Assembly: GCF_020386975.1 (NCBI RefSeq)
Contig: NZ_JABFNK010000005.1
Span: 620,001-684,000, forward strand
Length of the DNA stretch: 64,000 nucleotides
From: Thermococcus bergensis
GTDB lineage: Archaea > Methanobacteriota_B > Thermococci > Thermococcales > Thermococcaceae
Direction of reading: 5' to 3'
This document shows positions 1 through 64,000 of the stretch, piece after piece. The notes under the pieces are model-generated. The model saw only the letters and a list, made by a program, of their open reading frames with translations. It ran no database searches and had not been told where the DNA came from. How positions within the stretch are numbered: position 1 is the stretch's first letter; every line of letters starts with the position of its first letter. The translations under genes and the position numbers were made by a program.

Positions 1-515
1 CCAGAGAACGAGCGAAGTACATTTCTTATGTTCCGCAAAGTTCGTTTCCAGAGTTTGCGTTTACAGTTGAAGAGTTTGTCGAGCTCGGCACGTATGCAAC
101 TAGGGGCAGCGTGGAAGAAGCATTAAGAAAGGTGGGAATGTGGGAGAGAAGGAAAGAGCTTGTAACAAAGCTGAGTGGGGGGGAGTACCAGCTGGTGCTG
201 ATAGCGAGGGCTTTAGCTCAGGGAAGTGATGTTATGTTGCTTGACGAACCAACTTCCCACCTTGATATCAATCACGCTCTCCGGATAATGAATCTTTTGA
301 AGGGCATCAAAGACGAGAAAATCCTTGTGGCTGTTATGCACGACTTAAACCTTGCTTTGAACTATGCAGACAGGGTTGTAGTTCTAAATAAAGGGCAGAT
401 TCAGTGGAGCGGCAAATCTTCCGCCCTAACCCCAGAGGTTCTGGAGGGGGTATATGGTGTAAAAGCGAAAATAGTGGATGTGGAAGGGCAGAGGGTAATT
501 GTTGCTTGGGAATAA
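1..515 (+). CDS. ABC transporter ATP-binding protein, iron/cobalamin (FepC/BtuD) type, 5' end missing
   Basis: Coding starts before the window; the frame is open from base 3. The visible C-terminal half of the nucleotide-binding domain has the Q-loop (YVPQ near the left edge), the ABC signature LSGGEYQ, Walker B (MLLDEPTS followed by HLD) and the switch His in VMHDLN. The family energises uptake of iron siderophores, haem or vitamin B12 through a BtuC-like permease at the membrane; the exact substrate cannot be told here. The permease and binding protein are presumably just upstream, outside the window. The gene ends 5 bp before the end of the convergent THEP1 gene. Confidence 0.9.
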   Translation, partial: RERAKYISYVPQSSFPEFAFTVEEFVELGTYATRGSVEEALRKVGMWERRKELVTKLSGGEYQLVLIARALAQGSDVMLLDEPTSHLDINHALRIMNLLKGIKDEKILVAVMHDLNLALNYADRVVVLNKGQIQWSGKSSALTPEVLEGVYGVKAKIVDVEGQRVIVAWE

Positions 516-520
516 AAAGT

Positions 521-1036
521 TTAAAGCTTTAGAAGGGTCTTCAGGCTGTCAGCGATTTCCTGCCTTATATGCTCCCTGTTCTCAGGTGTTAAAACGTAAA
601 GCTTTCCGTAGTCCCTGAATCGCATGGCATAATTTCTGTGGACTGTCGCTAAAAGTGGTTTTTCGCTCTTAACAGCTTTTTCCACAGCTTCTGCAAACTC
701 CCTGCTCTTGTATTCCATTGCACCGATTTCGTCGATTATTATGAGGTCTGCATCCTCAAGAGCCCTTTTTATTGCAGAGACCCCAACGCGGTTTAAATCC
801 TCAAGATTCACAACGTACTTCCCCACTCTCGGATAGCCCTCTCCAACCCAGGCCAATATACCTTCTTCACCTGTGTCGAGGGCTTTAATTTTGAATCCAA
901 CCCTTCTACCCTTTTCTCTCACTTCCTGTGTTATAAAGCCACCAATTTTTAAGTTGTAGGCTTTCAGTTCCTCGGCAACTCTTAGGGCGAGGGTTGTTTT
1001 GCCCACTCCTGGTAAGCCTGTGATAAAGATTTTCAT
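521..1036 (-). CDS. THEP1-type nucleoside-triphosphatase
   Basis: The product has 171 residues. Walker A GLPGVGKT lies at residues 7-14 and a Walker B-like IIIDEIGAMEYKS near residue 100, the pattern of the THEP1 family (archaeal and thermophile NTP to NDP phosphatases related to AAA+ folds, EC 3.6.1.15). The ATG at 1036 was chosen because GGTGAG sits 5-10 bases upstream; a longer in-frame extension would run into the neighbouring gene and has no homologous look. It lies 56 bp downstream of the secreted protein gene on the same strand and may be co-transcribed with it. Biological role in archaea is not established. Confidence 0.85.
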   Translation of the reverse strand: MKIFITGLPGVGKTTLALRVAEELKAYNLKIGGFITQEVREKGRRVGFKIKALDTGEEGILAWVGEGYPRVGKYVVNLEDLNRVGVSAIKRALEDADLIIIDEIGAMEYKSREFAEAVEKAVKSEKPLLATVHRNYAMRFRDYGKLYVLTPENREHIRQEIADSLKTLLKL

Positions 1037-1092
1037 AAGACTCACCGAATTATAAAAAGAAAAGCAGAGGTTTAATAATTTGGTGCTGTATG

Positions 1093-2265
1093 TTATGGTC
1101 TGCTCGCTATTGGAGCCCCTATCCTTTCTCTCCATCTCTCTCTAATCATGAGCTTTTCCCCGTGGAATCTTTCTCTAACCATGTTTCTTAGCTGGTTGAG
1201 CAGCTGTTCGGCCTCTTGGTAGTTTCCTTTTTCATACGCCTCTCTTGCTTTCTCTAGCAGTCCTTTTTCCTCTGTCATATTGAGCCCAATGCTTTCAAAT
1301 CTTTCTATAATGCTGCTCAGTTTTTCTATTCTGACCCTAACCCTCAAAGTTTGATTTGTTTTCAGCGCCAGCTGTATTTGTTCGCTTGCCATTCTGATCA
1401 CACCTTCCGCGTGGGCTTTTGCAGCTATTGCCTGTCCGTAAGCTTCTCCGTAGTTTCCACTTTGATAAGCTTCCCTAGCTCTCTCAATTTCTTTAGTGGC
1501 AAGCTCTAAAAGTCTTTCCGCAGCCGGGAGCGTAGTAGTGCTGTTCTCCAACAATTTCCTAGCGAGTAATGTCTTATTTTCCGCAATTTCTATGGCTTCC
1601 CATACTATCTCTGCAGTTATGTTTGCCTGCTCGTCAGTAATGTTTGCCCTAACTCTGTTTCTTATTTCATTTCTAACTCTCTCGGTTATGTTTTCTGAAT
1701 ATGGTGTTTTTATGATCACCACTGATGTTACTCTGATTGTTGCCAGTATCTGGGTCTGGTTCTCGGTTCTGTTGGCGTCTACATATATGGGGAATGCCTT
1801 TTCAATCTCTGCCTTTTTGATAGCCCCTATGTCTCTTCCGTGGGCGATGACTATCTTAGTGCCCTCCAAGAGCTCTGGATAGTTCTCTAAAATGTACTGA
1901 AGCACCTGAATATTTGTTTCGTACCTGTCGTTGCCCCATATTCTGACCCATCCTATCTCCATTTCGTTTAGGTCATCTTCATAGTTTCTTGGCACTGCTG
2001 CTGGCCCTCCGATTATTAGCACCTTGTCTGGGGCTGTGCTTATTATTTCCGCCGTAACGCCTGGATCATATACTCCCCATGGGGTTACAATAACTGAAGC
2101 GTTCAGAGCCTCTCCGAGCCTTTGAGCCAGAGTCAAATCTGCTTCGTTATCGCTAACAAGTATTGCCGTGTAAGGCAAGGTTCCATTAGTTGCACTGGTT
2201 GCCGGTATAATGCTTGCTAAAAGCAAAGCACTAACGAGCCATGCGCATACTTTTCTCCTAATCAT
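1093..2265 (-). CDS. Secreted cell-wall-binding-repeat-2-like protein (paralogue 1)
   Basis: The 390-residue product opens with an Arg/Lys start and a hydrophobic signal peptide ending near SAT (about residue 25). Residues about 33-200 resemble the cell wall binding repeat 2 fold: LVSDNEADLTLA, VIVTPWGVYDP, VLIIGGPAAVP and WGNDRYETN are typical motifs. The C-terminal half is alpha-helical, with a motif EAYGQAIAAKAHAE preceded by a similar REAYQSGNYG and a later REAYEKGNYQEAEQL, suggesting short helical repeats. A 391-residue paralogue lies at 48409-49584 with the same layout, same ribosome site and nearly the same promoter. Probably exported to the cell surface; ligand unknown. In Thermococcales the surface is an S-layer, not peptidoglycan. 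Confidence 0.75.
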   Translation of the reverse strand: MIRRKVCAWLVSALLLASIIPATSATNGTLPYTAILVSDNEADLTLAQRLGEALNASVIVTPWGVYDPGVTAEIISTAPDKVLIIGGPAAVPRNYEDDLNEMEIGWVRIWGNDRYETNIQVLQYILENYPELLEGTKIVIAHGRDIGAIKKAEIEKAFPIYVDANRTENQTQILATIRVTSVVIIKTPYSENITERVRNEIRNRVRANITDEQANITAEIVWEAIEIAENKTLLARKLLENSTTTLPAAERLLELATKEIERAREAYQSGNYGEAYGQAIAAKAHAEGVIRMASEQIQLALKTNQTLRVRVRIEKLSSIIERFESIGLNMTEEKGLLEKAREAYEKGNYQEAEQLLNQLRNMVRERFHGEKLMIRERWRERIGAPIASRP

Positions 2266-2280
2266 GGCTTATCACCCAGT

Positions 2281-2332
2281 TTATTGTAGTGAAAAACGGA
2301 TATTTAAGCTTTTTTCCTGAAATCGTTTTGTT
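2281..2332 (-). promoter_or_regulatory. Promoter of cell-wall-binding paralogue 1, shared with paralogue 2
   Basis: Read on the minus strand, a BRE/TATA block GAAAAAAGCTTAAATA occupies 2301-2316 (TATA part GCTTAAATA), about 36-51 bp upstream of the start at 2265, giving a short leader with GGTGATAAGCC before ATG. The 52-bp block matches 49601-49652 upstream of the paralogue at about 47 of 52 positions with no gap, including sequence upstream of the TATA box. Confidence 0.7.
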
Positions 2333-2561
2333 TCGTTTTTGTTAGTTCAAAAAAGAGCCCTGTTATCGGAAATTTATTGAGTTATCGTTAAACACCGTTT
2401 GTGAGTGTTTATTATTGTTTAGCTAGCTCTGAATTGCCTTTATATGCAAATTAAGCTGGTGAAAACAGACTTTTTGGTAATACCTGCCACTGACGGCTTT
2501 GCATTCTTGCACAAAGCAAACTTTAAATCACTTGAACTGAAAAGAACTAGAGGTGGTGAAG

Positions 2562-3626
2562 ATGGAGATAAAGTACAAGCCCGAAGAACTTACAAAGCTC
2601 CCGAGAAGTGTGGAGTTCAGGGAAGGGAAAGTCTACATTATTGACCAGCTTCTGCTTCCGAGAGAGTTTAAAGTGATCGCGTTGACTACCGTTGAGGAAG
2701 TCGCCAGAGCAATAAAGACCCTTCAGGTTCGTGGGGCTCCAGCAATAGGTGCAACTGCTGCCTATGGGCTGGCTCTACTTGCGGAGAAAAGCAAGGCAAA
2801 AACCAAGGAGGAGTTCTTTGAGGAATTTTATAGAGCATTCGAGATCCTTAAAAACACCCGTCCGACAGCGGTGAATCTCTTCTGGGCACTAAATAGGGTT
2901 AAGAACCTTGTAGAGGAGCACAGAGAGGACAGCTTAGAGGAGATAAAAAGGCTAATCGTGGAGGAAGCCCATAAAATAGCGGATGAAGATGTCGAAGCGA
3001 ACCTCAGGATGGGTCACTATGCGGCGGAAATCCTCCCTGAGGGGAATATCCTAACCCACTGCAACGCGGGGAGCTTAGCCACAGTCCACCTCGGAACTGT
3101 AGGGGCTGCGCTTAGAGTTATGCACAAAGAGGGCAAGCTCAAGCTTTTGTGGGTTGATGAGACTAGACCGGTTCTTCAGGGCGCAAGGCTCTCTGCCTGG
3201 GAGTACCACTACGATGGGATTCCACTAAAGCTGATAAGCGACAACATGGCGGGCTTTGTGATGCAGCAGGGAATGGTGGATGCGATAATAGTCGGTGCTG
3301 ACAGAATAGTTGCCAATGGAGACTTTGCCAACAAAATTGGAACTTACTCTCTGGCCGTGCTTGCGAAGGAGCACAAAATACCCTTCTTCACCATAGCACC
3401 CCTCTCAACCATTGACATGAGCCTCAAGAGCGGCAAGGAGATTCCAATAGAAGAAAGACCCAAAGAAGAAGTCCTGACCTGTGGAGGATGCAAAATAGCT
3501 CCCGATGTTGACGTCTACAACCCAGCTTTTGATGTAACGCCCCACAAATACCTCACAGCAATAATCACGGACAGAGGAGTTGTTTATCCACCTTTTGAGA
3601 AGAATTTGAAGAAGCTCTTTGAGTAG
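2562..3626 (+). CDS. mtnA: MtnA-family isomerase (S-methyl-5-thioribose-1-phosphate isomerase / ribose-1,5-bisphosphate isomerase-like)
   Basis: 354 residues, the family's usual length. Motifs include VRGAPAIGATAAYG, the catalytic Cys in THCNAGSLAT (Cys167), DETRPVLQGARLSAWE, and the catalytic Asp in VGADRIVANGD (Asp247). MtnA converts methylthioribose-1-phosphate to methylthioribulose-1-phosphate in methionine salvage. In Thermococcales the same fold also provides ribose-1,5-bisphosphate isomerase for AMP degradation, so the substrate is not certain, but this sequence looks like the MtnA branch. An MTA phosphorylase that would feed it lies at 37947-38747. The ATG at 2562 follows AGGTGGTGA at ideal spacing; two upstream GTG codons overlap that ribosome site. 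Confidence 0.85.
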   Translation: MEIKYKPEELTKLPRSVEFREGKVYIIDQLLLPREFKVIALTTVEEVARAIKTLQVRGAPAIGATAAYGLALLAEKSKAKTKEEFFEEFYRAFEILKNTRPTAVNLFWALNRVKNLVEEHREDSLEEIKRLIVEEAHKIADEDVEANLRMGHYAAEILPEGNILTHCNAGSLATVHLGTVGAALRVMHKEGKLKLLWVDETRPVLQGARLSAWEYHYDGIPLKLISDNMAGFVMQQGMVDAIIVGADRIVANGDFANKIGTYSLAVLAKEHKIPFFTIAPLSTIDMSLKSGKEIPIEERPKEEVLTCGGCKIAPDVDVYNPAFDVTPHKYLTAIITDRGVVYPPFEKNLKKLFE

Positions 3627-3673
3627 CGTTGGGGTTTAAATATTCTCCCTCAATATTATTTTTGGTGATGAAT

Positions 3674-4822
3674 ATGAAGTTCTTCAGCTTAAAAACTAGG
3701 ATAGCAATTGGAGAAGGGAGCCTTAGGTATGTGGAGAGCATTGCTAGGAACCACGAGAGGGTCTTGATCTTATCTAGTAAGTCAATGCGCATTCATGGGT
3801 TCTTAAACGAGGTCATGAACTATGTGGAGGAAGCGGGGGCTGAAGTTGATGTTATAGAGGGCTTACCTGCAGAGCCAAGCTATGAGGACGTTGAGGAGCT
3901 GATGCCAAGAGTTAGAGAGTTTTCTCCGGATTTGCTCATAGCCCTAGGAGGCGGAAGCGTAATAGACATCACAAAGGCGATAAAGGTGTTTTACGATGCT
4001 CCAGAACTGAGCTTTGAGGAAATCGCATTCCTCGACAGGTTTACAAAGCCTTCCAAAGTTATTCCCAAACTCAAGACTCCCTTGGTAGCAATACCCTCTA
4101 CAAGCGGTGCTGGGAGTGAAGTTTCAGCGGCAAGCGTTCTCAAGAAAGATGGCATAAAATACAACTTTGTGTCATTTGAAATTGCCCCAGAATACGCTAT
4201 TTTGGATCCAAGGTTGCCCAGGACTATGCCGAGAGAAGTTGCAAGAAACAGCGGACTTGATGTTCTTGTCCATGGAATTGAGGCTTATACTACGACAGCA
4301 GCCACGCCCTTCAGCGATGCGATGGCGATACAAGCCATAAAAACCGTCTTTAAGTGGCTTCCGCTGTCCGTTAATGGCGATGAAACCGCAAGAGAGAAAA
4401 TCCACTATGCGGCAACAATGGCGGGGATAGCTTTCTTGAATGCACGTCTCGGAATATGCCACAGCCTAAGTCACAAAGCCGCATGGATCGGTCCCCATGG
4501 GTTGCTCAATGCTATCTTCCTTCCATATGTGGTTGAGTTCAACATGAAAAGCGACTATGCACGGAAGAAATACACTGAGATAGCAAAGGAAATAGGGTTC
4601 AACACCGCTGAAGAGTTGGTCGAAGTTATCAAAGAGTTTAACGAAATGCTTGGAGTGCCCAGGCTCAGCGAGCTTGTAGACGAGGAGACCTTCATGGCAA
4701 AGCTGGATGAGATGGCAAAGAAGGCCTATGCAGACCCCCTGGTCAACTTCAATCCCGTGGAGCCCAGCGTTGAAGATATGAAAGGACTCTATAAAAAAGC
4801 CTTGCTTAACAGTTCTTCCTAA
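3674..4822 (+). CDS. Iron-containing alcohol dehydrogenase
   Basis: 382 residues, group III (iron-dependent) NAD(P)-alcohol dehydrogenase. The Rossmann-like N-terminal domain carries the GGGSVIDITKA dinucleotide loop. The metal ligands sit at Asp196, His200 (GLDVLVHG), His263 (CHSLSHK) and His275 (GPHG), matching the family spacing. It reduces aldehydes to alcohols with NADPH or oxidises alcohols; in Thermococcales such enzymes dispose of reductant or detoxify aldehydes. The ATG at 3674 is preceded by GGTGAT with 4-5 bases of spacing; an ATG two codons earlier overlaps that site. The IS607 element begins immediately after the stop codon, so the native downstream neighbour was separated. Confidence 0.9.
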   Translation: MKFFSLKTRIAIGEGSLRYVESIARNHERVLILSSKSMRIHGFLNEVMNYVEEAGAEVDVIEGLPAEPSYEDVEELMPRVREFSPDLLIALGGGSVIDITKAIKVFYDAPELSFEEIAFLDRFTKPSKVIPKLKTPLVAIPSTSGAGSEVSAASVLKKDGIKYNFVSFEIAPEYAILDPRLPRTMPREVARNSGLDVLVHGIEAYTTTAATPFSDAMAIQAIKTVFKWLPLSVNGDETAREKIHYAATMAGIAFLNARLGICHSLSHKAAWIGPHGLLNAIFLPYVVEFNMKSDYARKKYTEIAKEIGFNTAEELVEVIKEFNEMLGVPRLSELVDEETFMAKLDEMAKKAYADPLVNFNPVEPSVEDMKGLYKKALLNSSS

Positions 4823-4861
4823 GCGAAAGCCTTAAAACTTTTTGTGAATAAATGTGAGTGT

Positions 4862-5491
4862 ATGGTAGTGAAAGAGAAGCTTTACACGGTGAAGAAGGCG
4901 AGTGAGATACTCGGCGTCCACCCCAAGACAATCCAGAAATGGGACAGAGAAGGAAAAATCAAAACCGTTAGAACACCCGGCGGAAGGAGGAGAATACCAG
5001 AAAGCGAAATAAAAAGACTTCTCGGAATAACCGAGGAGAAAGGCTTAATCATTGGCTACGCAAGAGTCTCAAGCCACACACAAAAAGACGACTTGGAAAG
5101 ACAGGTTGAGACCATCAAACAATACGCAAAAGAACGTGGCTGGCAAGTTCAAATCTTTAAAGACATTGGCTCAGGATTAAATGAGAACAGGAAAAACTAC
5201 CGGAAGCTTCTCGAACTTGTGACAAACGGGGAAGTCTCAAAAGTTATCATCACCTACCCCGACAGGCTCACTCGTTTCGGTTTCAAAACTCTCGAATTCT
5301 TCTTCAAGGAGAACGGTGCAGAGATAATCATTATCAACGACAAAGAAAACTCTCCACGAGAAGAACTCATTGAAGACTTAATAACCATAATCTCGCACTT
5401 CGCTGGAAAGCTCTACGGAATGCGCTCCCACAAATACAAAAAGCTCAAGGAAGGCGTGAAAAAACTAATCGAGGAGGTCGAGAATGACTAA
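4862..5491 (+). CDS. tnpA: IS607 transposase TnpA (serine recombinase with MerR-type helix-turn-helix)
   Basis: 209 residues. Residues about 5-55 form a MerR-like DNA-binding domain ([24 protein letters not shown] and the [12 protein letters not shown] wing). Residues about 62-200 are a resolvase catalytic domain with [10 protein letters not shown] (catalytic Ser70), the conserved Arg in [20 protein letters not shown] and YPDRLTRFG. This enzyme excises and inserts the element through a 5' phosphoserine intermediate. The ATG at 4862 starts the conserved MerR helix; an in-frame GTG 18 bases earlier lacks a better ribosome site. It overlaps tnpB by 8 bp, implying translational coupling. Confidence 0.92.
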
Positions 5492-6737
5492 AGTTGTTTT
5501 AACATACAGAATGCCCCACAACTGGAACATTGATTTGTTCCTCAAAGAATACCAAAAACTCCTCCAAAGAGCGATCGACGAAATATGGGAAAACACGACT
5601 TGGAAAGAAAAGAGAGTTAAGCATAGATATTCTCTCGGAAGAAAAAATTATCGCTACTACGGGACAACTCGCTTAATCCCCTATTTTCCGCAGTCTAATG
5701 AGTTCAAGCGAAAACTGAGGAACGAACTCCTCCGAGAGTGGCCTTTCGCCAAGCACTACGTTGATTCTGCAATAAAGACCGCTTATTCAATCCTCAAAAG
5801 CTGGAGACAGAACTACCTCAAAGGAAAGAGAAAGAGAGTAAAACCAGTCGTTAAAAGGAAGTTCGTGAGGGTTAAAACAACACTAATGAAGGTCGAAGGC
5901 TCGAAGATAAGGGTAACCATCAAGCCGAGGGAAGAATACCTTGAGCTGGACTTCTCAAAAGAATGGTTCTATGAAAAGGTCAAGAACTGGAATGTTGGCG
6001 AGCTGATAATCAGGGAGAGCGACGTTCTGCTAACCTTCTCAAAGGAAGTCGAGTTCTCTGGAAGAATCAAAATCGGTATTGACAGCAACTTAATGAGCCT
6101 CGACATCTTTCACCCTGAAAAAGGCTGGATTAGAGTGGACTTGAGCGAACTGCACAGGGTTGCCGAGACGTATGACAGAATTATTGATATGCTAAAAAGC
6201 GTTCAGCGGAAAGCTCCGAAGAGGATTGGTTTATTGCTTAAAAAATACTGGACTAGGAGGAGAAACAGGATTGAGGATTACCTGAACAAGCTCGCAGTCC
6301 AGCTTTCGAGGGAGTTTCCCGATGCGGTTTTTGTCTTCGAGGATTTGAACAAGTTCAAAATGCTCCAGAATGGTTCGAGGAAGTTTAACAGGAAGCTCTC
6401 CCGTGCCACTTGGAAGAAGATTGTTGGAAAGCTTTCTTATCGTGTTCCCGTAGAGTTTGTTAATCCTGCTTACACCTCATCCACCTGCCCGGTGTGTGGG
6501 AGTAGGTTAGAGTCCCGAAACGGGCTGGTGGAGTGTCCTAACTGTGGGTTTAAGGCGGATAGGCAGTTTGTTGGTGCTTTCAACGTTTTCGTGCGGGGAC
6601 TTGGGGTCGCCCTGAGTGGGGCTGAGCGTGATGATTTGCTCCCCGATGAACCCGGAGGGGAGCTGAACGTGATGAAGCCCAAGTCCGTCGTGAGAGTTGA
6701 TTTGAACGGCCGGAGGTTCACTCACACTTACTCATAA
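5484..6737 (+). CDS. tnpB: TnpB, IS607-associated RNA-guided RuvC endonuclease
   Basis: 417 residues, full length for TnpB. After an N-terminal helical and WED-like region come the RuvC pieces: Asp200 in IGIDSN, Glu286 in VFEDLNKF and Asp359 in FKADRQ, so the DED triad is complete. A zinc ribbon with two Cys pairs (CPVCG, CPNCG) lies at about residues 333-353. The family uses an omega/reRNA transcribed from the element's right end to cut DNA next to a TAM, which keeps the element in place after excision. The C-terminal tail after Asp359 is long (about 58 residues), Pro/Gly/Arg-rich, and encoded by highly paired DNA, so part of it may serve RNA rather than protein function. Confidence 0.93.
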
Positions 6738-6752
6738 AAGCTCACGACGGAC
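6609..6752 (+). ncRNA. Candidate omega/reRNA scaffold overlapping the tnpB 3' end
   Basis: Three nested sets of complementary arms lie in 150 bases. A perfect 12-bp pair GTCCGTCGTGAG (6683-6694) / CTCACGACGGAC (6741-6752) closes a 46-nt loop across the tnpB stop. A perfect 7-bp pair GCTCCCC (6638-6644) / GGGGAGC (6657-6663) lies just upstream, with a 4-bp GCCC/GGGC arm at 6609-6622. TnpB guide RNAs are known to start inside the 3' end of tnpB and run past the right end, whose flank becomes the guide. By that rule the guide would start near 6753-6790. The arms are seen; the RNA role is inferred. Confidence 0.55.
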
Positions 6753-6794
6753 AGACCCCGAGTGATTTTTAAACCCTCTTTCGCTCTTTTTATC

Positions 6795-9545
6795 ATGCAT
6801 CCACTTTTAAAAAAGGCCATAGAAGAAAAGTTCGGGGGCCTTAATGAGCTCCAAATAAGGGCTTTTGAAGAAGTTAGCTCAGGGAAGAGCGTTTTAATCA
6901 TAGCACCCACAGGAAGTGGAAAAACCGAGGCTGCTGTGCTTCCTGTTTTTAACGCAATTTTAGAAGAAAGGCTAGACCCTATATCTGTCATCTATATAGC
7001 TCCTTTAAAGGCTCTTAACAGGGACTTGCTGGACAGGTTGTTGTGGTGGGGGGAAAAGCTTGGGCTTAATGTGGAAGTGAGGCACGGCGATACTTCAGCC
7101 TATAGAAAAGCCCAGCAGGTGAAAAAGCCTCCTCACATGCTAATCATAACCCCCGAAACCCTTGGAGTAATCCTCACGATGAAATCTTTTCGAAAAGCCC
7201 TCAAAAACGTTAAGTTTGTGATAGTAGATGAAATAGTGGAGCTTGTCGATAACAAGAGGGGAGCTCAGCTTAGCTTAGCCCTTGAGAGGCTTGCTGAAGT
7301 TGCAGATTTTCAGAGGATTGGTCTTTCAGCAACCGTTGGGAACGAAGAGGAAATTAAGGCATGGCTCAAGGCAGAGAGCATTGTCAGACCTCCAATTGAA
7401 AAGGGCTACAAAATTAAAGTCCTCTTTCCGCAGCCCGATGAGAAGGATCTTGAGCTCTCCACCAGCTTAAGCATTTCTCTCGATGTTGCCACGAGGCTAA
7501 GGGTTCTTTGGGAGATAATAGAAAAGCACGAGAGGGCGTTGGTATTTACGAACACACGGCAGTTTGCCGAAATTCTTGCCCATCGCTTAAAAGCATGGGG
7601 CAAGCCAGTAGAAGTCCATCACGGCAGCCTTTCACGAGAAGCGAGGATAAATGCAGAGAGGGCTTTGAAAGAAGGCAAGATAAAAGCCCTTGTGTGCACA
7701 TCTTCCATGGAGCTTGGAATTGATATCGGAGATGTGGACGTTGTAATTCAATATATGAGCCCGAGACAAGTAAACAGGCTTATCCAGAGAATAGGCAGAG
7801 CTAAGCACAGGGCGGGGGAAGTTAGTGAGGGCTATATAATCGCCACAAACATTGAGGATTACCTCGAAAGCCTGGTAATAGCCCAGAGGGCACTTGAAGG
7901 GAAGCTTGAAGCGGTGGAGCCATATGAAAACGCCCTTGACGTTCTCGGGCATTTTATTGTGGGCCTTTTAATAGAACATAGAAGATTACCAAAGGAAGTT
8001 CCCTTTGAGATCGCAAAGAGAGCTTATCCCTACAGAAATCTGAGGTGGGAGGAATACGGCGAAGTTTTAAACATGTTAAGTGAGGCAGGTTTAATCGGCT
8101 ATGATGAAGAGAAGGGCCTTCTCTACCTGAGGAGAGGGGCTTATCGGTATTATTACGAGAACCTTTCCACGATTCCGGATGAGATCAGCTATAGAGTTTT
8201 CGACATAAAAAGCGGGAGGATAATTGGCCGCTTGGACGAGAGCTTTGTTATGGATCTTGAAGAGGGCATGGAGTTTATAATGCACGGCAGGAGCTGGATT
8301 CTGCTGGGGATTGATGAAGAGTCGAGGCTGCTGAAAGTAAGGGAAAGCAAGAGTCTGGAAAGTGCTGTACCGAGCTGGGAAGGAGAAATGATTCCCGTCC
8401 CCTTTGAAGTGGCCCAGGACGTTGGAAGGCTAAAAAGAGAGCTTCTTTTCGATTTTAACTCCGGTAAGGCATTTATCTCCAAGGTCGATTTCAACGAGGA
8501 GGAGCTTGAGCTTGTCCTTTCAATCCTAAAGAAGCAGGAGCCTCTAGGCACTGACAGGGACATTGGAGTAGAATCCCTCCCAAAGGCGTTAATTATCCAT
8601 GCAGATTTTGGAAACAAAGCTAACGAAGCCATAGGGAGGTTTCTTTTAGCGTTCTTGGCTGCAAAATATGGGAAAGTTTTCTCCATGAAGGCGCAGGCCC
8701 ATGCAATAGTCATTAACTCGCCTTTCCAGCTCAACCCGGGTGAGGTTAAGGAGTATCTCCTTCAAGATGCGAGGGCGCTTCCCTTTGTTGTCTCAAGGGC
8801 AATAAGGGAGAGCCCGGCTTACAGGTGGAGAATGTTAAACGTAGCGAAAAGAATTGGAGCATTGCGGAGAGATGCAAAGATAAGAAAGGTTGAGAGGCTC
8901 TTTGAAGGAACAGTGATTGAAAAGGAAACATTAAATGAGCTTTTCCATGACAAGATAGACGTAAAAAGAGCTGAAGAGGTTCTGAAAGCAATCAAAGAGG
9001 GAAAAATCCGGGTAAAGGGTGTTTTAAGAAGAGAGCCTTCACCCCTTGGCAGTATTAACCTAAGCGTCGGTGGAGAGTTTTTGGTCAGCGGGGAACTTGA
9101 GAAAGATGAGATACTAATGCTGTTTAAGGAAAGGCTTCTCAACACGGAAATTGCGCTGATATGTACCAACTGCGGATGGAAGAGCACCACAAAAGTTCTG
9201 CGCTTAAAGAACCGTTTGGACTACCTTCAGTGTCCGAAATGTTCCTCCAAGATGATTGCAGTTGCGCATCCTATAGATGCGGAGCTTTTTGTCTCTGCAT
9301 TGAAGAAGCTCAAGAAAGGGGAGAAACTCGAAAAAGAAGAGGAGAGTGCCTATAGGAGGCTGATAAAGGCAAGCGACTTAATAAAAGCTTATGGCTTTGA
9401 TGCGGTTTTAGCACTCGCAAGCTATGGAGTAGGGGCAGATACCGCGGCAAGAATTTTGAGCCAGTATAAGGGAGAAGCCCTTCTGGTTGCTCTTTTGGAA
9501 GCTGAGAGAAAGTATATAAAAACAAGAAAGTTCTGGAAAGAGTAG
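6795..9545 (+). CDS. Lhr-type DEAD/H-box superfamily 2 helicase
   Basis: 916 residues. Walker A APTGSGKTEA (residues 37-46), a DEIVEL Walker B, motif III LSATVGN, GIDIGDVDVV, and motif VI QRIGRAKH define two RecA domains. ENALDVLGHFIVGLL after them is the winged-helix start typical of Lhr proteins. Near the C terminus a CTNCG...CPKC zinc ribbon is followed by a helix-hairpin-like end (SYGVGADTAARILSQY). Archaeal Lhr and ASH-Ski2 helicases act in DNA repair or RNA decay; which subgroup this is cannot be settled by eye. TTTTTAAA at 6771-6778 sits about 25 bp before the ATG, so the message is leaderless or nearly so, with its promoter right beside the IS607 right end. Confidence 0.88.
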   Translation: MHPLLKKAIEEKFGGLNELQIRAFEEVSSGKSVLIIAPTGSGKTEAAVLPVFNAILEERLDPISVIYIAPLKALNRDLLDRLLWWGEKLGLNVEVRHGDTSAYRKAQQVKKPPHMLIITPETLGVILTMKSFRKALKNVKFVIVDEIVELVDNKRGAQLSLALERLAEVADFQRIGLSATVGNEEEIKAWLKAESIVRPPIEKGYKIKVLFPQPDEKDLELSTSLSISLDVATRLRVLWEIIEKHERALVFTNTRQFAEILAHRLKAWGKPVEVHHGSLSREARINAERALKEGKIKALVCTSSMELGIDIGDVDVVIQYMSPRQVNRLIQRIGRAKHRAGEVSEGYIIATNIEDYLESLVIAQRALEGKLEAVEPYENALDVLGHFIVGLLIEHRRLPKEVPFEIAKRAYPYRNLRWEEYGEVLNMLSEAGLIGYDEEKGLLYLRRGAYRYYYENLSTIPDEISYRVFDIKSGRIIGRLDESFVMDLEEGMEFIMHGRSWILLGIDEESRLLKVRESKSLESAVPSWEGEMIPVPFEVAQDVGRLKRELLFDFNSGKAFISKVDFNEEELELVLSILKKQEPLGTDRDIGVESLPKALIIHADFGNKANEAIGRFLLAFLAAKYGKVFSMKAQAHAIVINSPFQLNPGEVKEYLLQDARALPFVVSRAIRESPAYRWRMLNVAKRIGALRRDAKIRKVERLFEGTVIEKETLNELFHDKIDVKRAEEVLKAIKEGKIRVKGVLRREPSPLGSINLSVGGEFLVSGELEKDEILMLFKERLLNTEIALICTNCGWKSTTKVLRLKNRLDYLQCPKCSSKMIAVAHPIDAELFVSALKKLKKGEKLEKEEESAYRRLIKASDLIKAYGFDAVLALASYGVGADTAARILSQYKGEALLVALLEAERKYIKTRKFWKE

Positions 9546-10478
9546 TTAGCTCTCTAAAAAGTCTTCTAAGATTTTCAAAAACTCTTTTGGCTTTTCTTCA
9601 TGTGGTAAATGTCCGCACTTTTCCATCACGACAAGCTGGGAGTTTGGGAGAATACTGTGGAGTCTCTCGCCACTTTCCAGTGGTACTATCTTATCTTCTT
9701 TGCAGTGAACTATTAAAGCTGGAGTCATTAGGTTTTTGAGTTCTTCAGTTATATCCGGGTATTCCCCATATTTGGTCACCCAGAAAAGACCTTTGTCCCA
9801 ATCCTTAGCCTTTAGCAGCATTTTGTACCCTTCCCGGACTTCATCAGTAAGCTTGCTCTTGTTATACCATGCAGTTTCGAGTATGTTCTCAAGTCTTCCA
9901 ACAGAAAGCCGAAGAACCAGAGGGAAGTACTTTTCCACCCAAGGAAGGGAAAATACGAACTTCTGAAGGGTGCTCTGATTTCTTGCTCCCCATGCAGGGG
10001 ATACAAGGACGAGTTTTTCTACTCTTTCTGGGGCTTTTATAGCCACCAAAATGGCTATCCCGGCACCGGCAGAATGTCCCACCAAAGTGGCTTTTTCCAT
10101 TCCAAGTTTATTCATCAGCTCCAAAGTCAGCTCTGCGGCCCCCTCGGGAGAATAGGGGTTGCAGGGCAATTCTTTCGGATTTTTTCTTTCCGTGAGCCCG
10201 AAACCTGGGCGATCAAATGCCACCACTCTAACTCTTAAGTCACTTTCGAGCAGGTATCTCCAAGAAAACGTACTGGCACCAAAGCCATGCAAAAGAAGCA
10301 GGTTTCCCTCACCGGGCTTTTCCACGTAATGAACCTTTAGCCCACATACCTCAATGAATTTGCTCTCTGGAAGTGATAACCCCTCTACGTCCTGCCCGGT
10401 GCTTGGAATTGGAATTGCATAGAGAATAATCAGGAGCAAAAAGAGGGCACCGAAAAATTTGTAGAGTGCCCTTTTCAA
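9546..10478 (-). CDS. Alpha/beta hydrolase, membrane-anchored or secreted
   Basis: 310 residues. Residues about 5-25 form one hydrophobic segment (FFGALFLLLIILYAI), a signal anchor. The fold core has the oxyanion loop LLHGFGAS, the nucleophile elbow GHSAG with Ser136, an acidic residue in VHCKEDKIVP and the catalytic His in CGHLPHEE, so the triad is complete. Likely an esterase or lipase-like hydrolase acting outside the cytoplasm; the substrate is unknown. It directly follows the M20 peptidase gene (2 bp gap, same strand), so the two are probably one operon. Its stop codon abuts the helicase stop codon with no spacer. Confidence 0.88.
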   Translation of the reverse strand: MKRALYKFFGALFLLLIILYAIPIPSTGQDVEGLSLPESKFIEVCGLKVHYVEKPGEGNLLLLHGFGASTFSWRYLLESDLRVRVVAFDRPGFGLTERKNPKELPCNPYSPEGAAELTLELMNKLGMEKATLVGHSAGAGIAILVAIKAPERVEKLVLVSPAWGARNQSTLQKFVFSLPWVEKYFPLVLRLSVGRLENILETAWYNKSKLTDEVREGYKMLLKAKDWDKGLFWVTKYGEYPDITEELKNLMTPALIVHCKEDKIVPLESGERLHSILPNSQLVVMEKCGHLPHEEKPKEFLKILEDFLES

Positions 10479-10480
10479 AC

Positions 10481-11533
10481 TCAGCTCCTCCCGTAGATCT
10501 CGTTGACCTTCCTCAAAAACTCACTTGCCTTGACTACGTCTCTAACGTCTATCCGTTCGCCCTTTGTGTGGGAAATGTCGAGGTTTCCGGGGCCGAAAAC
10601 AATCGTCTTTGTTCCGTTGTACATGAAGTTAATGGCATCTGTCCAGCTTCTCATTCCTCCGAAGTCTTCCAGATCAACTTCTTCCATGGCTTTTTTAGCC
10701 AGCTGCACTATCTCTTCGCTCTCGTCAAGTTCATAGCCGTCCCATATTTCCGTGTACTCATACCGGAGGGTGTATTCGTCCAGGATGGGTTCCATTAAGT
10801 CCAGAACGTCCTCAACTTCCTGGTCAGGCAAGAGCCTCGCTTCAAACCTTCCCTTGCAGAGGGCTGGAATTAGGTAGTAGGGGTTCTCACATATCAGCTC
10901 CTGCAGCCCTATGTAGGCATCGAAGTACTTCCCCTTCTGCTTGAAGGGTTCAAGAGCCTTAAGCTCCTCTATCATCTTGTAAGCCTGGTCTATGGCGTTT
11001 ATTCCGCTCTCGGGGCATGCTCCGTGGGCTTCTTTACCATCAACTTCGAAGTAAGCTTCTATGTTTCCTGCATGAGCTATGTGCACTTCAAGGTCGGTTG
11101 GCTCTATTACTATTGCCATCTTTGGTTTGTAGCGCTCCATAAACAGAGCAGACCCCATTCCTCCTTTTTCTTCGTCGCTCACAAATACAACTCCGACGTT
11201 AAGGTCTTGCTTATCCCTCTTGAGGCTCTCAAGCATTAGGAGGACGCTTGCCAGTCCGCCTTTAACATCACTAGCTCCCGTACCGTAGACGATATTTCCC
11301 CTGACAAAAGGCTCGGCTCTTACGTCTATCGTGTCCATGTGAACTTCAAAGAAGAGCTCAGCCTCGGGGTTTACAACGAGGTCGATTACCTTTCCATCGC
11401 TCTCTATGTGAACATCATAGTCCAATCTGTGGAGGAACTCCATTATGTGCAATGCAAGACGATCTTCCTGCCCTGATGGTGATGGAATCTTTAAAAGCTC
11501 GACCAAAATTTCCTTTGCTCTCTCAGCTTTCAT
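10481..11533 (-). CDS. M20-family metallopeptidase/deacetylase (ArgE/DapE/LysK-like)
   Basis: 350 residues. The metal ligands are visible: His and Asp in EVHMDT, Asp in GASDVKGG, the Glu-Glu pair in VSDEEKGG, an acidic residue in IEPTD and the last His in ISHTKGE. The central lid domain begins after IEPTD. The family removes acyl or aminoacyl groups (acetylornithine, succinyl-diaminopimelate, LysW-lysine). No arginine or lysine biosynthesis genes lie nearby, so a biosynthetic name is not given. The ATG at 11533 follows AGGTGAGCC; an in-frame GTG 9 bases earlier lies inside that ribosome site. A TATA box on the minus strand is at about 11563-11573. Confidence 0.85.
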   Translation of the reverse strand: MKAERAKEILVELLKIPSPSGQEDRLALHIMEFLHRLDYDVHIESDGKVIDLVVNPEAELFFEVHMDTIDVRAEPFVRGNIVYGTGASDVKGGLASVLLMLESLKRDKQDLNVGVVFVSDEEKGGMGSALFMERYKPKMAIVIEPTDLEVHIAHAGNIEAYFEVDGKEAHGACPESGINAIDQAYKMIEELKALEPFKQKGKYFDAYIGLQELICENPYYLIPALCKGRFEARLLPDQEVEDVLDLMEPILDEYTLRYEYTEIWDGYELDESEEIVQLAKKAMEEVDLEDFGGMRSWTDAINFMYNGTKTIVFGPGNLDISHTKGERIDVRDVVKASEFLRKVNEIYGRS

Positions 11534-11665
11534 TTGGCTCACCTAATTTGTTTTGGGTTAAGAGGCTTATAAAGGTTTGTTGGTCTTCGGGTTTCGGGTT
11601 TGAGGATTTTTGTCAAACCAACATCGTAAGTATTTCAGAAGCGTTCTCTAATATGAGGGATATCC

Positions 11666-12254
11666 ATGGGGGTTAGTCCAAAGGTTATACTGTCTGCAAT
11701 CCTCGCCGGCCTTCTGGTCTTTTCGCTGGCAGGCTACGTGGGAGCCTTTGGAAAAGGGGGCTCTGGAAAGCTAGAATACAAGGTTTACAGCAAAGACCAG
11801 ATCATGAGCGGCGCCTACAAGGTTTACGGCACTCCTAAGCTCGGCTTCTGGGTGGCAAAAGTCGTTCTGAGGAACACTGGAAAGGGTGACATTACGGACA
11901 TCAGAATAACCTACTCGATAGGCAGGTACACGGCGCAGAGCGAGAAGAGTTATCCCGTGCTCGTCCCGAACGGCACAATCGTTGACCTCTACTATCCGAT
12001 CCTCTCAAGTGAGGTGACCAAGCTCACGGCATCAACCCCTGTCAACCTCCACATAACCATCCGCTACAAGATTAACGGCGAGGAGAGGGAGGAGACCATA
12101 ACAAGAAGCCTCAGCATCCTTGGAGTAAACGACTTCGTCTTCTCCTCGCTCTCACCAGAGGAAAGCACAGGAAGCTTTTACGACACCTTCAACAACGCTG
12201 AACTTTTAGCAGCGTGGGTAACTCCAAGTGACCCGGTCGTCAGGGAATTTGCAG
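11666..12254 (+). pseudogene. Transglutaminase-like family protein, 5' fragment only
   Basis: A start with GAGGGAT upstream opens a signal peptide (about residues 8-27, LSAILAGLLVFSLAGYVGA), then an all-beta domain of about 130 residues (AKVVLRNTGKGDITDIRITY, NLHITIRYKING). The segment SGSFYDTFNNAELLAAWVTPSDPVVREFA is what precedes the transglutaminase-like core in related Thermococcales secreted proteins, as I recall them; the core with its Cys-His-Asp triad is absent. After FA the reading frame runs into unrelated DNA and stops at 12277. The break at about 12250 coincides with the start of a helicase fragment, so this looks like a recombination junction. Confidence 0.65.
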
Positions 12255-12504
12255 AATGTGGTAGAGAGACTGGTTGACACTGTGGAGAGGTTCCAAGGTG
12301 GTGAGAAGGATGTTATCATAATTTCCATGGCATCAAGCGATCCAACTATTTAGCAACAGTATTTGACTTTATCTACAATCAGAATCGGTTTAATGTGGCT
12401 GCTAGCAGAATGAGGAAAAAGCTGATATTAGTACAGCATCGGCTTTTGACTTAGAACAGTTTGAGAAAATCAAAGTCTGGAAACGAAAATTTCAAAGGAA
12501 GTAA
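12250..12504 (+). pseudogene. Remnant of the C-terminal end of a superfamily 1 (Upf1/Dna2-like) helicase
   Basis: Three reading frames must be joined. 12255-12353 encodes VDTVERFQGGEKDVIIIS and then MASSDP, matching helicase motif V (TVxxFQGxExDVIIxS). 12353-12433 encodes FDFIYNQNRFNVAASRMRKK, matching motif VI (RxNVAxSRAxxKL). 12433-12504 gives the tail FDLEQFEKIKVWKRKFQRK and a stop. At least two frameshifts and some missing sequence separate them, so the gene is dead. Its last bases overlap the 3' end of the convergent helicase-nuclease gene. Only about the last 80 residues of a much larger protein survive. Confidence 0.7.
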
Positions 12505-15500
12505 TGATGATACGAATAACTTTGACGCCCTTTGAGCCTACCCTCTTTTATGTCCTCAATAATCTTTCTCACGTTGTTTTCAATATCATACTCATACTCC
12601 TCTGTCGTTATTAGGTGATCTGCTACTCCTATCTCCTTGTATTTCTCGAATTTTCTAAACCATCTACTCCGATATTCCATGTTATCTATCATTCCCAGGT
12701 GCTCCCAGTAGTATTCCTGTTCATTGTAGATTATCTTGAAGTCGGGCAGCAAATACTGTCTGCTAAAATCTTTAGGTTCATATTCAAATTCTACGCCAAG
12801 GTTGTCCAACGTTTTTGCTATTATCATTTCAATTTTTGACCTGACATACAAAGTTTTGCCATCTTTAAGTGTCACCTTGTAGGGCTTTGAAGCTGATGGC
12901 CTGTACTCAAATAGGAGGGTTGTTATGTTGTCTATCGCAGAATTCTCGTGAGCAGAGATTAAGAACTCGTAAAACTTATCCTTGAGGCTCTCGTGGATAA
13001 ATAGGTAGAGCTTCTTCTTTGCTCTAGTGATTCCTGTGTAGATAAGCTCCTTTGTAATGTAATTAGAACGTTCTGAGAGTACCAAGATCACATTATCAAA
13101 ATCGCTTCCCTGGGCTTTGTGAACTGTGATGGCGTACGCGGGTGAGAATCCTTCTACGTTCTTCTCTGCACCAGGAATTACTAACATTTTCTTAAGAGAC
13201 GTCAGATATTGTTTGTAACTGTCCCAGTACCATTTTCTCTTTTTAGGGGATTGTATTTTGTTTGTAATGGTCGTGACGAGCTTGTAGAGCTCGTCAATGT
13301 CATAAAACTTGGGATTTGGCAAACCATTTTTTATTTGGCTGTGGTCTTTTTTTGGGAGATACCCGATTGATCCATTAGCTAACGCTAGAACCCTCAGATC
13401 ACCAATGTTCCAATATTGGTTTTCCTCACAGATTATTTTTGTTCCAGGTTTAAATGCCCCAGTACTCAGGATATCTCCGGCAATCTGGTAGTTGATGCCT
13501 AATGTTCCAAATCTACCCACCCTACGAGGAGCTAATATCTGAAGTTGATCTAAGTAGGAATAGTCAAAAGTTCCATCTGGTTCGAATAGCTCAACAAACA
13601 ATTCACTAATGCTTGTTTCTGCTGTAGATTCAACAGATGTTAACTTTGATAATATTTCTTTTAGCTTTCTTATTAAGTCCTCGTAGGACTCAAAGTAGAC
13701 GATTTCTAATGTTTCATCCTCGGTCTGGAAGACATCTTCTAGATCCTCAAATGATATCATTTTGTCTTCTCTGAACAATGCAGCCAACTTTTCAATTCTA
13801 GAGGCACCAGGATTTGCAGTTGAGAATCTCAAGTTAGTTTGAAGTTCAACATAATTTCCTTCCAAATTTTTTGCTTTTAAGTAGTTCACGATATCCACAA
13901 GGGGTCTACCAACTCCAATTGGAGGCAATTGTTTGTCATCCCCCACAAGAATAACATGTTCCACTGCGTGCGGGTTTATGGTTGCAAACAATAATGCAAG
14001 AAGTACCTCATCGACCATTGAGGCTTCATCAATTATTACGACTTTAGGAGTTATTGGCTTGAAGTGCGTATTTTGAATCCCTCTAATGAACTCTTGGAAA
14101 AGATGATAGTTTCCATCAAGAATCTTGGGGATGTAACTTGAAAAATTATGTGGAAACTGATAGAGGTACCTGTGTATTGTTGAAACCAAAATGCGAGAAC
14201 TTTCAGGGTTTATCCCCTCTTTTTTAAGCCGGTCTCTGATTACTAGGCTAGCTTTTCCGGTAGGAGTTACTATCAGTATTGGTTTTCGCTCGTCATTGAA
14301 ATACTTTACCAAGTTAACAACAGCAGCAGTTTTCCCGCTTCCAGCACTACCGAGAATTACTGAAAATCCATTTTTAAGCACTGAGTTGTAGAGTTTCTGT
14401 CTCTCCTTAGAGAATGTAATTTGAGAATAATAATTTAGCCGATCGTCAAACTTTTGAATATCCCGTTCGACTAACTCTTCTACGATAGCATCGGGAACTG
14501 AATACGTCTTTGAGATCAAGGTGTTGACGAATTTCTCAATGTGTGCCTCAATGTTTCTTAAAGATTTTAATTGATACAGCTTTTTGCCATTTATGGTGTA
14601 GAATATGAACTTGCTTCTAAATTCAGGTCTGTTCTCATACTCATCAAGTAGATTCTCATTTATGTTCAACTCCTTGTCTATGTAGTAAAGGGGATAACTC
14701 TTGATCCTTTCCATGACCATCTCTCTTAGGAGAGCTGAATTGCCCTCGATCGTAGCGCTTTCCTTTAGTATTGTCGTTATTAATGCTGAAACACGCTCTA
14801 TCGAGGTAGCACGAATTATCATAGGTGGTTCCCAGTTGACAAATTCCGGGTCTGGGAACATGGGTATGTCTATCTGGTAAAGGGAAATTCCGTAATCATT
14901 ATCTTCAATGCGCCAGTTGTTGTCCTGAAGTTCGTACAGATACTCCTCAAGAATCGTGTAAGGATTCTCGCGATACCGATTTACTCTTCCTAGAATCTTC
15001 TGAAATTGGGGTTTTGATAAGTCAAATCTGGATAGAAACTCGATAGTCGAATATTCATCTCGTAAATACGGGATTATTCTCTTAAGGCCCGGGCTCAGAT
15101 TTTCTGACTCCAACACCTTTATGTTATCAGGGTTCGCTAGGAACTCTTCAACACTACCAAATTTCTGAAGTATTAAAGAATAGAACTCGTCGACTGTTTC
15201 AGAGGCATTCTTTAATTCATCACTGATGAGCACTTCCATAAGGTTCCGGAAACCTGGATACTTTCCACGAGAGTCCCAGGCTATTTTAAGAAGGTGGACT
15301 ATTCTTTTCTTTAATACTTGTACTTCCTCAAAATCAATAATACCATGCTGCTCTACAATATCAAGTTTACGTTTAATCTCGTAAAGTAGATAGATGGCCT
15401 TATCCGAAGGGACATGCATTGATACATATTTAAAATGAGGAATTAACGTAGGATCTTTAATGCTCACTGTGATCTCTTTTAGGAGGTTTTCTTTTTCTTC

Positions 15501-16208
15501 TTCCCGGATTTCGAGATCTAAGTATTCATGATATGGCAATAAGACTATTGTTTCTGGGTCAATATCAATCCTGAACTGCCAGGCAATTTTTGGGAAGTAT
15601 CTAGTCCGCCAATCTTTGTTTTTCTCTTCAATGAGCTCAGGGGGCATTTCGTATTCAGATGGATATTCAATGTTCTTTACTAGTGCTGCTCCTACTAGTA
15701 AGTACTTTCTTTCGTCACCATTAATGGGGTTTCCGTAGTTAGCATAGAAAAATACGATGGAACTTCCAGGTTTGATTTTATTTATGTATTCCTTTACTCT
15801 CTCTTCTAGATCTGGAGGGTATCTGTAGTTGCCTTTTTTTACGTCGAATGACAGTTTAAAATTCCAAGTGTAGACAGAATTAGGGTGTAGCACCGCATCT
15901 ATCGGCGGAACTTTTTCTCCGAATTTAGGGTTTGTGTCCGAAAATGGATGGGGGTCTTTAACAGTACAATTAGCGTTCCCATTTAAGTTTATGCACCAGT
16001 AACATGGAGGTACGTAGCCAATGTTTTTCCAAACTTCACAAATTTCCTTTCCCGCAGTATCTTGCTCTAGGTTCAAATCCCTACGTCTTTGGATTCTAGA
16101 AGACAGAAGAGAGTAGTTGTCAATGCAATAGATGTTTTCTTCAGGTTTGTTACATACTTTTCCATTCCACTTGTTATCATGCCACGCAACTCGAACTGTC
16201 ACATGCAT
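12492..16208 (-). CDS. Cys-rich / RecD-like helicase / PD-(D/E)XK nuclease fusion, possible defence or repair protein
   Basis: 1238 residues. The N terminus has six Cys in about 60 residues (19, 28, 57, 69, 72, 81) plus His10, a possible Fe-S or zinc site. Residues about 90-590 are unassigned. The SF1B helicase follows: GSAGSGKT (about 620), TPTGKAS, IDEASMVDE (about 724), LVGDDKQLPP, LQTNLRFS, ITVHKAQGSDFD (about 1030) and YTGITRAKKKLYL. Last comes a nuclease-like domain: SKIE (about 1124), LPDF (about 1154), YYWEHLGM (about 1169). The ATG at 16208 follows GGGAGGTC. The gene looks more AT-rich than its neighbours and sits beside two pseudogenes, suggesting transfer. RecD-like helicases joined to nucleases process DNA ends; the actual role is unknown. 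Confidence 0.8.
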   Translation of the reverse strand: MHVTVRVAWHDNKWNGKVCNKPEENIYCIDNYSLLSSRIQRRRDLNLEQDTAGKEICEVWKNIGYVPPCYWCINLNGNANCTVKDPHPFSDTNPKFGEKVPPIDAVLHPNSVYTWNFKLSFDVKKGNYRYPPDLEERVKEYINKIKPGSSIVFFYANYGNPINGDERKYLLVGAALVKNIEYPSEYEMPPELIEEKNKDWRTRYFPKIAWQFRIDIDPETIVLLPYHEYLDLEIREEEKENLLKEITVSIKDPTLIPHFKYVSMHVPSDKAIYLLYEIKRKLDIVEQHGIIDFEEVQVLKKRIVHLLKIAWDSRGKYPGFRNLMEVLISDELKNASETVDEFYSLILQKFGSVEEFLANPDNIKVLESENLSPGLKRIIPYLRDEYSTIEFLSRFDLSKPQFQKILGRVNRYRENPYTILEEYLYELQDNNWRIEDNDYGISLYQIDIPMFPDPEFVNWEPPMIIRATSIERVSALITTILKESATIEGNSALLREMVMERIKSYPLYYIDKELNINENLLDEYENRPEFRSKFIFYTINGKKLYQLKSLRNIEAHIEKFVNTLISKTYSVPDAIVEELVERDIQKFDDRLNYYSQITFSKERQKLYNSVLKNGFSVILGSAGSGKTAAVVNLVKYFNDERKPILIVTPTGKASLVIRDRLKKEGINPESSRILVSTIHRYLYQFPHNFSSYIPKILDGNYHLFQEFIRGIQNTHFKPITPKVVIIDEASMVDEVLLALLFATINPHAVEHVILVGDDKQLPPIGVGRPLVDIVNYLKAKNLEGNYVELQTNLRFSTANPGASRIEKLAALFREDKMISFEDLEDVFQTEDETLEIVYFESYEDLIRKLKEILSKLTSVESTAETSISELFVELFEPDGTFDYSYLDQLQILAPRRVGRFGTLGINYQIAGDILSTGAFKPGTKIICEENQYWNIGDLRVLALANGSIGYLPKKDHSQIKNGLPNPKFYDIDELYKLVTTITNKIQSPKKRKWYWDSYKQYLTSLKKMLVIPGAEKNVEGFSPAYAITVHKAQGSDFDNVILVLSERSNYITKELIYTGITRAKKKLYLFIHESLKDKFYEFLISAHENSAIDNITTLLFEYRPSASKPYKVTLKDGKTLYVRSKIEMIIAKTLDNLGVEFEYEPKDFSRQYLLPDFKIIYNEQEYYWEHLGMIDNMEYRSRWFRKFEKYKEIGVADHLITTEEYEYDIENNVRKIIEDIKEGRLKGRQSYSYHHYFL

Positions 16209-16627
16209 GATAAGACCTCCCGTTGTAGAGGTTAATGGACAATAAGTGTAGTAATTCCTTAGGATTATCAATTTAAAAAGATACCTAATAGTCCAAATGT
16301 AGTATCCTGTGTTTTGAATTGACTTCCAGTAATAACTCAAGATTCGAGAACGTACCATGCTAGGCGATGAATAGGTGAGGATACTTCAAATTTGCTGGGC
16401 AAATCCTTTTAAGCGATGGTTTAGAAAAGTTGTTGAGATGTGAGGCGATGAATCGGGGTGTTTGGGCGATGAATTCCTCTCCTCTCTAATGGCTTTGTTT
16501 GGTAAATGCGGCGATTTCCGCCGTGTTTTGGAGTGTGGGGCGATGAAGAGATTCATCCCTCCTGACGGGACTTGCTCCCCCGAGATGAAGAGGCGGTCCC
16601 CCCTCGAGCCTTTTTGAGGTGATTACA
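16209..16627. other. 419-bp non-coding region with repeated GGCGATGAA words and a GC-rich right half
   Basis: No convincing protein gene on either strand. GGCGATGAA or GGGCGATGAA occurs at 16363-16371, 16444-16452, 16465-16473 and 16539-16547, all on the plus strand, with irregular spacing. A CCTTTTAAG TATA-like element at about 16408-16416 could start a plus-strand RNA near 16437. Small hairpins are visible: GGCG/CGCC at 16510-16522 and GATGAA/TTCATC at 16542-16557. The last 80 bp are C/G-rich and end in the ribosome site of the next gene. Confidence 0.5.
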
Positions 16628-17317
16628 ATGATTCCCATAGAAATCCCACCAAACACGGTAATGCTCAAGGGGATAGGGTATGATTCAAACATCTATTTGT
16701 TTCGAGATCGGAGAGAAGGCTTGATAGTTGATACTGGAACAGGGGTTTACTGGCACAGGTATTTTGAGGTGTTTGATAGGGAAGGCTACCTTGAGGGTTT
16801 AGAAAAAGTCACGATTCTGAATACGCATGAGCACTTCGACCACATTGGAGGAAATAGAAAGTTTAAGGAGTTTTTGGAGGAGAGAGGTATTAAAGTTTTC
16901 TTTGCTGCCCACACTCTCACAGCGGAGGTTATTGAAAAGGGAAACGACTACATTATTCTCTCATACGCCTATGGAAGACGGTTTATGCCGCATAGTGTTG
17001 ATATAAGGCTTGATGATGGAAGCGTTTTGAAGGTCGGAAGTAAGGAGCTTAAAGTCATCTATACACCCGGCCATACTGCAGGAAGCCTCTGTCTATATGA
17101 GCCAGAAGAAAAAGTCCTTTTTACAGGGGATACTGTGTTTAGGGGCACGGTTGGAAGGACTGACTTGCCCACGGGGAGCTTTGAAGAGTTGGTAAGAAGC
17201 CTAAAGAAGCTGGAGGCACTGGATGTTTACATTGCCTTGCCCGGACATGGGAAGCCTATAACAAACTGGGAAGAGAATTTTGAATTAATCAAAAAGGTTT
17301 TGGGGGCTTTTGAGTGA
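16628..17317 (+). CDS. Metallo-beta-lactamase-fold hydrolase (glyoxalase II-like)
   Basis: 229 residues. The zinc site is complete: THEHFDHIGG, the His in TPGHTAGS, the Asp in FTGDTVFRG and the last His in LPGHGKPI. GRTDLPTG after the Asp is typical of the glyoxalase II/persulfide dioxygenase group, which hydrolyses thioesters or related substrates in the cytoplasm. The substrate is unknown. The ATG at 16628 has GAGGTGAT upstream; the in-frame GTG at 16619 is part of that site. The stop overlaps the GTG start of the next gene (GTGA), so the two are translationally coupled. Confidence 0.9.
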   Translation: MIPIEIPPNTVMLKGIGYDSNIYLFRDRREGLIVDTGTGVYWHRYFEVFDREGYLEGLEKVTILNTHEHFDHIGGNRKFKEFLEERGIKVFFAAHTLTAEVIEKGNDYIILSYAYGRRFMPHSVDIRLDDGSVLKVGSKELKVIYTPGHTAGSLCLYEPEEKVLFTGDTVFRGTVGRTDLPTGSFEELVRSLKKLEALDVYIALPGHGKPITNWEENFELIKKVLGAFE

Positions 17318-17577
17318 GAAAGGGCTTCGTCAAGGAGGTTCTCTCCAAAATTAAATATGACCCGAGAGAGAATGAGGATGATTACTACATAGTTATTGAG
17401 CATAGGGGCGCGTATGGAAATGTCAAGAAAATCCCAGTTAAGCTCATAGAGCTTGGTCATGGCTATTTTTTCATTGAAGATACTCAGATTCCTTACCATA
17501 GAATCCTGGCTGTCGTTAGAAAAGACGGAAAGGTTGTCTGGAAGAAGAGTGGACTCGGGGATGACGTGAGATTTTGA
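17314..17577 (+). CDS. DUF504 / MJ1316 RNA cyclic-group end recognition domain protein
   Basis: 87 residues beginning at GTG inside the GTGA overlap with the MBL gene. The sequence EVLSKIKYDPRENEDDYYIVIEHRG, IELGHGYFFIEDTQIPYHRIL and the end VVWKKSG match the small archaeal DUF504 family, a domain proposed to recognise RNA ends with 2',3'-cyclic phosphates. It stands alone here. Together with the TatD nuclease downstream this suggests a nucleic-acid processing neighbourhood, but no direct evidence links them. Confidence 0.85.
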   Translation: MRKGFVKEVLSKIKYDPRENEDDYYIVIEHRGAYGNVKKIPVKLIELGHGYFFIEDTQIPYHRILAVVRKDGKVVWKKSGLGDDVRF

Positions 17578-17621
17578 GCTTAGGAGCTTGAGGATGAAGC
17601 TCAAATAAAGGGGGTGCCGAA

Positions 17622-18383
17622 ATGATAGACGCTCATGCTCATGTGGAGATGTTCAAGAAGGAAATCCCTGCAATCGTTGAAGAAAGCCAAAAACATCTTG
17701 ATGCAATAGTGGATTCCATAACCGAGTACCGGAAATTCCATGTATGGAAAAGCTGGGAGCTCCTAAAGCCGTATTTTGGCTTCATATTCCCAACTCTGGG
17801 CTTTGCCCCAAACGAAGCGAGAAGGGGCAACTGGGAGAAGGTCAGGAGGGTTGAGGGGTTTATAATGGAGCATGGGGATGAAATCGTTGCCGTTGGTGAG
17901 ATTGGGCTTGACTACTACTATGCCGAAACAGAAGAAGAGCGAAAGAACCAGCGTGAAATATTCAGCCATTTCCTTGAGCTTGCTACCGAGCTTGGCAAAC
18001 CGGTTGTTCTTCACGCGAGGGATGCTGAAAGAGAAGTTTATGAGGCAGTCCAGAGGAGAGGTCTCCATGGCTACTTCCACTCCTATACCGGAGATGTTGA
18101 AACAGCTAAAGAGATCGCTGAGAACGGGCATTTCATAGGTATAAGCACCGGAGTGGCTTTCATTCCTGAAGTGAGGAAAGTTGTAGAGGCTTTGGACGTT
18201 GAGAACATTCTCGTTGAGACCGATGCTCCATATATGAGTCCTTTCAAGGGCGAAAGAAATAAGCCGTATTATGTGAAGTTCGCCATTGAGGAAATAGCTA
18301 AAATAAAGGACATGTCGGTTGAGGAGGTAGAGAGAATAACTCATAAAAACGCTGTTAGGTTCTTTAAGCTGAATCTGAGGTGA
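17622..18383 (+). CDS. TatD-family metal-dependent hydrolase (putative DNase)
   Basis: 253 residues, TIM-barrel amidohydrolase. Metal ligands: HAH at residues 4-6 (IDAHAHVE), the Glu in VGEIGLDYY, His in VLHARD, His in YFHSYTG and Asp in ETDAPYMSP. TatD proteins are Mg-dependent 3'-5' exonucleases or DNases acting in DNA repair or RNA turnover. ATG 17622 has GGGGGTG 5 bases upstream. It belongs to a same-strand run from the MBL gene to the 95-residue protein after it, with its stop inside the next ribosome site. Confidence 0.92.
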   Translation: MIDAHAHVEMFKKEIPAIVEESQKHLDAIVDSITEYRKFHVWKSWELLKPYFGFIFPTLGFAPNEARRGNWEKVRRVEGFIMEHGDEIVAVGEIGLDYYYAETEEERKNQREIFSHFLELATELGKPVVLHARDAEREVYEAVQRRGLHGYFHSYTGDVETAKEIAENGHFIGISTGVAFIPEVRKVVEALDVENILVETDAPYMSPFKGERNKPYYVKFAIEEIAKIKDMSVEEVERITHKNAVRFFKLNLR

Positions 18384-18388
18384 TTCCT

Positions 18389-18676
18389 ATGGAGGAAGTT
18401 GAGAAGGTTAAGGCGTTATGCAGGGAGCTCGGAGAGGAACATCTTGTTAGGGCAGTGGATTCATTTGTATCCCTTCAGAAGGAGCTCTCAAGCAAAAAAG
18501 GGGAAGACTTCATAAACATCGCCATACTGGGATTTATTGAGGGGATTCTCGTAAGTCTCTCAAGAAAGTACGAAGACGAAAAGATAAGTGGGATTTTGGA
18601 GGAAGTTAAGGCAAAACGGGCGGAGCTGGAAGAGAAATTTAAGAAGCCAAGAGTTCCACTCTTTGAAAATCCCTAA
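18389..18676 (+). CDS. Conserved small helical protein of unknown function
   Basis: 95 residues, almost all alpha-helical by composition (VEKVKALCRELGEEHLVRAV, many Glu/Lys). No recognisable motif. One Cys near residue 10. The ATG at 18389 follows GAGGTGATTCCT, which also carries the stop of tatD, so the two genes are coupled. It could be a partner of TatD or simply part of the same operon; I do not recognise a function. Confidence 0.75.
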   Translation: MEEVEKVKALCRELGEEHLVRAVDSFVSLQKELSSKKGEDFINIAILGFIEGILVSLSRKYEDEKISGILEEVKAKRAELEEKFKKPRVPLFENP

Positions 18677-18736
18677 TCAACCCTGGCTGTAGTCCTCATA
18701 GCCGCGGGCTCGGGGGTGGCCTCTTTCATCACCCTC
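18673..18736 (-). ncRNA. Possible C/D-box-like guide RNA with degenerate D boxes
   Basis: On the minus strand a perfect C box GTGATGA (18726-18732) is followed by about 13 nt, CCGA (D'-like), about 10 nt, ATGAGGA (C'-like, one mismatch), 12 nt and TTGA (D-like, 18677-18680). A BRE/TATA-like AAAAAGCATTAAAATA lies about 25 bp upstream (18755-18771). The spacing fits an archaeal box C/D sRNA, but neither D box is the canonical CTGA, so the call is tentative. Confidence 0.35.
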
Positions 18737-18775
18737 GTCTCTGAATTCTGGCAATTCTATTTTAATGCTTTTTCC

Positions 18776-20290
18776 TCAGTAGAAATCCTTGAAGAGCTCG
18801 TCCTCTTGCAGGTAGCTTCGCCTTAGTTTGAGTGCAGTTTTTGCCTTCTCAAGCTCCCTCCCAAGGTAAAAAGCGTGTCTGGGTGAAATTTCGAAATGTT
18901 CTAAGATTGTGTCAATTATTGCGTTTGGTTCTTCTCCAACCACTGTTAGGAGCTGTTTAGTGCCCTTGTGTGCTATCACCCATATCTTATTGTCCTTGAG
19001 GAAAATCCTGAAGTAGATATCCTCAAGCTTCACGCCTTTTTCCTCGGCATTTACGATTGGGGATTTCACGGTATAGGTAACTCCCTTGCTTCTTTTTTCC
19101 TTTAAGAGTAATAGGTCAAAGCCAAGGTCTTTGGGAACCTCAAAGATCATCATGTCCAGAGCTCTCTTCAGCTCCTTGACACTCCCCCTGCACTTCGTGC
19201 TGACTTCCGTAGTGAGGAGGAGTGAGATGTTCAGTTCTTTCGCAACTCCGGCTAGTAGGGCGTTAATCCCTACGCTGTCTGCGTCTATCATCTCCACAAC
19301 GTTTCCGACCCCAGCTAAGAGAACATCTTCCTTGTGCTTTTCTCTGTAGAGCTGGAAGGCTGAGATGGAGCGGGCTAAGTGAGGAACATGCTCAAGAATC
19401 AAATCCGGAATAACCCTCTTATACCCTAGGGAAAGCGCTTTTTCTTTGAGCTGCTCTAAGAATTCAACTCTCTCTCGGGGATTGGTTGGGAAATAGCCTT
19501 TTTTCTGATTTGTCGGGATCAAAACGACGGGCTTTTCAGTCACCATATCTTCTAGGTTGCTTTCATCAACGCTTAAAAATAAGTCCGCGAAGTCGAGGGC
19601 TTTTTCAAGTTCTCTTGGGTTTAGGGAATCGAAGCTTATCGGAACCGTATAACCGGAGTTTTTTAGGGCTTCTCTAAGCTCTGGAATGCTCTCGATGAAG
19701 TCGAGGTTTTCTTCTCCGCTGACCATTCCTATATCAACTATATCGGCTCCGCTCTTAATATAGTAGACAGCCTTATTGAAAAGCTCTTCAAAGCTGAGCT
19801 TTGGGGCATCTACAATCTCGGCTATTATTCTCTGCGGAAAGTCAAGTCCGACGGGCAGATTTCCTATAAGGAAGTTATAAGGCCTCTTGAGGGCTTTTTC
19901 AATGTATTTTTTGTTTTTTGCCTTGTTTTTAATGTCCTCGACTTTCTTGAGGGCATCTATCTCAAATAGGTCATCAGCGGGAATTTCTTTGCTCAACTTG
20001 AACCCATTTTTGAGTGCTTGAAGGACTTGAGGTAAGTCATAGGCATTTCTTGGACCTTTAAACGTGGGAATTCCTAGGGCATCTTCAATCTCCTGAGCAG
20101 AACCTCTCACAAGCCCGGGAATTAGTATCAGGTCGTAATCCTTTATGTGGGCTTTTTTTAAGCAGTTTACAATCATTTTCGGCGTTAGAAAAGCAGCCAC
20201 ACTAACCGGACATACAACCACATCGCACCCTTTTCCATACTTCCTAACCAGAGGCTCTGCGAGGATTCCCGTGACGAGTAAGATTTTCAT
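18776..20290 (-). CDS. Dihydropteroate synthase-related protein
   Basis: 504 residues. The N-terminal about 150 residues (TGILAEPLVRKYGKGCDVVVCPVSVAAFLTP, LILIPGLVRGSAQ, GPRNAYDLP) are the archaeal extension of this family. The middle is the pterin-binding TIM barrel (IIAEIVDAPKLSFEELFNKAVYY..GADIVDIG, VPISFDSLN). A C-terminal domain of about 150 residues follows. The family occurs in archaea and is thought to serve tetrahydromethanopterin or folate-like cofactor pathways; activity unproven. A TATA box on the minus strand (TTTATAA, about 20313-20320) lies about 25 bp upstream, so the message is probably leaderless from 20290, which favours this start over an in-frame ATG 21 bases upstream. 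Confidence 0.85.
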   Translation of the reverse strand: MKILLVTGILAEPLVRKYGKGCDVVVCPVSVAAFLTPKMIVNCLKKAHIKDYDLILIPGLVRGSAQEIEDALGIPTFKGPRNAYDLPQVLQALKNGFKLSKEIPADDLFEIDALKKVEDIKNKAKNKKYIEKALKRPYNFLIGNLPVGLDFPQRIIAEIVDAPKLSFEELFNKAVYYIKSGADIVDIGMVSGEENLDFIESIPELREALKNSGYTVPISFDSLNPRELEKALDFADLFLSVDESNLEDMVTEKPVVLIPTNQKKGYFPTNPRERVEFLEQLKEKALSLGYKRVIPDLILEHVPHLARSISAFQLYREKHKEDVLLAGVGNVVEMIDADSVGINALLAGVAKELNISLLLTTEVSTKCRGSVKELKRALDMMIFEVPKDLGFDLLLLKEKRSKGVTYTVKSPIVNAEEKGVKLEDIYFRIFLKDNKIWVIAHKGTKQLLTVVGEEPNAIIDTILEHFEISPRHAFYLGRELEKAKTALKLRRSYLQEDELFKDFY

Positions 20291-20429
20291 GTTATCATTT
20301 TTGCATTTCATGGTTATAAATCTCTCTCAAAAGGTTTATTAGAGCAGGGCTGTTCTTTAAACGATAACTACCGGAACATTTGAATATTTTTGGTTCCGTA
20401 AAGCTTAAATGGTTTTGAGTCATATTTTT

Positions 20430-20605
20430 TGATGGTGTGGCAGTCTCCGATATGTGGGGGAAAGTTAAGCCCGAATGGAGACTGCTGAAAGCCCTGAAGA
20501 TGTGGGGAGTTCCCGTTCCCCCCGAAAGCCCTCCGATGAAGACGGGAGGAGGGAAGCCTACCCGTTACGAAATTAACACCCTACACACACTTTACGGGTA
20601 GGCAG
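20430..20605 (+). ncRNA. Large structured non-coding RNA with two perfect long stems
   Basis: A TATA-like CTTAAAT at 20403-20409 is about 25-28 bp before the first stem. Perfect arms: GCAGTCTCC (20440-20448) with GGAGACTGC (20477-20485), and GCCTACCCGT (20556-20565) with ACGGGTAGGC (20594-20603). Between them GGGGA/TCCCC (about 20503-20520) and CCCTCC/GGAGGG (20529-20534/20548-20553) can pair. The block is clearly more GC-rich than its flanks, as expected of structural RNA in a hyperthermophile. Stem-loops with internal pockets and an ANA-type trinucleotide after the last stem are reminiscent of H/ACA guide RNAs, but the family is not identified. The next gene starts 30 bp later, so a leader-RNA role is also possible. 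Confidence 0.6.
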
Positions 20606-20634
20606 AACGGTTCTCAATTAATCGAGGCAGTTCC

Positions 20635-21396
20635 ATGATCGTGGTGAAAAATCTCACTAAGAAGTTTGGCGAGAAAACAGTGCTCAACGGGATAAGCTTT
20701 AGGGTTAATGATGGTGAGATTTATGGACTTCTGGGTCCTAATGGAAGTGGAAAATCGACTACAATGAAGATTCTAGTTGGTATACTCAAACCGACTTCTG
20801 GAAGTGTAACTATAGAGGGCATTGACCCTTTAAGAGACCCCACAAAGGTGAAAGAAGTTGTAGGGTTTGTACCCGAAACCCCTGTTCTGTATGAAAGCTT
20901 AACACCAGAAGAGTTCTTTAACTTTGTTGGGGGTGTTAGGGGTATTGCCAAAGAAAAGCTGGAAGAGAGGGTTAACTATCTCGTCAAGGCCTTTGGAATC
21001 GAGGAGTACCTCCATCAGTTTATTGGGACGTTAAGCTTTGGTACGCAGCAGAAGATTTCCCTTATCTCTGCCCTACTCCACGACCCACAAGTTCTTGTTC
21101 TTGATGAGGCCATGAACGGCCTTGATCCTAAAAGTGCCCGGATATTAAGGGAGCTTTTGCTCGAATTCAGGGAAGAGGGGAGAAGCATAGTATTTTCCAC
21201 TCACGTGCTGCCTCTGGCAGAGATGATATGTGACAGGATTGGGCTTATCTACCGGGGAGAGCTTATTGTGGAGGGTACAATGGAGGAGTTAAAAGAGAAA
21301 GCTCATGAAGAAAACTTGGAAGATATTTTCCTCAAGCTGACAGAGAGCAAAGGGGAAGTGGAAAATATTTTGCAGGCCCTAAAAGGTGCGCTGTAG
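20635..21396 (+). CDS. ABC transporter ATP-binding protein (ABC-2 type exporter)
   Basis: 253 residues. Walker A GPNGSGKST, Q-loop FVPETP, signature LSFGTQQK (a variant of LSGGQ), Walker B VLVLDEAMNGLDP and the switch His in STHVL are all present. The group pairs with ABC-2 permeases to export lipids, drugs or ions. Its partner permease follows after 8 bp with its own GGTGAT site. The gene lies 30 bp after the structured RNA block on the same strand. Confidence 0.9.
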   Translation: MIVVKNLTKKFGEKTVLNGISFRVNDGEIYGLLGPNGSGKSTTMKILVGILKPTSGSVTIEGIDPLRDPTKVKEVVGFVPETPVLYESLTPEEFFNFVGGVRGIAKEKLEERVNYLVKAFGIEEYLHQFIGTLSFGTQQKISLISALLHDPQVLVLDEAMNGLDPKSARILRELLLEFREEGRSIVFSTHVLPLAEMICDRIGLIYRGELIVEGTMEELKEKAHEENLEDIFLKLTESKGEVENILQALKGAL

Positions 21397-21404
21397 GTGA
21401 TTCT

Positions 21405-22883
21405 ATGCTTAGAATTCTTTATCGCGAGCTTCATTATCAGATAGCAAAGAGGAACCCTCTGATAGCAAATGATGAGAAACAGTTCCAAAAGACAATTAAA
21501 AATGCTATGGACATTAAACGGGGCATTGGAGTTCAGGTACTTGGTTTCCTTCCATTTGGCTTGTTGATGGCGTCTACTTTTGCTTTTACCGATGAAAAGT
21601 TAGTTATTTCCTCTCTCATGGTCTCCCTCGCACTGATACCATTCGTATTCGCGATGTACGTTACCGCAGTACAGACTTCCTACATTCTTTCGGTGGGCTT
21701 ATTTGAGCCTTTAAAGCTTCTTCCAATAAAAATGGGCTCCAGATATCTCAGCGGTCTTTTGCTTCTTGAAATTTCTCCATCTCTTGCCACAGTCCTCCCA
21801 AGTGCGCTCTTTCTTATGCTGAAGTACCCTTTACCGGGGATTCTCTCATTCCTCTGGCTACTGCTGGGGTTATTTTTGGGACACACGCTTGGATTGCTTT
21901 TGGTTAACTTTTTCTCTCTCAGGATACATCAAAGGGCAGGAAGAGGGCATTTTTTGAAGAGCTTTGCCCGGGTCGTGATGTTCCTGCTCTTCATAGGCAT
22001 GTTTATGATGATGAATTACCTTCAATCCTACATAAGAGAGCATTCTGGAGAAGTTGCCGCGATAGTGAAAAAGTACTTTGTTGCTTATCCTTTTGCGGTC
22101 TCTTCTATCTTTGAGCCTCTGAGAAGTATGGCGCTTTTTCTTGCATATTTGGGTATTTTTGGGTTTGTGTATTATCAAACCCTCAAAGAAGTATGGAAAA
22201 AGATCCTCGAACCCCCTGTGGTTTCGGAAAGGCGCATAATCTCGAAGTTTAGGGCGTCGCCAAAGGGCAAAATCTTAGCGCTGGTTTTAAAAGATTTTAA
22301 AATATTCGTTAGAAAACCGGCGATGCTTGTTGCCTTTCTCTTTCCTGTCTACATAATTTTTCCGACACTTGTGTCTGTCTTTCAGTGGGGGGAAGTGGAG
22401 GTGGAAGAACTCTTACCTGTGCTCTTTGTGATTGGCCTGTTTTCCGTTCCGGGCGCTGATGCAGTTCTCAAAGTCGAAGGAAAGAATCTAGATTTTCTCA
22501 GGGCCCTTCCCATAAAAAAGAAAGACTTCGTCATTGCAAAAGTTGTATCAATGGCCCTTATTCCGACCTTCTTAGGGCTTTCCTTAGTTAGTCTTGGAGC
22601 TTTTTATAACCCGGCGGCTTTTGTTTTATTGCCCTACGCTCTTTTCCTTCCGTTTATAGCCTCTTCCATAACGATGCTTTATTTTTTCAGGTATAAGGGA
22701 GAAGAGATAGGCATTCCTGAGCTTAGGTGGCCGCATATAGTCCTTATGTTCATAATCGTGGGTATAGTTTTTGGTGTCATTGCTCTTCCGATTTTTGTAG
22801 GCGCTAATGTAATTGAAAGCGAACTGATAGCCCTTGTGACGTCTTTAACTCTGGCATTCCTCCTTGGAAGGCTCAGCAGGTGA
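21405..22883 (+). CDS. ABC transporter permease (multi-spanning)
   Basis: 492 residues with about ten to twelve hydrophobic segments (for example VLGFLPFGLLMASTFAF, SFLWLLLGLFLGHTLGLLL, VVMFLLFIGMFMMM, and three near the C terminus). The N-terminal cytosolic part and the middle loop KILEPPVVSERRIISKFR are charged. It has no recognisable substrate motif. The ATG at 21405 follows GGTGATTCT and lies 8 bp after the ATPase gene, so the pair forms one exporter. The 3' end overlaps the convergent MTH938-like gene by 11 bp. Confidence 0.88.
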   Translation: MLRILYRELHYQIAKRNPLIANDEKQFQKTIKNAMDIKRGIGVQVLGFLPFGLLMASTFAFTDEKLVISSLMVSLALIPFVFAMYVTAVQTSYILSVGLFEPLKLLPIKMGSRYLSGLLLLEISPSLATVLPSALFLMLKYPLPGILSFLWLLLGLFLGHTLGLLLVNFFSLRIHQRAGRGHFLKSFARVVMFLLFIGMFMMMNYLQSYIREHSGEVAAIVKKYFVAYPFAVSSIFEPLRSMALFLAYLGIFGFVYYQTLKEVWKKILEPPVVSERRIISKFRASPKGKILALVLKDFKIFVRKPAMLVAFLFPVYIIFPTLVSVFQWGEVEVEELLPVLFVIGLFSVPGADAVLKVEGKNLDFLRALPIKKKDFVIAKVVSMALIPTFLGLSLVSLGAFYNPAAFVLLPYALFLPFIASSITMLYFFRYKGEEIGIPELRWPHIVLMFIIVGIVFGVIALPIFVGANVIESELIALVTSLTLAFLLGRLSR

Positions 22884-23226
22884 TGTGGAATATTGCAAGA
22901 GTTTTTTTCTTTTCTCTGAGCTCGTTGAAAAGCTGTGCTGCCTCGGGAGTGGGCCTTTCGATTATTTCCTTCCCTTCTATTAGCTTCTTGCTTTCAGGGA
23001 GGAGTGAAAGCATCCCATAGATGCCCGTTCCAACGACAAGGACTTCAAAATCTTCTTTTAAGTATTCTTTCAGCTCCTCCGGGTCGAGCTTGTGGCTTGT
23101 TCCGTACTTTTCTTTTGAGATCCACTTTTTGCGCCTCTCAGCTTTTCCCGAAGGATAGAGAACAACGTCGTGAGAATATTCTCTCCCTTGTATGACTATT
23201 TTCCCAAACTCAACTTTATCTATCAT
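22873..23226 (-). CDS. MTH938-domain protein (DUF498-like)
   Basis: 117 residues. [21 protein letters not shown], then [18 protein letters not shown] and [17 protein letters not shown] match the small MTH938/NDUFAF3-like fold found in archaea and in eukaryotic complex I assembly factors. Biochemical role in archaea is unknown. The ATG at 23226 was taken because GGTGG is 5-6 bases upstream; the adjacent ATG at 23229 is also possible. It overlaps the end of the Nudix gene by 11 bp and probably shares its transcript. Confidence 0.8.
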
Positions 23227-23743
23227 CATAACCACCCAGAGCACGAAGCGCATCCTCAACAATCTTCCTGTGGTCAAAAGCAAGCTTCAGGTTTTTCACT
23301 TCGTCAATCTTGAAAACCCTTGCTTCACTCGCGTCATCTCCTCCCTTTAGAGTCCCATTACCCCTGGCTAGAAATGCTATCGTAACCGTATGCCCTCTTG
23401 GATCCCTATTGGGGTCACTGTAAACTCCTACGAGCCTTAAGAGCTCTATGTCCAGACCTGTTTCTTCTTTTGCTTCCCTCATTGCAGCATCTTCCACCTT
23501 TTCGCCGTATTCTACGAATCCTCCCGGAAGAGCCCAGTGGTCTTTATATGGCTCATTGCGCCTCTTTATGAGCACTATCCCATCTTTGTGCAGTATTACG
23601 AGGTCTACGGTTAAACCTATGCACCTATGAAGCTCGGCCTTAATCTCAGGATATTTGCTTTGTATCAGATTTTTTATCTCTTCCTTAATGGGGGTTATGT
23701 CGTATCCTCTCGGCGTCTTCAGGAGGAGGACGTATCGCTCCAT
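23216..23743 (-). CDS. Nudix hydrolase (ADP-ribose pyrophosphatase-like)
   Basis: 175 residues. The Nudix box is complete: [20 protein letters not shown] followed by ETGLD (G-x5-E-x7-RE-x2-EE-x-G). About 60 N-terminal residues precede the Nudix core ([26 protein letters not shown]). [18 protein letters not shown] after the box is typical of archaeal ADP-ribose pyrophosphatases, which hydrolyse ADP-ribose to AMP and ribose-5-phosphate. ATG 23743 follows AGGTGAGACT. A longer in-frame start at 23779 would nearly abut the PfkB gene and has no ribosome site. Confidence 0.88.
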
Positions 23744-23778
23744 AGTCTCACCTCGGCTAAGTCCCTTCTCATCATTCA

Positions 23779-24633
23779 TCAGCGTGCTGACGTTTCCTCA
23801 TCGGTGTTTGCTTTTTCTACTTTTACAAATTTAGCCTTTTCCATGGCTTCAGCAATGGGGAAGTCAATTGTTCGTCTCTCCAAAAACGTCGCCGTAAAGG
23901 CATTCGCTCTCTTTAGGGCTTGAATAAATGGGCAGTCCATGTAGAAATATGCAAAGCTTGCCAGGAAAACGTCTCCAGCTCCGGTGGGGTCAGCAACGTC
24001 AATCTTAAGTGGATAATAAACGTATTTCTCCCCTTTATAGTACGCTACGCCCCGCTCGGCTCCGTTTGAGATTAGAAGGACGTCAATATCGCCTGGATTT
24101 AAGTTCTTTATGTGCTGGAACTCATTGGCATCTGCGTGGACAATATGAGCATTTTTTAAAAACTCCCCGTTTATCTCGTTTAACACAACTCTCCCGTTTT
24201 CAAAGTCCCTAATAAACCCCTGGGCATCTGTGGCGACGTTTTTGGCTTTTACAAGGCTCAACGCTTCTGGAGGAATCTCATTTGCAACGGGATTGAACAG
24301 TATTATGTCAAACTTTTCTCGGGGGATTTCATCAAGGGTGAAGGGATCGGCCTTGGAGAGGAGCTTAAGCTGTCTGTTCTCTTCGTCTAGATAGAGGAGT
24401 TCATAGGCTGTGCTTTTCTCTGAGGGAATTATTATCGTTGATATTCCGTAAGATTCGAGCTCTTCAAGCCACTCAACTGGAAAGTCCTTTCCTACTTTGG
24501 TTAGAACCACAACTTCGCAGAACTTTGAGAGTGCAATTGATGAGTAATATGCCCCGCCGCCGATTCTCTCGGTTTTCCTTCCATCTTTTACTATGGTGTC
24601 GTGGGTTAAATGTCCAACCACCAGACATCTCAT
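23779..24633 (-). CDS. PfkB-family carbohydrate/nucleoside kinase
   Basis: 284 residues, ribokinase fold. N-terminal [10 protein letters not shown] and [13 protein letters not shown] are the PfkB signature 1 region, and [15 protein letters not shown] near residue 215 is signature 2 with the catalytic Asp in GAGD. It phosphorylates a sugar, nucleoside or cofactor precursor using ATP; the substrate cannot be told. ATG 24633 follows GGTGAGAGAA. It is divergent from the DapA-like gene with only 46 bp between the starts, and is upstream of the Nudix and MTH938 genes on the same strand. Confidence 0.88.
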
Positions 24634-24647
24634 TTCTCTCACCGCAA

Positions 24648-24677
24648 GGTTTAATTAGGTAAAGCCCCCTTTTAAAT
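24648..24677. promoter_or_regulatory. Interleaved divergent promoters for the PfkB-like and DapA-like genes
   Basis: A plus-strand TATA (TTTAATTAG, about 24649-24657) lies 25 bp before the DapA-like start at 24680, predicting a leaderless message. A minus-strand TATA (ATTTAAAAG, about 24669-24677) lies about 25-30 bp before a short leader of the PfkB-like gene with its GGTGAG site. Each TATA box lies between the other box and its start, so the two polymerase complexes would overlap. Confidence 0.5.
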
Positions 24678-24679
24678 TG

Positions 24680-25561
24680 ATGCCTATGTTTGAAGGAGTT
24701 TTTGTTCCTCATATAACCCCATTTGATGATGAAGAAGAGATAAATGAAGAAATGCTGCGTGATCTTGTCCATTACTTTGCAGATGCCGGTTTAAACGGCC
24801 TGGTGACTCTAGGGAGCAATGGAGAATTCCCCTATTTGAGCTTTGAGGAAAAGCTCAGGGTTCTTAAGATTGTGAAGGATGAGTCTCCGGTTCCAGTTAT
24901 AGCCGGCGTTGCAGAGAATTCTACCAAGGAAACGATAAGACTTGCAAAAGAAGCCTGGGACATGGGAGTGGATGCCCTCTTGATAGCTCCGCCATATTAT
25001 TTCAAGCCCGACAAAAGGGAGCTTTTCGCTCATTATTCCAGAATTGCCTACGAGGTAGATGCTCCAATCTTGCTCTACAATGTTCCAAAGTTTACCACAA
25101 TCAACATAGATCTGGATGTAGTCGAGAAGCTTGTGGAGGAGCACTCCAACATCGTTGGGATAAAGGACTCAAGCGGGTCAATAGGGAGAATAGCAGAACT
25201 CATAAGGCGTGTTGGGGACAAGATAAGCATCTTGGCTGGAACAGCCGATGTTATGTATCCTTCGTGGATGTTGGGGGCACATGGGGCTGTTGTTGCGGTT
25301 GCAAACGTCGCACCGAGACTTTGCGTTGAGCTTTACAACGCATTTCTTGAGAAAAGGTATGAAAGGGCAAGAAAGCTCCAGCTCATGATAAACTACCTCA
25401 ATGAGGTTGTCGTCAAGAAATACAACCAGATAAGTGCGATAAAAGAGGCCATGAGGATGCTCGGCTTTGAAGTGGGTTACCCGAGGATGCCGGCTTTGCC
25501 CCTTGATGAAAAGGCTCTAGAAGACATAGAACGGGCTTTGATTGAGATAGGTCTTTTGTGA
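24680..25561 (+). CDS. DapA/KDG-aldolase family class I aldolase
   Basis: 293 residues. FVPHITPFDDEEEINEE, LGSNGEFPYLSFEEK, the catalytic Tyr in LLYNVPKFT and the Schiff-base Lys in VGIKDSSGS define the dihydrodipicolinate synthase superfamily. Members condense or cleave pyruvate with an aldehyde. No lysine-pathway genes are adjacent, and many Thermococcales copies have other or unknown substrates, so dapA is not assigned. The start could also be ATG at 24686; 24680 is favoured by the TATA spacing. Confidence 0.85.
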   Translation: MPMFEGVFVPHITPFDDEEEINEEMLRDLVHYFADAGLNGLVTLGSNGEFPYLSFEEKLRVLKIVKDESPVPVIAGVAENSTKETIRLAKEAWDMGVDALLIAPPYYFKPDKRELFAHYSRIAYEVDAPILLYNVPKFTTINIDLDVVEKLVEEHSNIVGIKDSSGSIGRIAELIRRVGDKISILAGTADVMYPSWMLGAHGAVVAVANVAPRLCVELYNAFLEKRYERARKLQLMINYLNEVVVKKYNQISAIKEAMRMLGFEVGYPRMPALPLDEKALEDIERALIEIGLL

Positions 25562-25639
25562 TGCACAAATCCGTGAGCAACCTTAGGTTCAAAAAGAATT
25601 AAAAGACCTCCTCCTGTAGTTTTTATTAGGTGGGGAAAA

Positions 25640-25864
25640 ATGTGTTTGGCAATGCCTGCTAAGGTAGTTGAAATTAAAGATAACGTCGCAATAGTTGATT
25701 TTGGCGGGATTAGGAGAGAAGCACGCATAGACTTTGTTAAGGATGTTAAAGTTGGCGATTACGTTATAGTACATACCGGATTCGCTATTGAAAAATTGGA
25801 CGAAAAGACAGCCCTTGAGAGCTTAAAAGCCTGGGAAGAGGTCATGAAAGCTATGGAGGAGTGA
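25640..25864 (+). CDS. hypC: Hydrogenase maturation chaperone HypC/HupF
   Basis: 74 residues starting MCLAMPAKV: the N-terminal Met-Cys of HypC, whose Cys2 binds the Fe(CN)2CO intermediate. The rest (VAIVDFGGIRREARIDFV, GDYVIVHTGFAIEKLD) is the OB-like HypC core. With HypD it assembles the iron ligands of [NiFe]-hydrogenase in the cytoplasm. The stop is 2 bp from the hypD start, so the pair is an operon. A TATA-like GAATTAAAAG at about 25597-25606 gives a short leader. Confidence 0.95.
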   Translation: MCLAMPAKVVEIKDNVAIVDFGGIRREARIDFVKDVKVGDYVIVHTGFAIEKLDEKTALESLKAWEEVMKAMEE

Positions 25865-25866
25865 GA

Positions 25867-26976
25867 ATGGAGCTCTCGATTTTTCACGATAGGGAGTTGG
25901 CCCAAAAGATTCTCCAGGGTATAAGGCGGGAGGCGAAGAAAATAGGCAGAGAAGTAAAGCTAATGCACGTCTGTGGTACCCATGAAGACACAGTAACGCG
26001 AAGTGGAATAAGGTCTCTTCTGCCGGAGAACGTTAAAGTGATGAGCGGTCCGGGATGCCCTGTTTGTATAACTCCGGCGGAAGATATAGCGGCTATGATG
26101 GAGATAATGCGGAAGGCGAGAGAAGAAGGAGAGGAGATAATCCTTACAACTTTTGGAGACATGTATAAAATTCCCACAGCCGTAGGGAGCTTTGCCGACT
26201 TGAAGAGCGAGGGGTTTGATGTCAGAATTGTTTATTCGATTTACGATTCCTATAAGATAGCGCTCAAAGAGAAAGACAAACTCGTGGTTCACTTCTCTCC
26301 GGGGTTTGAAACAACCACCGCTCCAGCCGCGGGCATACTAAGAGAAGCAATCGAGAAGGAGATAGAGAACTTCAAAATATACTCAGTTCACCGCTTAACT
26401 CCTCCAGCAGTTGAGGCGTTAATTAAGCAGGGGACTGTATTTGACGGCCTTATCGACCCGGGGCACGTTTCGACGATAATAGGAGTCAAAGGATGGGAGT
26501 ACATAACAAAAGAATATGGAGTCCCGCAAGTGGTTGCAGGGTTTGAGCCCGTTGATTTTCTCATGGGGGTATTCATGCTCCTGAGGATGATAAGAAAGGG
26601 AGAGGTAAAAATAGAAAACCAGTACACGAGGGTTGTAAAGTACGAAGGAAACGTTGAAGCCCAAAAAGCGATAGAGTCCCTTTTTGATGTAGTTGACGCA
26701 AAGTGGAGAGCTCTAGGAGTAATACCAAAAAGCGGCTTAGAACTCAAAGAAGAGTACAAGGACTATGAAGTAAGAACCTTTTACAAGGTCAAACCCCCAG
26801 AGCTGCCCGAGCTGGAGAAGGGATGTATATGCGGGGCAGTGCTTAGGGGACTGGCGTTGCCAACGCAATGTCCCCTCTTTGGAAAGAAGTGTACTCCAAG
26901 AAACCCGGTTGGGCCGTGTATGGTCTCCTATGAAGGAACCTGCCAGATATTCTACAAATACGGGGCGCTCTTTTGA
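25867..26976 (+). CDS. hypD: Hydrogenase maturation factor HypD
   Basis: 369 residues, usual length. Motifs: MHVCGTHEDT, SGPGCPVCITP, FSPGFETTTA, GFEPVDFL and the C-terminal Cys cluster CICGAVLRG, QCPLFGKKCTP, PVGPCMVS that carries the 4Fe-4S cluster. HypD with HypC transfers cyanide groups to iron and reduces the intermediate. ATG 25867 is preceded by GGAGGAGTGA overlapping the hypC stop. No hydrogenase structural genes are in the window. Confidence 0.96.
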   Translation: MELSIFHDRELAQKILQGIRREAKKIGREVKLMHVCGTHEDTVTRSGIRSLLPENVKVMSGPGCPVCITPAEDIAAMMEIMRKAREEGEEIILTTFGDMYKIPTAVGSFADLKSEGFDVRIVYSIYDSYKIALKEKDKLVVHFSPGFETTTAPAAGILREAIEKEIENFKIYSVHRLTPPAVEALIKQGTVFDGLIDPGHVSTIIGVKGWEYITKEYGVPQVVAGFEPVDFLMGVFMLLRMIRKGEVKIENQYTRVVKYEGNVEAQKAIESLFDVVDAKWRALGVIPKSGLELKEEYKDYEVRTFYKVKPPELPELEKGCICGAVLRGLALPTQCPLFGKKCTPRNPVGPCMVSYEGTCQIFYKYGALF

Positions 26977-27019
26977 TTCTGATATTTTTAATTTTCTATA
27001 TGCTTTTGTAAGTTTAGAA

Positions 27020-27082
27020 AAGGGCTCGGAGGGTGTTCACGTCATCACTTCTCAGCATGCTTGCTAATCGTCATCGCCTGAA
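27020..27082 (-). ncRNA. Box C/D guide sRNA
   Basis: Minus strand order: C box GCGATGA (27071-27077), 15-nt guide, D' box CTGA (27052-27055), 3 nt, C' box GTGATGA (27042-27048), 12-nt guide, D box CCGA (27026-27029, one mismatch). This is the layout of archaeal 2'-O-methylation guide RNAs bound by L7Ae, Nop5 and fibrillarin. A TATA box GCTTTAAAAG (about 27100-27109) is about 25 bp upstream of the first box. The targets were not identified. Confidence 0.65.
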
Positions 27083-27195
27083 GTAGCTATGCTTTCCTTC
27101 TTTTAAAGCTATCCCAAAAACGTGAAGCCCTATGCTAGGAAAAATTTTTATGCTTATAAAACAACATTTCTCTGATTCCTACGGAGGTGTCGCTG

Positions 27196-28389
27196 ATGAT
27201 TAAGGCATCAAAACGGGCATTGGGTATTGAATATGCTATTAGAGATGTTGTTCTGCCCGCAAGGGAGCTTGAAAAGCAGGGAATAAAGATTATCAAGCTA
27301 AACATAGGTGACCCGGTAAAGTTTGATTTTCAACCACCGGAACACATGAAAAAGGCATATTGCGAAGCAATAATGGAAGGTCACAACTATTACAGTGACA
27401 GTGAGGGAGAAAGAGAGCTCAGGGAAGCTATCGTGGAGAGGGAAAAGAAAAAGAACGGCGTGGACATTACTCCAGAGGATGTCCAGGTTACAGCTGCCGT
27501 TACCGAGGCCCTGCAGTTTGTCTTCGGGGCACTCATCGAGGGGGGAGAAGAGATATTAATCCCCGGACCAAGCTACCCGCCATACGTTGGGCTTGTAAAG
27601 TTCTATGGCGGTGTCCCCAAGGCTTACAGAACAATTGAAGAAGAGGGCTGGCAGCCTGATATAGATGACATGAGGAAAAAGATAACCGAAAAAACGAAAG
27701 CAATAGTTGTTATAAACCCAAACAACCCCACTGGAGCCCTCTATGAAAAGAAGACCCTTCAGGAGATAATAGACCTCGCCGGTGAGTATGGTCTGCCAGT
27801 AATAAGCGATGAGATTTACGACCTTATGACTTATGAAGGAAAGCACGTTTCTCCGGGCTCGTTAACAAAGGATGTGCCCGTAATAGTCATGAACGGTCTC
27901 TCAAAGGTTTACTTTGCGACGGGATGGAGATTGGGCTATATGTACTTCGTGGATCCAGAGAATAAGCTTGCTGAAGTTAGGGAAGCCATAGGGAAGCTCG
28001 CGAGGTTGAGGCTCTGTCCAAACACTCCGGCCCAAAAAGCGGCAATCGCTGGCCTTAGGGGCCCAATGGATTATCTCGAGGAATACATGGCAAAGCTGAA
28101 AGAGAGAAGAGACTACATCTACAAGCGCCTTAATGAGATGCCCGGAATAAGCACCCAGAAGCCACAGGGAGCGTTCTACATCTTCCCCAAAATTGAAGAA
28201 GGGCCATGGAAGAGCGACAAGGAGTTCGTTCTCGATGTTCTCCACAACGCCCACGTGCTCTTTGTCCACGGCTCCGGCTTCGGTGAAGGTGGGGAGATGC
28301 ACTTCCGCTCAATATTCTTAGCTCCGGTTCCAGTGTTAGAAGAGGCTATGGACAACCTGGAGAAGTTTATGAAAGAAAGGCTTGGATGA
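27196..28389 (+). CDS. Alanine aminotransferase
   Basis: 397 residues, class I/II PLP aminotransferase, nearly the same as the P. furiosus alanine aminotransferase throughout (MIKASKRAL, LNIGDPVKFDFQPPEHMK, VINPNNPTGALY, VFLVHGSGFGE-like end). Lys237 in GLSKVYFATGWRLGY binds PLP; SDEIYDLM and the Arg in HFRSIF are the other active-site parts. It makes alanine from pyruvate and glutamate, a main fermentation sink in Thermococcales. The ATG at 27196 follows GGAGGTG with 6 bases of spacing. A TATA box (GCTTATAAAAC) is at about 27154-27164. Confidence 0.95.
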   Translation: MIKASKRALGIEYAIRDVVLPARELEKQGIKIIKLNIGDPVKFDFQPPEHMKKAYCEAIMEGHNYYSDSEGERELREAIVEREKKKNGVDITPEDVQVTAAVTEALQFVFGALIEGGEEILIPGPSYPPYVGLVKFYGGVPKAYRTIEEEGWQPDIDDMRKKITEKTKAIVVINPNNPTGALYEKKTLQEIIDLAGEYGLPVISDEIYDLMTYEGKHVSPGSLTKDVPVIVMNGLSKVYFATGWRLGYMYFVDPENKLAEVREAIGKLARLRLCPNTPAQKAAIAGLRGPMDYLEEYMAKLKERRDYIYKRLNEMPGISTQKPQGAFYIFPKIEEGPWKSDKEFVLDVLHNAHVLFVHGSGFGEGGEMHFRSIFLAPVPVLEEAMDNLEKFMKERLG

Positions 28390-28403
28390 TTTTTCCTTTC
28401 TTT

Positions 28404-28607
28404 TTAACCTCCCGAAACAACCGGGATTACTTCTACATAGTCGCCATCCTTTACTGGGTCGTCTTCCAGGGCTACTTTTCCATTTACTTTGGCTATGGCA
28501 CTTTCTGTGTTAAATCCCACTTCTCTAAGAACATCTTTGACCTTCATGCCTTTTTGATACTCTATCTCCTTCTCTATTTTCCTTCCAATAACCTTAATCC
28601 TGATCAC
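28404..28607 (-). CDS. Ubiquitin-like small sulfur-carrier protein (ThiS/MoaD family)
   Basis: 67 residues from a GTG start that follows GGTGATAGCA. The sequence ends in VVSGG, the C-terminal Gly-Gly used for thiocarboxylation or conjugation, after a beta-grasp pattern (IRIKVIGRK, MKVKDVLREVG, AKVNGKVALEDDPVKDGDYVEVIP). Such proteins donate sulfur for thiamine, molybdopterin or tRNA thiolation, or act as archaeal SAMP modifiers. A longer in-frame ATG at 28667 exists but lies inside the likely leader. It is divergent from the DUF835 gene. Confidence 0.85.
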   Translation of the reverse strand: MIRIKVIGRKIEKEIEYQKGMKVKDVLREVGFNTESAIAKVNGKVALEDDPVKDGDYVEVIPVVSGG

Positions 28608-28713
28608 TGCTATCACCGGGGAATCATGAGCACGGAGCTTTTTAACTTTGTCGAAACGGACAAGCATAACTTTTATATGTTTAAAACGCTATTTAGTAAT
28701 TTGGGGTGGTACA

Positions 28714-29748
28714 TTGGACATTACTGAGACTTTTGTTTACGGCTTGACTCTTATAAGGATTTTTGGAGGGTTATTGTTCTTCTATGCCTACTTGAAGAGC
28801 AAAAGAAAATCCGCCCTGCTGATTGCTCTCTCGTGGTTTCTTGTAATTCCAAGCACAACATTCGGTATTTTGTTTGATTTAAGGGTTGAAAACGTTTTCA
28901 TAGGCTTGGCTTATGGATTTATGATTCTTGGCTTTTTTGAACTCATAAACGAGGAAAAAGGGTTACTGCGTGCGAAAAGCCTCTACCTGATTCCACTTGT
29001 GGTAATGGTTTTTGGCTTTGTTGAGAGCATTGTAGAAGTTGAGCCCGAAGATTGTTTCGTCATTTCTGGAATTTTTGCATTCATTGCTGCCTTCATTCTT
29101 GCTGAGTCTCTTAAAAGAATCTACGGTAAGGATGTGATTATAATGGGCCTTTCAATTGCTATTAGTGGTATTATAACTCCTTTTTATCCCGTTTATCATG
29201 AAAAATTTGAGAATAAAAGTCCCATTTTATTAGGAGTCTTATTGTTTACATTTTTGACGTTTTTCTTCTATTATCGGATTATTTTCAGCGAGAGGTTTTT
29301 CAAAACAATTCCCCAAGCCACCATCGAAACTCCAGAATTAAGAGGAGTTCATCTGGAATCTCCGGAGGAATTTGAGAACTTGAAAGAGAGCTTAAAAGAC
29401 TATCCAGTGCTCGCATTCATGAGGGGTCTGAATTCGCCAGAAGGATGGACCACTTACAAATTCAGCACGATTGAGGGAGAAAACGTCATTTATCCTACGG
29501 ATTTATACAGAATAACCGACCTTGTTTTTAGATACCTCACGGAAGCCAAGAACAAAGGAGTTAAAGGTGTTGTTGTGCTTGAGGGTCTTGAATTTCTCAG
29601 GGTTTATAACGACTTTAAAGCAGTTGCAAAGATGATAGCGTCAGTCAGAGATTATGTTCTTTCTTATGAGGGCGCTTTGATAGTTGTTCTCGATGAAAAA
29701 GCATGGGATGAGAAGGAGTTAAACACTCTGAAGAGAATGCTGTTATGA
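28714..29748 (+). CDS. Membrane protein with C-terminal DUF835 domain
   Basis: 345 residues from TTG 28714, which has GGTGGT just upstream. Six or seven hydrophobic segments fill residues about 5-195. The soluble C-terminal part (PVLAFMRGLNSPEGWTTY, GENVIYPTDLYRITDLV, KGVKGVVVLEGLEFLRVYND) is the DUF835 domain, common in Thermococcales and of unknown function, possibly regulatory. A promoter (TTTATATG region, about 28671-28680) lies between this gene and the divergent ubiquitin-like gene. Confidence 0.8.
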   Translation: MDITETFVYGLTLIRIFGGLLFFYAYLKSKRKSALLIALSWFLVIPSTTFGILFDLRVENVFIGLAYGFMILGFFELINEEKGLLRAKSLYLIPLVVMVFGFVESIVEVEPEDCFVISGIFAFIAAFILAESLKRIYGKDVIIMGLSIAISGIITPFYPVYHEKFENKSPILLGVLLFTFLTFFFYYRIIFSERFFKTIPQATIETPELRGVHLESPEEFENLKESLKDYPVLAFMRGLNSPEGWTTYKFSTIEGENVIYPTDLYRITDLVFRYLTEAKNKGVKGVVVLEGLEFLRVYNDFKAVAKMIASVRDYVLSYEGALIVVLDEKAWDEKELNTLKRMLL

Positions 29749-29814
29749 ATCTCTGGTGAAGCAGGGAAAACCCAAAGCCCGAAACTCTTTAAGCTTTGCT
29801 GGAGAATGTATACA

Positions 29815-29874
29815 CGTCGATGATGGTCGAGGCCCGGCACTGAAGGGTGATGAAGGCCATCACACCTGAGACAA
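29815..29874 (+). ncRNA. Box C/D guide sRNA
   Basis: Plus strand: C box ATGATGG (29820-29826, one mismatch to RUGAUGA), 13-nt guide, D' box CTGA (29840-29843), 3 nt, perfect C' box GTGATGA (29847-29853), 12-nt guide, perfect D box CTGA (29866-29869). The total of about 60 nt and the spacings are standard for Thermococcales. A TATA-like CTTTAAGC at 29787-29794 sits about 25 bp upstream. Targets not identified. Confidence 0.75.
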
Positions 29875-29994
29875 ACTCTATACTGCTCTTATAACTTTTT
29901 CTCTTTTCTGAGAACAGCACTTTCAACGGTTTTTGTAATTTCAATAGGAGTTCTTGATAATAGCATCAGAAAGTTCCAGAACAGAGCAAATTTA

Positions 29995-30072
29995 TGGCGG
30001 ACCGGCGGGGATTTGAACCCCGGACCCTCGGCTTAGGAGGCCGATGCCCTATCCTGGCTAGGCTACCGGTCC
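29995..30072 (-). tRNA. tRNA-Arg (anticodon CCT)
   Basis: The minus-strand transcript starts GGACCGG and ends CCGGTCC-G-CCA, a perfect 7-bp acceptor stem with encoded CCA (29995-29997). The anticodon arm is TCGGC / loop CTCCTAA / GCCGA, giving anticodon CCT. The T arm has GGTTCAAAT. A TATA box GATTTATAAG on the minus strand at about 30099-30108 lies about 30 bp upstream. No intron. Confidence 0.97.
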
Positions 30073-30188
30073 ACTCCCGTTTCTTATCGCCCATTTTTGG
30101 CTTATAAATCTTTTGTTAAACAAAACTATTTAACATCGATCAAAGGGTATTTAAGTTATGTTTCAGACTCCCTTTTGGTGTGTGTAGC

Positions 30189-30632
30189 ATGATAGATGAA
30201 CTGGATAGAAAAATAATCTCCATTCTTCAGGAGGATGCTCGGCTATCCTATAGGGAAATAGCGAAAAAACTGGGGGTTGCCGTAGGAACTGTGTACAACA
30301 GAATAAAGAAGCTTGAAGAAGAAGGAGTTATCAGAGGATTTGCTCCAAAGCTGGATTACGCTAAACTTGGCTATGACCTTACGGCAGTAATCGGTGTTAA
30401 AGCTCAAGGGAGGAGGATAATTGATATTGAAAATGAGATAGCAAAGGATCCCCACGTTGTCTGTGTCTACGATGTCACAGGGGAATATGACATAATAGTA
30501 ATTGCAAAATTTAAGGGAAGAGAGGACATGAACATGTTTGTCAAGAAGCTTTTGAGAATAGATGGGGTGGAAAAGACACACACGCATGTTGCGATGGACA
30601 TAGTAAAGGAGGACTTAACGTTAGAGGTCTAA
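30189..30632 (+). CDS. Lrp/AsnC-family transcriptional regulator
   Basis: 147 residues. Residues 1-60 are the winged helix (MIDELDRKIISILQEDARLSYREIAKKLG, TVYNRIKKLEEEGVIRGF). The C-terminal RAM domain follows (VCVYDVTGEYDIIVIAKF, VEKTHTHVAMDIVKED), which binds amino acids and mediates octamer assembly. The target genes are unknown; such regulators often control themselves. ATG 30189 lies after GGTGTGTG. The 3' end overlaps the next, convergent gene by 12 bp. Confidence 0.92.
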   Translation: MIDELDRKIISILQEDARLSYREIAKKLGVAVGTVYNRIKKLEEEGVIRGFAPKLDYAKLGYDLTAVIGVKAQGRRIIDIENEIAKDPHVVCVYDVTGEYDIIVIAKFKGREDMNMFVKKLLRIDGVEKTHTHVAMDIVKEDLTLEV

Positions 30633-30965
30633 AAAGTTCCTTGCGAATCTCTTCGCCAGACTTTCCAGAGTCTCAGCGGGCAACTTTACTTCTTTTCCAT
30701 TCACTGTGCCTTCGAATATCAAGGGGGCTGGATTTAGAGTTTCTATGACCCGAAACTCCTCGTTTTCGTTTAGTGTCTCCTTCAGGACTTTTCGGTATTC
30801 TTGAGGGTTTACAATCTTTATAACACCGTGCAGCTCTAACTTCTCTCCACATTCATTCTCACTGCAGATAAAGTGAAACTCTTTCCCGAGCCGTGCCTCC
30901 ACCATTATACTCTTTCCGGCCACATTGTATATCATAAACCTGTCTTCATTTTCTAAATTTTCCAT
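30621..30965 (-). CDS. Conserved hypothetical protein
   Basis: 114 residues, acidic, with GGAGG upstream of ATG 30965. It contains a CSENEC pair near residue 34-39 and mainly beta-forming stretches (MIYNVAGKSIMVEARLG, LELHGVIKIVN). I recognise no family. It is downstream of the phosphoribosyltransferase-like regulator on the same strand with a 28-bp gap, so the two may be co-transcribed. Confidence 0.75.
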   Translation of the reverse strand: MENLENEDRFMIYNVAGKSIMVEARLGKEFHFICSENECGEKLELHGVIKIVNPQEYRKVLKETLNENEEFRVIETLNPAPLIFEGTVNGKEVKLPAETLESLAKRFARNFLDL

Positions 30966-30993
30966 CCTAACTCCTCCAAATAAATAATAAAGG

Positions 30994-31707
30994 TCAAAGC
31001 CTTACCATAACATCCACGGGGATGTTGTATTCTTCCCTTATCCGGTCTATTGAATTGCCGGCACTTATAAGGAAGAACATCCCCACAGGCGTTGCATTTG
31101 CTTGCTTGCACATCTCTATGAGGGCTCTCTGTGTCTCTCCACTCCTCACAACGTCGTCAACTATCAGAACCCTCTCTCCCTTTTTAATGGCCCATGAAGG
31201 AAGGTACAGCGTCATAACGCTTCCTGAGGAGCTTGACACATAATTTACTTCGTAAAACTTCTCTACTCCGACTTCTTTCTTCTTCTTTGCATAGACGACG
31301 TCAACTCCCAGCTCGTTTCCTATGTGGATTGCCAGAGGAATTCCATCTGTAGCTGCTGTTAGTATTTTGTCTATGTCCATGTCCATGTACTTTGAGGCAA
31401 CGTTCTCTGCAACAAGGCTCATTAGATCCGTATCACTTAGAATTTTCAAGTTGTCAAACAGTCCATGCTTATCAAAGACTATCCTCCTCTTAACTTCCTC
31501 CTCGAGGTTTACGTATGGGGAGAGGACCTTTATTAGCTCTTTGGTACGCTGGGTGCTTGGAAGAACCTTCCCCCTCACGTATCTATTGAGCACAGTTATT
31601 GGAAGCCCGGTAATCCTTGAGAGCTCTTCATACGTGTAGTTCTTTTTTAGGAGTCTTAGTATCCTGATGACACGGAGTTTCTCTTTAACTGCCTCTATCT
31701 GGCTCAA
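30994..31707 (-). CDS. GfcR-like regulator: helix-turn-helix plus phosphoribosyltransferase domain
   Basis: 237 residues from TTG 31707, which follows GGGAGGTGAG. Residues about 15-60 form an HTH (LKKNYTYEELSRITGLPITVLNRYVRG). The C-terminal half is a PRTase fold with the PRPP loop VLIVDDVVRSGET. The family (PurR/GfcR-like, sometimes labelled orotate phosphoribosyltransferase-like) acts as transcription regulator in archaea rather than enzyme; that is established for haloarchaeal GfcR and inferred here. A TATA box (ATTTATAC) lies on the minus strand at about 31750-31757. Confidence 0.85.
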   Translation of the reverse strand: MSQIEAVKEKLRVIRILRLLKKNYTYEELSRITGLPITVLNRYVRGKVLPSTQRTKELIKVLSPYVNLEEEVKRRIVFDKHGLFDNLKILSDTDLMSLVAENVASKYMDMDIDKILTAATDGIPLAIHIGNELGVDVVYAKKKKEVGVEKFYEVNYVSSSSGSVMTLYLPSWAIKKGERVLIVDDVVRSGETQRALIEMCKQANATPVGMFFLISAGNSIDRIREEYNIPVDVMVRL

Positions 31708-31772
31708 TCTCTCACCTCCCGCTGGTAAGATAATGTTGACAAGAAAATGTATAAATAGGTTTCGGTTTATAG

Positions 31773-32294
31773 CTAAATTGCAAGGTTTGCTGGTCTATTC
31801 GGATGGTTGAAGATTCCCATTTTCTGCCGATATTCAGATATTACCTCACCAAAGTACTTCATTACAAAATTCAAATCTATACGCTCCCCTTCTGGGTGAT
31901 CAACGCCCTTGCAGAATGGATCCTTCTTTACGTATACTTCGATAACAGCTCCGTGTTTGATTAGAATGAATGGGTGGAGCTTACATGCCAACGGCCGTTT
32001 TGGGTAAATCTTGCACTTTCCGTCCTCTTCCAGAAAAACGCAGCCATCATCAAAGGGCCTCTTCCTGATACCATACCCTAAAAACTTGTCCCCTCTGTAG
32101 AACATTTTCTCATAATCTACGAACTCCCATGCATTGAACCCTAAATCTTCTATTCTTGTTATATCTTCGTCTCTGAGAGGTATCTCAAGGTTCATGCAGC
32201 AACTGGCACACTGGAGGCACTTAAATTTAAAAGAAGGGTCGCTTTCAACCTGCAGGGTTTCTAAATTTATTGTTGCAACCCATCTCTTCTCCAC
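31773..32294 (-). CDS. YkgJ-family cysteine-cluster protein
   Basis: 173 residues. KCLQCASCCMNLEIPL near residue 25 is the Cx2Cx2CC signature; further Cys in DGCVFLEE, GKCKIYPKRPLACKLHPF and DPFCKGV complete the eight-Cys pattern. The family likely binds Fe-S or zinc; proposed roles include metal handling, but none is proven here. It ends before a promoter-containing gap that serves the GfcR-like gene. Confidence 0.9.
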   Translation of the reverse strand: MEKRWVATINLETLQVESDPSFKFKCLQCASCCMNLEIPLRDEDITRIEDLGFNAWEFVDYEKMFYRGDKFLGYGIRKRPFDDGCVFLEEDGKCKIYPKRPLACKLHPFILIKHGAVIEVYVKKDPFCKGVDHPEGERIDLNFVMKYFGEVISEYRQKMGIFNHPNRPANLAI

Positions 32295-32306
32295 GGCTTT
32301 GTCACC

Positions 32307-32546
32307 TCAGCTCCCGTAGGAGCTTGCTATCAGTGTTTCAGTCATCTCTATCTCATTTATTTTTCTTAGAACCTCATCGTGGAATTTGTCCAGCTCTTTA
32401 ATGTCATTAACTTCGACTCTTATGATTATGTCGTATTCCCCATAGACTTTGTAGGTCTCCTTCACTTGGGGTATATTCTTCAGCTTCTCATATACGAGGT
32501 CTTCATTTCCGGGTTTTACAATGATTAGAATAAACGCCTCAATCAT
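32307..32546 (-). CDS. Stand-alone Lrp/AsnC ligand-binding (RAM) domain protein
   Basis: 79 residues covering only the RAM domain ([42 protein letters not shown]) without a DNA-binding helix. Such proteins are thought to bind amino acids and modulate Lrp regulators. The start overlaps the SRP54 stop (ATGA-type overlap), so it is translationally coupled to SRP54, an arrangement I recall from other Thermococcales but have not checked. Confidence 0.9.
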
Positions 32547-33889
32547 ATACCTAGCCCCCCGAAGTTAAACCTCTTGGCCATCTTGGCCAATTTTCTTTTG
32601 TCCATACCCTTAAAGAATTTTTTCATTTGGTTGTACTGGTTAAGCAGTTCCTTCACGTCTCTTGTACTCGTGCCGGAACCCCTTGCTATCCTCTTGATTC
32701 TTGAGTAGTTTATTATCTCGGGGTTTTCGAGCTCTTCTTCTGTCATAGAATCCATGATAACTTTGAATTTTTTCAGCCTTTCCTCGCTTACCTTAATCAC
32801 CTCATCTGGAATAGAGTAGCCCATTCCCGGAATCATCTTCAGTATCTGCTGCAACGGCCCCATTTTTCTCATGGCCTCTAATTGGGCATACATGTCTTTG
32901 AGGTTAAACTTTCCTTTCAGGAACTTCTCAACGTCTTCTTCTTTAAATTCGGTCTCCTTGCTGAGTTCCTCAAACTTCTCCAGCAATCCTTGGATATCTC
33001 CTAACCCTAAGAGCCTTGAAACAAAACGTTTCGGGTCAAAGGGTTCCAGATCGTCTATTTTCTCACCAACACCGATGAACTTTATCGGGGCTCCGGTTGC
33101 TACAACGGCGGAAAGAGCACCTCCCCCTTTGGCTGAACCATCCAGTTTGGTTACAATTATCGACCCTATAGGAGTTGCCTCCTTAAAGGCCAGCGCCTGA
33201 TTATACGCCTGCTGCCCAATAGTTCCATCGATTACGAGGATAACTTCGTGGGGCTTTATCGCCTCGCTTATCTGCTTCATTTCCTCTATGAGTCCTTTCT
33301 CTTCCTTGTGCCTTCCTGCAGAGTCCACTATGATAATATCAACGCCCTTCTTTTTGAAGTACTCCACTCCCTCTTTGGCAAGCTTCACGGCATCTTTTTC
33401 TTCGGGATTTCCAAAAACCTCAATACCGTAAGGCTCCACCAGCTGCTTTAGCTGGAAATAAGCACCAGGGCGCCAGGTATCTGAACATACCAAGCCAACC
33501 TTATATCCATGCTTTTGGAAATACCTCGCAAGCTTTGCTATGCTTGTTGTTTTTCCTGATCCTTGAATACCAACGGTTAGGAGAACAGTCGGCTTTTCTT
33601 TTATTTCTATTGGCTTTGCTTCTTTTCCCAGGAAGTTTGTCAGCTCTTCATAAACTATCTTAATTATGTGCTCCTTTTTAGAAACTCCAGCCGGCGGCTT
33701 TTCTTCCAGGGCTCTCTTCTCAATTTTTTTGGTAAGATCGAGAACCAGACGTACATTAACGTCACTCGTAAGTAGGGCTCTCTGAATGTCTCTAACTACC
33801 TCTCTCACAAGAGCTTCATCAACAGTACTTGCACGCGCAAGCTTTCTTAAGGCGTTATTGAGTGACTGACCGAGCTTGTCTAATACCAT
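32543..33889 (-). CDS. srp54: Signal recognition particle protein SRP54
   Basis: 448 residues, usual length. N-domain helical bundle (residues 1-90), G domain with [10 protein letters not shown] (G1), [14 protein letters not shown] (G3), [11 protein letters not shown] (G4), then the Met-rich M domain with LPQQ-like [21 protein letters not shown] and the RNA-binding segment [13 protein letters not shown]. The GTPase binds 7S RNA and signal sequences and delivers ribosomes to FtsY and the Sec translocon. Its promoter TATA (GGTTTATAATCC on the opposite strand, about 33920-33932) gives a short leader. Confidence 0.97.
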
Positions 33890-34166
33890 TTTTCTCCACC
33901 ATATGAAAAAGCTGTCCTTAGGTTTATAATCCTTAGCTCTCCAATTTATGTATTTATGAGTTCATTTAGGAAAAGAAATCCTTTGAGAGTTGCTTTAATA
34001 GTTCACATATGTACATTAAACTTTGAAAACGATCACCTGGCTCCTTTTCAAGGAGTTTTGCATTTTACTGCTCATCCATAGCTAAAAAAGGGCTGAAAAT
34101 GTTTTTAAAGGAAATTAATTTAGTAATATTCGAGCGAGAACTTAAAAAAGAAAGGAGGTGAGAGAA

Positions 34167-34274
34167 ATGGACATACTACTGTGGCTTTATGATTATCTTT
34201 ACACAAAGGAGCTCGAAAAAAGAAAAAGAAGGCCAATAGTTGAGGAGCTTGCATTCCTTGAGCAGTTATACTAG
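34167..34274 (+). CDS. Small 35-residue protein with strong ribosome site
   Basis: The frame MDILLWLYDYLYTKE... ends ...FLEQLY and a TAG at 34272. AAAGGAGGTGAG lies 6-7 bases before ATG, one of the best ribosome sites in the window. The product has a hydrophobic aromatic N-terminal helix (LLWLYDYLY), a basic middle (EKRKRRP) and an acidic tail. A promoter (GTTTTTAAAG at about 34101-34110) sits upstream. The stop overlaps the 3' end of the convergent sugar transporter by 9 bp. Function unknown; short enough to be missed by usual gene callers. Confidence 0.6.
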   Translation: MDILLWLYDYLYTKELEKRKRRPIVEELAFLEQLY

Positions 34275-35549
34275 TTCCTCTCCTTTAGTTTCTTTTCCGA
34301 GGACAAGGACATCCAAAGCTCCCATAATTGAGATCACGGCCATTATAAGCACTGCTGCTCCTGCAGTTGAGGTTTCCATAATTTTCCCGGCCAATATTGG
34401 GGCCAATCCCCCTCCGATTCTTCCCATTGCTCCTGCCCATCCTGTTCCCGTTCCTCTGACTTCTGTTGGATAAAGTTCGGGAGTGTAGGCGTATATAGCT
34501 CCCCATGCTCCAAGATTGAAAAAGCTGAAGAGAATCGCGCTTGTGAGTATCATATTAACGTTTCCTGAGCTTGCATAGTGGTAGAACATGACTCCCGCTA
34601 AGCCAGATAGCAACAAATAAGTGGAGAGCGTTTTCTTCCTTCCTATTTTTTCGAGAAGATAAGCTGCGCTCCAGTATCCTGGTAACTGGGCTGTAGCAGT
34701 TATTAGAAAGTACTGAAAGCTCTTAAAGACGGTTATATTCAAAGTTGTTGCCAGAAACTTTGGAAGCCATATGAAGAAGCCGTAGTAAGCGAAGGCTATG
34801 CTGAACCATGCAATTGACAGCATTAGCGTTATTCTGCCATATTTTGTCCAGAGCTCGATTATCGTTATCTTTACTTGCTTACCCTCTTGCACCTTGATTT
34901 CCGCTTTTCTACCGAATATCCGCTCTACAATCCTATTAGCCTCTTCGGTTTTTCCTTTAAGGGCCAAAAACCTCGGGGACTCCGGAATCCAGAGTATTAT
35001 CGGGAGCAACAGCAATACACTTCCTCCAAACAGGAGAATGCTTCTCCAGCTGGCTTTTAAGAGGATTGCAACTATTCCTACTATTATGGTACCAATCGCC
35101 CAGAAACTTTCTAATATAGATATCATTGCACCTCTAACTTTTGCAGGCATGAATTCGGCAAAGTAGGAGCTTGCAACCGGTAAAGCTCCTCCCAGTCCAA
35201 GCCCTACTATAAACCTGAGGACTATGAGCTGATTTAAGCTATTGGCAAAGCTACTTGCGATGCTTCCCAATCCAAACAGCGAAACTGCAATGGTTAGGGC
35301 TTTTTTCCTTCCTATATAATCGGCAACTGTTCCGAAGAACCATGCTCCGAAGAGCATCCCCCATAATGCCGCGGACCCCATGGCTCCGAGCTTGCTTAAG
35401 CTACCCTGAAATGCAGGTTCTTTGCTTAACAAAGGAATTACAAAGCTTACAGAGAGAGTATTTACTGCTATAAATGCCCATACCGTTCCGAGAATTGCTA
35501 GGAGGATATAATGAAATCTTCCAAATTTTGCCTTGTCTATGACCTCCAT
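34266..35549 (-). CDS. MFS transporter, sugar-porter/metabolite type
   Basis: 427 residues with 12 predicted membrane helices. Signature motifs: GTVADYIGRKKAL (loop 2-3), RFIVGLGLGGALPVASSYFAEF (helix 4), WIPESPRFLALKGK after helix 6, LLEKIGRKKTLS (loop 8-9) and ELYPTEVRGTGTG (helix 10-11). These define the sugar-porter/organic-ion branch of the major facilitator superfamily, a proton symporter or facilitator in the cytoplasmic membrane. ATG 35549 follows GGTGATGATC. The promoter carries a clear palindromic operator, so the gene is probably repressed by a dimeric regulator. Confidence 0.88.
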   Translation of the reverse strand: MEVIDKAKFGRFHYILLAILGTVWAFIAVNTLSVSFVIPLLSKEPAFQGSLSKLGAMGSAALWGMLFGAWFFGTVADYIGRKKALTIAVSLFGLGSIASSFANSLNQLIVLRFIVGLGLGGALPVASSYFAEFMPAKVRGAMISILESFWAIGTIIVGIVAILLKASWRSILLFGGSVLLLLPIILWIPESPRFLALKGKTEEANRIVERIFGRKAEIKVQEGKQVKITIIELWTKYGRITLMLSIAWFSIAFAYYGFFIWLPKFLATTLNITVFKSFQYFLITATAQLPGYWSAAYLLEKIGRKKTLSTYLLLSGLAGVMFYHYASSGNVNMILTSAILFSFFNLGAWGAIYAYTPELYPTEVRGTGTGWAGAMGRIGGGLAPILAGKIMETSTAGAAVLIMAVISIMGALDVLVLGKETKGEELV

Positions 35550-35556
35550 GATCATC

Positions 35557-35574
35557 ACCGAACAAATGTTCGGT
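35557..35574. promoter_or_regulatory. Palindromic operator on the MFS transporter promoter
   Basis: Perfect 8-bp arms ACCGAACA (35557-35564) and TGTTCGGT (35567-35574) with a 2-bp spacer. The transporter's TATA box (GGTTTAAAAAGC on the minus strand, about 35579-35590) predicts transcription start near 35558, inside the palindrome. A bound dimer there would block start-site access. The regulator is unknown and not encoded beside it. Confidence 0.6.
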
Positions 35575-35616
35575 TAACGCTTTTTAAACCTATTGCGAAC
35601 CTTGAGGGGGGTAGGT

Positions 35617-36462
35617 ATGAAGATACACTACGAATGTTTTACCTGTATCGCAAATCAGTGCCAGAGGATAATTGAAATGAGCACCGAAGATCTAGCAAAA
35701 AGAAAGAAAGCTGCTGTTTTCAGCGCAAAACTTATGGGGAAGTTTGAAGAAGACTCAATACCCGCTATAGTTTCCAGCAAGATATTTTTTGATCTCTATG
35801 CGTTCCTTAGAGTTCAGGACCCATTTAAAGCCTACAAAGAGACCTCCAATAGGTTAGCGGAGAGAGTTCTAAATGATATTGAGAAAATCATGAAAATTGA
35901 CCTTAAAACGGCGTTAAAGCTTGCGATAGTAGGCAACGTAATCGACTTTGCCGTTGGATACTCGCCAGAAAAGATTGAAGAAGATATAATGAGGCTCATT
36001 AAAGAAGACCTCTACATAGACCGCTCTGAAGAGCTCTTTGAAAAACTTGGAAACGCCAAGGTCTTGCTGTACCTTACCGACAACTGCGGGGAGATATACT
36101 TTGACAGGCTATTCTTGAGAAAGGTTCAAGAAGCTTTTCCTCACCTGAAAATCTACATTGCCGGAAAGGAAGCTCCGATAATAAACGATGCCACAGTAGA
36201 AGATTTAAAAGCGGCTAAACTCGATGAAATCGGGACGATAATTTCAACGGGTTCTAGGATTGTGGGTGTTCCATTTGGAGAGGTCTCAGAAGAATTTATG
36301 GAGATTTTTGAAAAAGCCGACGTCATTATTGCAAAAGGACAGGGGAACTTTGAGACCCTCAGTGAAATTAACGATAAGCGCGTCTTTTATCTTCTGAAGG
36401 CGAAGTGCCGCCCGGTAGCAAGGGAATTGGGGGTTCCTCACGGAAGCATGGTGTGCATATAG
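35617..36462 (+). CDS. DUF89 (ARMT1-like) damage-control phosphatase family protein
   Basis: 281 residues. The N terminus carries YECFTCIANQC. The catalytic region shows GNVIDFAVGY, LTDNCGEIYFDRLFL, KEAPIINDAT and AKGQGNFETLSE; the Asp-Asn pair in TDNCGE and the Asn in QGNFE bind the metal. DUF89 enzymes remove phosphate from damaged sugar phosphates and related metabolites. ATG 35617 follows GGGGGTAGGT. It is divergent from the sugar transporter, separated by 67 bp that hold both promoters. Confidence 0.87.
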   Translation: MKIHYECFTCIANQCQRIIEMSTEDLAKRKKAAVFSAKLMGKFEEDSIPAIVSSKIFFDLYAFLRVQDPFKAYKETSNRLAERVLNDIEKIMKIDLKTALKLAIVGNVIDFAVGYSPEKIEEDIMRLIKEDLYIDRSEELFEKLGNAKVLLYLTDNCGEIYFDRLFLRKVQEAFPHLKIYIAGKEAPIINDATVEDLKAAKLDEIGTIISTGSRIVGVPFGEVSEEFMEIFEKADVIIAKGQGNFETLSEINDKRVFYLLKAKCRPVARELGVPHGSMVCI

Positions 36463-36544
36463 ACATCTGACGATACTATCCTTGACAAGCATCGATTAGA
36501 AAGGCTTTTATACTTTGAAGTTGTATAATATAGTGGTGATGTCT

Positions 36545-36754
36545 ATGTCAACGATAATTAAAAAGGATTTAAAGAAGTTCATGAAAGAACTAAAACTTCA
36601 TTACGACGATGTCTGGCGCGTTCCTTCAAGCGAGTACCTTAAGAAGCCTGATTTTGTTGTAGTGGATCCTAAAACTGGCAAAAAAATGAAGGTTAGCTTC
36701 GTGTCATTAGATGATGGCGAGGTTGTTAGTGTAGTTTATGACGAACTTAGCTAG
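36545..36754 (+). CDS. Conserved small basic protein of unknown function
   Basis: 69 residues from ATG 36545 (GGTGATGTCT upstream); an ATG two codons earlier is the alternative. The sequence has a Lys-rich N-terminal helix (IIKKDLKKFMKELKLHYDDVW) and a beta hairpin (FVVVDPKTGKKMKVSFVSLDDG). I recognise no family. A TATA (GCTTTTATAC, about 36503-36512) lies upstream, so it has its own promoter. Confidence 0.7.
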   Translation: MSTIIKKDLKKFMKELKLHYDDVWRVPSSEYLKKPDFVVVDPKTGKKMKVSFVSLDDGEVVSVVYDELS

Positions 36755-36860
36755 TTCGTTTTTTGACGAATTTCTTTCCGTCTTTTGTTTTATGGCTGTA
36801 AAATAAAAATCGTCAAAACGGTTAAATATTTCTTTGTCCAATTTTCTATGATGAGGAACA

Positions 36861-37907
36861 ATGAAAGATGCCGTGATTAATGATATTTTTGATCTCGTCG
36901 GGATAATAGCGGATCCAAAAATTAGGGCACTTACATACGCTAATATCGGAGTCGAACTTTTTCGCATGGGCAACAAAAAGTACAAAGATGCCTTTAGAAA
37001 AGCCCTAGAGACTGCAGAGGAAATTGAAGATGCTGCTGAACTTACTTTTCTGCTTATTCAAATTGCCACTTATTTGGGGGAAACAAACAAAGCCATTGCT
37101 ATAGGAGTTTTTGACAGGGTTCTCGAACTAGTCGAGCGCATGCCTTCTAAAACACGGAATAGTGCGCTGGAAAAGATGGTAGAAGCTGCGTTAAAACTCA
37201 AGCTCTACGATTTAGCTGTTTCTTATGCGATGAAAATCAAAGACGATAAAGTGAGAAATAGCATGCTTATTCCAATCATCAAAGGATATCTGTCCGAAGG
37301 TCAGCTTGCTAAGGCAATTAAAGTCTCAAAAGAGTTGCTTGAAGAACCCTGGAGCTCAATGGCGAAATCAGAGATAATAAAATATCACATTAAGAGCGGA
37401 GAAATCACAAATGCCCTGGACATCTTTAACACGATCGAGGAAAACAGAGAGAGGTTCATCAGCGAGATTGTGGAAGAGCTTGTTGAGTCTCCCGAGCATG
37501 TTTCAAAGTTCTTTGAACTCCTGAGAGGGGAAGAATTAGTAATCGCTGCAAAGAAACTGCTGGACATTTTAATAAAATCTCCGACGAGAGAATACATCGA
37601 GCTGGTGGAGAGGATTGCGGAGAGAATACCTGATGAGAGCGTGCAGGTAAAGGTAGTGGCATTTTTAACAAGGGTCGGAGAAAAAGAAAATGCCCTAAAA
37701 TATGCAAACAGAATGCAGAATGACTATTTACGCTCCTTGGCATTTGGAGAAATTGCTTTGGGTTACCTAAAGGAGAACGACCTGGATCGGGCCATAGAAA
37801 CGGTAGAACACGTTAGAGATTTAAAATGGAACTCACGGCTTTTGGCGGAGATACTGATCAAGATTCTAAAACTTACAGCAGAAGGGGAATCCAAGCAGGG
37901 ACATTAG
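36861..37907 (+). CDS. Alpha-helical repeat (TPR/HEAT-like) protein
   Basis: 348 residues, nearly all helical, with repeating units of about 32-36 residues such as DAFRKALETAEEI, LAVSYAMKIKDDKVRNSML, KAIKVSKELLEEPW and ALKYANRMQNDYLRSLAFGEIALGYLKENDLDRAIETVEHV. No signal peptide or membrane segment, so probably a cytoplasmic scaffold. Function unknown. A TATA-like GGTTAAATA is at about 36819-36827. The MTA phosphorylase gene follows after 39 bp. Confidence 0.75.
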   Translation: MKDAVINDIFDLVGIIADPKIRALTYANIGVELFRMGNKKYKDAFRKALETAEEIEDAAELTFLLIQIATYLGETNKAIAIGVFDRVLELVERMPSKTRNSALEKMVEAALKLKLYDLAVSYAMKIKDDKVRNSMLIPIIKGYLSEGQLAKAIKVSKELLEEPWSSMAKSEIIKYHIKSGEITNALDIFNTIEENRERFISEIVEELVESPEHVSKFFELLRGEELVIAAKKLLDILIKSPTREYIELVERIAERIPDESVQVKVVAFLTRVGEKENALKYANRMQNDYLRSLAFGEIALGYLKENDLDRAIETVEHVRDLKWNSRLLAEILIKILKLTAEGESKQGH

Positions 37908-37946
37908 CTTTAAATTCTTTTCTTCCAACTTTTTCCGGTGATGCTT

Positions 37947-38747
37947 GTGGTAAGGATAGCAATAATAGGTGGCTCTGGAGTTTACGATCCAAAGCTCTTG
38001 GAAAACATAAGAGAGAAAAGAGTTGAAACCCCCTATGGGGATATTAAGGTGAAAATTGGGACGTATAAAGGGGAGGAAATAGCCTTTCTGGCAAGGCACG
38101 GAGAAAAGCATAGCGTTCCACCGCACAAGATAAACTACCGCGCCAACATATGGGGGTTGCATGAGCTCGGCGTCGAGAGGATACTCGCAACTTCTGCAGT
38201 TGGATCCCTAAACGAAGCCATGAAGCCGGGGGATTTCGTTATACTTGACCAGCTCATTGATTTTACAAAAAACAGGGTTTATACTTTCTATGATGGAGAA
38301 GATTCACCCCATGAAAGGAAGTTCGTTGCTCATGTTGATTTCACCGACCCCTACTGTCCAGAGCTTAGAGATGCTTTAATAAGAGCAGCCAAAGAGTTAG
38401 GCTTCAGCTATCACCCGAGAGGGACTTACGCTGCAATGGAAGGGCCCAGATTTGAAACAAGGGCGGAGATTAGAGCGTTGAAAATCCTCGGTGCTGATGT
38501 GGTAGGGATGACTCAATCTCCTGAGGCAATCTTGGCAAGGGAGCTTGAGATGTGCTATGCGAGTGTTGCCATTGTGACCAACTATGCCGCTGGCATAAGC
38601 AAGACCAAGCTCACCCATTCGGAAGTTGTGGAACTCATGCAGCAAAAAAGCGAGGAAATTAAGCTCCTTTTAATGAAATCTGTGGAGTACATTCCAAAGA
38701 TCAGGAGATGTGCGTGCAAAGACGCTTTAAAAGGTGCCACTGGGTGA
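37947..38747 (+). CDS. mtnP: S-methyl-5'-thioadenosine phosphorylase (MTAP)
   Basis: 266 residues. The start GTG at 37947 gives MVRIAIIGGSGVYD, with GGTGAT 4-5 bases upstream; ATG 37941 would overlap that site. Motifs: the phosphate site RHGEKHSVPPHKINYRAN, EGPRFETRAEI, GMTQSPEAILARE and TNYAAG. The C-terminal RRCACKDALKGA holds the CxC disulfide pair known from hyperthermophilic MTAPII, which stabilises the hexamer. It splits methylthioadenosine (or adenosine) with phosphate, feeding the MtnA-type isomerase at 2562-3626. Confidence 0.93.
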   Translation: MVRIAIIGGSGVYDPKLLENIREKRVETPYGDIKVKIGTYKGEEIAFLARHGEKHSVPPHKINYRANIWGLHELGVERILATSAVGSLNEAMKPGDFVILDQLIDFTKNRVYTFYDGEDSPHERKFVAHVDFTDPYCPELRDALIRAAKELGFSYHPRGTYAAMEGPRFETRAEIRALKILGADVVGMTQSPEAILARELEMCYASVAIVTNYAAGISKTKLTHSEVVELMQQKSEEIKLLLMKSVEYIPKIRRCACKDALKGATG

Positions 38748-39035
38748 TTATCTTCTTCTATCTTTTCAACTTAAGTTTGCTTCTGGTAATTTCTTGGAAG
38801 GTATAACTTCTAAGTTATTATTTTGAAGATACACTGTTTCTATTCTCGGTGGAGGAATTTTTCTACTGCCCACACTAGAAATTTGTAAATATTGTCTTGG
38901 ACAAAAACAAATGTTTTTATACCAATAACTCCATAAATATAAATGATATTATTAACATACTGCCGTCAGCTCTTTTCTTTGAGGTTGGTGGTGGTATTGT
39001 TAATAATGTCAGTCGAGATGATGGAGGGTCTCGAG
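38748..39035. other. 288-bp AT-rich intergenic region
   Basis: No gene seen on either strand. Several T-runs near 38755-38775 can terminate the MTA phosphorylase transcript. A TATA-like GTTTTTATACC at about 38913-38923 is the best promoter candidate for the beta-propeller gene, with a long leader of about 90 bases. Confidence 0.5.
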
Positions 39036-40595
39036 ATGAAGAAAACGCTGGAAAAATTGGGGGTCCCGTTCTTTTTGGTATTATTACTTGGGATGTTTTT
39101 TGGAATACCACAAGTGAGTGCGGCAACGGATTATGAGCTCCTCTGGCATAAGACCCATAATTTCTGGCTCTCTGAAGGCGTAGGGGGCATTGATGTTGCC
39201 TCAAATGGTGATATAGTAGTGGTGGGACATACGTACTTTTCTGCATTTTTCCAGAGGTTCTTGATCTTCAAAACCGACGAGAATGGCACTCTTAAGTGGA
39301 ACCAAACATTAAATTACAGTCACATAGGTTATGCTGTTAAGGTTCTTTCGAATGGCGATATTATAGCAGCAGGATATGCATTTGGATTTCTTTCTCCAAG
39401 TCATCTAACAATATCCAGATTTGACAGTGAAGGCAACGAAAAATGGCATAGTGCCTATTACGTGGGCTCCTCAGAGGTTATCTATGGGGCTGCCATCGCT
39501 TCCAATGGAGACGTTATAGTTGTAGGTAGTAAATACGGAGGGTCTTCAGAAGGTGGAGAAAACGGGAAGTACCTAGGAGATGGAGGAGAATCCCCTGGTA
39601 ATGACGTATGGGCTCTTAGACTCAATGAAAATGCCACGGTAAAGTGGGAAAAGACCTTTGATGTAACTGGGGACGACATTGCTCATGGAGTTACTATTGC
39701 TTCAAACGGAGATCTTATAGTGGTGGGGGAATCAGGAAGCTATTATTCCAAGGATTTTTTGGTTCTAAGGCTTGATGAGAATGGTAACCTGATCTGGCAA
39801 AATGCCTACAACAAAAACAGCTTAGATGTTGCCAATGCAGTTTCGACGGCTTCTAATGGAGACATTATAGTCGTTGGTCAAACTGGAGAAAGTGAAAATG
39901 CATTAGAAGATATTTGGATTGTCAGAGTATCTAGTAGCGGAACTCTAAAATGGGAAAAACAATTTGGGGGAGAATCAATGGACTTTGCCTATGCTGTAAG
40001 GGCTCTCTCCAACGGTGACATTGCAGTTGCGGGCTTCACTAAAAGCTTCGGTGAACCAAAAGGAGACGCCTGGATTTTGGTTTTAGACAGCTCGGGAAAC
40101 GTAAAGTGGAACTATACACACGACGAAGGTTACAAAGAGGTTATCCACTCGATCGATATTGCGCCGAATGGTAATCTCATAGCAGCAGGATGGTCAACAG
40201 GGGATTATGTGGATAGCATACTGCTAATGGCAATAAAACCACCCGGATCCGAATTTATCCCTATCAGAGAAAGAGAACCCCAAGAGAATCCCTATCTTTT
40301 AATTGCCCGTGTATGGACTGAGCGGTTCCTCATGTATCATGACATATTTGATGAGCTATATGAGAGGGCAGTTTCGCTGGGTGTTGATAACGAAACTTTA
40401 GAAACTTCGTTGGGGCTTCATAATAATGCCACCAGCTTAATTCTGGACGCCTGGAGGTGCAACACTCTAGAAGAGGTACTTAGAAAAATGAAATTCGGAA
40501 TACCAAAACTCTACAGCATCAGGAGAGCACTTCTAATGGAACTTGAAGCAATAGAGCTTCTAAAGGATGTAATAACTGAGTTGCAGCCTCACTGA
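39036..40595 (+). CDS. Secreted beta-propeller protein
   Basis: 519 residues. ATG 39036 follows GGAGGG. A signal peptide (VPFFLVLLLGMFFGIPQVSAA) covers residues about 9-29. From about 35 to 400 there are seven or eight repeats of about 45-55 residues with the pattern SNGDIVVVG...LRLDENGNLKWE, typical of bacterial and archaeal delta-60-like propeller blades. The last 100 residues are helical (IARVWTERFLMYHDIFDELYERA). It is likely exported or surface-bound; ligand unknown. Next to tRNA-Gly on the other strand. Confidence 0.83.
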   Translation: MKKTLEKLGVPFFLVLLLGMFFGIPQVSAATDYELLWHKTHNFWLSEGVGGIDVASNGDIVVVGHTYFSAFFQRFLIFKTDENGTLKWNQTLNYSHIGYAVKVLSNGDIIAAGYAFGFLSPSHLTISRFDSEGNEKWHSAYYVGSSEVIYGAAIASNGDVIVVGSKYGGSSEGGENGKYLGDGGESPGNDVWALRLNENATVKWEKTFDVTGDDIAHGVTIASNGDLIVVGESGSYYSKDFLVLRLDENGNLIWQNAYNKNSLDVANAVSTASNGDIIVVGQTGESENALEDIWIVRVSSSGTLKWEKQFGGESMDFAYAVRALSNGDIAVAGFTKSFGEPKGDAWILVLDSSGNVKWNYTHDEGYKEVIHSIDIAPNGNLIAAGWSTGDYVDSILLMAIKPPGSEFIPIREREPQENPYLLIARVWTERFLMYHDIFDELYERAVSLGVDNETLETSLGLHNNATSLILDAWRCNTLEEVLRKMKFGIPKLYSIRRALLMELEAIELLKDVITELQPH

Positions 40596-40597
40596 TT

Positions 40598-40616
40598 CTT
40601 TTTTTATGTTTTTAGA
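40598..40616 (+). terminator. T-rich terminator after the beta-propeller gene
   Basis: Two T-runs (seven T then five T) follow the stop codon directly, the usual archaeal intrinsic termination signal, between this gene and the convergent tRNA-Gly. Confidence 0.5.
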
Positions 40617-40658
40617 AGTTTGGGTTTTGGTCATCAAAAGAACTTTAAGAACAAATTG

Positions 40659-40736
40659 TGGTGCGGTGGCCGGGATTTGAACCCGGGCCCGCGGCGTGGC
40701 AGGCCGCTGTCCTGGGCCAGGCTAGACTACCACCGC
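40659..40736 (-). tRNA. tRNA-Gly (anticodon GCC)
   Basis: The minus-strand transcript starts GCGGTGG and ends CCACCGC-A-CCA, a perfect acceptor stem with encoded CCA (40659-40661). The anticodon arm GCGGC / CTGCCAC / GCCGC gives GCC. The T arm has GGTTCAAAT. A TATA box AATTTATAAAG at about 40764-40776 on the minus strand is about 30 bp upstream and survived the IS insertion that starts 15 bp further on. Confidence 0.97.
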
Positions 40737-40790
40737 ACAAGCCCGGTAGATAATCACTTGCAGACGCTTTATAAATTTTTCGCCTTAATG

Positions 40791-41659
40791 GGGCGTGTTT
40801 ATAGTAACCTTTATTAGGGTTTTTGCCGAATTCTTTCAGGTGGTTGCCGTGATCCCCAGATGGGATCACAGACTCAAAGACCCTGAAAGCGTGGCATTCA
40901 CAATTCTTGACGTTTTAGCAGACTTCGAATCAGAAGGAAAGCTGAAGAACCTGCCAAAATCCAAAAAATTTCCAGTAAAAACAATACTGGCAATACTCCT
41001 CTTTAAACAATACTACAACCTACCCCTCAGAGACGCCCAGCACTACGGCAGAAAATTCTTCGGAGCAAACATTCACTACTCAACCCTCCACAACTGGGAG
41101 AAAAAGCTGAACCTCGAAGAACTGACAAACCACCTCCTGAAAAAACTCCAGAAATTACCCTACGCCAGCACTCAAGCAGACTCAACCATTATCACAAATA
41201 AAAAAAGGGCAGGATAGAAGTTCAGGCAATAACGAGAATCCTGCCGGGTTTACTGTATCCGGTTGCTGTGAGGATCACAACTTCTGAGAACGAGCTGATT
41301 GAACTCCTGCCGGAGGGTTCTGGGAATTTTTATGCTGATGGGGCTTATGATTCAAAGAAAGTTCTGAACACTGTGGTGGAAAAGGGTTATCGGCCGATTG
41401 TTAAGAAAACTAAGAACCCTCCAGGTGGTTTTGGTAGTAAGAGGAGAGATAGAGTGTTTTCTGAAGAAGAGTACAGGCATAGGAATCCTCATGAGGGGTT
41501 CTGGGGTGCGTTTACAACGTGGTTTGGCAGTAGGATCCCCTGTTTTCTGAAAAAGACTACTGTAACCCGAATCCTGCTTGGGGTAATGTGTTATGGTCTG
41601 AAAATCCTCCTCAGAGTCAAATACTGTTTAAATAACAGGGGGTGAAACTAAACACGCCC
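40791..41659 (+). mobile_element. 869-bp insertion sequence, copy A
   Basis: Perfect 11-bp terminal inverted repeats GGGCGTGTTTA / TAAACACGCCC bound the element, flanked by the 10-bp target duplication CGCCTTAATG (40781-40790 and 41660-41669). It encodes one DDE transposase in two frames joined by a -1 shift. An identical-length copy in the opposite orientation lies at 43099-43967. The IS family name is not certain; the frame-shifted DDE enzyme and long target duplication recall IS1/IS4-like groups. Confidence 0.93.
40849..41645 (+). CDS. DDE transposase expressed by -1 frameshift (copy A)
   Basis: Frame 1 starts best at GTG 40849 (AGGTGG 5 bases upstream) and ends at TAG 41215. Frame 2 is open from 41202 to 41645. 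A run of seven A (41200-41206) in AATAAAAAAAGGGC lets a -1 slip join them, giving TIITNKKKGRIEVQAIT and so on. The joined protein of about 265 residues has Asp in QADSTII, Asp in YADGAYDSKK and Glu in PHEGFWGAF, the DDE triad, so the second frame holds two of three catalytic residues and the slip is required. Copy B has the same arrangement, so this is a conserved feature and not decay. Confidence 0.85.
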
Positions 41660-41672
41660 CGCCTTAATGCTT

Positions 41673-42380
41673 TTAAATACCCCCGCTCTCTCTCACCCTT
41701 TTCCTAACGTTTGGATCCCTATCGGCTATCATTTTTAGGGCTTCCTCAAAGCTCATCCAGTCAGGGACTTCTTCGTTGAGATAAATGCCAGTTCTCCCGA
41801 TAGAATCTCTTCTAGTTAGAACTTTCACCCTTTCCTGCACTGTATCTATACTCACTCCGAGAATCTTTGCAACCTCGCTCTCTCTCCCAATAACTTCTCT
41901 CTCTATATGGCCTTTTTCAGTTGGGATTATCAGTATCAACTTTTTGTTAACTCCCGGCACTCGGAGGTTTGTTTTTAGTCCCCAGATGTCAACCATCCCG
42001 CCCCATCTGTAAAATTCGAGCTCTCTATCGTTGGGGTCTATAAGCGGAAACGTTACTGTAGTTTCTTCGTCGATTTCGATGTGTCCTTTTATTAAGTGCC
42101 AGGGAGTGGCCATAACGATTCTTCGCCTTTGAATTGGGATTCCCTCCAAGCTCAGCTCAATTAAAAAGCTTGGAACTTTATATGGAATAACAATGTCGAT
42201 GTCGCTGTCCTTCCTGACGTCTCCTCTCGCTACACTCCCATAAACATGGGGCTCAAATTGGGCCAGCCTTTCCATTATTTTCAGGGCTTTTTCACGTTTC
42301 TCTTTTAAGATTCTCCATCGCTTGGGGGAATACACAATTTCCCTCTCGTCCCATATACGAGCAACTTTTTCTCTTGGCAT
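41673..42380 (-). CDS. Nucleotidyltransferase-fold protein with C-terminal HTH-like region
   Basis: 235 residues. VYGSVARGDVRKDSDIDIVI at about residues 46-65 is the GS-x10-DxD motif of the polymerase-beta nucleotidyltransferase superfamily (MNT/MJ0435 type). The C-terminal part (EREVIGRESEVAKILGVSIDTVQERVKVLTRRDS) looks like a helix-turn-helix. It could transfer a nucleotide to a protein, RNA or small molecule, and small relatives act as antitoxins, but no toxin partner is beside it. The gene ends 14 bp from IS copy A, and the region between the IS copies holds it and one further gene. Confidence 0.8.
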   Translation of the reverse strand: MPREKVARIWDEREIVYSPKRWRILKEKREKALKIMERLAQFEPHVYGSVARGDVRKDSDIDIVIPYKVPSFLIELSLEGIPIQRRRIVMATPWHLIKGHIEIDEETTVTFPLIDPNDRELEFYRWGGMVDIWGLKTNLRVPGVNKKLILIIPTEKGHIEREVIGRESEVAKILGVSIDTVQERVKVLTRRDSIGRTGIYLNEEVPDWMSFEEALKMIADRDPNVRKRVRESGGI

Positions 42381-42665
42381 GGTAGGATTTTATCGCCGTT
42401 CTTTTTAAACTCAATCGCTGACCTCCTCCCATAATTGGCGAGAGTTTATCTTAGTCCCTCACTAATGATGGGGAAGTTTGAGGGGTTTCATTTAGACCCA
42501 AGTTAAAGCGGGTCTTCGACCCCTCGGGGAGGGTCTTCCCCCCGTTACCCCTACCCCCCGCAAGAAGGTTTTCAGATTTTGCATCCCCACCCTAAAGGGC
42601 GAGGCTTTCAAGAAAAAAGTAATCTTTAATAGGCAGACTATTCATCTTTATGTGGAGGTGGAAAA
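42381..42665. other. 285-bp intergenic region with hairpins and a possible IS200/IS605-type right-end relic
   Basis: No gene seen. GACCC/GGGTC (42518-42535) forms a hairpin with a nested CCT/AGG. CCCTAAAGGGCGAGGCTTTC at 42590-42609 resembles the right-end hairpin of IS200/IS605 elements in archaea. The rest is C-rich. A TATA-like CTTTAATA at about 42624-42631 precedes the next gene. Confidence 0.35.
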
Positions 42666-43085
42666 ATGCCTGTTATAGGTGTTAACATAACGAAAATTGA
42701 AGTCGAAAAGCAAGGGGGAATAATTGGTAACGTTGAAGTAAACCTCTCCCCAAAGATTGAGGAAGTCAGATTGGGGGAAGTAAGAACTCCCTCTGGGAAA
42801 GTGAATGGTGTTGAAGTGCTGTTCACCTATCAGATAGGATACAATCCCGAAATTGCGAGGGCACTGATAAAAGGAGCGGTGTTTTATCTACCCCCCAAAA
42901 AAGAACAGACAGACGAGATACTTGAGGGCTGGGAAAAAGAGAAAAAGATACCCCCAGAAATGTTTGCAGAGTTGGTGAACTTTTTGACTAATGAAATAAC
43001 TCCTCTAATAATGATAGTCTCCAAAGAAATGAGGATCCCATATCCAATCCCTCTCCCAAGGGTAACCATAAAGCAGCAATCTTGA
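42666..43085 (+). CDS. Conserved hypothetical protein, possibly SecB-like fold
   Basis: 139 residues from ATG 42666 (GGAGGTG upstream). The sequence alternates beta strands (GIIGNVEVNLSPKIEEVRLG, NGVEVLFTYQIGYNPEIARALIKGAVFYLP) and ends in helices and IPYPIPLPRV. This layout recalls the archaeal SecB-like proteins, which act as chaperones, sometimes with toxin-antitoxin pairs. The resemblance is by eye only. It lies between two inverted IS copies. Confidence 0.6.
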   Translation: MPVIGVNITKIEVEKQGGIIGNVEVNLSPKIEEVRLGEVRTPSGKVNGVEVLFTYQIGYNPEIARALIKGAVFYLPPKKEQTDEILEGWEKEKKIPPEMFAELVNFLTNEITPLIMIVSKEMRIPYPIPLPRVTIKQQS

Positions 43086-43098
43086 ATTGCCTCTATCA

Positions 43099-43967
43099 GG
43101 GCGTGTTTAGTTTCACCCCCTGTTATTTAAACAGTATTTGACTCTGAGGAGGATTTTCAGACCATAACACATTACCCCAAGCAGGATTCGGGTTACAGTA
43201 GTCTTTTTCAGAAAACAGGGGATCCTACTGCCAAACCACGTTGTAAACGCACCCCAGAACCCCTCATGAGGATTCCTATGCCTGTACTCTTCTTCAGAAA
43301 ACACTCTGTCTCTCTTCTTACTACCAAAACCACCTGGAGCGTTCTTAGTTTTCTTAACAATCGGCCGATAACCCTTTTCCACCACAGTGTTCAGAACTTT
43401 CTTTGAATCATAAGCCCCATCAGCATAAAAATTCCCAGAACCCCCCGGCAGGAGTTCAATCAGCTCGTTCTCAGAAGTTGTGATCTTCACAGCAACCGGA
43501 TACAGTAAACCCGGCAGGATTCTCGTTATTGCCTGAACTTCTATCCTGCCCTTTTTTTATTTGTAATAATGGTTGAGTCTGCTTGAGTGCTGGCGTAGGG
43601 TAATTTCTGGAGTTTTTTCAGGAGGTGGTTTGTCAGTTCTTCGAGGTTCAGCTTTTTCTCCCAGTTGTGGAGGGTTGAGTAGTGAATGTTTGCTCCGAAG
43701 AATTTTCTGCCGTAGTGCTGGGCGTCTCTGAGAGGTAGGTTGTAGTATTGTTTAAAGAGGAGTATTGCCAGTATTGTTTTTACTGGAAATTTTTTGGATT
43801 TTGGCAGGTTCTTCAGCTTTCCTTCTGATTCGAAGTCTGCTAAAACGTCAAGAATTGCGAATGCCACGCTTTCAGGGTCTTTGAGTCTGTGATCCCATCT
43901 GGGGATCACGACAACCACCCGAAAGAATTCAGCAAAAACCCTAATAAAGGTTACTATAAACACGCCC
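43099..43967 (-). mobile_element. 869-bp insertion sequence, copy B (inverted relative to copy A)
   Basis: Same 11-bp inverted repeats as copy A at both ends, flanked by a different 10-bp target duplication GCCTCTATCA (43089-43098 and 43968-43977). Length equals copy A. Sequence differs at few positions (for example Gln/Arg and Ala/Val early, Pro/Ala and Arg/Lys later in the transposase), so the two copies are recent relatives that inserted independently. Confidence 0.93.
43113..43909 (-). CDS. DDE transposase expressed by -1 frameshift (copy B)
   Basis: Same organisation as copy A: first frame from GTG 43909 (GGGTGG upstream) to the stop after the A7 tract, second frame to 43113 ending KYCLNNRG. 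The catalytic residues QADST, FYADGAYDS and HEGFWGAF are all conserved. Small coding differences from copy A are scattered and mostly conservative, so both may be active. Needs the same slip at the T7 tract on this strand (A7 in the transcript). Confidence 0.85.
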
Positions 43968-44043
43968 GCCTCTATCAAAACTCTTATAAACTCCCCTTAT
44001 TTTTTCTTTTTGGTGGTTGTGATGAGGGGGGATTTACTTTGCT

Positions 44044-44247
44044 TTGCCAAAATCAGCGCTTCAAGTGCTTAATGCCTTAGGAGACAAGCCGGTGTCGTCT
44101 AAAGAGCTTGCACGAAAAACAAACCTTTCTGAAAGAACTGTTCGATATGCCCTAAAGATTCTCAAGGAGAAGGAGCTTGTTGAGGAGATATTTTTCTTAA
44201 GAGATGCTAGACGGAGGGGTTATAGAAGGAAAGTTATTCCGGGCTGA
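44044..44247 (+). CDS. Small MarR/ArsR-like winged-helix protein
   Basis: 67 residues from TTG 44044: SALQVLNALGDKPVSSKELARKTNLSERTVRYALKILKEKELVEE is a complete winged HTH, followed by a basic tail RDARRRGYRRK. The start is unsure: ATG 44022, with GGTGG at good spacing, is out of frame because of a G6 tract; with five G the frame would run MRGIYFALPKSALQ. Likely a small transcription regulator. It ends against the remnant 3' end of the TPR-like gene. Confidence 0.72.
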   Translation: MPKSALQVLNALGDKPVSSKELARKTNLSERTVRYALKILKEKELVEEIFFLRDARRRGYRRKVIPG

Positions 44248-44295
44248 GCCCTTCCACCTTTTGTAATCCTTTTTTAATCTCTGGGTATTTTGTCT
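44234..44295 (-). pseudogene. Severed 3' end of the TPR-like gene (see 45061-46215)
   Basis: Read on the minus strand, after the target duplication AGACAAA the sequence continues TACCCAGAGATTAAAAAAGG and encodes YPEIKKGLQKVEGLSPE and a TAA (44234-44236). Joining it to 45077 after removal of the IS restores the reading frame ...LIFETKYPEIKKGLQ..., so this is the original C terminus, 17 residues. Confidence 0.8.
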
Positions 44296-45076
44296 GATAC
44301 TGTTAGGATAACTGGGGCATCACCTCCTGAAGCCACTCAGCAAAATCACCAGGCGGACCACCAAAACTAGAATGAATTCTGACAAAATTGTACCAGAAGG
44401 CAAACAGAAAAACAAACCTATGAACCCTTCTCCAGTCCTCACTCCTGAAATTATTCCAGAAACGCTTTGTTCTTTCCTTCAACGTCCTAAACCAGCGCTC
44501 AACACTGTTCCTCGGCCCGAAAGTCACATGCAGATAACCCAACCCCAGACTCTTAAAAGCAGACTTATACCAGCTAGCCCTGTCAACCAGAAAGACAGGC
44601 TGCCCTTCACACGACTTTAAAACAACCAGGATGAAATCCCTGGCAACCCACCAGTTTCTAACAGTCGTAATCCAGACTGCCAAAACTTCCTTGCTCTCAA
44701 CGTCAATTGCAGCCCAGAGGAATCTTTTCTTTCCGTTGATTTTTATTACTGTTTCGTCAACTGCGATGAAGTTTCGCTGTTTTTTGACTGCGAGGATTTT
44801 TGGCTTGTAAACTGCTTCTGCGAGTTTTTGGACGGCCTCCCAGACTGTTACGTGACTGATTTTGAGGATTCTGGCGGTTTGCCGGTAACTGAGGCCTCGC
44901 AGGTATAATTCTACTCCCCTGATTTTCTTTTCTGGTGGGATTTTGTTGCGACGAAAGGGTTTTAAGGCTGAAACCACCCAGTAAATAATGGTTTCAGACT
45001 TCATGTTCCCCCTTCTTTTTCTGAAGTATTGCCAGTAACTTAAACCTGACACCCCACAGCTTATCCTAACAGTATC
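44296..45076 (-). mobile_element. 781-bp IS6-family insertion sequence (ISPfu-like)
   Basis: Perfect 16-bp terminal inverted repeats GATACTGTTAGGATAA (44296-44311) and TTATCCTAACAGTATC (45061-45076), with a 7-bp flanking direct repeat TTTGTCT (44289-44295 and 45077-45083). It carries one intact transposase gene. IS6 elements of about 780 bp are well known from Pyrococcus furiosus. It interrupts a TPR-like gene near its 3' end. Confidence 0.93.
44303..45004 (-). CDS. IS6-family transposase
   Basis: 233 residues from ATG 45004 (AGGGGG upstream). N-terminal HTH: KKIRGVELYLRGLSYRQTARILKISHVTV. DDE domain: Asp in FIAVDETVIKING, Asp in VFLVDRASWY, Glu in NSVERWFRTLKERTKRF, followed by the usual Arg/Lys. 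The stop codon TAA lies inside the left terminal repeat. All key residues are intact, so it may be active. Confidence 0.95.
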   Translation of the reverse strand: MKSETIIYWVVSALKPFRRNKIPPEKKIRGVELYLRGLSYRQTARILKISHVTVWEAVQKLAEAVYKPKILAVKKQRNFIAVDETVIKINGKKRFLWAAIDVESKEVLAVWITTVRNWWVARDFILVVLKSCEGQPVFLVDRASWYKSAFKSLGLGYLHVTFGPRNSVERWFRTLKERTKRFWNNFRSEDWRRVHRFVFLFAFWYNFVRIHSSFGGPPGDFAEWLQEVMPQLS

Positions 45077-46215
45077 TTTGTCTCGAAGATGAGTTCTGCC
45101 AGTTCTACTGCCTGTGCGTAGGCTCCTCTCTTTGTATAGAACTCCATATGCTCAACAAATTCCAGATAGTTTCTGCTTCTTTCTTTGGCGGCTAGATAGA
45201 GAAGGAGGGCCTTTCTTATTCTGTATCTGTGTTCCAAAGTTACCTCTACCTCTAAGATGAGGTCTTTATAAGTTTTGAGGCCATCTAGAAGCTTATCAAG
45301 AGGGAATAGTGATTGTGCCAGCATTAGTAGAGTCTCCCCGAGCTCCTCCGTAAAGCCCTCTTTCCTGTATTCTCCTGAGAGCTGGTAGAGCATCTTTGCA
45401 GTATTTAGGCCTACAATTTTCGTTCTTTGAGAGTCTCCTGCCAGCATATAGGAGTATTCAGCACTTAGGAAAGTTTTTGCGGTGTGATAAAGATTTCCAT
45501 CAGCATACCATTCTCTACCTGCTTTCTCATAGTTCCTTCCTGCATTCTCCATAAGCTCCATGAAGTGGTCGTCATAGCCAAAAACGTCCTTAACAATAAA
45601 TGCGAGCTTGAAAAAAGTGTCCCCTGCTTTTTGGTATTCTTTTTTGGTCACAAATATTTCCGCCCCTTTCCCATAGAAGTCAATCAAGATGTTTGCCATG
45701 TCCTCAATGCCATGTGGATCATGAATTATCTTGTAATACCTATATGCTGCTTCATATGCTTCAATTGCTTTCTGGATTTTTTTCTTTTTCATTTGGGTGT
45801 TGCCCATGGACTTATACATTGCGGCAAATTCCGTTGCATATTTCTCGAATTTATCTTTTTCACCAAGAATCTCAAATATTCTGAGAATGTTGGAGCAGAA
45901 TTCGTCGAGAAGTTCTAAATCGGGCTCTTCAATTTCAACGGCTTCTTCCAGAATATCCAGATAATAATATGCGCTCTTAAGGAGAAAAGGTCTGGCATCG
46001 TTTAGTGCCTGGGGGTTGGTACTAATGATGATATCTCCAATGTATCTATAAATCCGGGCAGCGTCTAAAATTCTCTTTTGTTTTTCATACTCTCTTGCGG
46101 ATTTTATAAGAAGTTGTATACCGGCTTTCAGGTTTCCCCGGGTTATCATGCTTTTTCCAGCTAGCTCAAGCTCACCCGGACTAGACCTTATTATACCCGC
46201 TATCAAAAGGGCCAC
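45061..46215 (-). CDS. TPR-like helical protein, 3' end replaced by IS6 sequence
   Basis: 384 residues as it now stands; helical repeats such as AREYEKQKRILDAARIYRYIGDIII, KAIEAYEAAYRYYKII and AGRNYEKAGREWYADGNLYHTAKTFLSAEYSYMLAG are TPR-like. The last four codons (ILLG) and the stop come from the IS6 terminal repeat; the true end, YPEIKKGLQKVEGLSPE, lies beyond the IS at 44234-44288. Loss of 17 residues may be tolerated. The start may be TTG 46206, which has GGGGTGG upstream, instead of GTG 46215. Function unknown. Confidence 0.78.
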   Translation of the reverse strand: MALLIAGIIRSSPGELELAGKSMITRGNLKAGIQLLIKSAREYEKQKRILDAARIYRYIGDIIISTNPQALNDARPFLLKSAYYYLDILEEAVEIEEPDLELLDEFCSNILRIFEILGEKDKFEKYATEFAAMYKSMGNTQMKKKKIQKAIEAYEAAYRYYKIIHDPHGIEDMANILIDFYGKGAEIFVTKKEYQKAGDTFFKLAFIVKDVFGYDDHFMELMENAGRNYEKAGREWYADGNLYHTAKTFLSAEYSYMLAGDSQRTKIVGLNTAKMLYQLSGEYRKEGFTEELGETLLMLAQSLFPLDKLLDGLKTYKDLILEVEVTLEHRYRIRKALLLYLAAKERSRNYLEFVEHMEFYTKRGAYAQAVELAELIFETKILLG

Positions 46216-46314
46216 CCCACTTGGTTTTAACGAATGTTTATTTTACCTCGATGTATTTAACGCTTTCTCTGATGAACAACAGAGCACACTAAAATTCAAA
46301 AAATTTCGAAAAAA

Positions 46315-47340
46315 TTAGACTTTTATCACTCTATATCCCGCCGCCTTCCTAAGCCTGTTCATAACTGCAAGCCCCAATCCTCTCTCTTCAATCCCTTCAG
46401 CTAGTATTATGTCTACTCCGGACTTGTCGAGTTCTCTGAGGGCTTTAAACAGGTTCCTTGCTATCTCTTCCTCGCTTTCGCCCATGTTGAAATATGCATC
46501 TGCCTTGTAGAAGTCCCCGGTGGCCATTACACCGACCCTCATACCTTGGGCTTTATACCTCTTGATGAGCTCATTGATTTTCTCTTTAACCCTCTCACGC
46601 TCTCCTTCGATGACTATAACCTGAGCATCTGGGGCGTAGTGTTTGTACTTCATCCCGGGAGCTTTTGCAAGGTTTACGGGTTTCCCTTTTACGGCTGGAT
46701 GGATTTCCACTTTTCCAATTACCGCTTCGATCTCCTCAAGGGGCAATCCGCCGGGTCTTAGGAGCATTGGAGGGTCTGTGGTTAAGTCTATTACCGTTGA
46801 CTCAACTCCTACTTTTGTTTCGCCGCCGTCTATTATGCACTCTATCTTACCATAAAAGTCATCGACAACGTGCTCTGCCAAGGTGGGGCTCGGCTTTCCG
46901 CTTATGTTGGCGGAGGGTGCAGCAATTGGTCTTTCGCTTGCCTTTATCAGTCCAAGCGCAATCTCGTTGGCGGGCATTCTTATCGCCACAGTCTCTAACC
47001 CGCCTGTAGTTGCATATGGAACTTTGTCCCCCTTGGGGAGCACTATTGTCAACGGCCCTGGCCAGAACTTTTCTGCAAGTATTTTAGCCTTCTCTGGAAC
47101 TTCACTTGCGAGTTCATAAACCTGCTCGAACTCGGCTATGTGGATTATCAGAGGGTTGTCAGGGGGTCTGCCTTTTGCCTTGAAGATTCTTTTGACGGCA
47201 TTTTCATTCAGCGCATCCGCACCTAACCCATAGACAGTCTCCGTAGGAAACGCAACAAGCTTCCCTTCTCTAATAAACCTCGCACCTATCTTGATTTTTT
47301 TCCAGTCAAGGCCCTCTCGCATGTTTATTACTACAGTCAT
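46315..47340 (-). CDS. sua5: L-threonylcarbamoyladenylate synthase (Sua5/YrdC)
   Basis: 341 residues. YrdC domain: GKLVAFPTETVYGLGADA, KAKGRPPDNPLIIHI, FWPGPLTIVLPK, RMPANEIALGLI, PIAAPSANISGKPSPT, STVIDLT. A linker and the C-terminal Sua5 domain (KYKHYAPDAQVIVIEG...GLGLAVMNRLRKAAGYRV) follow. It makes threonylcarbamoyl-AMP from threonine, bicarbonate and ATP for t6A37 of ANN-decoding tRNAs. ATG 47340 follows AGGTGAAGAAC, inside the end of the glycosyltransferase gene (35-bp overlap), so the two are coupled. Confidence 0.95.
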   Translation of the reverse strand: MTVVINMREGLDWKKIKIGARFIREGKLVAFPTETVYGLGADALNENAVKRIFKAKGRPPDNPLIIHIAEFEQVYELASEVPEKAKILAEKFWPGPLTIVLPKGDKVPYATTGGLETVAIRMPANEIALGLIKASERPIAAPSANISGKPSPTLAEHVVDDFYGKIECIIDGGETKVGVESTVIDLTTDPPMLLRPGGLPLEEIEAVIGKVEIHPAVKGKPVNLAKAPGMKYKHYAPDAQVIVIEGERERVKEKINELIKRYKAQGMRVGVMATGDFYKADAYFNMGESEEEIARNLFKALRELDKSGVDIILAEGIEERGLGLAVMNRLRKAAGYRVIKV

Positions 47341-48373
47341 GTTCTTCACCTAAAACTTCCTTATAAACCTCTTCGACTCTCTCGGCAACTTTCTCCCACT
47401 TGTATTTTTCGCTGATTCTTCTTCCGATTCTGCCCATTTTTAAAGCTTTTTTATTGTCGAGTAAAAGCGCTACTTTTTCAACAAGCTCGTCAAAGTCTTT
47501 AAAGAGATACCCATTTTTTCCGTCCCGTATAAGTTCTTTTATTCCTCCAACAGCCCTTCCGACTACAGGCACACCAAGGGAATTGGCTTCAACAACTACA
47601 AGCCCAAATCCCTCCCTCAAAGAGGGGACTATTAGCATTTTGCTCTCTGCGAGTATGTTGTCGATATCATCTCTATAACCGAGAAACTTAACGTTAGGTG
47701 GTGCAATGCGTTTTAGCTCTTCCCTCAACGGACCATCCCCAACAACAAGAAACTCTTCATGGGGGAAGTACTCCGCAAGACGTATAAACGTCTTTGGATC
47801 TTTATAGGATGTTAGCGCTCCGATGAATGTTATGTACTTCTTTACGGCTTTTTTCGCTTTTAGCGGCCTTATCCCGTTTGGAATTACTCTTACCCTTTTT
47901 GCCCCGAGCGATAGGGCCCTCTTTTTCAAGTAATGGCTTACAGCGATTATGCCATCACTCTTTGCTAGGCTTTCTCTGACAAAATACCTCCCGAGTGGAA
48001 GTTTTGACATAAAGTCAAGATCACTCCCGTGGGCTGTCGCAACTAATGGCAGTTTCAGCTTCCTTTTTGCGAGAACTCCGGCAAAGCTGGTTGTTCCAAT
48101 GTAGTGGGCATGAATGACATCAAAATTCAATTTTTTGTGGAGCTTTACTATCTTTAAGAAACCTAAAAGGGCGAATAAAGTTCCCCTCAAACCGAAGACC
48201 GGGGGCACTTTAACCTGATAAACTCTCTCCTTCTCAAACTCTCTGGGGTTTATGGGTCCATAAGTGAGAACGTAAACTTCATGCCGCTTTCTGAGCTCTT
48301 TAACTAAGCTATCAGTATGATTTGCAACCCCTCCTTTGTGAGGAGGATAATGTCCCACAATCAAAATTCTCAT
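47306..48373 (-). CDS. Family 4 glycosyltransferase
   Basis: 355 residues, GT-B fold. VGHYPPHKGGVANHT at the N terminus, HAHYIGTTSFAGVLA, TAHGSDLDF, VIPNGI, and the nucleotide-sugar motif EGFGLVVVEANSLGVPVVG with the Glu pair ELIR later. It transfers a sugar from an NDP-sugar to lipid, protein or another glycan at the cytoplasmic membrane face. The acceptor is unknown. The 36-bp gap to the upstream surface protein gene and the shared strand suggest, but do not prove, co-transcription. Confidence 0.9.
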   Translation of the reverse strand: MRILIVGHYPPHKGGVANHTDSLVKELRKRHEVYVLTYGPINPREFEKERVYQVKVPPVFGLRGTLFALLGFLKIVKLHKKLNFDVIHAHYIGTTSFAGVLAKRKLKLPLVATAHGSDLDFMSKLPLGRYFVRESLAKSDGIIAVSHYLKKRALSLGAKRVRVIPNGIRPLKAKKAVKKYITFIGALTSYKDPKTFIRLAEYFPHEEFLVVGDGPLREELKRIAPPNVKFLGYRDDIDNILAESKMLIVPSLREGFGLVVVEANSLGVPVVGRAVGGIKELIRDGKNGYLFKDFDELVEKVALLLDNKKALKMGRIGRRISEKYKWEKVAERVEEVYKEVLGEEHDCSNKHARGP

Positions 48374-48408
48374 GAATGAAAAATGTAAAAGAGAAGTAAA
48401 AAGCCTTT

Positions 48409-49584
48409 CTATGGTCTGCCTTTACCTTTTCCACGTGGTGGATTTACTGGTAGGTACTTCTCCTTTATTTTGCCTTTTCCTTGCATAAAGGCTTCCCTTA
48501 GCATGTTTTTGGCATCTTCGATGAGCTCTCTGGCAGTGTCGTAATCTCCTGCTTGGATTGCAGCTTTTGCAGCTTCTAGCTTCCCTTTTATTTGAGTTAC
48601 ATCGATTCCAGCTTTTTCGAGAACCCTTAATTTAATTTCGAGCCTTTGTACTTCCCTGTTAAGTTGGAATTTGGGACTCGCATGAATAAACTTCTGCCAC
48701 TCCTTGCCGGCAAGCCTAATTACTGTCTCTGCGTGAGCCTTTGCAGCAATTGCCTGTCCATATGCTTTTTCATAGTTTCCTTGGCTGTAGCTCTCGTTTG
48801 CAATTTGTATCTTCTCCTCTGCAAGTTCAATCTGTATTTTAGCGGCTGGAATTGGGAGATTATCGAGCATTTCTTTTGCTGTTTCAGTTCTGTTAATAGC
48901 CACTTGTATTGCCTCCCACGCCATCTCAGCTGTCACATTTAAGTCTTCTTCGGTTACGTTTCCATTTCTGACCCTCTCCCTAACACGTTCTCTTATTTCT
49001 TCGGCAGTTTTATTGTCCATTAATGGGCTTTTGATTATTATTACGCTCTTGGTTTTGAGCAGAGTACCGATTATTTCAGTCGTATTTGTTAGATTATTAT
49101 CCACGTATAGGACAAACTTCTTTCCTTCTATGCCTTTAGCTTGTTTTATTGCTCCTAAGTCTCTTCCGTGGGCGATTACTATCTTAACACCTTCAAAAAG
49201 CTCTGGATACTCTTCAATGGCCTTTTTAAGTACTTCTAAATTGGTCTCGTACCTGTTTTCACCATACCACCTAACGTATGAAACTCCCAGCTCAGCTATG
49301 TCCGTTTCGTAGTCTTTTGGCACAGCATCGGGGCCTCCTATGATTATGACTTTATCTGGGGCATACTCCATAATCTCTGCCGTGACATTGGGGTCATACA
49401 CCCCCCAAGTTGTGACTACTACGGTTGCGTTTAATACTTCTGCAAGTTCCTCTGCAAGTGCTGAATCTGCCTCGTTGTCGCTTACGAGGATAACTATTGA
49501 AAGACTCTGTGCCTGTGATAGTGGTATTATGCTCGCTAAGAGCAGGGCACCAAACAACAATGCAAACACTTTTTTCGCCACCAT
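48409..49584 (-). CDS. Secreted cell-wall-binding-repeat-2-like protein (paralogue 2)
   Basis: 391 residues. Signal peptide VFALLFGALLLASIIPLSQA (residues about 5-25). Then LVSDNEADSALAEELAEVL, VVTTWGVYDPNVTAEI, VIIIGGPDAVPKDYE, WYGENRYETN and IVIAHGRDLGAI, as in paralogue 1 (1093-2265). The C-terminal half again has SYSQGNYEKAYGQAIAAKAHAE helical repeats and a basic tail. Same ribosome site (GGTGATAAGCC) and near-identical promoter as paralogue 1. Probably surface-exposed; ligand unknown. Followed by the GT4 and sua5 genes on the same strand. Confidence 0.75.
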   Translation of the reverse strand: MVAKKVFALLFGALLLASIIPLSQAQSLSIVILVSDNEADSALAEELAEVLNATVVVTTWGVYDPNVTAEIMEYAPDKVIIIGGPDAVPKDYETDIAELGVSYVRWYGENRYETNLEVLKKAIEEYPELFEGVKIVIAHGRDLGAIKQAKGIEGKKFVLYVDNNLTNTTEIIGTLLKTKSVIIIKSPLMDNKTAEEIRERVRERVRNGNVTEEDLNVTAEMAWEAIQVAINRTETAKEMLDNLPIPAAKIQIELAEEKIQIANESYSQGNYEKAYGQAIAAKAHAETVIRLAGKEWQKFIHASPKFQLNREVQRLEIKLRVLEKAGIDVTQIKGKLEAAKAAIQAGDYDTARELIEDAKNMLREAFMQGKGKIKEKYLPVNPPRGKGKGRP

Positions 49585-49600
49585 GGCTTATCACCTCACT

Positions 49601-49652
49601 TTATTATAGTGAAAAACTCCTATTTAAGCTTTTTTCATGAAATCGTTTTGTT
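49601..49652 (-). promoter_or_regulatory. Promoter of cell-wall-binding paralogue 2
   Basis: Minus-strand BRE/TATA GAAAAAAGCTTAAATA at 49621-49636, followed by a leader that shares GTTTTTCACTA and the ribosome site with paralogue 1. The match to 2281-2332 extends past the TATA box into AACAAAACGATTTCA. Confidence 0.7.
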
Positions 49653-49728
49653 CTGTCTTTGTTTGTTTATTCAAATGCTACGAAAACTCTTTTTGACTTT
49701 GCGAGGGTTAAAAAAAGTTTAAAACCGT

Positions 49729-51171
49729 TTATGTATGTTCAAAAACCTCATAAAAGACTTTTTCGGCAAATTGAGATAACCTCAGGCCCTCTTTCTTTGC
49801 TATCTTTTCGAGAATCTTTTGTGCATTGCTTCCGTATTGACAGGCTTTCTTTTCTCTGTATGCAACTTCTTTGGGAAGACCTATTTCAAGGGCTACTTCC
49901 CTTAGAATAGCTTTTCTTACCCCATTGTGGATTTTGTACTCTAAAGGTGTTCTTAGCCCGCTTCTGACGACGTTGAGATCTAAGAACGGGAACCTTCCTT
50001 CAACGCTGTTTAACATGGCAATTTTGTCATCTCTGGCAAGGTTCTTTTCCCCCATCTCCAAAATATCTTTCTCCATTAGCGAAGGATCCCTAAGGTATTT
50101 TGCATACCCTCCAAAAAGTTCATCGGCTCCTTGGCCGATTAAAAGAACTTTGGTGTTGTCTTCCCTGGCAAGTTTTGTTGCGAAGTAGATTGGGATTCCT
50201 ATTGCGAGGTTCATGGGGTTGGGCTCTTCTATGGCAAACATAACTTTTTCAAGAGAGTTTTTTACGTCATCGAGATCAAATACGTACTCCCTAAGCTTCA
50301 GGCCAAGTTTCTCACTAACTTTTCTAGCCCACTCCAAATCTTGGCTTCCCTCAGCTCCCGCGGTGTAAAGGACAACGTCGGAGTATTTTGAAGCGAGAAA
50401 CGCTATCAAAGAGCTGTCCAACCCTCCGGAGAATAATACCCCTACCTTTTTTGCACTTCTAAGCCTTACGGCATATTCCAGGCTTTTCTTTATGCTCAGC
50501 TTTGCTCTTTCATAGGAGAAAGGCTCTCCTTTTAGCTCTGAGAGAGTAAGGAGCTGAATCCGTTCAATGCCATTCTTTGATATTTTAACGAGCTCTCCAG
50601 GATTTACCGGGATTGCTCTTTCCCCTATGCTCCAGAGAACTTTCTTTTCCGAAGCAAAGAAACCGTTAAGGGAATAGTAAAGAGGCCTAATTCCCACAGG
50701 GTCCCTGAAGAGGTAGATGTTTTTCTTATCGGAGAATGCAACAGCATAATCCCCGTTTAGGGTCCTCATTAGGGTTCTCACGCTTTCTGGTATTGAACTG
50801 CCATTTTCAACTTGAAACTCCAGCAGACGTAGGATTACTTCCGTATCAACGTCGCTCTCAAATCCAACCCCTCTTCTTTCCAGAAACTCCTTTATCTGTC
50901 TGTGATTGTATATCTCACCGTTGTGAACTAGGGCAAAATCGTTGAAAAACGGTTGGGTGAATCTTTTTGAGCCTGTCATGGCCAGACGACACTGGAGAAG
51001 CCCTATACTACCGTCTGGAACTTTAGTAATTTCGGAGAAATCTTCGCTCTTTAATACTCCTCCATCAGTCCATACGCCAAAGGAATCGCTGCCCCTATGT
51101 TTTCCAGAATTTATCATTGCTATAAGTTTGGGTTTTAGATGTTTTCCTATTCCTCCCGCTATAAGGCACAC
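49729..51171 (-). CDS. Asparagine synthetase (glutamine-hydrolysing) family protein
   Basis: 480 residues. GTG 51171 is chosen because it puts the glutaminase nucleophile at Cys2 (MCLIAGG), as required after Met removal, and has GGTGAGAAAA upstream; the GTG three codons earlier would bury the Cys. Glutaminase (Ntn) domain: SGKHRGSDSFGVW, CRLAMTG, ALVHNGEIYN. Synthetase domain: VLFSGGLDSS P-loop, AIEEPNPMNLAI, GQGADELFGGY and RFPFLD. AsnB-type enzymes make asparagine from aspartate, glutamine and ATP; related archaeal copies may amidate other acids. Confidence 0.88.
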   Translation of the reverse strand: MCLIAGGIGKHLKPKLIAMINSGKHRGSDSFGVWTDGGVLKSEDFSEITKVPDGSIGLLQCRLAMTGSKRFTQPFFNDFALVHNGEIYNHRQIKEFLERRGVGFESDVDTEVILRLLEFQVENGSSIPESVRTLMRTLNGDYAVAFSDKKNIYLFRDPVGIRPLYYSLNGFFASEKKVLWSIGERAIPVNPGELVKISKNGIERIQLLTLSELKGEPFSYERAKLSIKKSLEYAVRLRSAKKVGVLFSGGLDSSLIAFLASKYSDVVLYTAGAEGSQDLEWARKVSEKLGLKLREYVFDLDDVKNSLEKVMFAIEEPNPMNLAIGIPIYFATKLAREDNTKVLLIGQGADELFGGYAKYLRDPSLMEKDILEMGEKNLARDDKIAMLNSVEGRFPFLDLNVVRSGLRTPLEYKIHNGVRKAILREVALEIGLPKEVAYREKKACQYGSNAQKILEKIAKKEGLRLSQFAEKVFYEVFEHT

Positions 51172-51294
51172 TTTTCTCACCAGAGTAGCTTATTTGTTCG
51201 CTAATAAAAACCTTCTCAGTTTCTCTCTAAAAAAGGATTCATTTTAGGAAAAATTTCTTGAATGAAAGTTCTGTTCTAATTTTTTCTGCTGAAC

Positions 51295-52050
51295 TTATGT
51301 TAAATCCCCACAGGTGCAGTAGTGTTCATAAGCCACCGTCTCAAGTTCATCGAATCCGATTCTCGTTTTTGCGGATAGATAGAGCACCCTAACCGGAGGT
51401 GAGACTTCGGGTAAAAATTTACATAGCTTGTATGCCAAGAGCCCTTGCATTGAACTGTCGAGCTCTAAACGAGCTGAGAGATATTCAACATCCTCCAGAT
51501 ACCTTTTTGTCTTTTCCAACTCTCTTATAAGGTCTACCTTGTTAAGAGCTGGTACGGTTGTTGCACCAAGCCGAAGGTCTATCAAAAGGGCAAAAAACCT
51601 AACAAAGCAGTAATCATGGGGTTTTCTTAGTATTGTGGGGTCGAATAAGTATACAACAAGCGGACTTGGGAGATTTTCCATTAGCTTAACCCCAAAATCA
51701 TGGAAGAGAAATGTTTCCATCTGGCCTGGGGTATCTATAAGAACGTAGTCGTTTTCTTTTTCCAGCTCTAGTATTTTTTCAACGTATTCGTCGAGATAGT
51801 CAATCAAAAAGTCATAGCTTTCCACAATAGCTCCATTGGGTCCGTAACCCTTTTTCATGAGCTCTTCCACGGTTACATGCTCTCTAACATCCACCGTGGG
51901 GGTGTAGGGAAGGGTCTTGACTCCCGTATCTAGGTTTATATATGCTACCCTCTTCTCGTTCTCTTCCAAAAACTTCCCAAATTCTCCTGTTAGAGTGGTT
52001 TTTCCGCTTCCAGCGGTTCCAACGAATACCACTATCACTCCATCCACCAT
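51295..52050 (-). CDS. GPN-loop GTPase (PAB0955-like)
   Basis: 251 residues. Walker A VGTAGSGKTTL (residues 10-20), the Gly-Pro-Asn insertion in GYGPNGAIVES that defines the family, DTPGQME (G3), and NKVDL (G4). The P. abyssi homologue PAB0955 is a homodimeric GTPase; eukaryotic GPN proteins assemble RNA polymerase II. Start 52050 overlaps the end of the minD gene by 16 bp, so they are coupled. Confidence 0.95.
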   Translation of the reverse strand: MVDGVIVVFVGTAGSGKTTLTGEFGKFLEENEKRVAYINLDTGVKTLPYTPTVDVREHVTVEELMKKGYGPNGAIVESYDFLIDYLDEYVEKILELEKENDYVLIDTPGQMETFLFHDFGVKLMENLPSPLVVYLFDPTILRKPHDYCFVRFFALLIDLRLGATTVPALNKVDLIRELEKTKRYLEDVEYLSARLELDSSMQGLLAYKLCKFLPEVSPPVRVLYLSAKTRIGFDELETVAYEHYCTCGDLT

Positions 52051-52772
52051 TGTCTCCCTGATTCCATCCCTACAATCTTCTCCGCAAGTTCAAAAAATGC
52101 TTTTGAGGCTTTTGAATCTGGAGCATATGCTACTACGGGCATTCCTTCCAGTGCTGCTTCCCTAACTTTTGGATCTTCTGGGATAACTACCAAGAGGGGA
52201 AACTCCATAACCTCTTCGGCGGCTTCTGGGGGTATGTCGTTTTTATGTCCACCGTACCTATTAAGTATAAACCCCAAAACTTCTCGCCCAGCTTTCTTCA
52301 GCACTATCCCTACTTTCATCGTGTCGCTGAGGCTTGCTATCTCCGGATTAGTTACTAGGATAATCTCCTCCCCACTCAGCATGGCGCTCATGGCATCTAT
52401 TTGCAGCCCCGCTGGACAGTCTATGAGGATGTAATCAAAATCTTCTTTTAGCTTGGGGATCACCTTGGGTAAATCTCTGGGGTCTGCTTTAGCAACGTGC
52501 TCCCAATCCACTGCGGCTGGAACTACGTACACGAGCTCGTACCTCGTGGTATGGACAGCTTTTCTTATGTCTTCCCCTTCAATTAACACATCGTGGATAG
52601 TTCTTCCAGCATCGTCTAACCCAAAATGCAGGCTTAGGTTTGCCATAGTCAAATCCGCATCAACTGCACACACTTTTTTCCCTAACTTTCCTAGAGCAAT
52701 TGCAAGGTTTGCTGTAACGGTTGTTTTACCAGTACCTCCTTTCCCAGAAGCTATTGAGATTATTCTCCCCAT
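52035..52772 (-). CDS. minD: MinD/ParA-like ATPase
   Basis: 245 residues. Deviant Walker A SGKGGTGKTTVTANLA at residues 9-24, switch DADLTMANLSLHFGL, DYILIDCPAGLQ (Walker B-like), and TNPEIASLSDTMKV. The C-terminal amphipathic helix expected for membrane targeting is weak (FFELAEKIVGME). Archaeal MinD homologues position cell structures such as chemoreceptors or flagella; role here not known. Cotranscribed with the GPN GTPase. Confidence 0.9.
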   Translation of the reverse strand: MGRIISIASGKGGTGKTTVTANLAIALGKLGKKVCAVDADLTMANLSLHFGLDDAGRTIHDVLIEGEDIRKAVHTTRYELVYVVPAAVDWEHVAKADPRDLPKVIPKLKEDFDYILIDCPAGLQIDAMSAMLSGEEIILVTNPEIASLSDTMKVGIVLKKAGREVLGFILNRYGGHKNDIPPEAAEEVMEFPLLVVIPEDPKVREAALEGMPVVAYAPDSKASKAFFELAEKIVGMESGRQWWME

Positions 52773-52863
52773 GTTTATTCCCCACTATAATTCTCCTAAA
52801 CCTTTATGAACTTTTACCAACAAGGTTATAAGTGGAGAGACCAGCAATGGGAAGGTGAGAAAA

Positions 52864-55800
52864 ATGAGGGTATTTGTCGCAGACACGAGTGTTATAGTTG
52901 ATGGAAGGCTCACTCAGTACCTTAATAGGATTAACGAAAAGGTTAAGGTGATTATTCCCGAGGCTGTCGTTGCTGAGATCGAGCATCAGGCAAATGAGGG
53001 CAAGGCAATAGGGCACACTGGATTGGAAGAGTTAAAAAAACTTAGAAAGCTTGCCGATGAAGATAAGATCCTTTTAGAATTCTATGGCGAAAGGCCGGAT
53101 CTATGGCAAATCAGAAGGGCAAAGGCTGGAGAAATTGACCACATGATAAGGGAAGTTGCCAGAGAGCTTAATGCAATCCTCATAACCGGTGATCAGGTGC
53201 AGAGGGACATCGCCATAGCCAAAGGCATTGAGGTAATCTACTTGGAGAGCAGAAAAGAGGTCAAGCACAGACTTGAAGACTTTTTTGATGAGCATACGAT
53301 GAGCGTTCACCTTAAAGCCGGAGTAAAGCCATTGGCAAAGAAAGGAAAGCCCGGTCAATGGAGGCTTGTTCCCATAAGGGATGAGGAGCTTACGGATGAG
53401 GAGCTTGAGGAGATAGCGGATGACATAGTCGAGAGGGCTAAGAGAGATCCAGAGTCGTTTATAGAGCTTGATGAACCAGGAGCTACTGTTGTTCAGCTGA
53501 GAAACTATCGTATAGTAATAGCAAAGCCTCCGTTTGCCGATAGAATAGAGATTACAGCTGTAAGGCCGATAACCAAATTGAGCATAGAGGACTACGACCT
53601 CCCAGAGAAGCTCTTAGAACGTTTAACTGACAAAGCCGAGGGAATACTTATAGCTGGTGCGCCTGGAGAGGGGAAGTGCTTACCCCCAGAAACCCCCATT
53701 CTTCTTGGAGATGGTTCGTTTGTTCAGATTAAAGATGTTAAACCCGGAATGAAAGTTGTTACTTTTTCACACGAGAAGGTAGAAGTCCAACCCATCCTCA
53801 GAGTTTATAAGAGAAATGAAACTGCCTTGATAAAGCTAAAAACAGCTACTGGAAGAAAAATAATTCTCACCCCCAACCACCCAGTTCTCACGATAAAAAA
53901 CGGCTTCGTTATGTGGATGGATGCAGGCTCTCTAAAAAAAGGTGATCCAATAGCGGTTCCTAGAAGGCTACCAATTAAGGGCAACCTGCCAGAAAGTATT
54001 TGGATCGGAGAGTTAGTAAAAGAAGGATTCTTTGCAACAACCAAAGATGGTAACATTGTTCCACTTGTGAAGGCCAATCCTGAAGACACAGTGACAGTGT
54101 TTTACAAGGGCAGAAATCACAGAAAGTCTAGAGATGTGCCTGCGCATCTTACTCTTAGCGAAGAGTTCTTTGAGTTTCTAGGCCTTATGTGGGCTGAGGG
54201 ATCAGGGAGTGTCTTCGAGTTTAATAACTTCGATGAGAAACTTATTGAACACTTCAAAAATCTGGTTTCAAACATATTTGGGGTTAAGAGCGAGGAGTTT
54301 TACTTTGTTGCTCCAGGAAGACTAAGACTTCGGAATTCGAAGACAATAGAAAAAATACTGCGTGCTTTTGGATATCCAGAGCGGAACAAAGCATCTTCAT
54401 TAAGAGTACCTGAAATTGTTATGAAATCGGACGAGAAAAGAATAGCAGCTTTTATTAGGGGGGTATTTGAAGGTGATGGTTACATTGGGAAAGAACTGGA
54501 AATTTCAACTGCTAGTGAAGAATTCGCCGCTGGATTACAATATCTTCTCCTTAGATTAGGTATCCAGGCACTCTTCAAAGAAAAAACAATAAATGGCAAG
54601 GTCTACTATAAAGTTGTTCTAAAGGACTCTAGATCGATAAGAAAGTTCTACGAGGTTGTAAAGCCGAGGTTCAAGGTTAAAGGCTTTGAAAAACATCTAA
54701 CAAAAAATTCAAATCCAAATATTGATACTATTCCTGCTGGAGAACTTGTGAAATCTCTTGGTGTTCTAACGGGATATAGAGTTAAGGGGGCTACTAAAAC
54801 TACTTACTCTCGTGAAAGACTTTCAAAAGTGTATCAAAACTTCTTGAGTGTTTACAGAGAATACCTTGCCCTCGAACCAACCGTCAAGAAACTAGTCGAG
54901 TACTCAAAGTATATCTCAAAATGGAGAGAACTCGTGGAATTTATTGATAAAAACGTTAATATCGAATTTTACAGAAGAAACCATATAGATCATGTTGCTC
55001 CTAAACTTTGGCTGGAGGGTAAGAGAAAGCCCATGATGTCAACAGTAGCTAAGTTGCTTTCAGCGTTTGCATATGAAACAGGGCTTTTGGCTAGGGAGTC
55101 AGAGTTGTGGAATAAGGCAGTAAAAGAAATCAGAGAACTCATGAAATCTCTTTTTGCGCTCCTTGGTCAGAATTCTCAGAGTACGGTTTCTCAGTCAATG
55201 ATAAGCCTCTTTCTGAATGGTGCAGAGCTTAATGTGGATCGCATGCTAAGGCTAATCGAAGAAGTAGTCTCGGAGTATTATCATAAAGCAGAGCTTGTTG
55301 AAGAACATCTTGCACACATGCTGCTCATGCTTGATTCCAATATTCTATGGGACAAGGTTGCCTCTGTTGAAACCATGATAGGAGAATTCGACGTTTATGA
55401 CATAACTGTGCCCAATCACAACTTCATTGCTGGTATACTCCCTGTGATAGTCCACAATTCCACCTTCGCTCAAGCTTTAGCTGAGTACTATGCCTCCATG
55501 GGTAAGATAGTCAAGACCATGGAAAAACCCAGAGACCTCCAAGTTAGTGAGGAAATAACCCAATACACAGCACTTGGAGGAAAAATGGAAAAAACAGGGG
55601 ATATTCTTTTGCTTGTGAGACCAGACTACACCATATTCGACGAGATGAGAAAGACAAGCGACTTCAAGATTTATGCTGACCTAAGGCTTGCGGGAGTTGG
55701 AATGATAGGTGTTGTGCACGCTACAAAGCCCATAGATGCCATTCAGAGGTTTATTGGAAGGGTAGAGCTTGGAATGATTCCACAAATAGTTGATACAGTG

Positions 55801-56454
55801 CTGTTCATTAAAGCAGGAAACGTCAATAAAGTCTTGACTTTGGAATATAAGGTCAAGGTGCCAAGTGGAATGACTGAAGAGGACTTGGCGAGGCCGGTTA
55901 TTGAGGTCAGGGACTTCATGACAGGTGAACTTGAATACGAAATCTACACCTATGGAGAAGAGATAAGCGTCGTTCCGGTAAAGAAGGAAGGGAAGCCTCC
56001 GGCACTGAAGCTTGCTGAGGAAAAGCTTAAACAGGAAATCAAAAAGTTCCTGCCGGACGTTTACGCGGAAGTTGAGCTTGCAAGCCCGCACAAGGCTGTA
56101 ATATACGCGGATGAGTTTGACATCCCGGCAATAATAGGGAAAAAGGGCAAGAGAATAAGCGAAATAGAGAAAAGGCTCGGCATAAGCATCGATGTAAGGA
56201 GCTTTGACGAAAAACTCGCTGAAATACCCAAGGAAAAAATTCCCGTCGAGGCAGAAGAGAAGAAAAAGCAAATAGTCCTAAGAGTTTCACCAGATTTTGC
56301 CAAAAAGCCACTGAAGTTCTTTGCAGGGGAACAGTACATATTCACCGCCACGCCTTCGAGGAAGGGAATGGTGAAAGTTAACAAAAACACTCCAATAGGA
56401 AAAGAGCTTAAGAGAGTGTTGGATGCAGGTATAGAGCTCTGGGCTTCCCTTTAA
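52864..56454 (+). CDS. PIN domain - PilT-type ATPase - KH domain protein interrupted by an intein
   Basis: 1196 residues before splicing, 602 after. N-terminal PIN domain (VADTSVIVDG, GEIDHMIREV, ILITGDQVQRDIA) with acidic residues for metal-dependent RNase activity. An ATPase core with Walker A GAPGEGK-STFAQAL, split by the intein at Lys/Ser. After it TQYTALGGKMEKTGDILLLVRPDYTIFDEMRKT and a HATKPIDAIQRFIGR stretch. C-terminal KH (IIGKKGKRISEIEKRLG). This is the archaeal PINc/VapC-PilT family, proposed to process RNA. ATG 52864 follows GGTGAGAAAA. Confidence 0.9.
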   Translation: MRVFVADTSVIVDGRLTQYLNRINEKVKVIIPEAVVAEIEHQANEGKAIGHTGLEELKKLRKLADEDKILLEFYGERPDLWQIRRAKAGEIDHMIREVARELNAILITGDQVQRDIAIAKGIEVIYLESRKEVKHRLEDFFDEHTMSVHLKAGVKPLAKKGKPGQWRLVPIRDEELTDEELEEIADDIVERAKRDPESFIELDEPGATVVQLRNYRIVIAKPPFADRIEITAVRPITKLSIEDYDLPEKLLERLTDKAEGILIAGAPGEGKCLPPETPILLGDGSFVQIKDVKPGMKVVTFSHEKVEVQPILRVYKRNETALIKLKTATGRKIILTPNHPVLTIKNGFVMWMDAGSLKKGDPIAVPRRLPIKGNLPESIWIGELVKEGFFATTKDGNIVPLVKANPEDTVTVFYKGRNHRKSRDVPAHLTLSEEFFEFLGLMWAEGSGSVFEFNNFDEKLIEHFKNLVSNIFGVKSEEFYFVAPGRLRLRNSKTIEKILRAFGYPERNKASSLRVPEIVMKSDEKRIAAFIRGVFEGDGYIGKELEISTASEEFAAGLQYLLLRLGIQALFKEKTINGKVYYKVVLKDSRSIRKFYEVVKPRFKVKGFEKHLTKNSNPNIDTIPAGELVKSLGVLTGYRVKGATKTTYSRERLSKVYQNFLSVYREYLALEPTVKKLVEYSKYISKWRELVEFIDKNVNIEFYRRNHIDHVAPKLWLEGKRKPMMSTVAKLLSAFAYETGLLARESELWNKAVKEIRELMKSLFALLGQNSQSTVSQSMISLFLNGAELNVDRMLRLIEEVVSEYYHKAELVEEHLAHMLLMLDSNILWDKVASVETMIGEFDVYDITVPNHNFIAGILPVIVHNSTFAQALAEYYASMGKIVKTMEKPRDLQVSEEITQYTALGGKMEKTGDILLLVRPDYTIFDEMRKTSDFKIYADLRLAGVGMIGVVHATKPIDAIQRFIGRVELGMIPQIVDTVLFIKAGNVNKVLTLEYKVKVPSGMTEEDLARPVIEVRDFMTGELEYEIYTYGEEISVVPVKKEGKPPALKLAEEKLKQEIKKFLPDVYAEVELASPHKAVIYADEFDIPAIIGKKGKRISEIEKRLGISIDVRSFDEKLAEIPKEKIPVEAEEKKKQIVLRVSPDFAKKPLKFFAGEQYIFTATPSRKGMVKVNKNTPIGKELKRVLDAGIELWASL
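53677..55458 (+). other. Intein with LAGLIDADG homing endonuclease inside the PIN-ATPase P-loop
   Basis: 594 codons, encoding Cys1 (CLPPETPILLGDG), block B TPNHPVLTI, two LAGLIDADG helices (FFEFLGLMWAEGSGS and IAAFIRGVFEGDGYI, both keeping their acidic residue), and the C-terminal VYDITVPNHNFIAG...VIVHN with His-Asn before extein Ser. Splicing would rebuild GAPGEGKSTF. Both splicing and homing residues look intact. Confidence 0.93.
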
Positions 56455-56556
56455 TCTCTTTTTGGCTCGGTTGCGAGGGTACTCATCATTACTCAGCTAG
56501 CGAAATTGTCTTCATCGCCCGAAATTTTTATATTTTCATCCTTTAAGTGCCTTTTG

Positions 56557-57114
56557 ATGAGGCTGATCTTAGCGTCCCAAAGTCCAAGGAGAAGGGAGAT
56601 ACTTGCGAAGTTCTTTGGTGCCTTTGATGTCATCCCGAGCAACGTTAGTGAGGACTCCAAAGCTTCAGACCCCGCAGAACACGCTATGGAAGTGGCAAGG
56701 AAAAAAGCCCGTGATGTGTATTCTCGATACGGGGGCACAGTTGTAGGCGCGGATACAATAGTCGTCTTAGATGAAAAAATCCTCGGAAAGCCAAAAAATG
56801 AGGAAGAAGCAAAGGAAATGCTCAGAGCTTTAAGCGGAAGAATACACAAAGTAATCACCGGATACTGCATTGTCCATGAGGGGAGGGAGATTACGGGTTA
56901 TGTTGTCACGGAGGTCAAGTTCCGGGAGCTCAGCGAGGAAGAGATAGAATGGTACGTCTCTACAGGCGAACCCCTTGACAAGGCAGGTGCCTATGGAATC
57001 CAAGGAAAAGGAGGAGTTTTGGTTGAATGGATAAAAGGGGATTACTATAATGTTGTTGGTTTTCCGATGAAAATAATCCTTGAGCTTAAAAACTTGGGAT
57101 TTAAACTTTCATAA
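56557..57114 (+). CDS. Maf/YhdE-family nucleoside triphosphate pyrophosphatase
   Basis: 185 residues. SQSPRRREIL at residues 6-15 is the Maf signature; GADTIVVLDEKILGKPKNEEEAKEML and GAYGIQGKGGVLVEWIKGDYYNVVGFP complete it. It hydrolyses non-canonical or canonical dTTP/UTP-like NTPs. ATG 56557 is about 25-30 bp after a TATA (TTTTTATATT, about 56525-56534), giving a leaderless message. The end overlaps the PHP gene by 6 bp. Confidence 0.9.
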   Translation: MRLILASQSPRRREILAKFFGAFDVIPSNVSEDSKASDPAEHAMEVARKKARDVYSRYGGTVVGADTIVVLDEKILGKPKNEEEAKEMLRALSGRIHKVITGYCIVHEGREITGYVVTEVKFRELSEEEIEWYVSTGEPLDKAGAYGIQGKGGVLVEWIKGDYYNVVGFPMKIILELKNLGFKLS

Positions 57115-57759
57115 GAGCTCTGAAAAGAGTAAATCCTCCTTTTTGCCCCCGGCTTTTTTAAATGCCTTTAAACTCCAGCTTATGCTTCCAACGTCTTTCG
57201 GCCTGTGGGCATCGCTCGCGAAGGTTAGCTTTACTCCTTTTCTGATGCACAGCTTTATGAAATCCAAATCCGGAACTCTGTAGCGGGAGCTTATCTCGAA
57301 CGCTTTTCCATGCTCCTCTGCCAGCTCAATGATTTCTTTGTATTCTTCCATTGAGGGATGGCCTATATAAGGGAAGACATTCCCAAAGTGCCCGATTATA
57401 TCAACGTTTTCATCCTGAATGGCGAGCTTTATGAGTTTGAGGTATTCATCATGCCCTCCCGGCTCAAAGTACAGGTGAACGGAGGCTATTACATAGTCAA
57501 GCTTTTTTCTAAAGTCGTCGTTTATATCAACTCCGTCCGGGAGAATATTGGCCTCTATTCCAGCCAGAACAGTTATCTCGCTTTCTTTTTTGGCTTGATC
57601 TATAAGGGAAAGGTATGAGTTGAGCAGATGAGGAGTAAAGAAATGCACGTGATCGCTGATTCCAACAATCTTTAGTCCCTTCCTTTCAGCCTCGGCAATA
57701 TTATCCCTTATGTAACCGATTCCATCAGAAAACCTTGTATGGGTGTGAAGGTCCATCAT
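57109..57759 (-). CDS. PHP-domain phosphoesterase
   Basis: 216 residues. DLHTHTRFSDG at residues 3-13 and GISDHVHFF carry the first His/Asp ligands; GIEANILPDG, VIASVHLYF, IIGHFGNVF and FASDAHRPKDVG the others. The family includes histidinol phosphatase and DNA polymerase-associated phosphoesterases; the length fits a stand-alone hydrolase. Substrate unknown. The start has GGGAG upstream and the gene is divergent from the cobalamin subunit gene. Confidence 0.9.
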   Translation of the reverse strand: MMDLHTHTRFSDGIGYIRDNIAEAERKGLKIVGISDHVHFFTPHLLNSYLSLIDQAKKESEITVLAGIEANILPDGVDINDDFRKKLDYVIASVHLYFEPGGHDEYLKLIKLAIQDENVDIIGHFGNVFPYIGHPSMEEYKEIIELAEEHGKAFEISSRYRVPDLDFIKLCIRKGVKLTFASDAHRPKDVGSISWSLKAFKKAGGKKEDLLFSELL

Positions 57760-57895
57760 CTTAGCTCCCGTATTTCATCTGATGGAAAATTTAAAAGCCT
57801 TGCACTTTTTGGATAAAATATCCAATGTAAACCCAAACCTTTAGGTTTGACAACGTTTAAATACTATTTCACTCTAATGAAAGTTGGTGGTGAAT

Positions 57896-58330
57896 ATGGT
57901 CGAGCGCTCAAAAGTTAGGGTTCTAATAGCAAAGCCAGGACTGGACGGCCATGATAGAGGAGCAAAGGTTATAGCGAGAGCCCTTAGAGATGCCGGTTTT
58001 GAGGTCATCTATACTGGAATAAGACAAACGCCCGAGCAGATCGTGGAAACTGTCATTCAGGAGGATATAGACGTTCTCGGGTTGAGCATTCTCTCTGGAG
58101 CACACATGGTTCTCATACCAAAGATTCTCAGACTTCTGGAAGAGAAGGGCATAAAGCCAAATGAAGACATCCTTGTTCTTGCTGGAGGCATAATACCGCC
58201 CGATGATGCTCAAGAGCTTGAGAAAATGGGTGTTGCAAGGGTTTTTGGCCCTGGAAGCCCAATTGAGGAGATTATTAAATTTATCGACGAGAACATTCCA
58301 AAGCTCAAGAAGTTCAGGGGAGAAAGCTAA
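57896..58330 (+). CDS. Methylmalonyl-CoA mutase, cobalamin-binding (C-terminal) subunit
   Basis: 144 residues. LIAKPGLDGHDRGAKVIARAL has the DxHxxG cobalamin motif, LSGAHM the second, and LAGGIIPPDD the third of the B12-binding fold. In Thermococcales the mutase is split; this is the small subunit, and the large catalytic subunit is not in the window. With the MeaB GTPase and epimerase after it, it interconverts methylmalonyl-CoA and succinyl-CoA. ATG 57896 follows GGTGGTGAAT. Confidence 0.93.
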   Translation: MVERSKVRVLIAKPGLDGHDRGAKVIARALRDAGFEVIYTGIRQTPEQIVETVIQEDIDVLGLSILSGAHMVLIPKILRLLEEKGIKPNEDILVLAGGIIPPDDAQELEKMGVARVFGPGSPIEEIIKFIDENIPKLKKFRGES

Positions 58331-58374
58331 GGTTTATATTATTCTTTTTTGGATAATTAATCCAAGTGATAGAT

Positions 58375-59334
58375 ATGATCGATGAGCTAATTGAGAGAAT
58401 GCTTAAAGGAGATAAGAGGGCAACTGCAAGGCTGATAACTTTAGTAGAGAACGACGAAGAAAAAGCAAGAGAAATAGTCAAAAAAATCTATCCCTACACG
58501 GGAAACGCCTATATAATTGGAATAACTGGTCCTCCCGGCTCTGGAAAGTCAACTCTGGTTGACAAGCTCATAAAAAAAGCCAGGGATGAAGGAAAAATAG
58601 TGGGAGTTATAGCTATAGACCCCACATCTCCGTTCACGGGAGGAGCTCTTCTTGGAGATAGAATAAGAATGCAGAGACATTCCACAGATCCAGGCGTATT
58701 TATAAGGAGTATGGCAACAAGAGGTTCTCTCGGAGGGCTGGCGAAGGCAACAAACGATGCTATAAAGGTTCTTGATGCCTACGGGTGTGACGTTATCTTT
58801 GTGGAGACCGTTGGCGTGGGACAGATTGAAGTAGATATCGTAAAGACTGCCGACACAGTAGTTTTAGTCACCGTTCCGGGACTTGGAGATGACATTCAGG
58901 CTATAAAAGCGGGGCTTATGGAGATAGCTGATATCTTCGTTGTTAACAAAGCCGATAAAGAAGGCGCGGAGGCTACAATGTTCGAACTTGAGCTGATGCT
59001 GGACCTTGAAAAGGAGAAGTGGGAAAAAAGAGGGTGGAGGCCACCGATAGTTTCCACCATTGCCTTTACCAATAAAGGGATTGACCAGCTTTGGGAAGCA
59101 ATTAACAAGCATAGAGCATTTCTGTTTGAGCGCGGTGAAATCGAGAAGAAGAGGAAGTTCAGAATTGAGGAGGAGATTAAAGCAATCGTTTCGAGCACCA
59201 TCGCAAGGAAAATTGGAGAGATGATGGGAGATAACGAAATATCCCAGCTCATAGAGAAGATTGCTAATAGAGAGATTGACCCTTACTCTGCTGCTGATCT
59301 TGTTTTAGAAAAAGCCCTGGGGGTGAAAGTGTGA
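58375..59334 (+). CDS. MeaB/ArgK-type GTPase, methylmalonyl-CoA mutase chaperone
   Basis: 319 residues. Walker [12 protein letters not shown], the switch [43 protein letters not shown] (G3) and NKADKEGA (G4). MeaB protects and reloads the mutase with cobalamin. The stop overlaps the epimerase start (GTGTGA), so the three genes 57896-59732 form a coupled operon. ATG 58375 follows AAGTGATAGAT. Confidence 0.95.
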
Positions 59335-59732
59335 TAAAGAAAGTTGACCACATTGGGATTGCTGTTAAGAACCTTGAGGAGGCTATTAAGATTTGGGAAA
59401 ACCTCGGGTTAAAGGTCGAGGAGATTGAAGAGGTGCCAGATCAAAAAGTTAGGACAGCTATTTTCCACGCCGGTGAGACAAGGATCGAGCTTTTGGAGGC
59501 AACCTCAGAAGATTCTCCAATAGCTAAGTTTATTGAAAAGAGGGGCGAAGGAATACACCACATTGCCCTCGGTGTTGACAACATTGAGGAGCACCTGGAG
59601 AAGCTCAAAGAAAAGGGGTTCAGGCTTATTGATGAAAAGCCCAGAATAGGTGCTGGTGGTGCGAAGATAGCTTTCGTACACCCGAAGAGCGTTGGTGGAG
59701 TTCTCCTCGAGCTTTGTGAAAGAGAAGAATAA
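59331..59732 (+). CDS. mce: Methylmalonyl-CoA epimerase
   Basis: 133 residues from GTG 59331, overlapping the MeaB stop. Vicinal-oxygen-chelate fold: [16 protein letters not shown] and [14 protein letters not shown] give metal His residues, with Glu in RIELLE and LLELCE. It converts (S)- to (R)-methylmalonyl-CoA for the mutase. Only the large mutase subunit is missing here for a complete module. Confidence 0.95.
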
Positions 59733-59733
59733 C

Positions 59734-59762
59734 ATCTCTTTTTAGTTTTTATATTTTTCTTC
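59734..59762 (+). terminator. T-rich terminator after the methylmalonyl-CoA operon
   Basis: Repeated T-runs (TTTTT, TTTTT, TTTTT) directly after the mce stop. No promoter or gene is seen between here and the 3' end of the 5S rRNA gene, about 110 bp away. Confidence 0.55.
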
Positions 59763-59874
59763 CGAAGGCCTCGCCATTCAGGGTGTGGGAGGTCAGAACT
59801 TTCAAACAAATCGCAACAATGTATTTCCTTTTTGTTTTCATTCGTTCTTAAGAGCTCACAGAAAAGTTTGTTGA

Positions 59875-59999
59875 GTGGCCGGCGGCGTCCCCGGTTTCCC
59901 GCCCCCTCTCGGAGGGCAGTACACCCGGGATCGCTGGCGGGCTTAACTTCCGGGGTCGAAACGAGTCCGGGTGTGACCCCGCCGCTATGACCGCCGTAC
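59875..59999 (-). rRNA. rrf: 5S ribosomal RNA
   Basis: Read on the minus strand the gene starts GTACGGCGGTCATAGCGGCG and ends ACGCCGCCGGCCAC; the ends pair, and the middle holds the conserved CCCGGAAGTTAAGCCCGCCA. Length of about 125 nt fits Thermococcales 5S rRNA. A TATA box AGTTTATAAACC at about 60020-60031 on the minus strand is about 27 bp before the 5' end, so the gene has its own promoter and is not linked to 16S/23S here. Confidence 0.96.
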
Positions 60000-60049
60000 C
60001 GATATTAGGTCTTGGCATAGGGTTTATAAACTTTACGGTTGTGTTCCTT

Positions 60050-61555
60050 ATGATGATGTACTCACTGCTCAGAAGTATTGAGCGATTGACAATAAGCCCA
60101 TCAAAGAGGGCCAGGGACTTTCAAAGGGTTATTCAATCCTATAAAAACGGTGAGCTTATAGAGGTTGAGGGGTTTTTGATCTTGAGGGTGCCCCCCAATG
60201 TCCCAAAAGACGGGGTATACTACCTTCTTTCTCCTCTCTCTCCAAGTGAGCTCTCAAAGAGTGATATTAAGCCCTATGTGGCGATAAAGGTAACTGAAAA
60301 AAGCGAGATAAATGCAGAGCTGAAGAGCGGGCAGTACGTTAAAATCAAAGGCATTATCGATGCATATCCATTTGGAAACATGCGCCTCATCCACGTTATT
60401 TCTCTGCAAAGGGCCAATATTGAGGATTACTGGCTTCAGTACAAGGAGCTCGCCCTCACCAAAGAGGAGCTGGAACAGCTCATAGATTCCACAATAAACG
60501 CTGACTATGAGCTAAAAAAAGCTCTCCTTTACTCTCTCTTTGCCTCTCCCTCGGTAGTGAGTAGCAAAAGACATTGGGGGGAGGGAGTGACGTTTTCTGC
60601 TTTTAAAAATGACACAAAAATTGTGAATTCTCTCTGGGAGGCCTCGAGATATTTAATTAGCCTCCTCCCCGAAGAGCTGATATTAAGAAAAGGAAACGCA
60701 AAACCCTTTGTCGATGATAATCTCGACCTCGACTTCTCTTTTTTCCTTGAGGGAGGCAAATACTACTCCCCCTCAAACAAGAGCCTCCTCAAAAAAGACA
60801 TCCCCGTCGCGGAGTGGGCTAGGGAGCATTTTGAGAAAAAACAGGCAGTGTTTTTGACTCCAAAAGTATACAAACGAATCTCTCCGGAGGATCCTTTGGC
60901 TTACACCTCCGAGACCCCATTCATTGTAAATGAACCCATAGGCTGGGAGAAAAACCGGGAACTGGAACAGCTTATCCCCAATCTCCTGGCCACGATATTT
61001 CTTGAAAGAGAAAAAATACCTTCGCTTAGCCCTTCCGACAGAATGGTGGAGAAGTTTAGAGAAAGGTTTGAAAGATGGATTTTTAGGAATGCCCGCGAAT
61101 ATGGAGAAAAGTTCGATGCTTTGAGGCTTAAAGGTATGATATTCGAGACTAACACGAGGTACCTTTTGAGCCTTCGCCTCCTCGGCTCGATGGCACGGTT
61201 TGAGGGAAAAATAAATACAGGCATAATAAGCGACGTTATAAATATGAACCAGGAGATAGTGGATATGTGGATAAACGAGATTCCGGAAAGGGAAATGCTG
61301 AAGGTGCTGGAGACGTATGAAAAATACGTCGAGCGGGACTTTAGAAACAAGCGTCTGGAGATGGCGTTGAGGGTATTCCTGGACTTGGAGGCCACTTCAA
61401 TAGATGGCTTTGTTAGCAGAGAGGAGTTCTACAACGCCCTGGTTGAGTACGGATTCAAGCCCTCCTATGCTAGGGAAGTTATAGAAAGCCTTATTGCTGA
61501 TGGCTATCTTTATGAGCCTGTTATAGGCAAATTAAAGATGATAAAACCAGAATAG
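60050..61555 (+). CDS. OB-fold and winged-helix protein of unknown function, start uncertain
   Basis: 501 residues from ATG 60050. Residues about 15-130 hold an OB-fold-like stretch (VEGFLILRVPPNVPKDGVYYLL, YVKIKGIIDAYPFGNMRLIHVISLQ). The phrase INADYELKKALLYSLFASP recalls the start of the MCM helicase core, but no Walker motif follows. The C-terminal part is helical with a winged-helix end (FYNALVEYGFKPSYAREVIESLIADGYLYEP). An in-frame ATG at 59987 would add a hydrophobic segment but lies inside the 5S rRNA gene. Directly upstream of rnp4 (8 bp). A relative of an inactivated MCM is one guess. Confidence 0.7.
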   Translation: MMMYSLLRSIERLTISPSKRARDFQRVIQSYKNGELIEVEGFLILRVPPNVPKDGVYYLLSPLSPSELSKSDIKPYVAIKVTEKSEINAELKSGQYVKIKGIIDAYPFGNMRLIHVISLQRANIEDYWLQYKELALTKEELEQLIDSTINADYELKKALLYSLFASPSVVSSKRHWGEGVTFSAFKNDTKIVNSLWEASRYLISLLPEELILRKGNAKPFVDDNLDLDFSFFLEGGKYYSPSNKSLLKKDIPVAEWAREHFEKKQAVFLTPKVYKRISPEDPLAYTSETPFIVNEPIGWEKNRELEQLIPNLLATIFLEREKIPSLSPSDRMVEKFRERFERWIFRNAREYGEKFDALRLKGMIFETNTRYLLSLRLLGSMARFEGKINTGIISDVINMNQEIVDMWINEIPEREMLKVLETYEKYVERDFRNKRLEMALRVFLDLEATSIDGFVSREEFYNALVEYGFKPSYAREVIESLIADGYLYEPVIGKLKMIKPE

Positions 61556-61563
61556 GTGAGAGA

Positions 61564-61932
61564 ATGTCAAAGAAATTCATAAGGCTTAGGGAACAAAGGG
61601 AAAAGAAGAAAATAGCCCTTGAGAGAATAGATATTCTTTTTAGCCTGGCTGAGAGGGTTTTTCCCTACGATAAAGAGTTGGCAAACCGCTACGTTGAGAT
61701 AGCGTTGGCAGTGCAGCAGAAGGCAAAGGTTAGGATGCCGAGAAAGTGGAAGAGGAGGTACTGCAAGAAGTGCCATTCCTTCCTTGTTCCAGGTGTTAAT
61801 GCTCGGGTGAGGTTGAGAGAGAAGAGAATGCCCCACGTTGTTGTAAAATGCTTAGAGTGCGGATACATAATGCGGTATCCGTATTTAAGGGAAAAGAAGG
61901 AACGTAGAAAAAGCAATATTTTTAAGGACTAA
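61564..61932 (+). CDS. rnp4: RNase P protein component 4 (Rpp21 homologue)
   Basis: 122 residues. N-terminal helices (FIRLREQREKKKIALERIDILFSLAERVFPYDKELANRYVEIA) followed by a zinc ribbon with CKKCHSFLVPG and CLECGYIMRYP. Rnp4 pairs with Rnp1/Rpp29 and binds the specificity domain of RNase P RNA, which matures tRNA 5' ends. ATG 61564 follows GGTGAGAG and starts 8 bp after the OB-fold gene, so they are likely one operon. Confidence 0.95.
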   Translation: MSKKFIRLREQREKKKIALERIDILFSLAERVFPYDKELANRYVEIALAVQQKAKVRMPRKWKRRYCKKCHSFLVPGVNARVRLREKRMPHVVVKCLECGYIMRYPYLREKKERRKSNIFKD

Positions 61933-62016
61933 TGTTGGTGTTATTTTAGTAGGTGATGAGCTATTATAGAGCATCCCCTCGTCAAGATTTGGAGTTGTAT
62001 TAAGCGGGGAGAAACC

Positions 62017-62712
62017 GTGCTTATTGAGCATAACAGCTTAGCCTTCACTCCGCTTGCACTTTGTAACTTACTTAACTGGAGTAAGAAAAATGGGTGGGAA
62101 GTGATTGTTGTAGACGTCCTTGATACGTTGAAACCTTATAGGGAGCACGCTGAGCTCAGCGGAATTAGTGCAAGTGTTTTGGATGAAGTCGAAGTCATCA
62201 AGCTTGGGAGCAGGGTTGAAGTTGGAAATGTCATTGAGAGAGTTTCTGTAGTTGAAGAAAGTGAGATGGAAAAAGAGCTTGCAAGACTGTTTGAGGATAT
62301 ATATTCAAAAAGAAACGTTATTAATGCCACTGTTGGCATAGAAAAACTCTTTGTACTGTATTCCGGGTCTTTAAAGGATGTTTTAAGCCTGGTTGATTTT
62401 ATGGTGAGCTTTGTGGGTGATAAGAGAAGAAAGTCGGTCTTCTTCCTAAACGTTGATATGGTTGAAAAGGCTCAACCTACAGTACTCCCAATGCTGGAAG
62501 AGTTTGCTACAACCGTGATAAGAACAGAGAAAAATAAGTCTTTCACCAAGTTTGAGGTTCTCAAATCCATAAATCCTGAGTTAGAGGGATTTGAAGAAGA
62601 AATTAGTGTAGATGATTGTATTGAATTTTTGAAAAAACTGAATGAAAAAGCTAAAGCAAGGACTAATCCTTGCAGCACTTTTCTTTCTTCTCTACCGGCA
62701 CTATTTCTTTAA
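62017..62712 (+). CDS. DUF257-family protein, 5' end probably disturbed
   Basis: 231 residues as read from GTG 62017. NLLNWSKKNGWEVIVVDVLDTLKPYREHAELSG is the typical DUF257 start region, a Thermococcales-specific family of unknown function with a RecA-like look. In the same frame upstream codons read AIIEHPLVKIWSCIKRGET, which belong to the family's N terminus, but no start codon is in that frame; ATG 61956 with AGGTG upstream is one base out of frame. The last 16 residues run antisense into serS and look like read-through. Confidence 0.75.
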   Translation: MLIEHNSLAFTPLALCNLLNWSKKNGWEVIVVDVLDTLKPYREHAELSGISASVLDEVEVIKLGSRVEVGNVIERVSVVEESEMEKELARLFEDIYSKRNVINATVGIEKLFVLYSGSLKDVLSLVDFMVSFVGDKRRKSVFFLNVDMVEKAQPTVLPMLEEFATTVIRTEKNKSFTKFEVLKSINPELEGFEEEISVDDCIEFLKKLNEKAKARTNPCSTFLSSLPALFL

Positions 62713-64000
62713 ACCCTGTGTAGGGCCAGAGAGCTTTTGGTATCTTTACTGTTCCATCTTCTTCCTGGAAGTTTTCTATTATTGCTACTATAGCTCTCGA
62801 TGTGGCTATTGCCGTTGAGTTGAGCGTGTGAACAAAACGTGGCTTCTCATTTGGCTTGTCCCTGAACCTTATGTTTAGCCTCCTTGCCTGCCATTCCGTA
62901 CAGTTTGAACAGCTTACGACTTCCCTGAACTTTCCTTGTGCGCTCATCCACGCTTCAATGTCATACTTCTTTGCCGCAACGTAGCCTAAGTCACCGGTAC
63001 ATATGTTAACAACTCTATATGGAATTTCGAGGGCCTGGAAAATCTCTTCAGCATTTTGCAGGAGCTTTTCGTGCCATTCCCAGCTCTCTTCTGGTCTTGA
63101 ATACACAAACTGTTCAACTTTATGGAACTGGTGCACTCTAAAGATTCCCTTTGTGTCTTTTCCAGCCGTCCCTGCTTCTTTTCTGAAGCACGGGCTCACT
63201 CCAGCGTAGAGGAGGGGCAGGTCGTTCCCATCAAGGATTTCGTTTGCGTGAAGGCCAGCAAGTGGGTGCTCTGCTGTGGGGATTAGGTAGAGGTCTTCTC
63301 CTTCCACCTTGTAGATTACGTCCTCAAAGTCTTCAAAGGCCGTAACTCCCTCCTCAATGTACCTCCTGACCATATATGGTGGTATTACAGGAGTGAAGCC
63401 CTTTTCAATGAGTCTATCGAGGGCAAACCTTATGAGTGCAAGATCGAGAATGACGATTTCGTTTAAGAGGTAGAAGAACCTTGAACCGCTTACCTTTGCA
63501 GCCCTCTCAAAGTCTGCTCCTCCCAGTTTTGGTAAAAGGTCAGCGTGAAGCTGGGGCTTCCATTCAATAACTTCATGCTCCATCTTTCCTTGGGTCTGCT
63601 CTAGAAAGCTCTCCAGGTGGCCTTTCCAGACTCTTGCTTTGCCCCAGAATTTTATTGGGACGTTTTCTGTGTCGTCCTTTCCTACTGGAACGCTTTCATG
63701 GGTTATGTTTGGAAGGCGCCAGAGGTAGTAGTCAATTTTTTCCCTGATTTTGTTGTTTTCCCGTTCGAGCTCTTCAATCTGTCTAACTATCTCTTCACTC
63801 TTTGCTAGAAGCTCATCTACAGGCTCTCCAGCCTTTTTCCTCTTACCAATTTCCACCGCAAGCTTGTTTCTTTCCCTTCTGAGGAGGTTAATTCTCTTCA
63901 GGTTTCCTCTCCACTTCTTGTCAAGCTCAAGGATCTCATCTATCCATTTGAGCTTCTCTAGCTCTCCACGCTTTATCAGGTCTCCCTTTACCAAATCCGG
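62663..64000 (-). CDS. serS: Seryl-tRNA synthetase, N terminus outside the window
   Basis: The frame is open to the window edge; the visible part begins PDLVKGDLIKRGE, normally about residue 10. N-terminal coiled coil (KLKWIDEILELDKKWRGNLKRINLLRRERN), then motif 2 (FRKEAGTAGKDTKGIFRVHQF) and motif 3 (FVHTLNSTAIATSRAIVAIIEN) of class II synthetases. It charges tRNA-Ser with serine. The 3' end overlaps the DUF257 gene by 50 bp in convergent orientation. Confidence 0.96.
   Translation of the reverse strand, partial: PDLVKGDLIKRGELEKLKWIDEILELDKKWRGNLKRINLLRRERNKLAVEIGKRKKAGEPVDELLAKSEEIVRQIEELERENNKIREKIDYYLWRLPNITHESVPVGKDDTENVPIKFWGKARVWKGHLESFLEQTQGKMEHEVIEWKPQLHADLLPKLGGADFERAAKVSGSRFFYLLNEIVILDLALIRFALDRLIEKGFTPVIPPYMVRRYIEEGVTAFEDFEDVIYKVEGEDLYLIPTAEHPLAGLHANEILDGNDLPLLYAGVSPCFRKEAGTAGKDTKGIFRVHQFHKVEQFVYSRPEESWEWHEKLLQNAEEIFQALEIPYRVVNICTGDLGYVAAKKYDIEAWMSAQGKFREVVSCSNCTEWQARRLNIRFRDKPNEKPRFVHTLNSTAIATSRAIVAIIENFQEEDGTVKIPKALWPYTGFKEIVPVEKKEKCCKD

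Follow-up and report, generated by a model that had tools for sequence, protein, structure and literature searches.

A predicted helicase-nuclease of the PDC-S68 family, a likely defence protein, on a small mobile cassette at an sR55-like C/D-box sRNA gene of Thermococcus bergensis

We analysed a 64,000-nucleotide stretch of the Thermococcus bergensis genome (the window), in which one large minus-strand gene is situated between conserved peptidase and hydrolase genes, accompanied by two gene remnants and a small RNA gene (Table 1). The initial annotation had proposed a single 1238-residue protein at this locus, and the open reading frame is indeed uninterrupted, with an ATG at 16208 and 1238 codons devoid of internal stops. 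Comparison with two relatives gave dN/dS values of 0.15-0.17 and, judged by these ratios, the gene is under purifying selection. Its GC content is 38.8%, as compared with 43.7% for the window, in agreement with the higher AT content noted earlier. The two gene wrecks said to flank the gene are both real, the first being 91% identical to an intact gene of genome G070, but both lie on the left side; the right side holds an sRNA-gene attachment site. A right-side wreck was considered and rejected, as that region is non-coding DNA with the sRNA.

Table 1. Features at the PDC-S68 locus (positions in the window)
Feature	Position	Strand	Details and basis
Conserved left flank, peptidase gene	10481..11542	-	In five relatives with an empty site, separated from the right flank by 77-78 bp
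Gene wreck 1	11666..12264	+	Codes for residues 1-201 of a 560-aa product; G070 has the whole gene at this site
Gene wreck 2	12255..12454	+	C-terminal remnant, with a frameshift, of an AAA_12 helicase (Upf1/DNA2-type, SF1); profile match
PDC-S68 gene	12492..16208	-	1238 aa, intact; ORF call, profile match, dN/dS
Predicted PD-(D/E)XK-type nuclease domain	12564..12881	-	Residues ~1110-1215; alignment, predicted structure
SF1B RecD-like helicase	12984..14411	-	Residues ~600-1075; motif alignment, RecD profiles
RecD2-like helix-hairpin-helix (HHH) region	14439..15101	-	Residues ~370-590; profile and structure comparison
N-terminal region	15309..16208	-	Residues 1-300; alignment, predicted structure, Foldseek, BFVD fold search
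Right end of mobile cassette	16209..16538	.	Common to G001 and G069; three GGCGATGAA cores (16363, 16444, 16465)
Right copy of 18-bp attachment core GGCGATGAAGAGATTCAT	16539..16556	+	Left copy missing in this genome
sR55-like C/D-box sRNA gene, integration target	16539..16605	+	3' end approximate; below Rfam cut-off
Conserved right flank, metallo-beta-lactamase-fold hydrolase gene	16619..17317	+	Named by eye

The protein is matched by the PADLOC profile PDC-S68 with E=0 and 1307.7 bits, its residues 1-1238 being aligned with positions 71-1272 of the 1273-position model. PDC-S68 is a single-gene phage defence candidate of PADLOC-DB 2.0 (models PDLC05064-05066). With a match from end to end, and no difference found that would exclude it, the window protein is by profile comparison a full-length member of a family already catalogued as a defence candidate. 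Such PDC families are described as mostly unvalidated (PMC12988326), and our literature search found no paper naming PDC-S68 and no activity reported for any member.

In the helicase core, the Walker A and B, GDxxQLPPIG, HKxQGSDF, and TGxTRAKK motifs are invariant or nearly so among 25 homologues, which bears out the earlier reading of a complete SF1B helicase, now as a full and conserved SF1 motif set. The RecD2 equivalog model TIGR01448 scored 180.3 bits, far below its curated cut-off of 500. Upstream of the motor, the initial annotation had left about 500 residues unassigned; this holds in part only, since the middle of the protein is partly RecD2-like, with 16 of 28 homologues showing a match to the RecD2 HHH domain around residues 385-432 and RecD models beginning near residues 464-556.

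The N-terminal region has a confident predicted fold lacking a significant structural match. The six cysteines attributed to it are all present within the first 100 residues (positions 19, 28, 57, 69, 72, and 81), but invariance across the 25 homologues is confined to three of them, C19, C28, and C69; W9, H10, D11, W14, and G16 are likewise invariant. Foldseek returned no match at E<0.001 for the models of either the N-terminal or the C-terminal domain, searching PDB profiles with the N-terminal region gave chance matches only, and the BFVD fold search gave no significant match. An EVE/ASCH (PUA-like) N terminus was appealing by eye, and the top Foldseek match was PH1033 (E 0.32), which we take to be an EVE-type protein; this assignment was rejected, as sequence profiles did not rise above background and EVE proteins ranked 42nd or lower among 288 targets by profile similarity over residues ~125-290.

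At the C terminus, the SKIE, LPDF, and YYWEHLG motifs read earlier are all found, and E1127, D1156, E1169, H1170, and G1172 are invariant in the 25 homologues. E1127, D1156, and E1169 correspond to the acidic metal ligands E, D, and E of PD-(D/E)XK enzymes, whereas the position of the E-x-K lysine is occupied by leucine (L1171) in 25 of 25 aligned homologues, so that the nuclease must use another residue or may be inactive; a possible substitute, suggested by the alignment, is K/R1186. The predicted structure (pLDDT 87.8) has an alpha/beta topology fitting PD-(D/E)XK, and its best Foldseek neighbours are mostly nucleases of this type, with Bax1 at a probability of 0.99 but E>0.01. The PDB profile search of the C terminus gave T7 endonuclease I, aligned across the segment containing the E and D motifs, as an only suggestive match (E ~0.9). 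A C terminus of some other fold would have counted against the initial annotation; predicted structure and Foldseek did not point to one, although these neighbours fall short of significance at E<0.001.

Genome comparison confirms the accessory character that had been proposed for the locus. Of 94 Thermococcales genomes, 4, representing four genera, carry PDC-S68, and the site is empty in five close relatives. The window copy is 98.8% identical at the DNA level to that of G069, a metagenome-assembled genome from another genus, as opposed to three flanking genes with identities of 76.4%, 63.8%, and 71.6%. In G001 and G069, an 18-bp direct repeat corresponding to the 5' end of the sR55-like sRNA brackets the cassette exactly; PDC-S68 is the only large gene inside, and restriction-modification (R-M) genes are absent. 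The core is single-copy in nearly all other genomes having it. Repeats at both ends (G001 and G069) combined with an empty site (five relatives), which mark a site-specific integrated element, are thus on record, the window having the right copy only. From these comparisons, we conclude that the cassette reached this chromosome as a small mobile segment inserting at an sRNA gene. Since the left repeat was lost in this genome, the present copy is probably fixed. No integrase-like ORF was seen in the cassettes on reading the ORF list, the small ORFs having been subject to limited profile scanning; for want of a recognisable integrase, the cassette was presumably moved in trans.

The integration target is the 5' end of the C/D-box sRNA gene, and the sRNA stays complete upon insertion. 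Box C and a CTGA box are invariant in 16 genomes. The scores against Rfam sR55 (RF01307), 20.6 bits in the window and at most 31.6 bits (G080, all 65 positions), lie below the gathering cut-off, which is 35 bits. To the right of the gene, the odd repeat-bearing stretch of non-coding DNA described previously contains four GGCGATGAA copies, the fourth of which, at 16539, is the start of the sRNA; the whole window has six copies, as compared with 0.4 expected by chance. The extra copies were considered as starts of further C/D RNAs, an idea dropped when no D box was seen by reading after the first copy; integrase arm sites are one possible identity, traces of previous insertions another. In G027, the 18-bp repeat, with one mismatch, brackets an island of McrBC, AbiEi/AbiEii, and Phage_integrase genes at this sRNA site. 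Since some of the cargo found next to the sRNA in the genomes compared has no resemblance to defence genes, the site alone is no proof of a defence function.

Neighbourhoods of homologues outside these cassettes connect the family with defence. Mesophiles, Nonlabens and Pontibacter among them, also have homologues. The order hsdM-hsdS-PDC-S68-hsdR, that of a type I restriction operon, was found at six loci. Loci for per-protein neighbour scans were chosen by eye, and as a check we scanned an unselected set of the two nearest ORFs of at least 120 aa per side, leaving out three very long proteins. At E<1e-30, a single type I R model was matched by 7 of these 86 nearest-neighbour proteins, a single S model by 6, and a single M model by 6; none of 54 control proteins of the window matched those models at this threshold. 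A divergent homologue in G093 adjoins a Shedu gene, a plasmid homologue directly follows a type ISP R-M enzyme, and DISARM, Dnd, OLD/GajA (Gabija-like), and type II R-M genes neighbour others. An exclusively housekeeping context, which the initial annotation had set against its own reading, was not what we found: homologues are patchy, horizontally transferred, and repeatedly in or beside R-M and other defence genes.

These neighbourhoods, the patchy spread, the predicted nuclease fold, and the PDC-S68 listing all support the defence role proposed earlier, which we infer to be very likely. In its specific form, that the gene encodes a single-protein antiviral or anti-plasmid effector brought in on a small mobile cassette, we hold this reading to be probable. 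The operon order at the six loci could also mean that PDC-S68 is a type I restriction accessory, a fourth subunit processing HsdR-cut DNA or controlling HsdR, and not a stand-alone system; this is unlikely, given that hsd genes are not close by in the archaeal cassettes or at the loci of many other homologues, and that the G001 and G069 cassettes lack any R-M gene. It is distinctly unlikely that the protein serves the mobile element itself, in inter-element competition or cassette replication and maintenance, in place of host immunity: its status as the sole large gene of the G001 and G069 cassettes and the occurrence of relatives on plasmids and, in a few cases, in records of phage collections fit such a role, while the embedding in chromosomal R-M operons and the partnership with several unrelated defence genes argue against it. 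Service to the element and host defence are compatible, not mutually exclusive. Very unlikely is a DNA-repair helicase-nuclease, performing RecD2- or AddAB-like end processing and mobile by chance, which would account for the RecD2-like core and HHH region but is at odds with the presence in so few Thermococcales, the low RecD2 score, and homologues that are embedded in R-M operons, borne on plasmids, or adjacent to Shedu, Dnd, and DISARM genes.

As a defence effector, the protein would load on invading DNA through its Cys-containing N-terminal and RecD2-like HHH regions, with ends, nicks, or single-stranded stretches as the probable loading sites; the SF1B motor would translocate along this DNA and the predicted C-terminal nuclease would cut it. 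Type I restriction, as a recurrent partner, suggests a substrate: in operons carrying PDC-S68 relatives, DNA ends left by type I restriction would be the obvious one. With conserved metal-site and Cys residues named, PDC-S68 moves from a model-library name towards a testable enzyme.

The protein family itself is known, and what is least expected at the locus is the sRNA-targeted cassette. A search of mostly open papers, which did not use 'C/D' as a term, found no report of C/D-box sRNA attachment sites. We lean somewhat towards a broader view, in which a C/D-box guide-RNA gene is a Thermococcales attachment site for compact, integrase-less, trans-mobilised immune cassettes, so that single-gene defences such as PDC-S68 swap between genera at one fixed address, much in the way that phage and plasmid islands use tRNA genes. 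Thermococcales would thereby gain a specific non-tRNA integration address for defence-gene exchange, searchable in any new genome.

Among known systems, RecD2 (TIGR01448) and the RecD of RecBCD share the HHH region and SF1B core with PDC-S68, which differs from them in its additional Cys-containing N-terminal region and predicted C-terminal nuclease domain, and in being mobile and patchy. Hna, a helicase-nuclease acting against phage DNA, is a 3'-5' ssDNA exonuclease (PMC13381803). Hna and Gabija combine an ATPase motor with a nuclease as PDC-S68 does, a likeness in mode of action and not in membership; the match of the GajB models is limited to the common helicase core. The archaeal PDC-S68 copies occupy an sRNA-targeted cassette and not, as some other family members do, an R-M operon. 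PYG1 of Pyrococcus yayanosii, an island integrated at a tRNA gene, carries AbiEii and a putative R-M system (PMC5126054). Unlike such tRNA-gene islands, the PDC-S68 cassette has no recognisable integrase; both types share site-specific insertion, bracketing direct repeats, and an RNA gene kept complete, with a C/D-box sRNA target and an 18-bp repeat here, as opposed to a tRNA target and a 43-bp repeat in PYG1.

The PDC-S68 gene of the window, which belongs to a PADLOC-DB 2.0 family of single-gene phage defence candidates, occurs in four of the 94 compared Thermococcales genomes, spread over four genera, and is the sole copy in its genome. The window copy shares 98.8% DNA identity with that of G069, a MAG from a different genus, whereas the flanking genes of the same two genomes are 76.4% (peptidase), 63.8% (MBL) and 71.6% (TatD) identical, which points to a recent transfer. 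In five relatives the site is empty, and the cassette flanks lie ~77 bp from each other. On the right, the cassette ends at the 5' end of an element that is strongly conserved and resembles the sR55 C/D-box sRNA; the element scores 20.6 bits in the window and, over the full model, 31.6 bits in G080, against a cut-off of 35. The attachment core at this 5' end, GGCGATGAAGAG[AG]TTCAT, is present in one copy in nearly all genomes possessing it. It is duplicated in G001 (spacing 4.9 kb) and G069 (4.4 kb), exactly bracketing PDC-S68 both times, as well as in G027 (17 kb, one mismatch), where the island encodes McrC, an AAA protein in the McrB position, AbiEi, AbiEii and a 199-aa Phage_integrase-family protein. 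The remaining two-core genomes are G059, with copies on different contigs, and G049, with a mismatched copy elsewhere.

Just within the left repeat, the G001, G069 and G027 insertions share a similar string (TTA..G....TTTTACC.ACTT, by eye), and their alike left ends suggest one integration system. No integrase was seen in the PDC-S68 cassettes, so they would be mobilised in trans. The left repeat also covers the start codon of a short MKRF-starting frame in the three insertions (loci L036:12681-13514 and L038:14612-14973), and a 67-aa ORF, ribbon-helix-helix-like in appearance and without a Pfam match, lies nearby in G001; these could be what is left of a split integrase, or an excisionase. 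Of all the findings, the sRNA-targeted cassette was the least expected; the literature library that we searched yielded no report of a C/D-box sRNA attachment site, which is no proof that there is none.

The right end of the window cassette is intact and can be aligned with the right ends of the G001 and G069 cassettes, three additional GGCGATGAA cores included. The cassette is without a left repeat, and two gene remnants stand in its place (see table). These are the two gene wrecks described in the initial annotation as flanking the gene; both are on the left. The gene itself is under purifying selection (dN/dS is 0.17 in comparison with the copy of G069 and 0.15 with that of G001), and a Shine-Dalgarno-like GGGAGGT, read from the sequence, immediately precedes its ATG.

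Features of the window around the PDC-S68 cassette and a second C/D-box sRNA
Feature	Position	Strand	Description
TnpB-like ORF	5484-6737	+	IS605/IS1341 type (by eye); adjoins Lhr-like helicase, ~5 kb from PDC-S68 site
Lhr-like helicase	6762-9545
Left remnant 1			Truncated start of 560-aa gene, in place of left repeat; 91% identity over 201 residues to G070, where the gene is intact at the corresponding site
Left remnant 2			Frame-shifted AAA_12 helicase fragment, in place of left repeat; followed by PDC-S68 stop
PDC-S68 ORF	12492-16208	-	1238 residues, stop-free
sR39 C/D-box sRNA	56465-56519	-	76.4 bits; 5' end has GGCGATGAAGA in common with attachment core

The sRNA-adjacent site serves as an accessory hotspot rather than as an island reserved for defence. 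The peptidase and the sRNA core share a contig, in ancestral orientation and at most 50 kb apart, in 39 genomes; of these, 26 have an empty site (54-88 bp), one holds 483 bp and 12 hold 4.4-31 kb. Defence genes are the cargo in the window genome, G069 and G027; other genomes carry transport-like genes, a CODH/hydrogenase cluster, and surface or regulatory proteins (by eye where unscanned). The 15-kb cluster of G084 (L061:1203-15668), resembling carbon-monoxide dehydrogenase, membrane hydrogenase and Mrp energy-conservation genes by eye, means that metabolic cargo also occupies the hotspot. A 31-kb insertion in G077 (C1:1626112-1657384; L059, L060) has peptide-transporter-like and hydrolase-like genes (by eye), and in G048 (L143:377-14314) one 4645-aa ORF, apparently a giant surface protein, almost fills the site.

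The PADLOC-DB search matched the window protein end to end with PDC-S68 (E=0, 1307.7 bits), and the RecD-like models hit its middle only. The protein is RecD-like and not RecD2, since its NCBIfam RecD2 score is 180 against a cut-off of 500. Its Pfam domains are AAA_19, AAA_30 and UvrD_C_2. PDC families are putative single-gene defence candidates proposed through 'guilt by embedding', for which experimental validation is mostly absent (PMC12988326), and PDC-S68 was named in no paper found by our literature search. With the window protein, this known candidate family gains a new archaeal member.

In an alignment of 25 homologues (25-92% identity to the query), the helicase motifs are invariant, as are W9-H10-D11, W14, G16, C19, C28 and C69 at the N terminus. 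C57, C72 and C81 are unconserved, so the six-Cys N terminus initially proposed claims too much. Prediction confidence is high for the first 560 residues (pLDDT 90, pTM 0.93), and structure searches with them gave nothing significant outside a RecD2-like HHH region, which matches RecD2 (3gp8, probability 0.91) and in which PF14490 was found in 16 of 28 family members. At the C terminus, E1127, D1156, E1169, H1170, G1172, Y1179 and W1183 are invariant. The predicted structure of the last 154 residues (pLDDT 87.8) has among its top neighbours Cdn1, Bax1 (probability 0.99, every match in the search being above E 0.001), R2 retrotransposon proteins, Can2 and McrC, all proteins with PD-(D/E)XK nuclease domains. 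The motif, E...PD...E-H-L-G, retains the acidic ligands, and Leu replaces the E-x-K lysine, for which K/R1186 is a candidate stand-in.

In six bacterial loci (L008, L010, L011, L021, L022, L030) PDC-S68 is part of a type I R-M operon, placed between hsdS and hsdR, with one extra gene after hsdS in L011 and a TmtA gene before hsdR in L030. For 24 homologues, the two nearest proteins per side, taken without selection (86 proteins, three very long ones excluded), gave 7, 6 and 6 matches at E<1e-30 to one R, one S and one M model of type I R-M, respectively; matches among 54 control proteins from the window were limited to four models, all of helicase type and each with a single member, in keeping with the Lhr-like helicase. 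Other homologues lie near Dnd-type genes, OLD/GajA, type II R-M or DrmD of DISARM, a Shedu gene adjoins a divergent Thermococcales homologue in G093, and on a 24-kb Paracoccus plasmid the homologue immediately follows a type ISP restriction-modification enzyme. Relatives are also present in three unannotated phage-collection records. In three Bacteroidota, PDC-S68 is immediately followed by a ~2300-aa TmtA-like protein, a second recurrent partner: the one in L030 (8180-15106) matches PADLOC TmtA, and those of L024 (13658-20590) and L026 (13660-20589) are 63-71% identical to it. The homologue of Candidatus Alkanophaga volatiphilum (L004:9995-13679), broken into 314- and 918-aa ORFs in different frames, is a pseudogene or an assembly error.

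The helicase/nuclease-like fusion first read from the sequence is upheld, and so is the defence role inferred with it. Domain content, conservation, mobility and genomic context are what the analysis shows; PDC-S68 would combine a motor and a nuclease acting on foreign DNA, degrading it from ends or gaps that may be the products of type I restriction.
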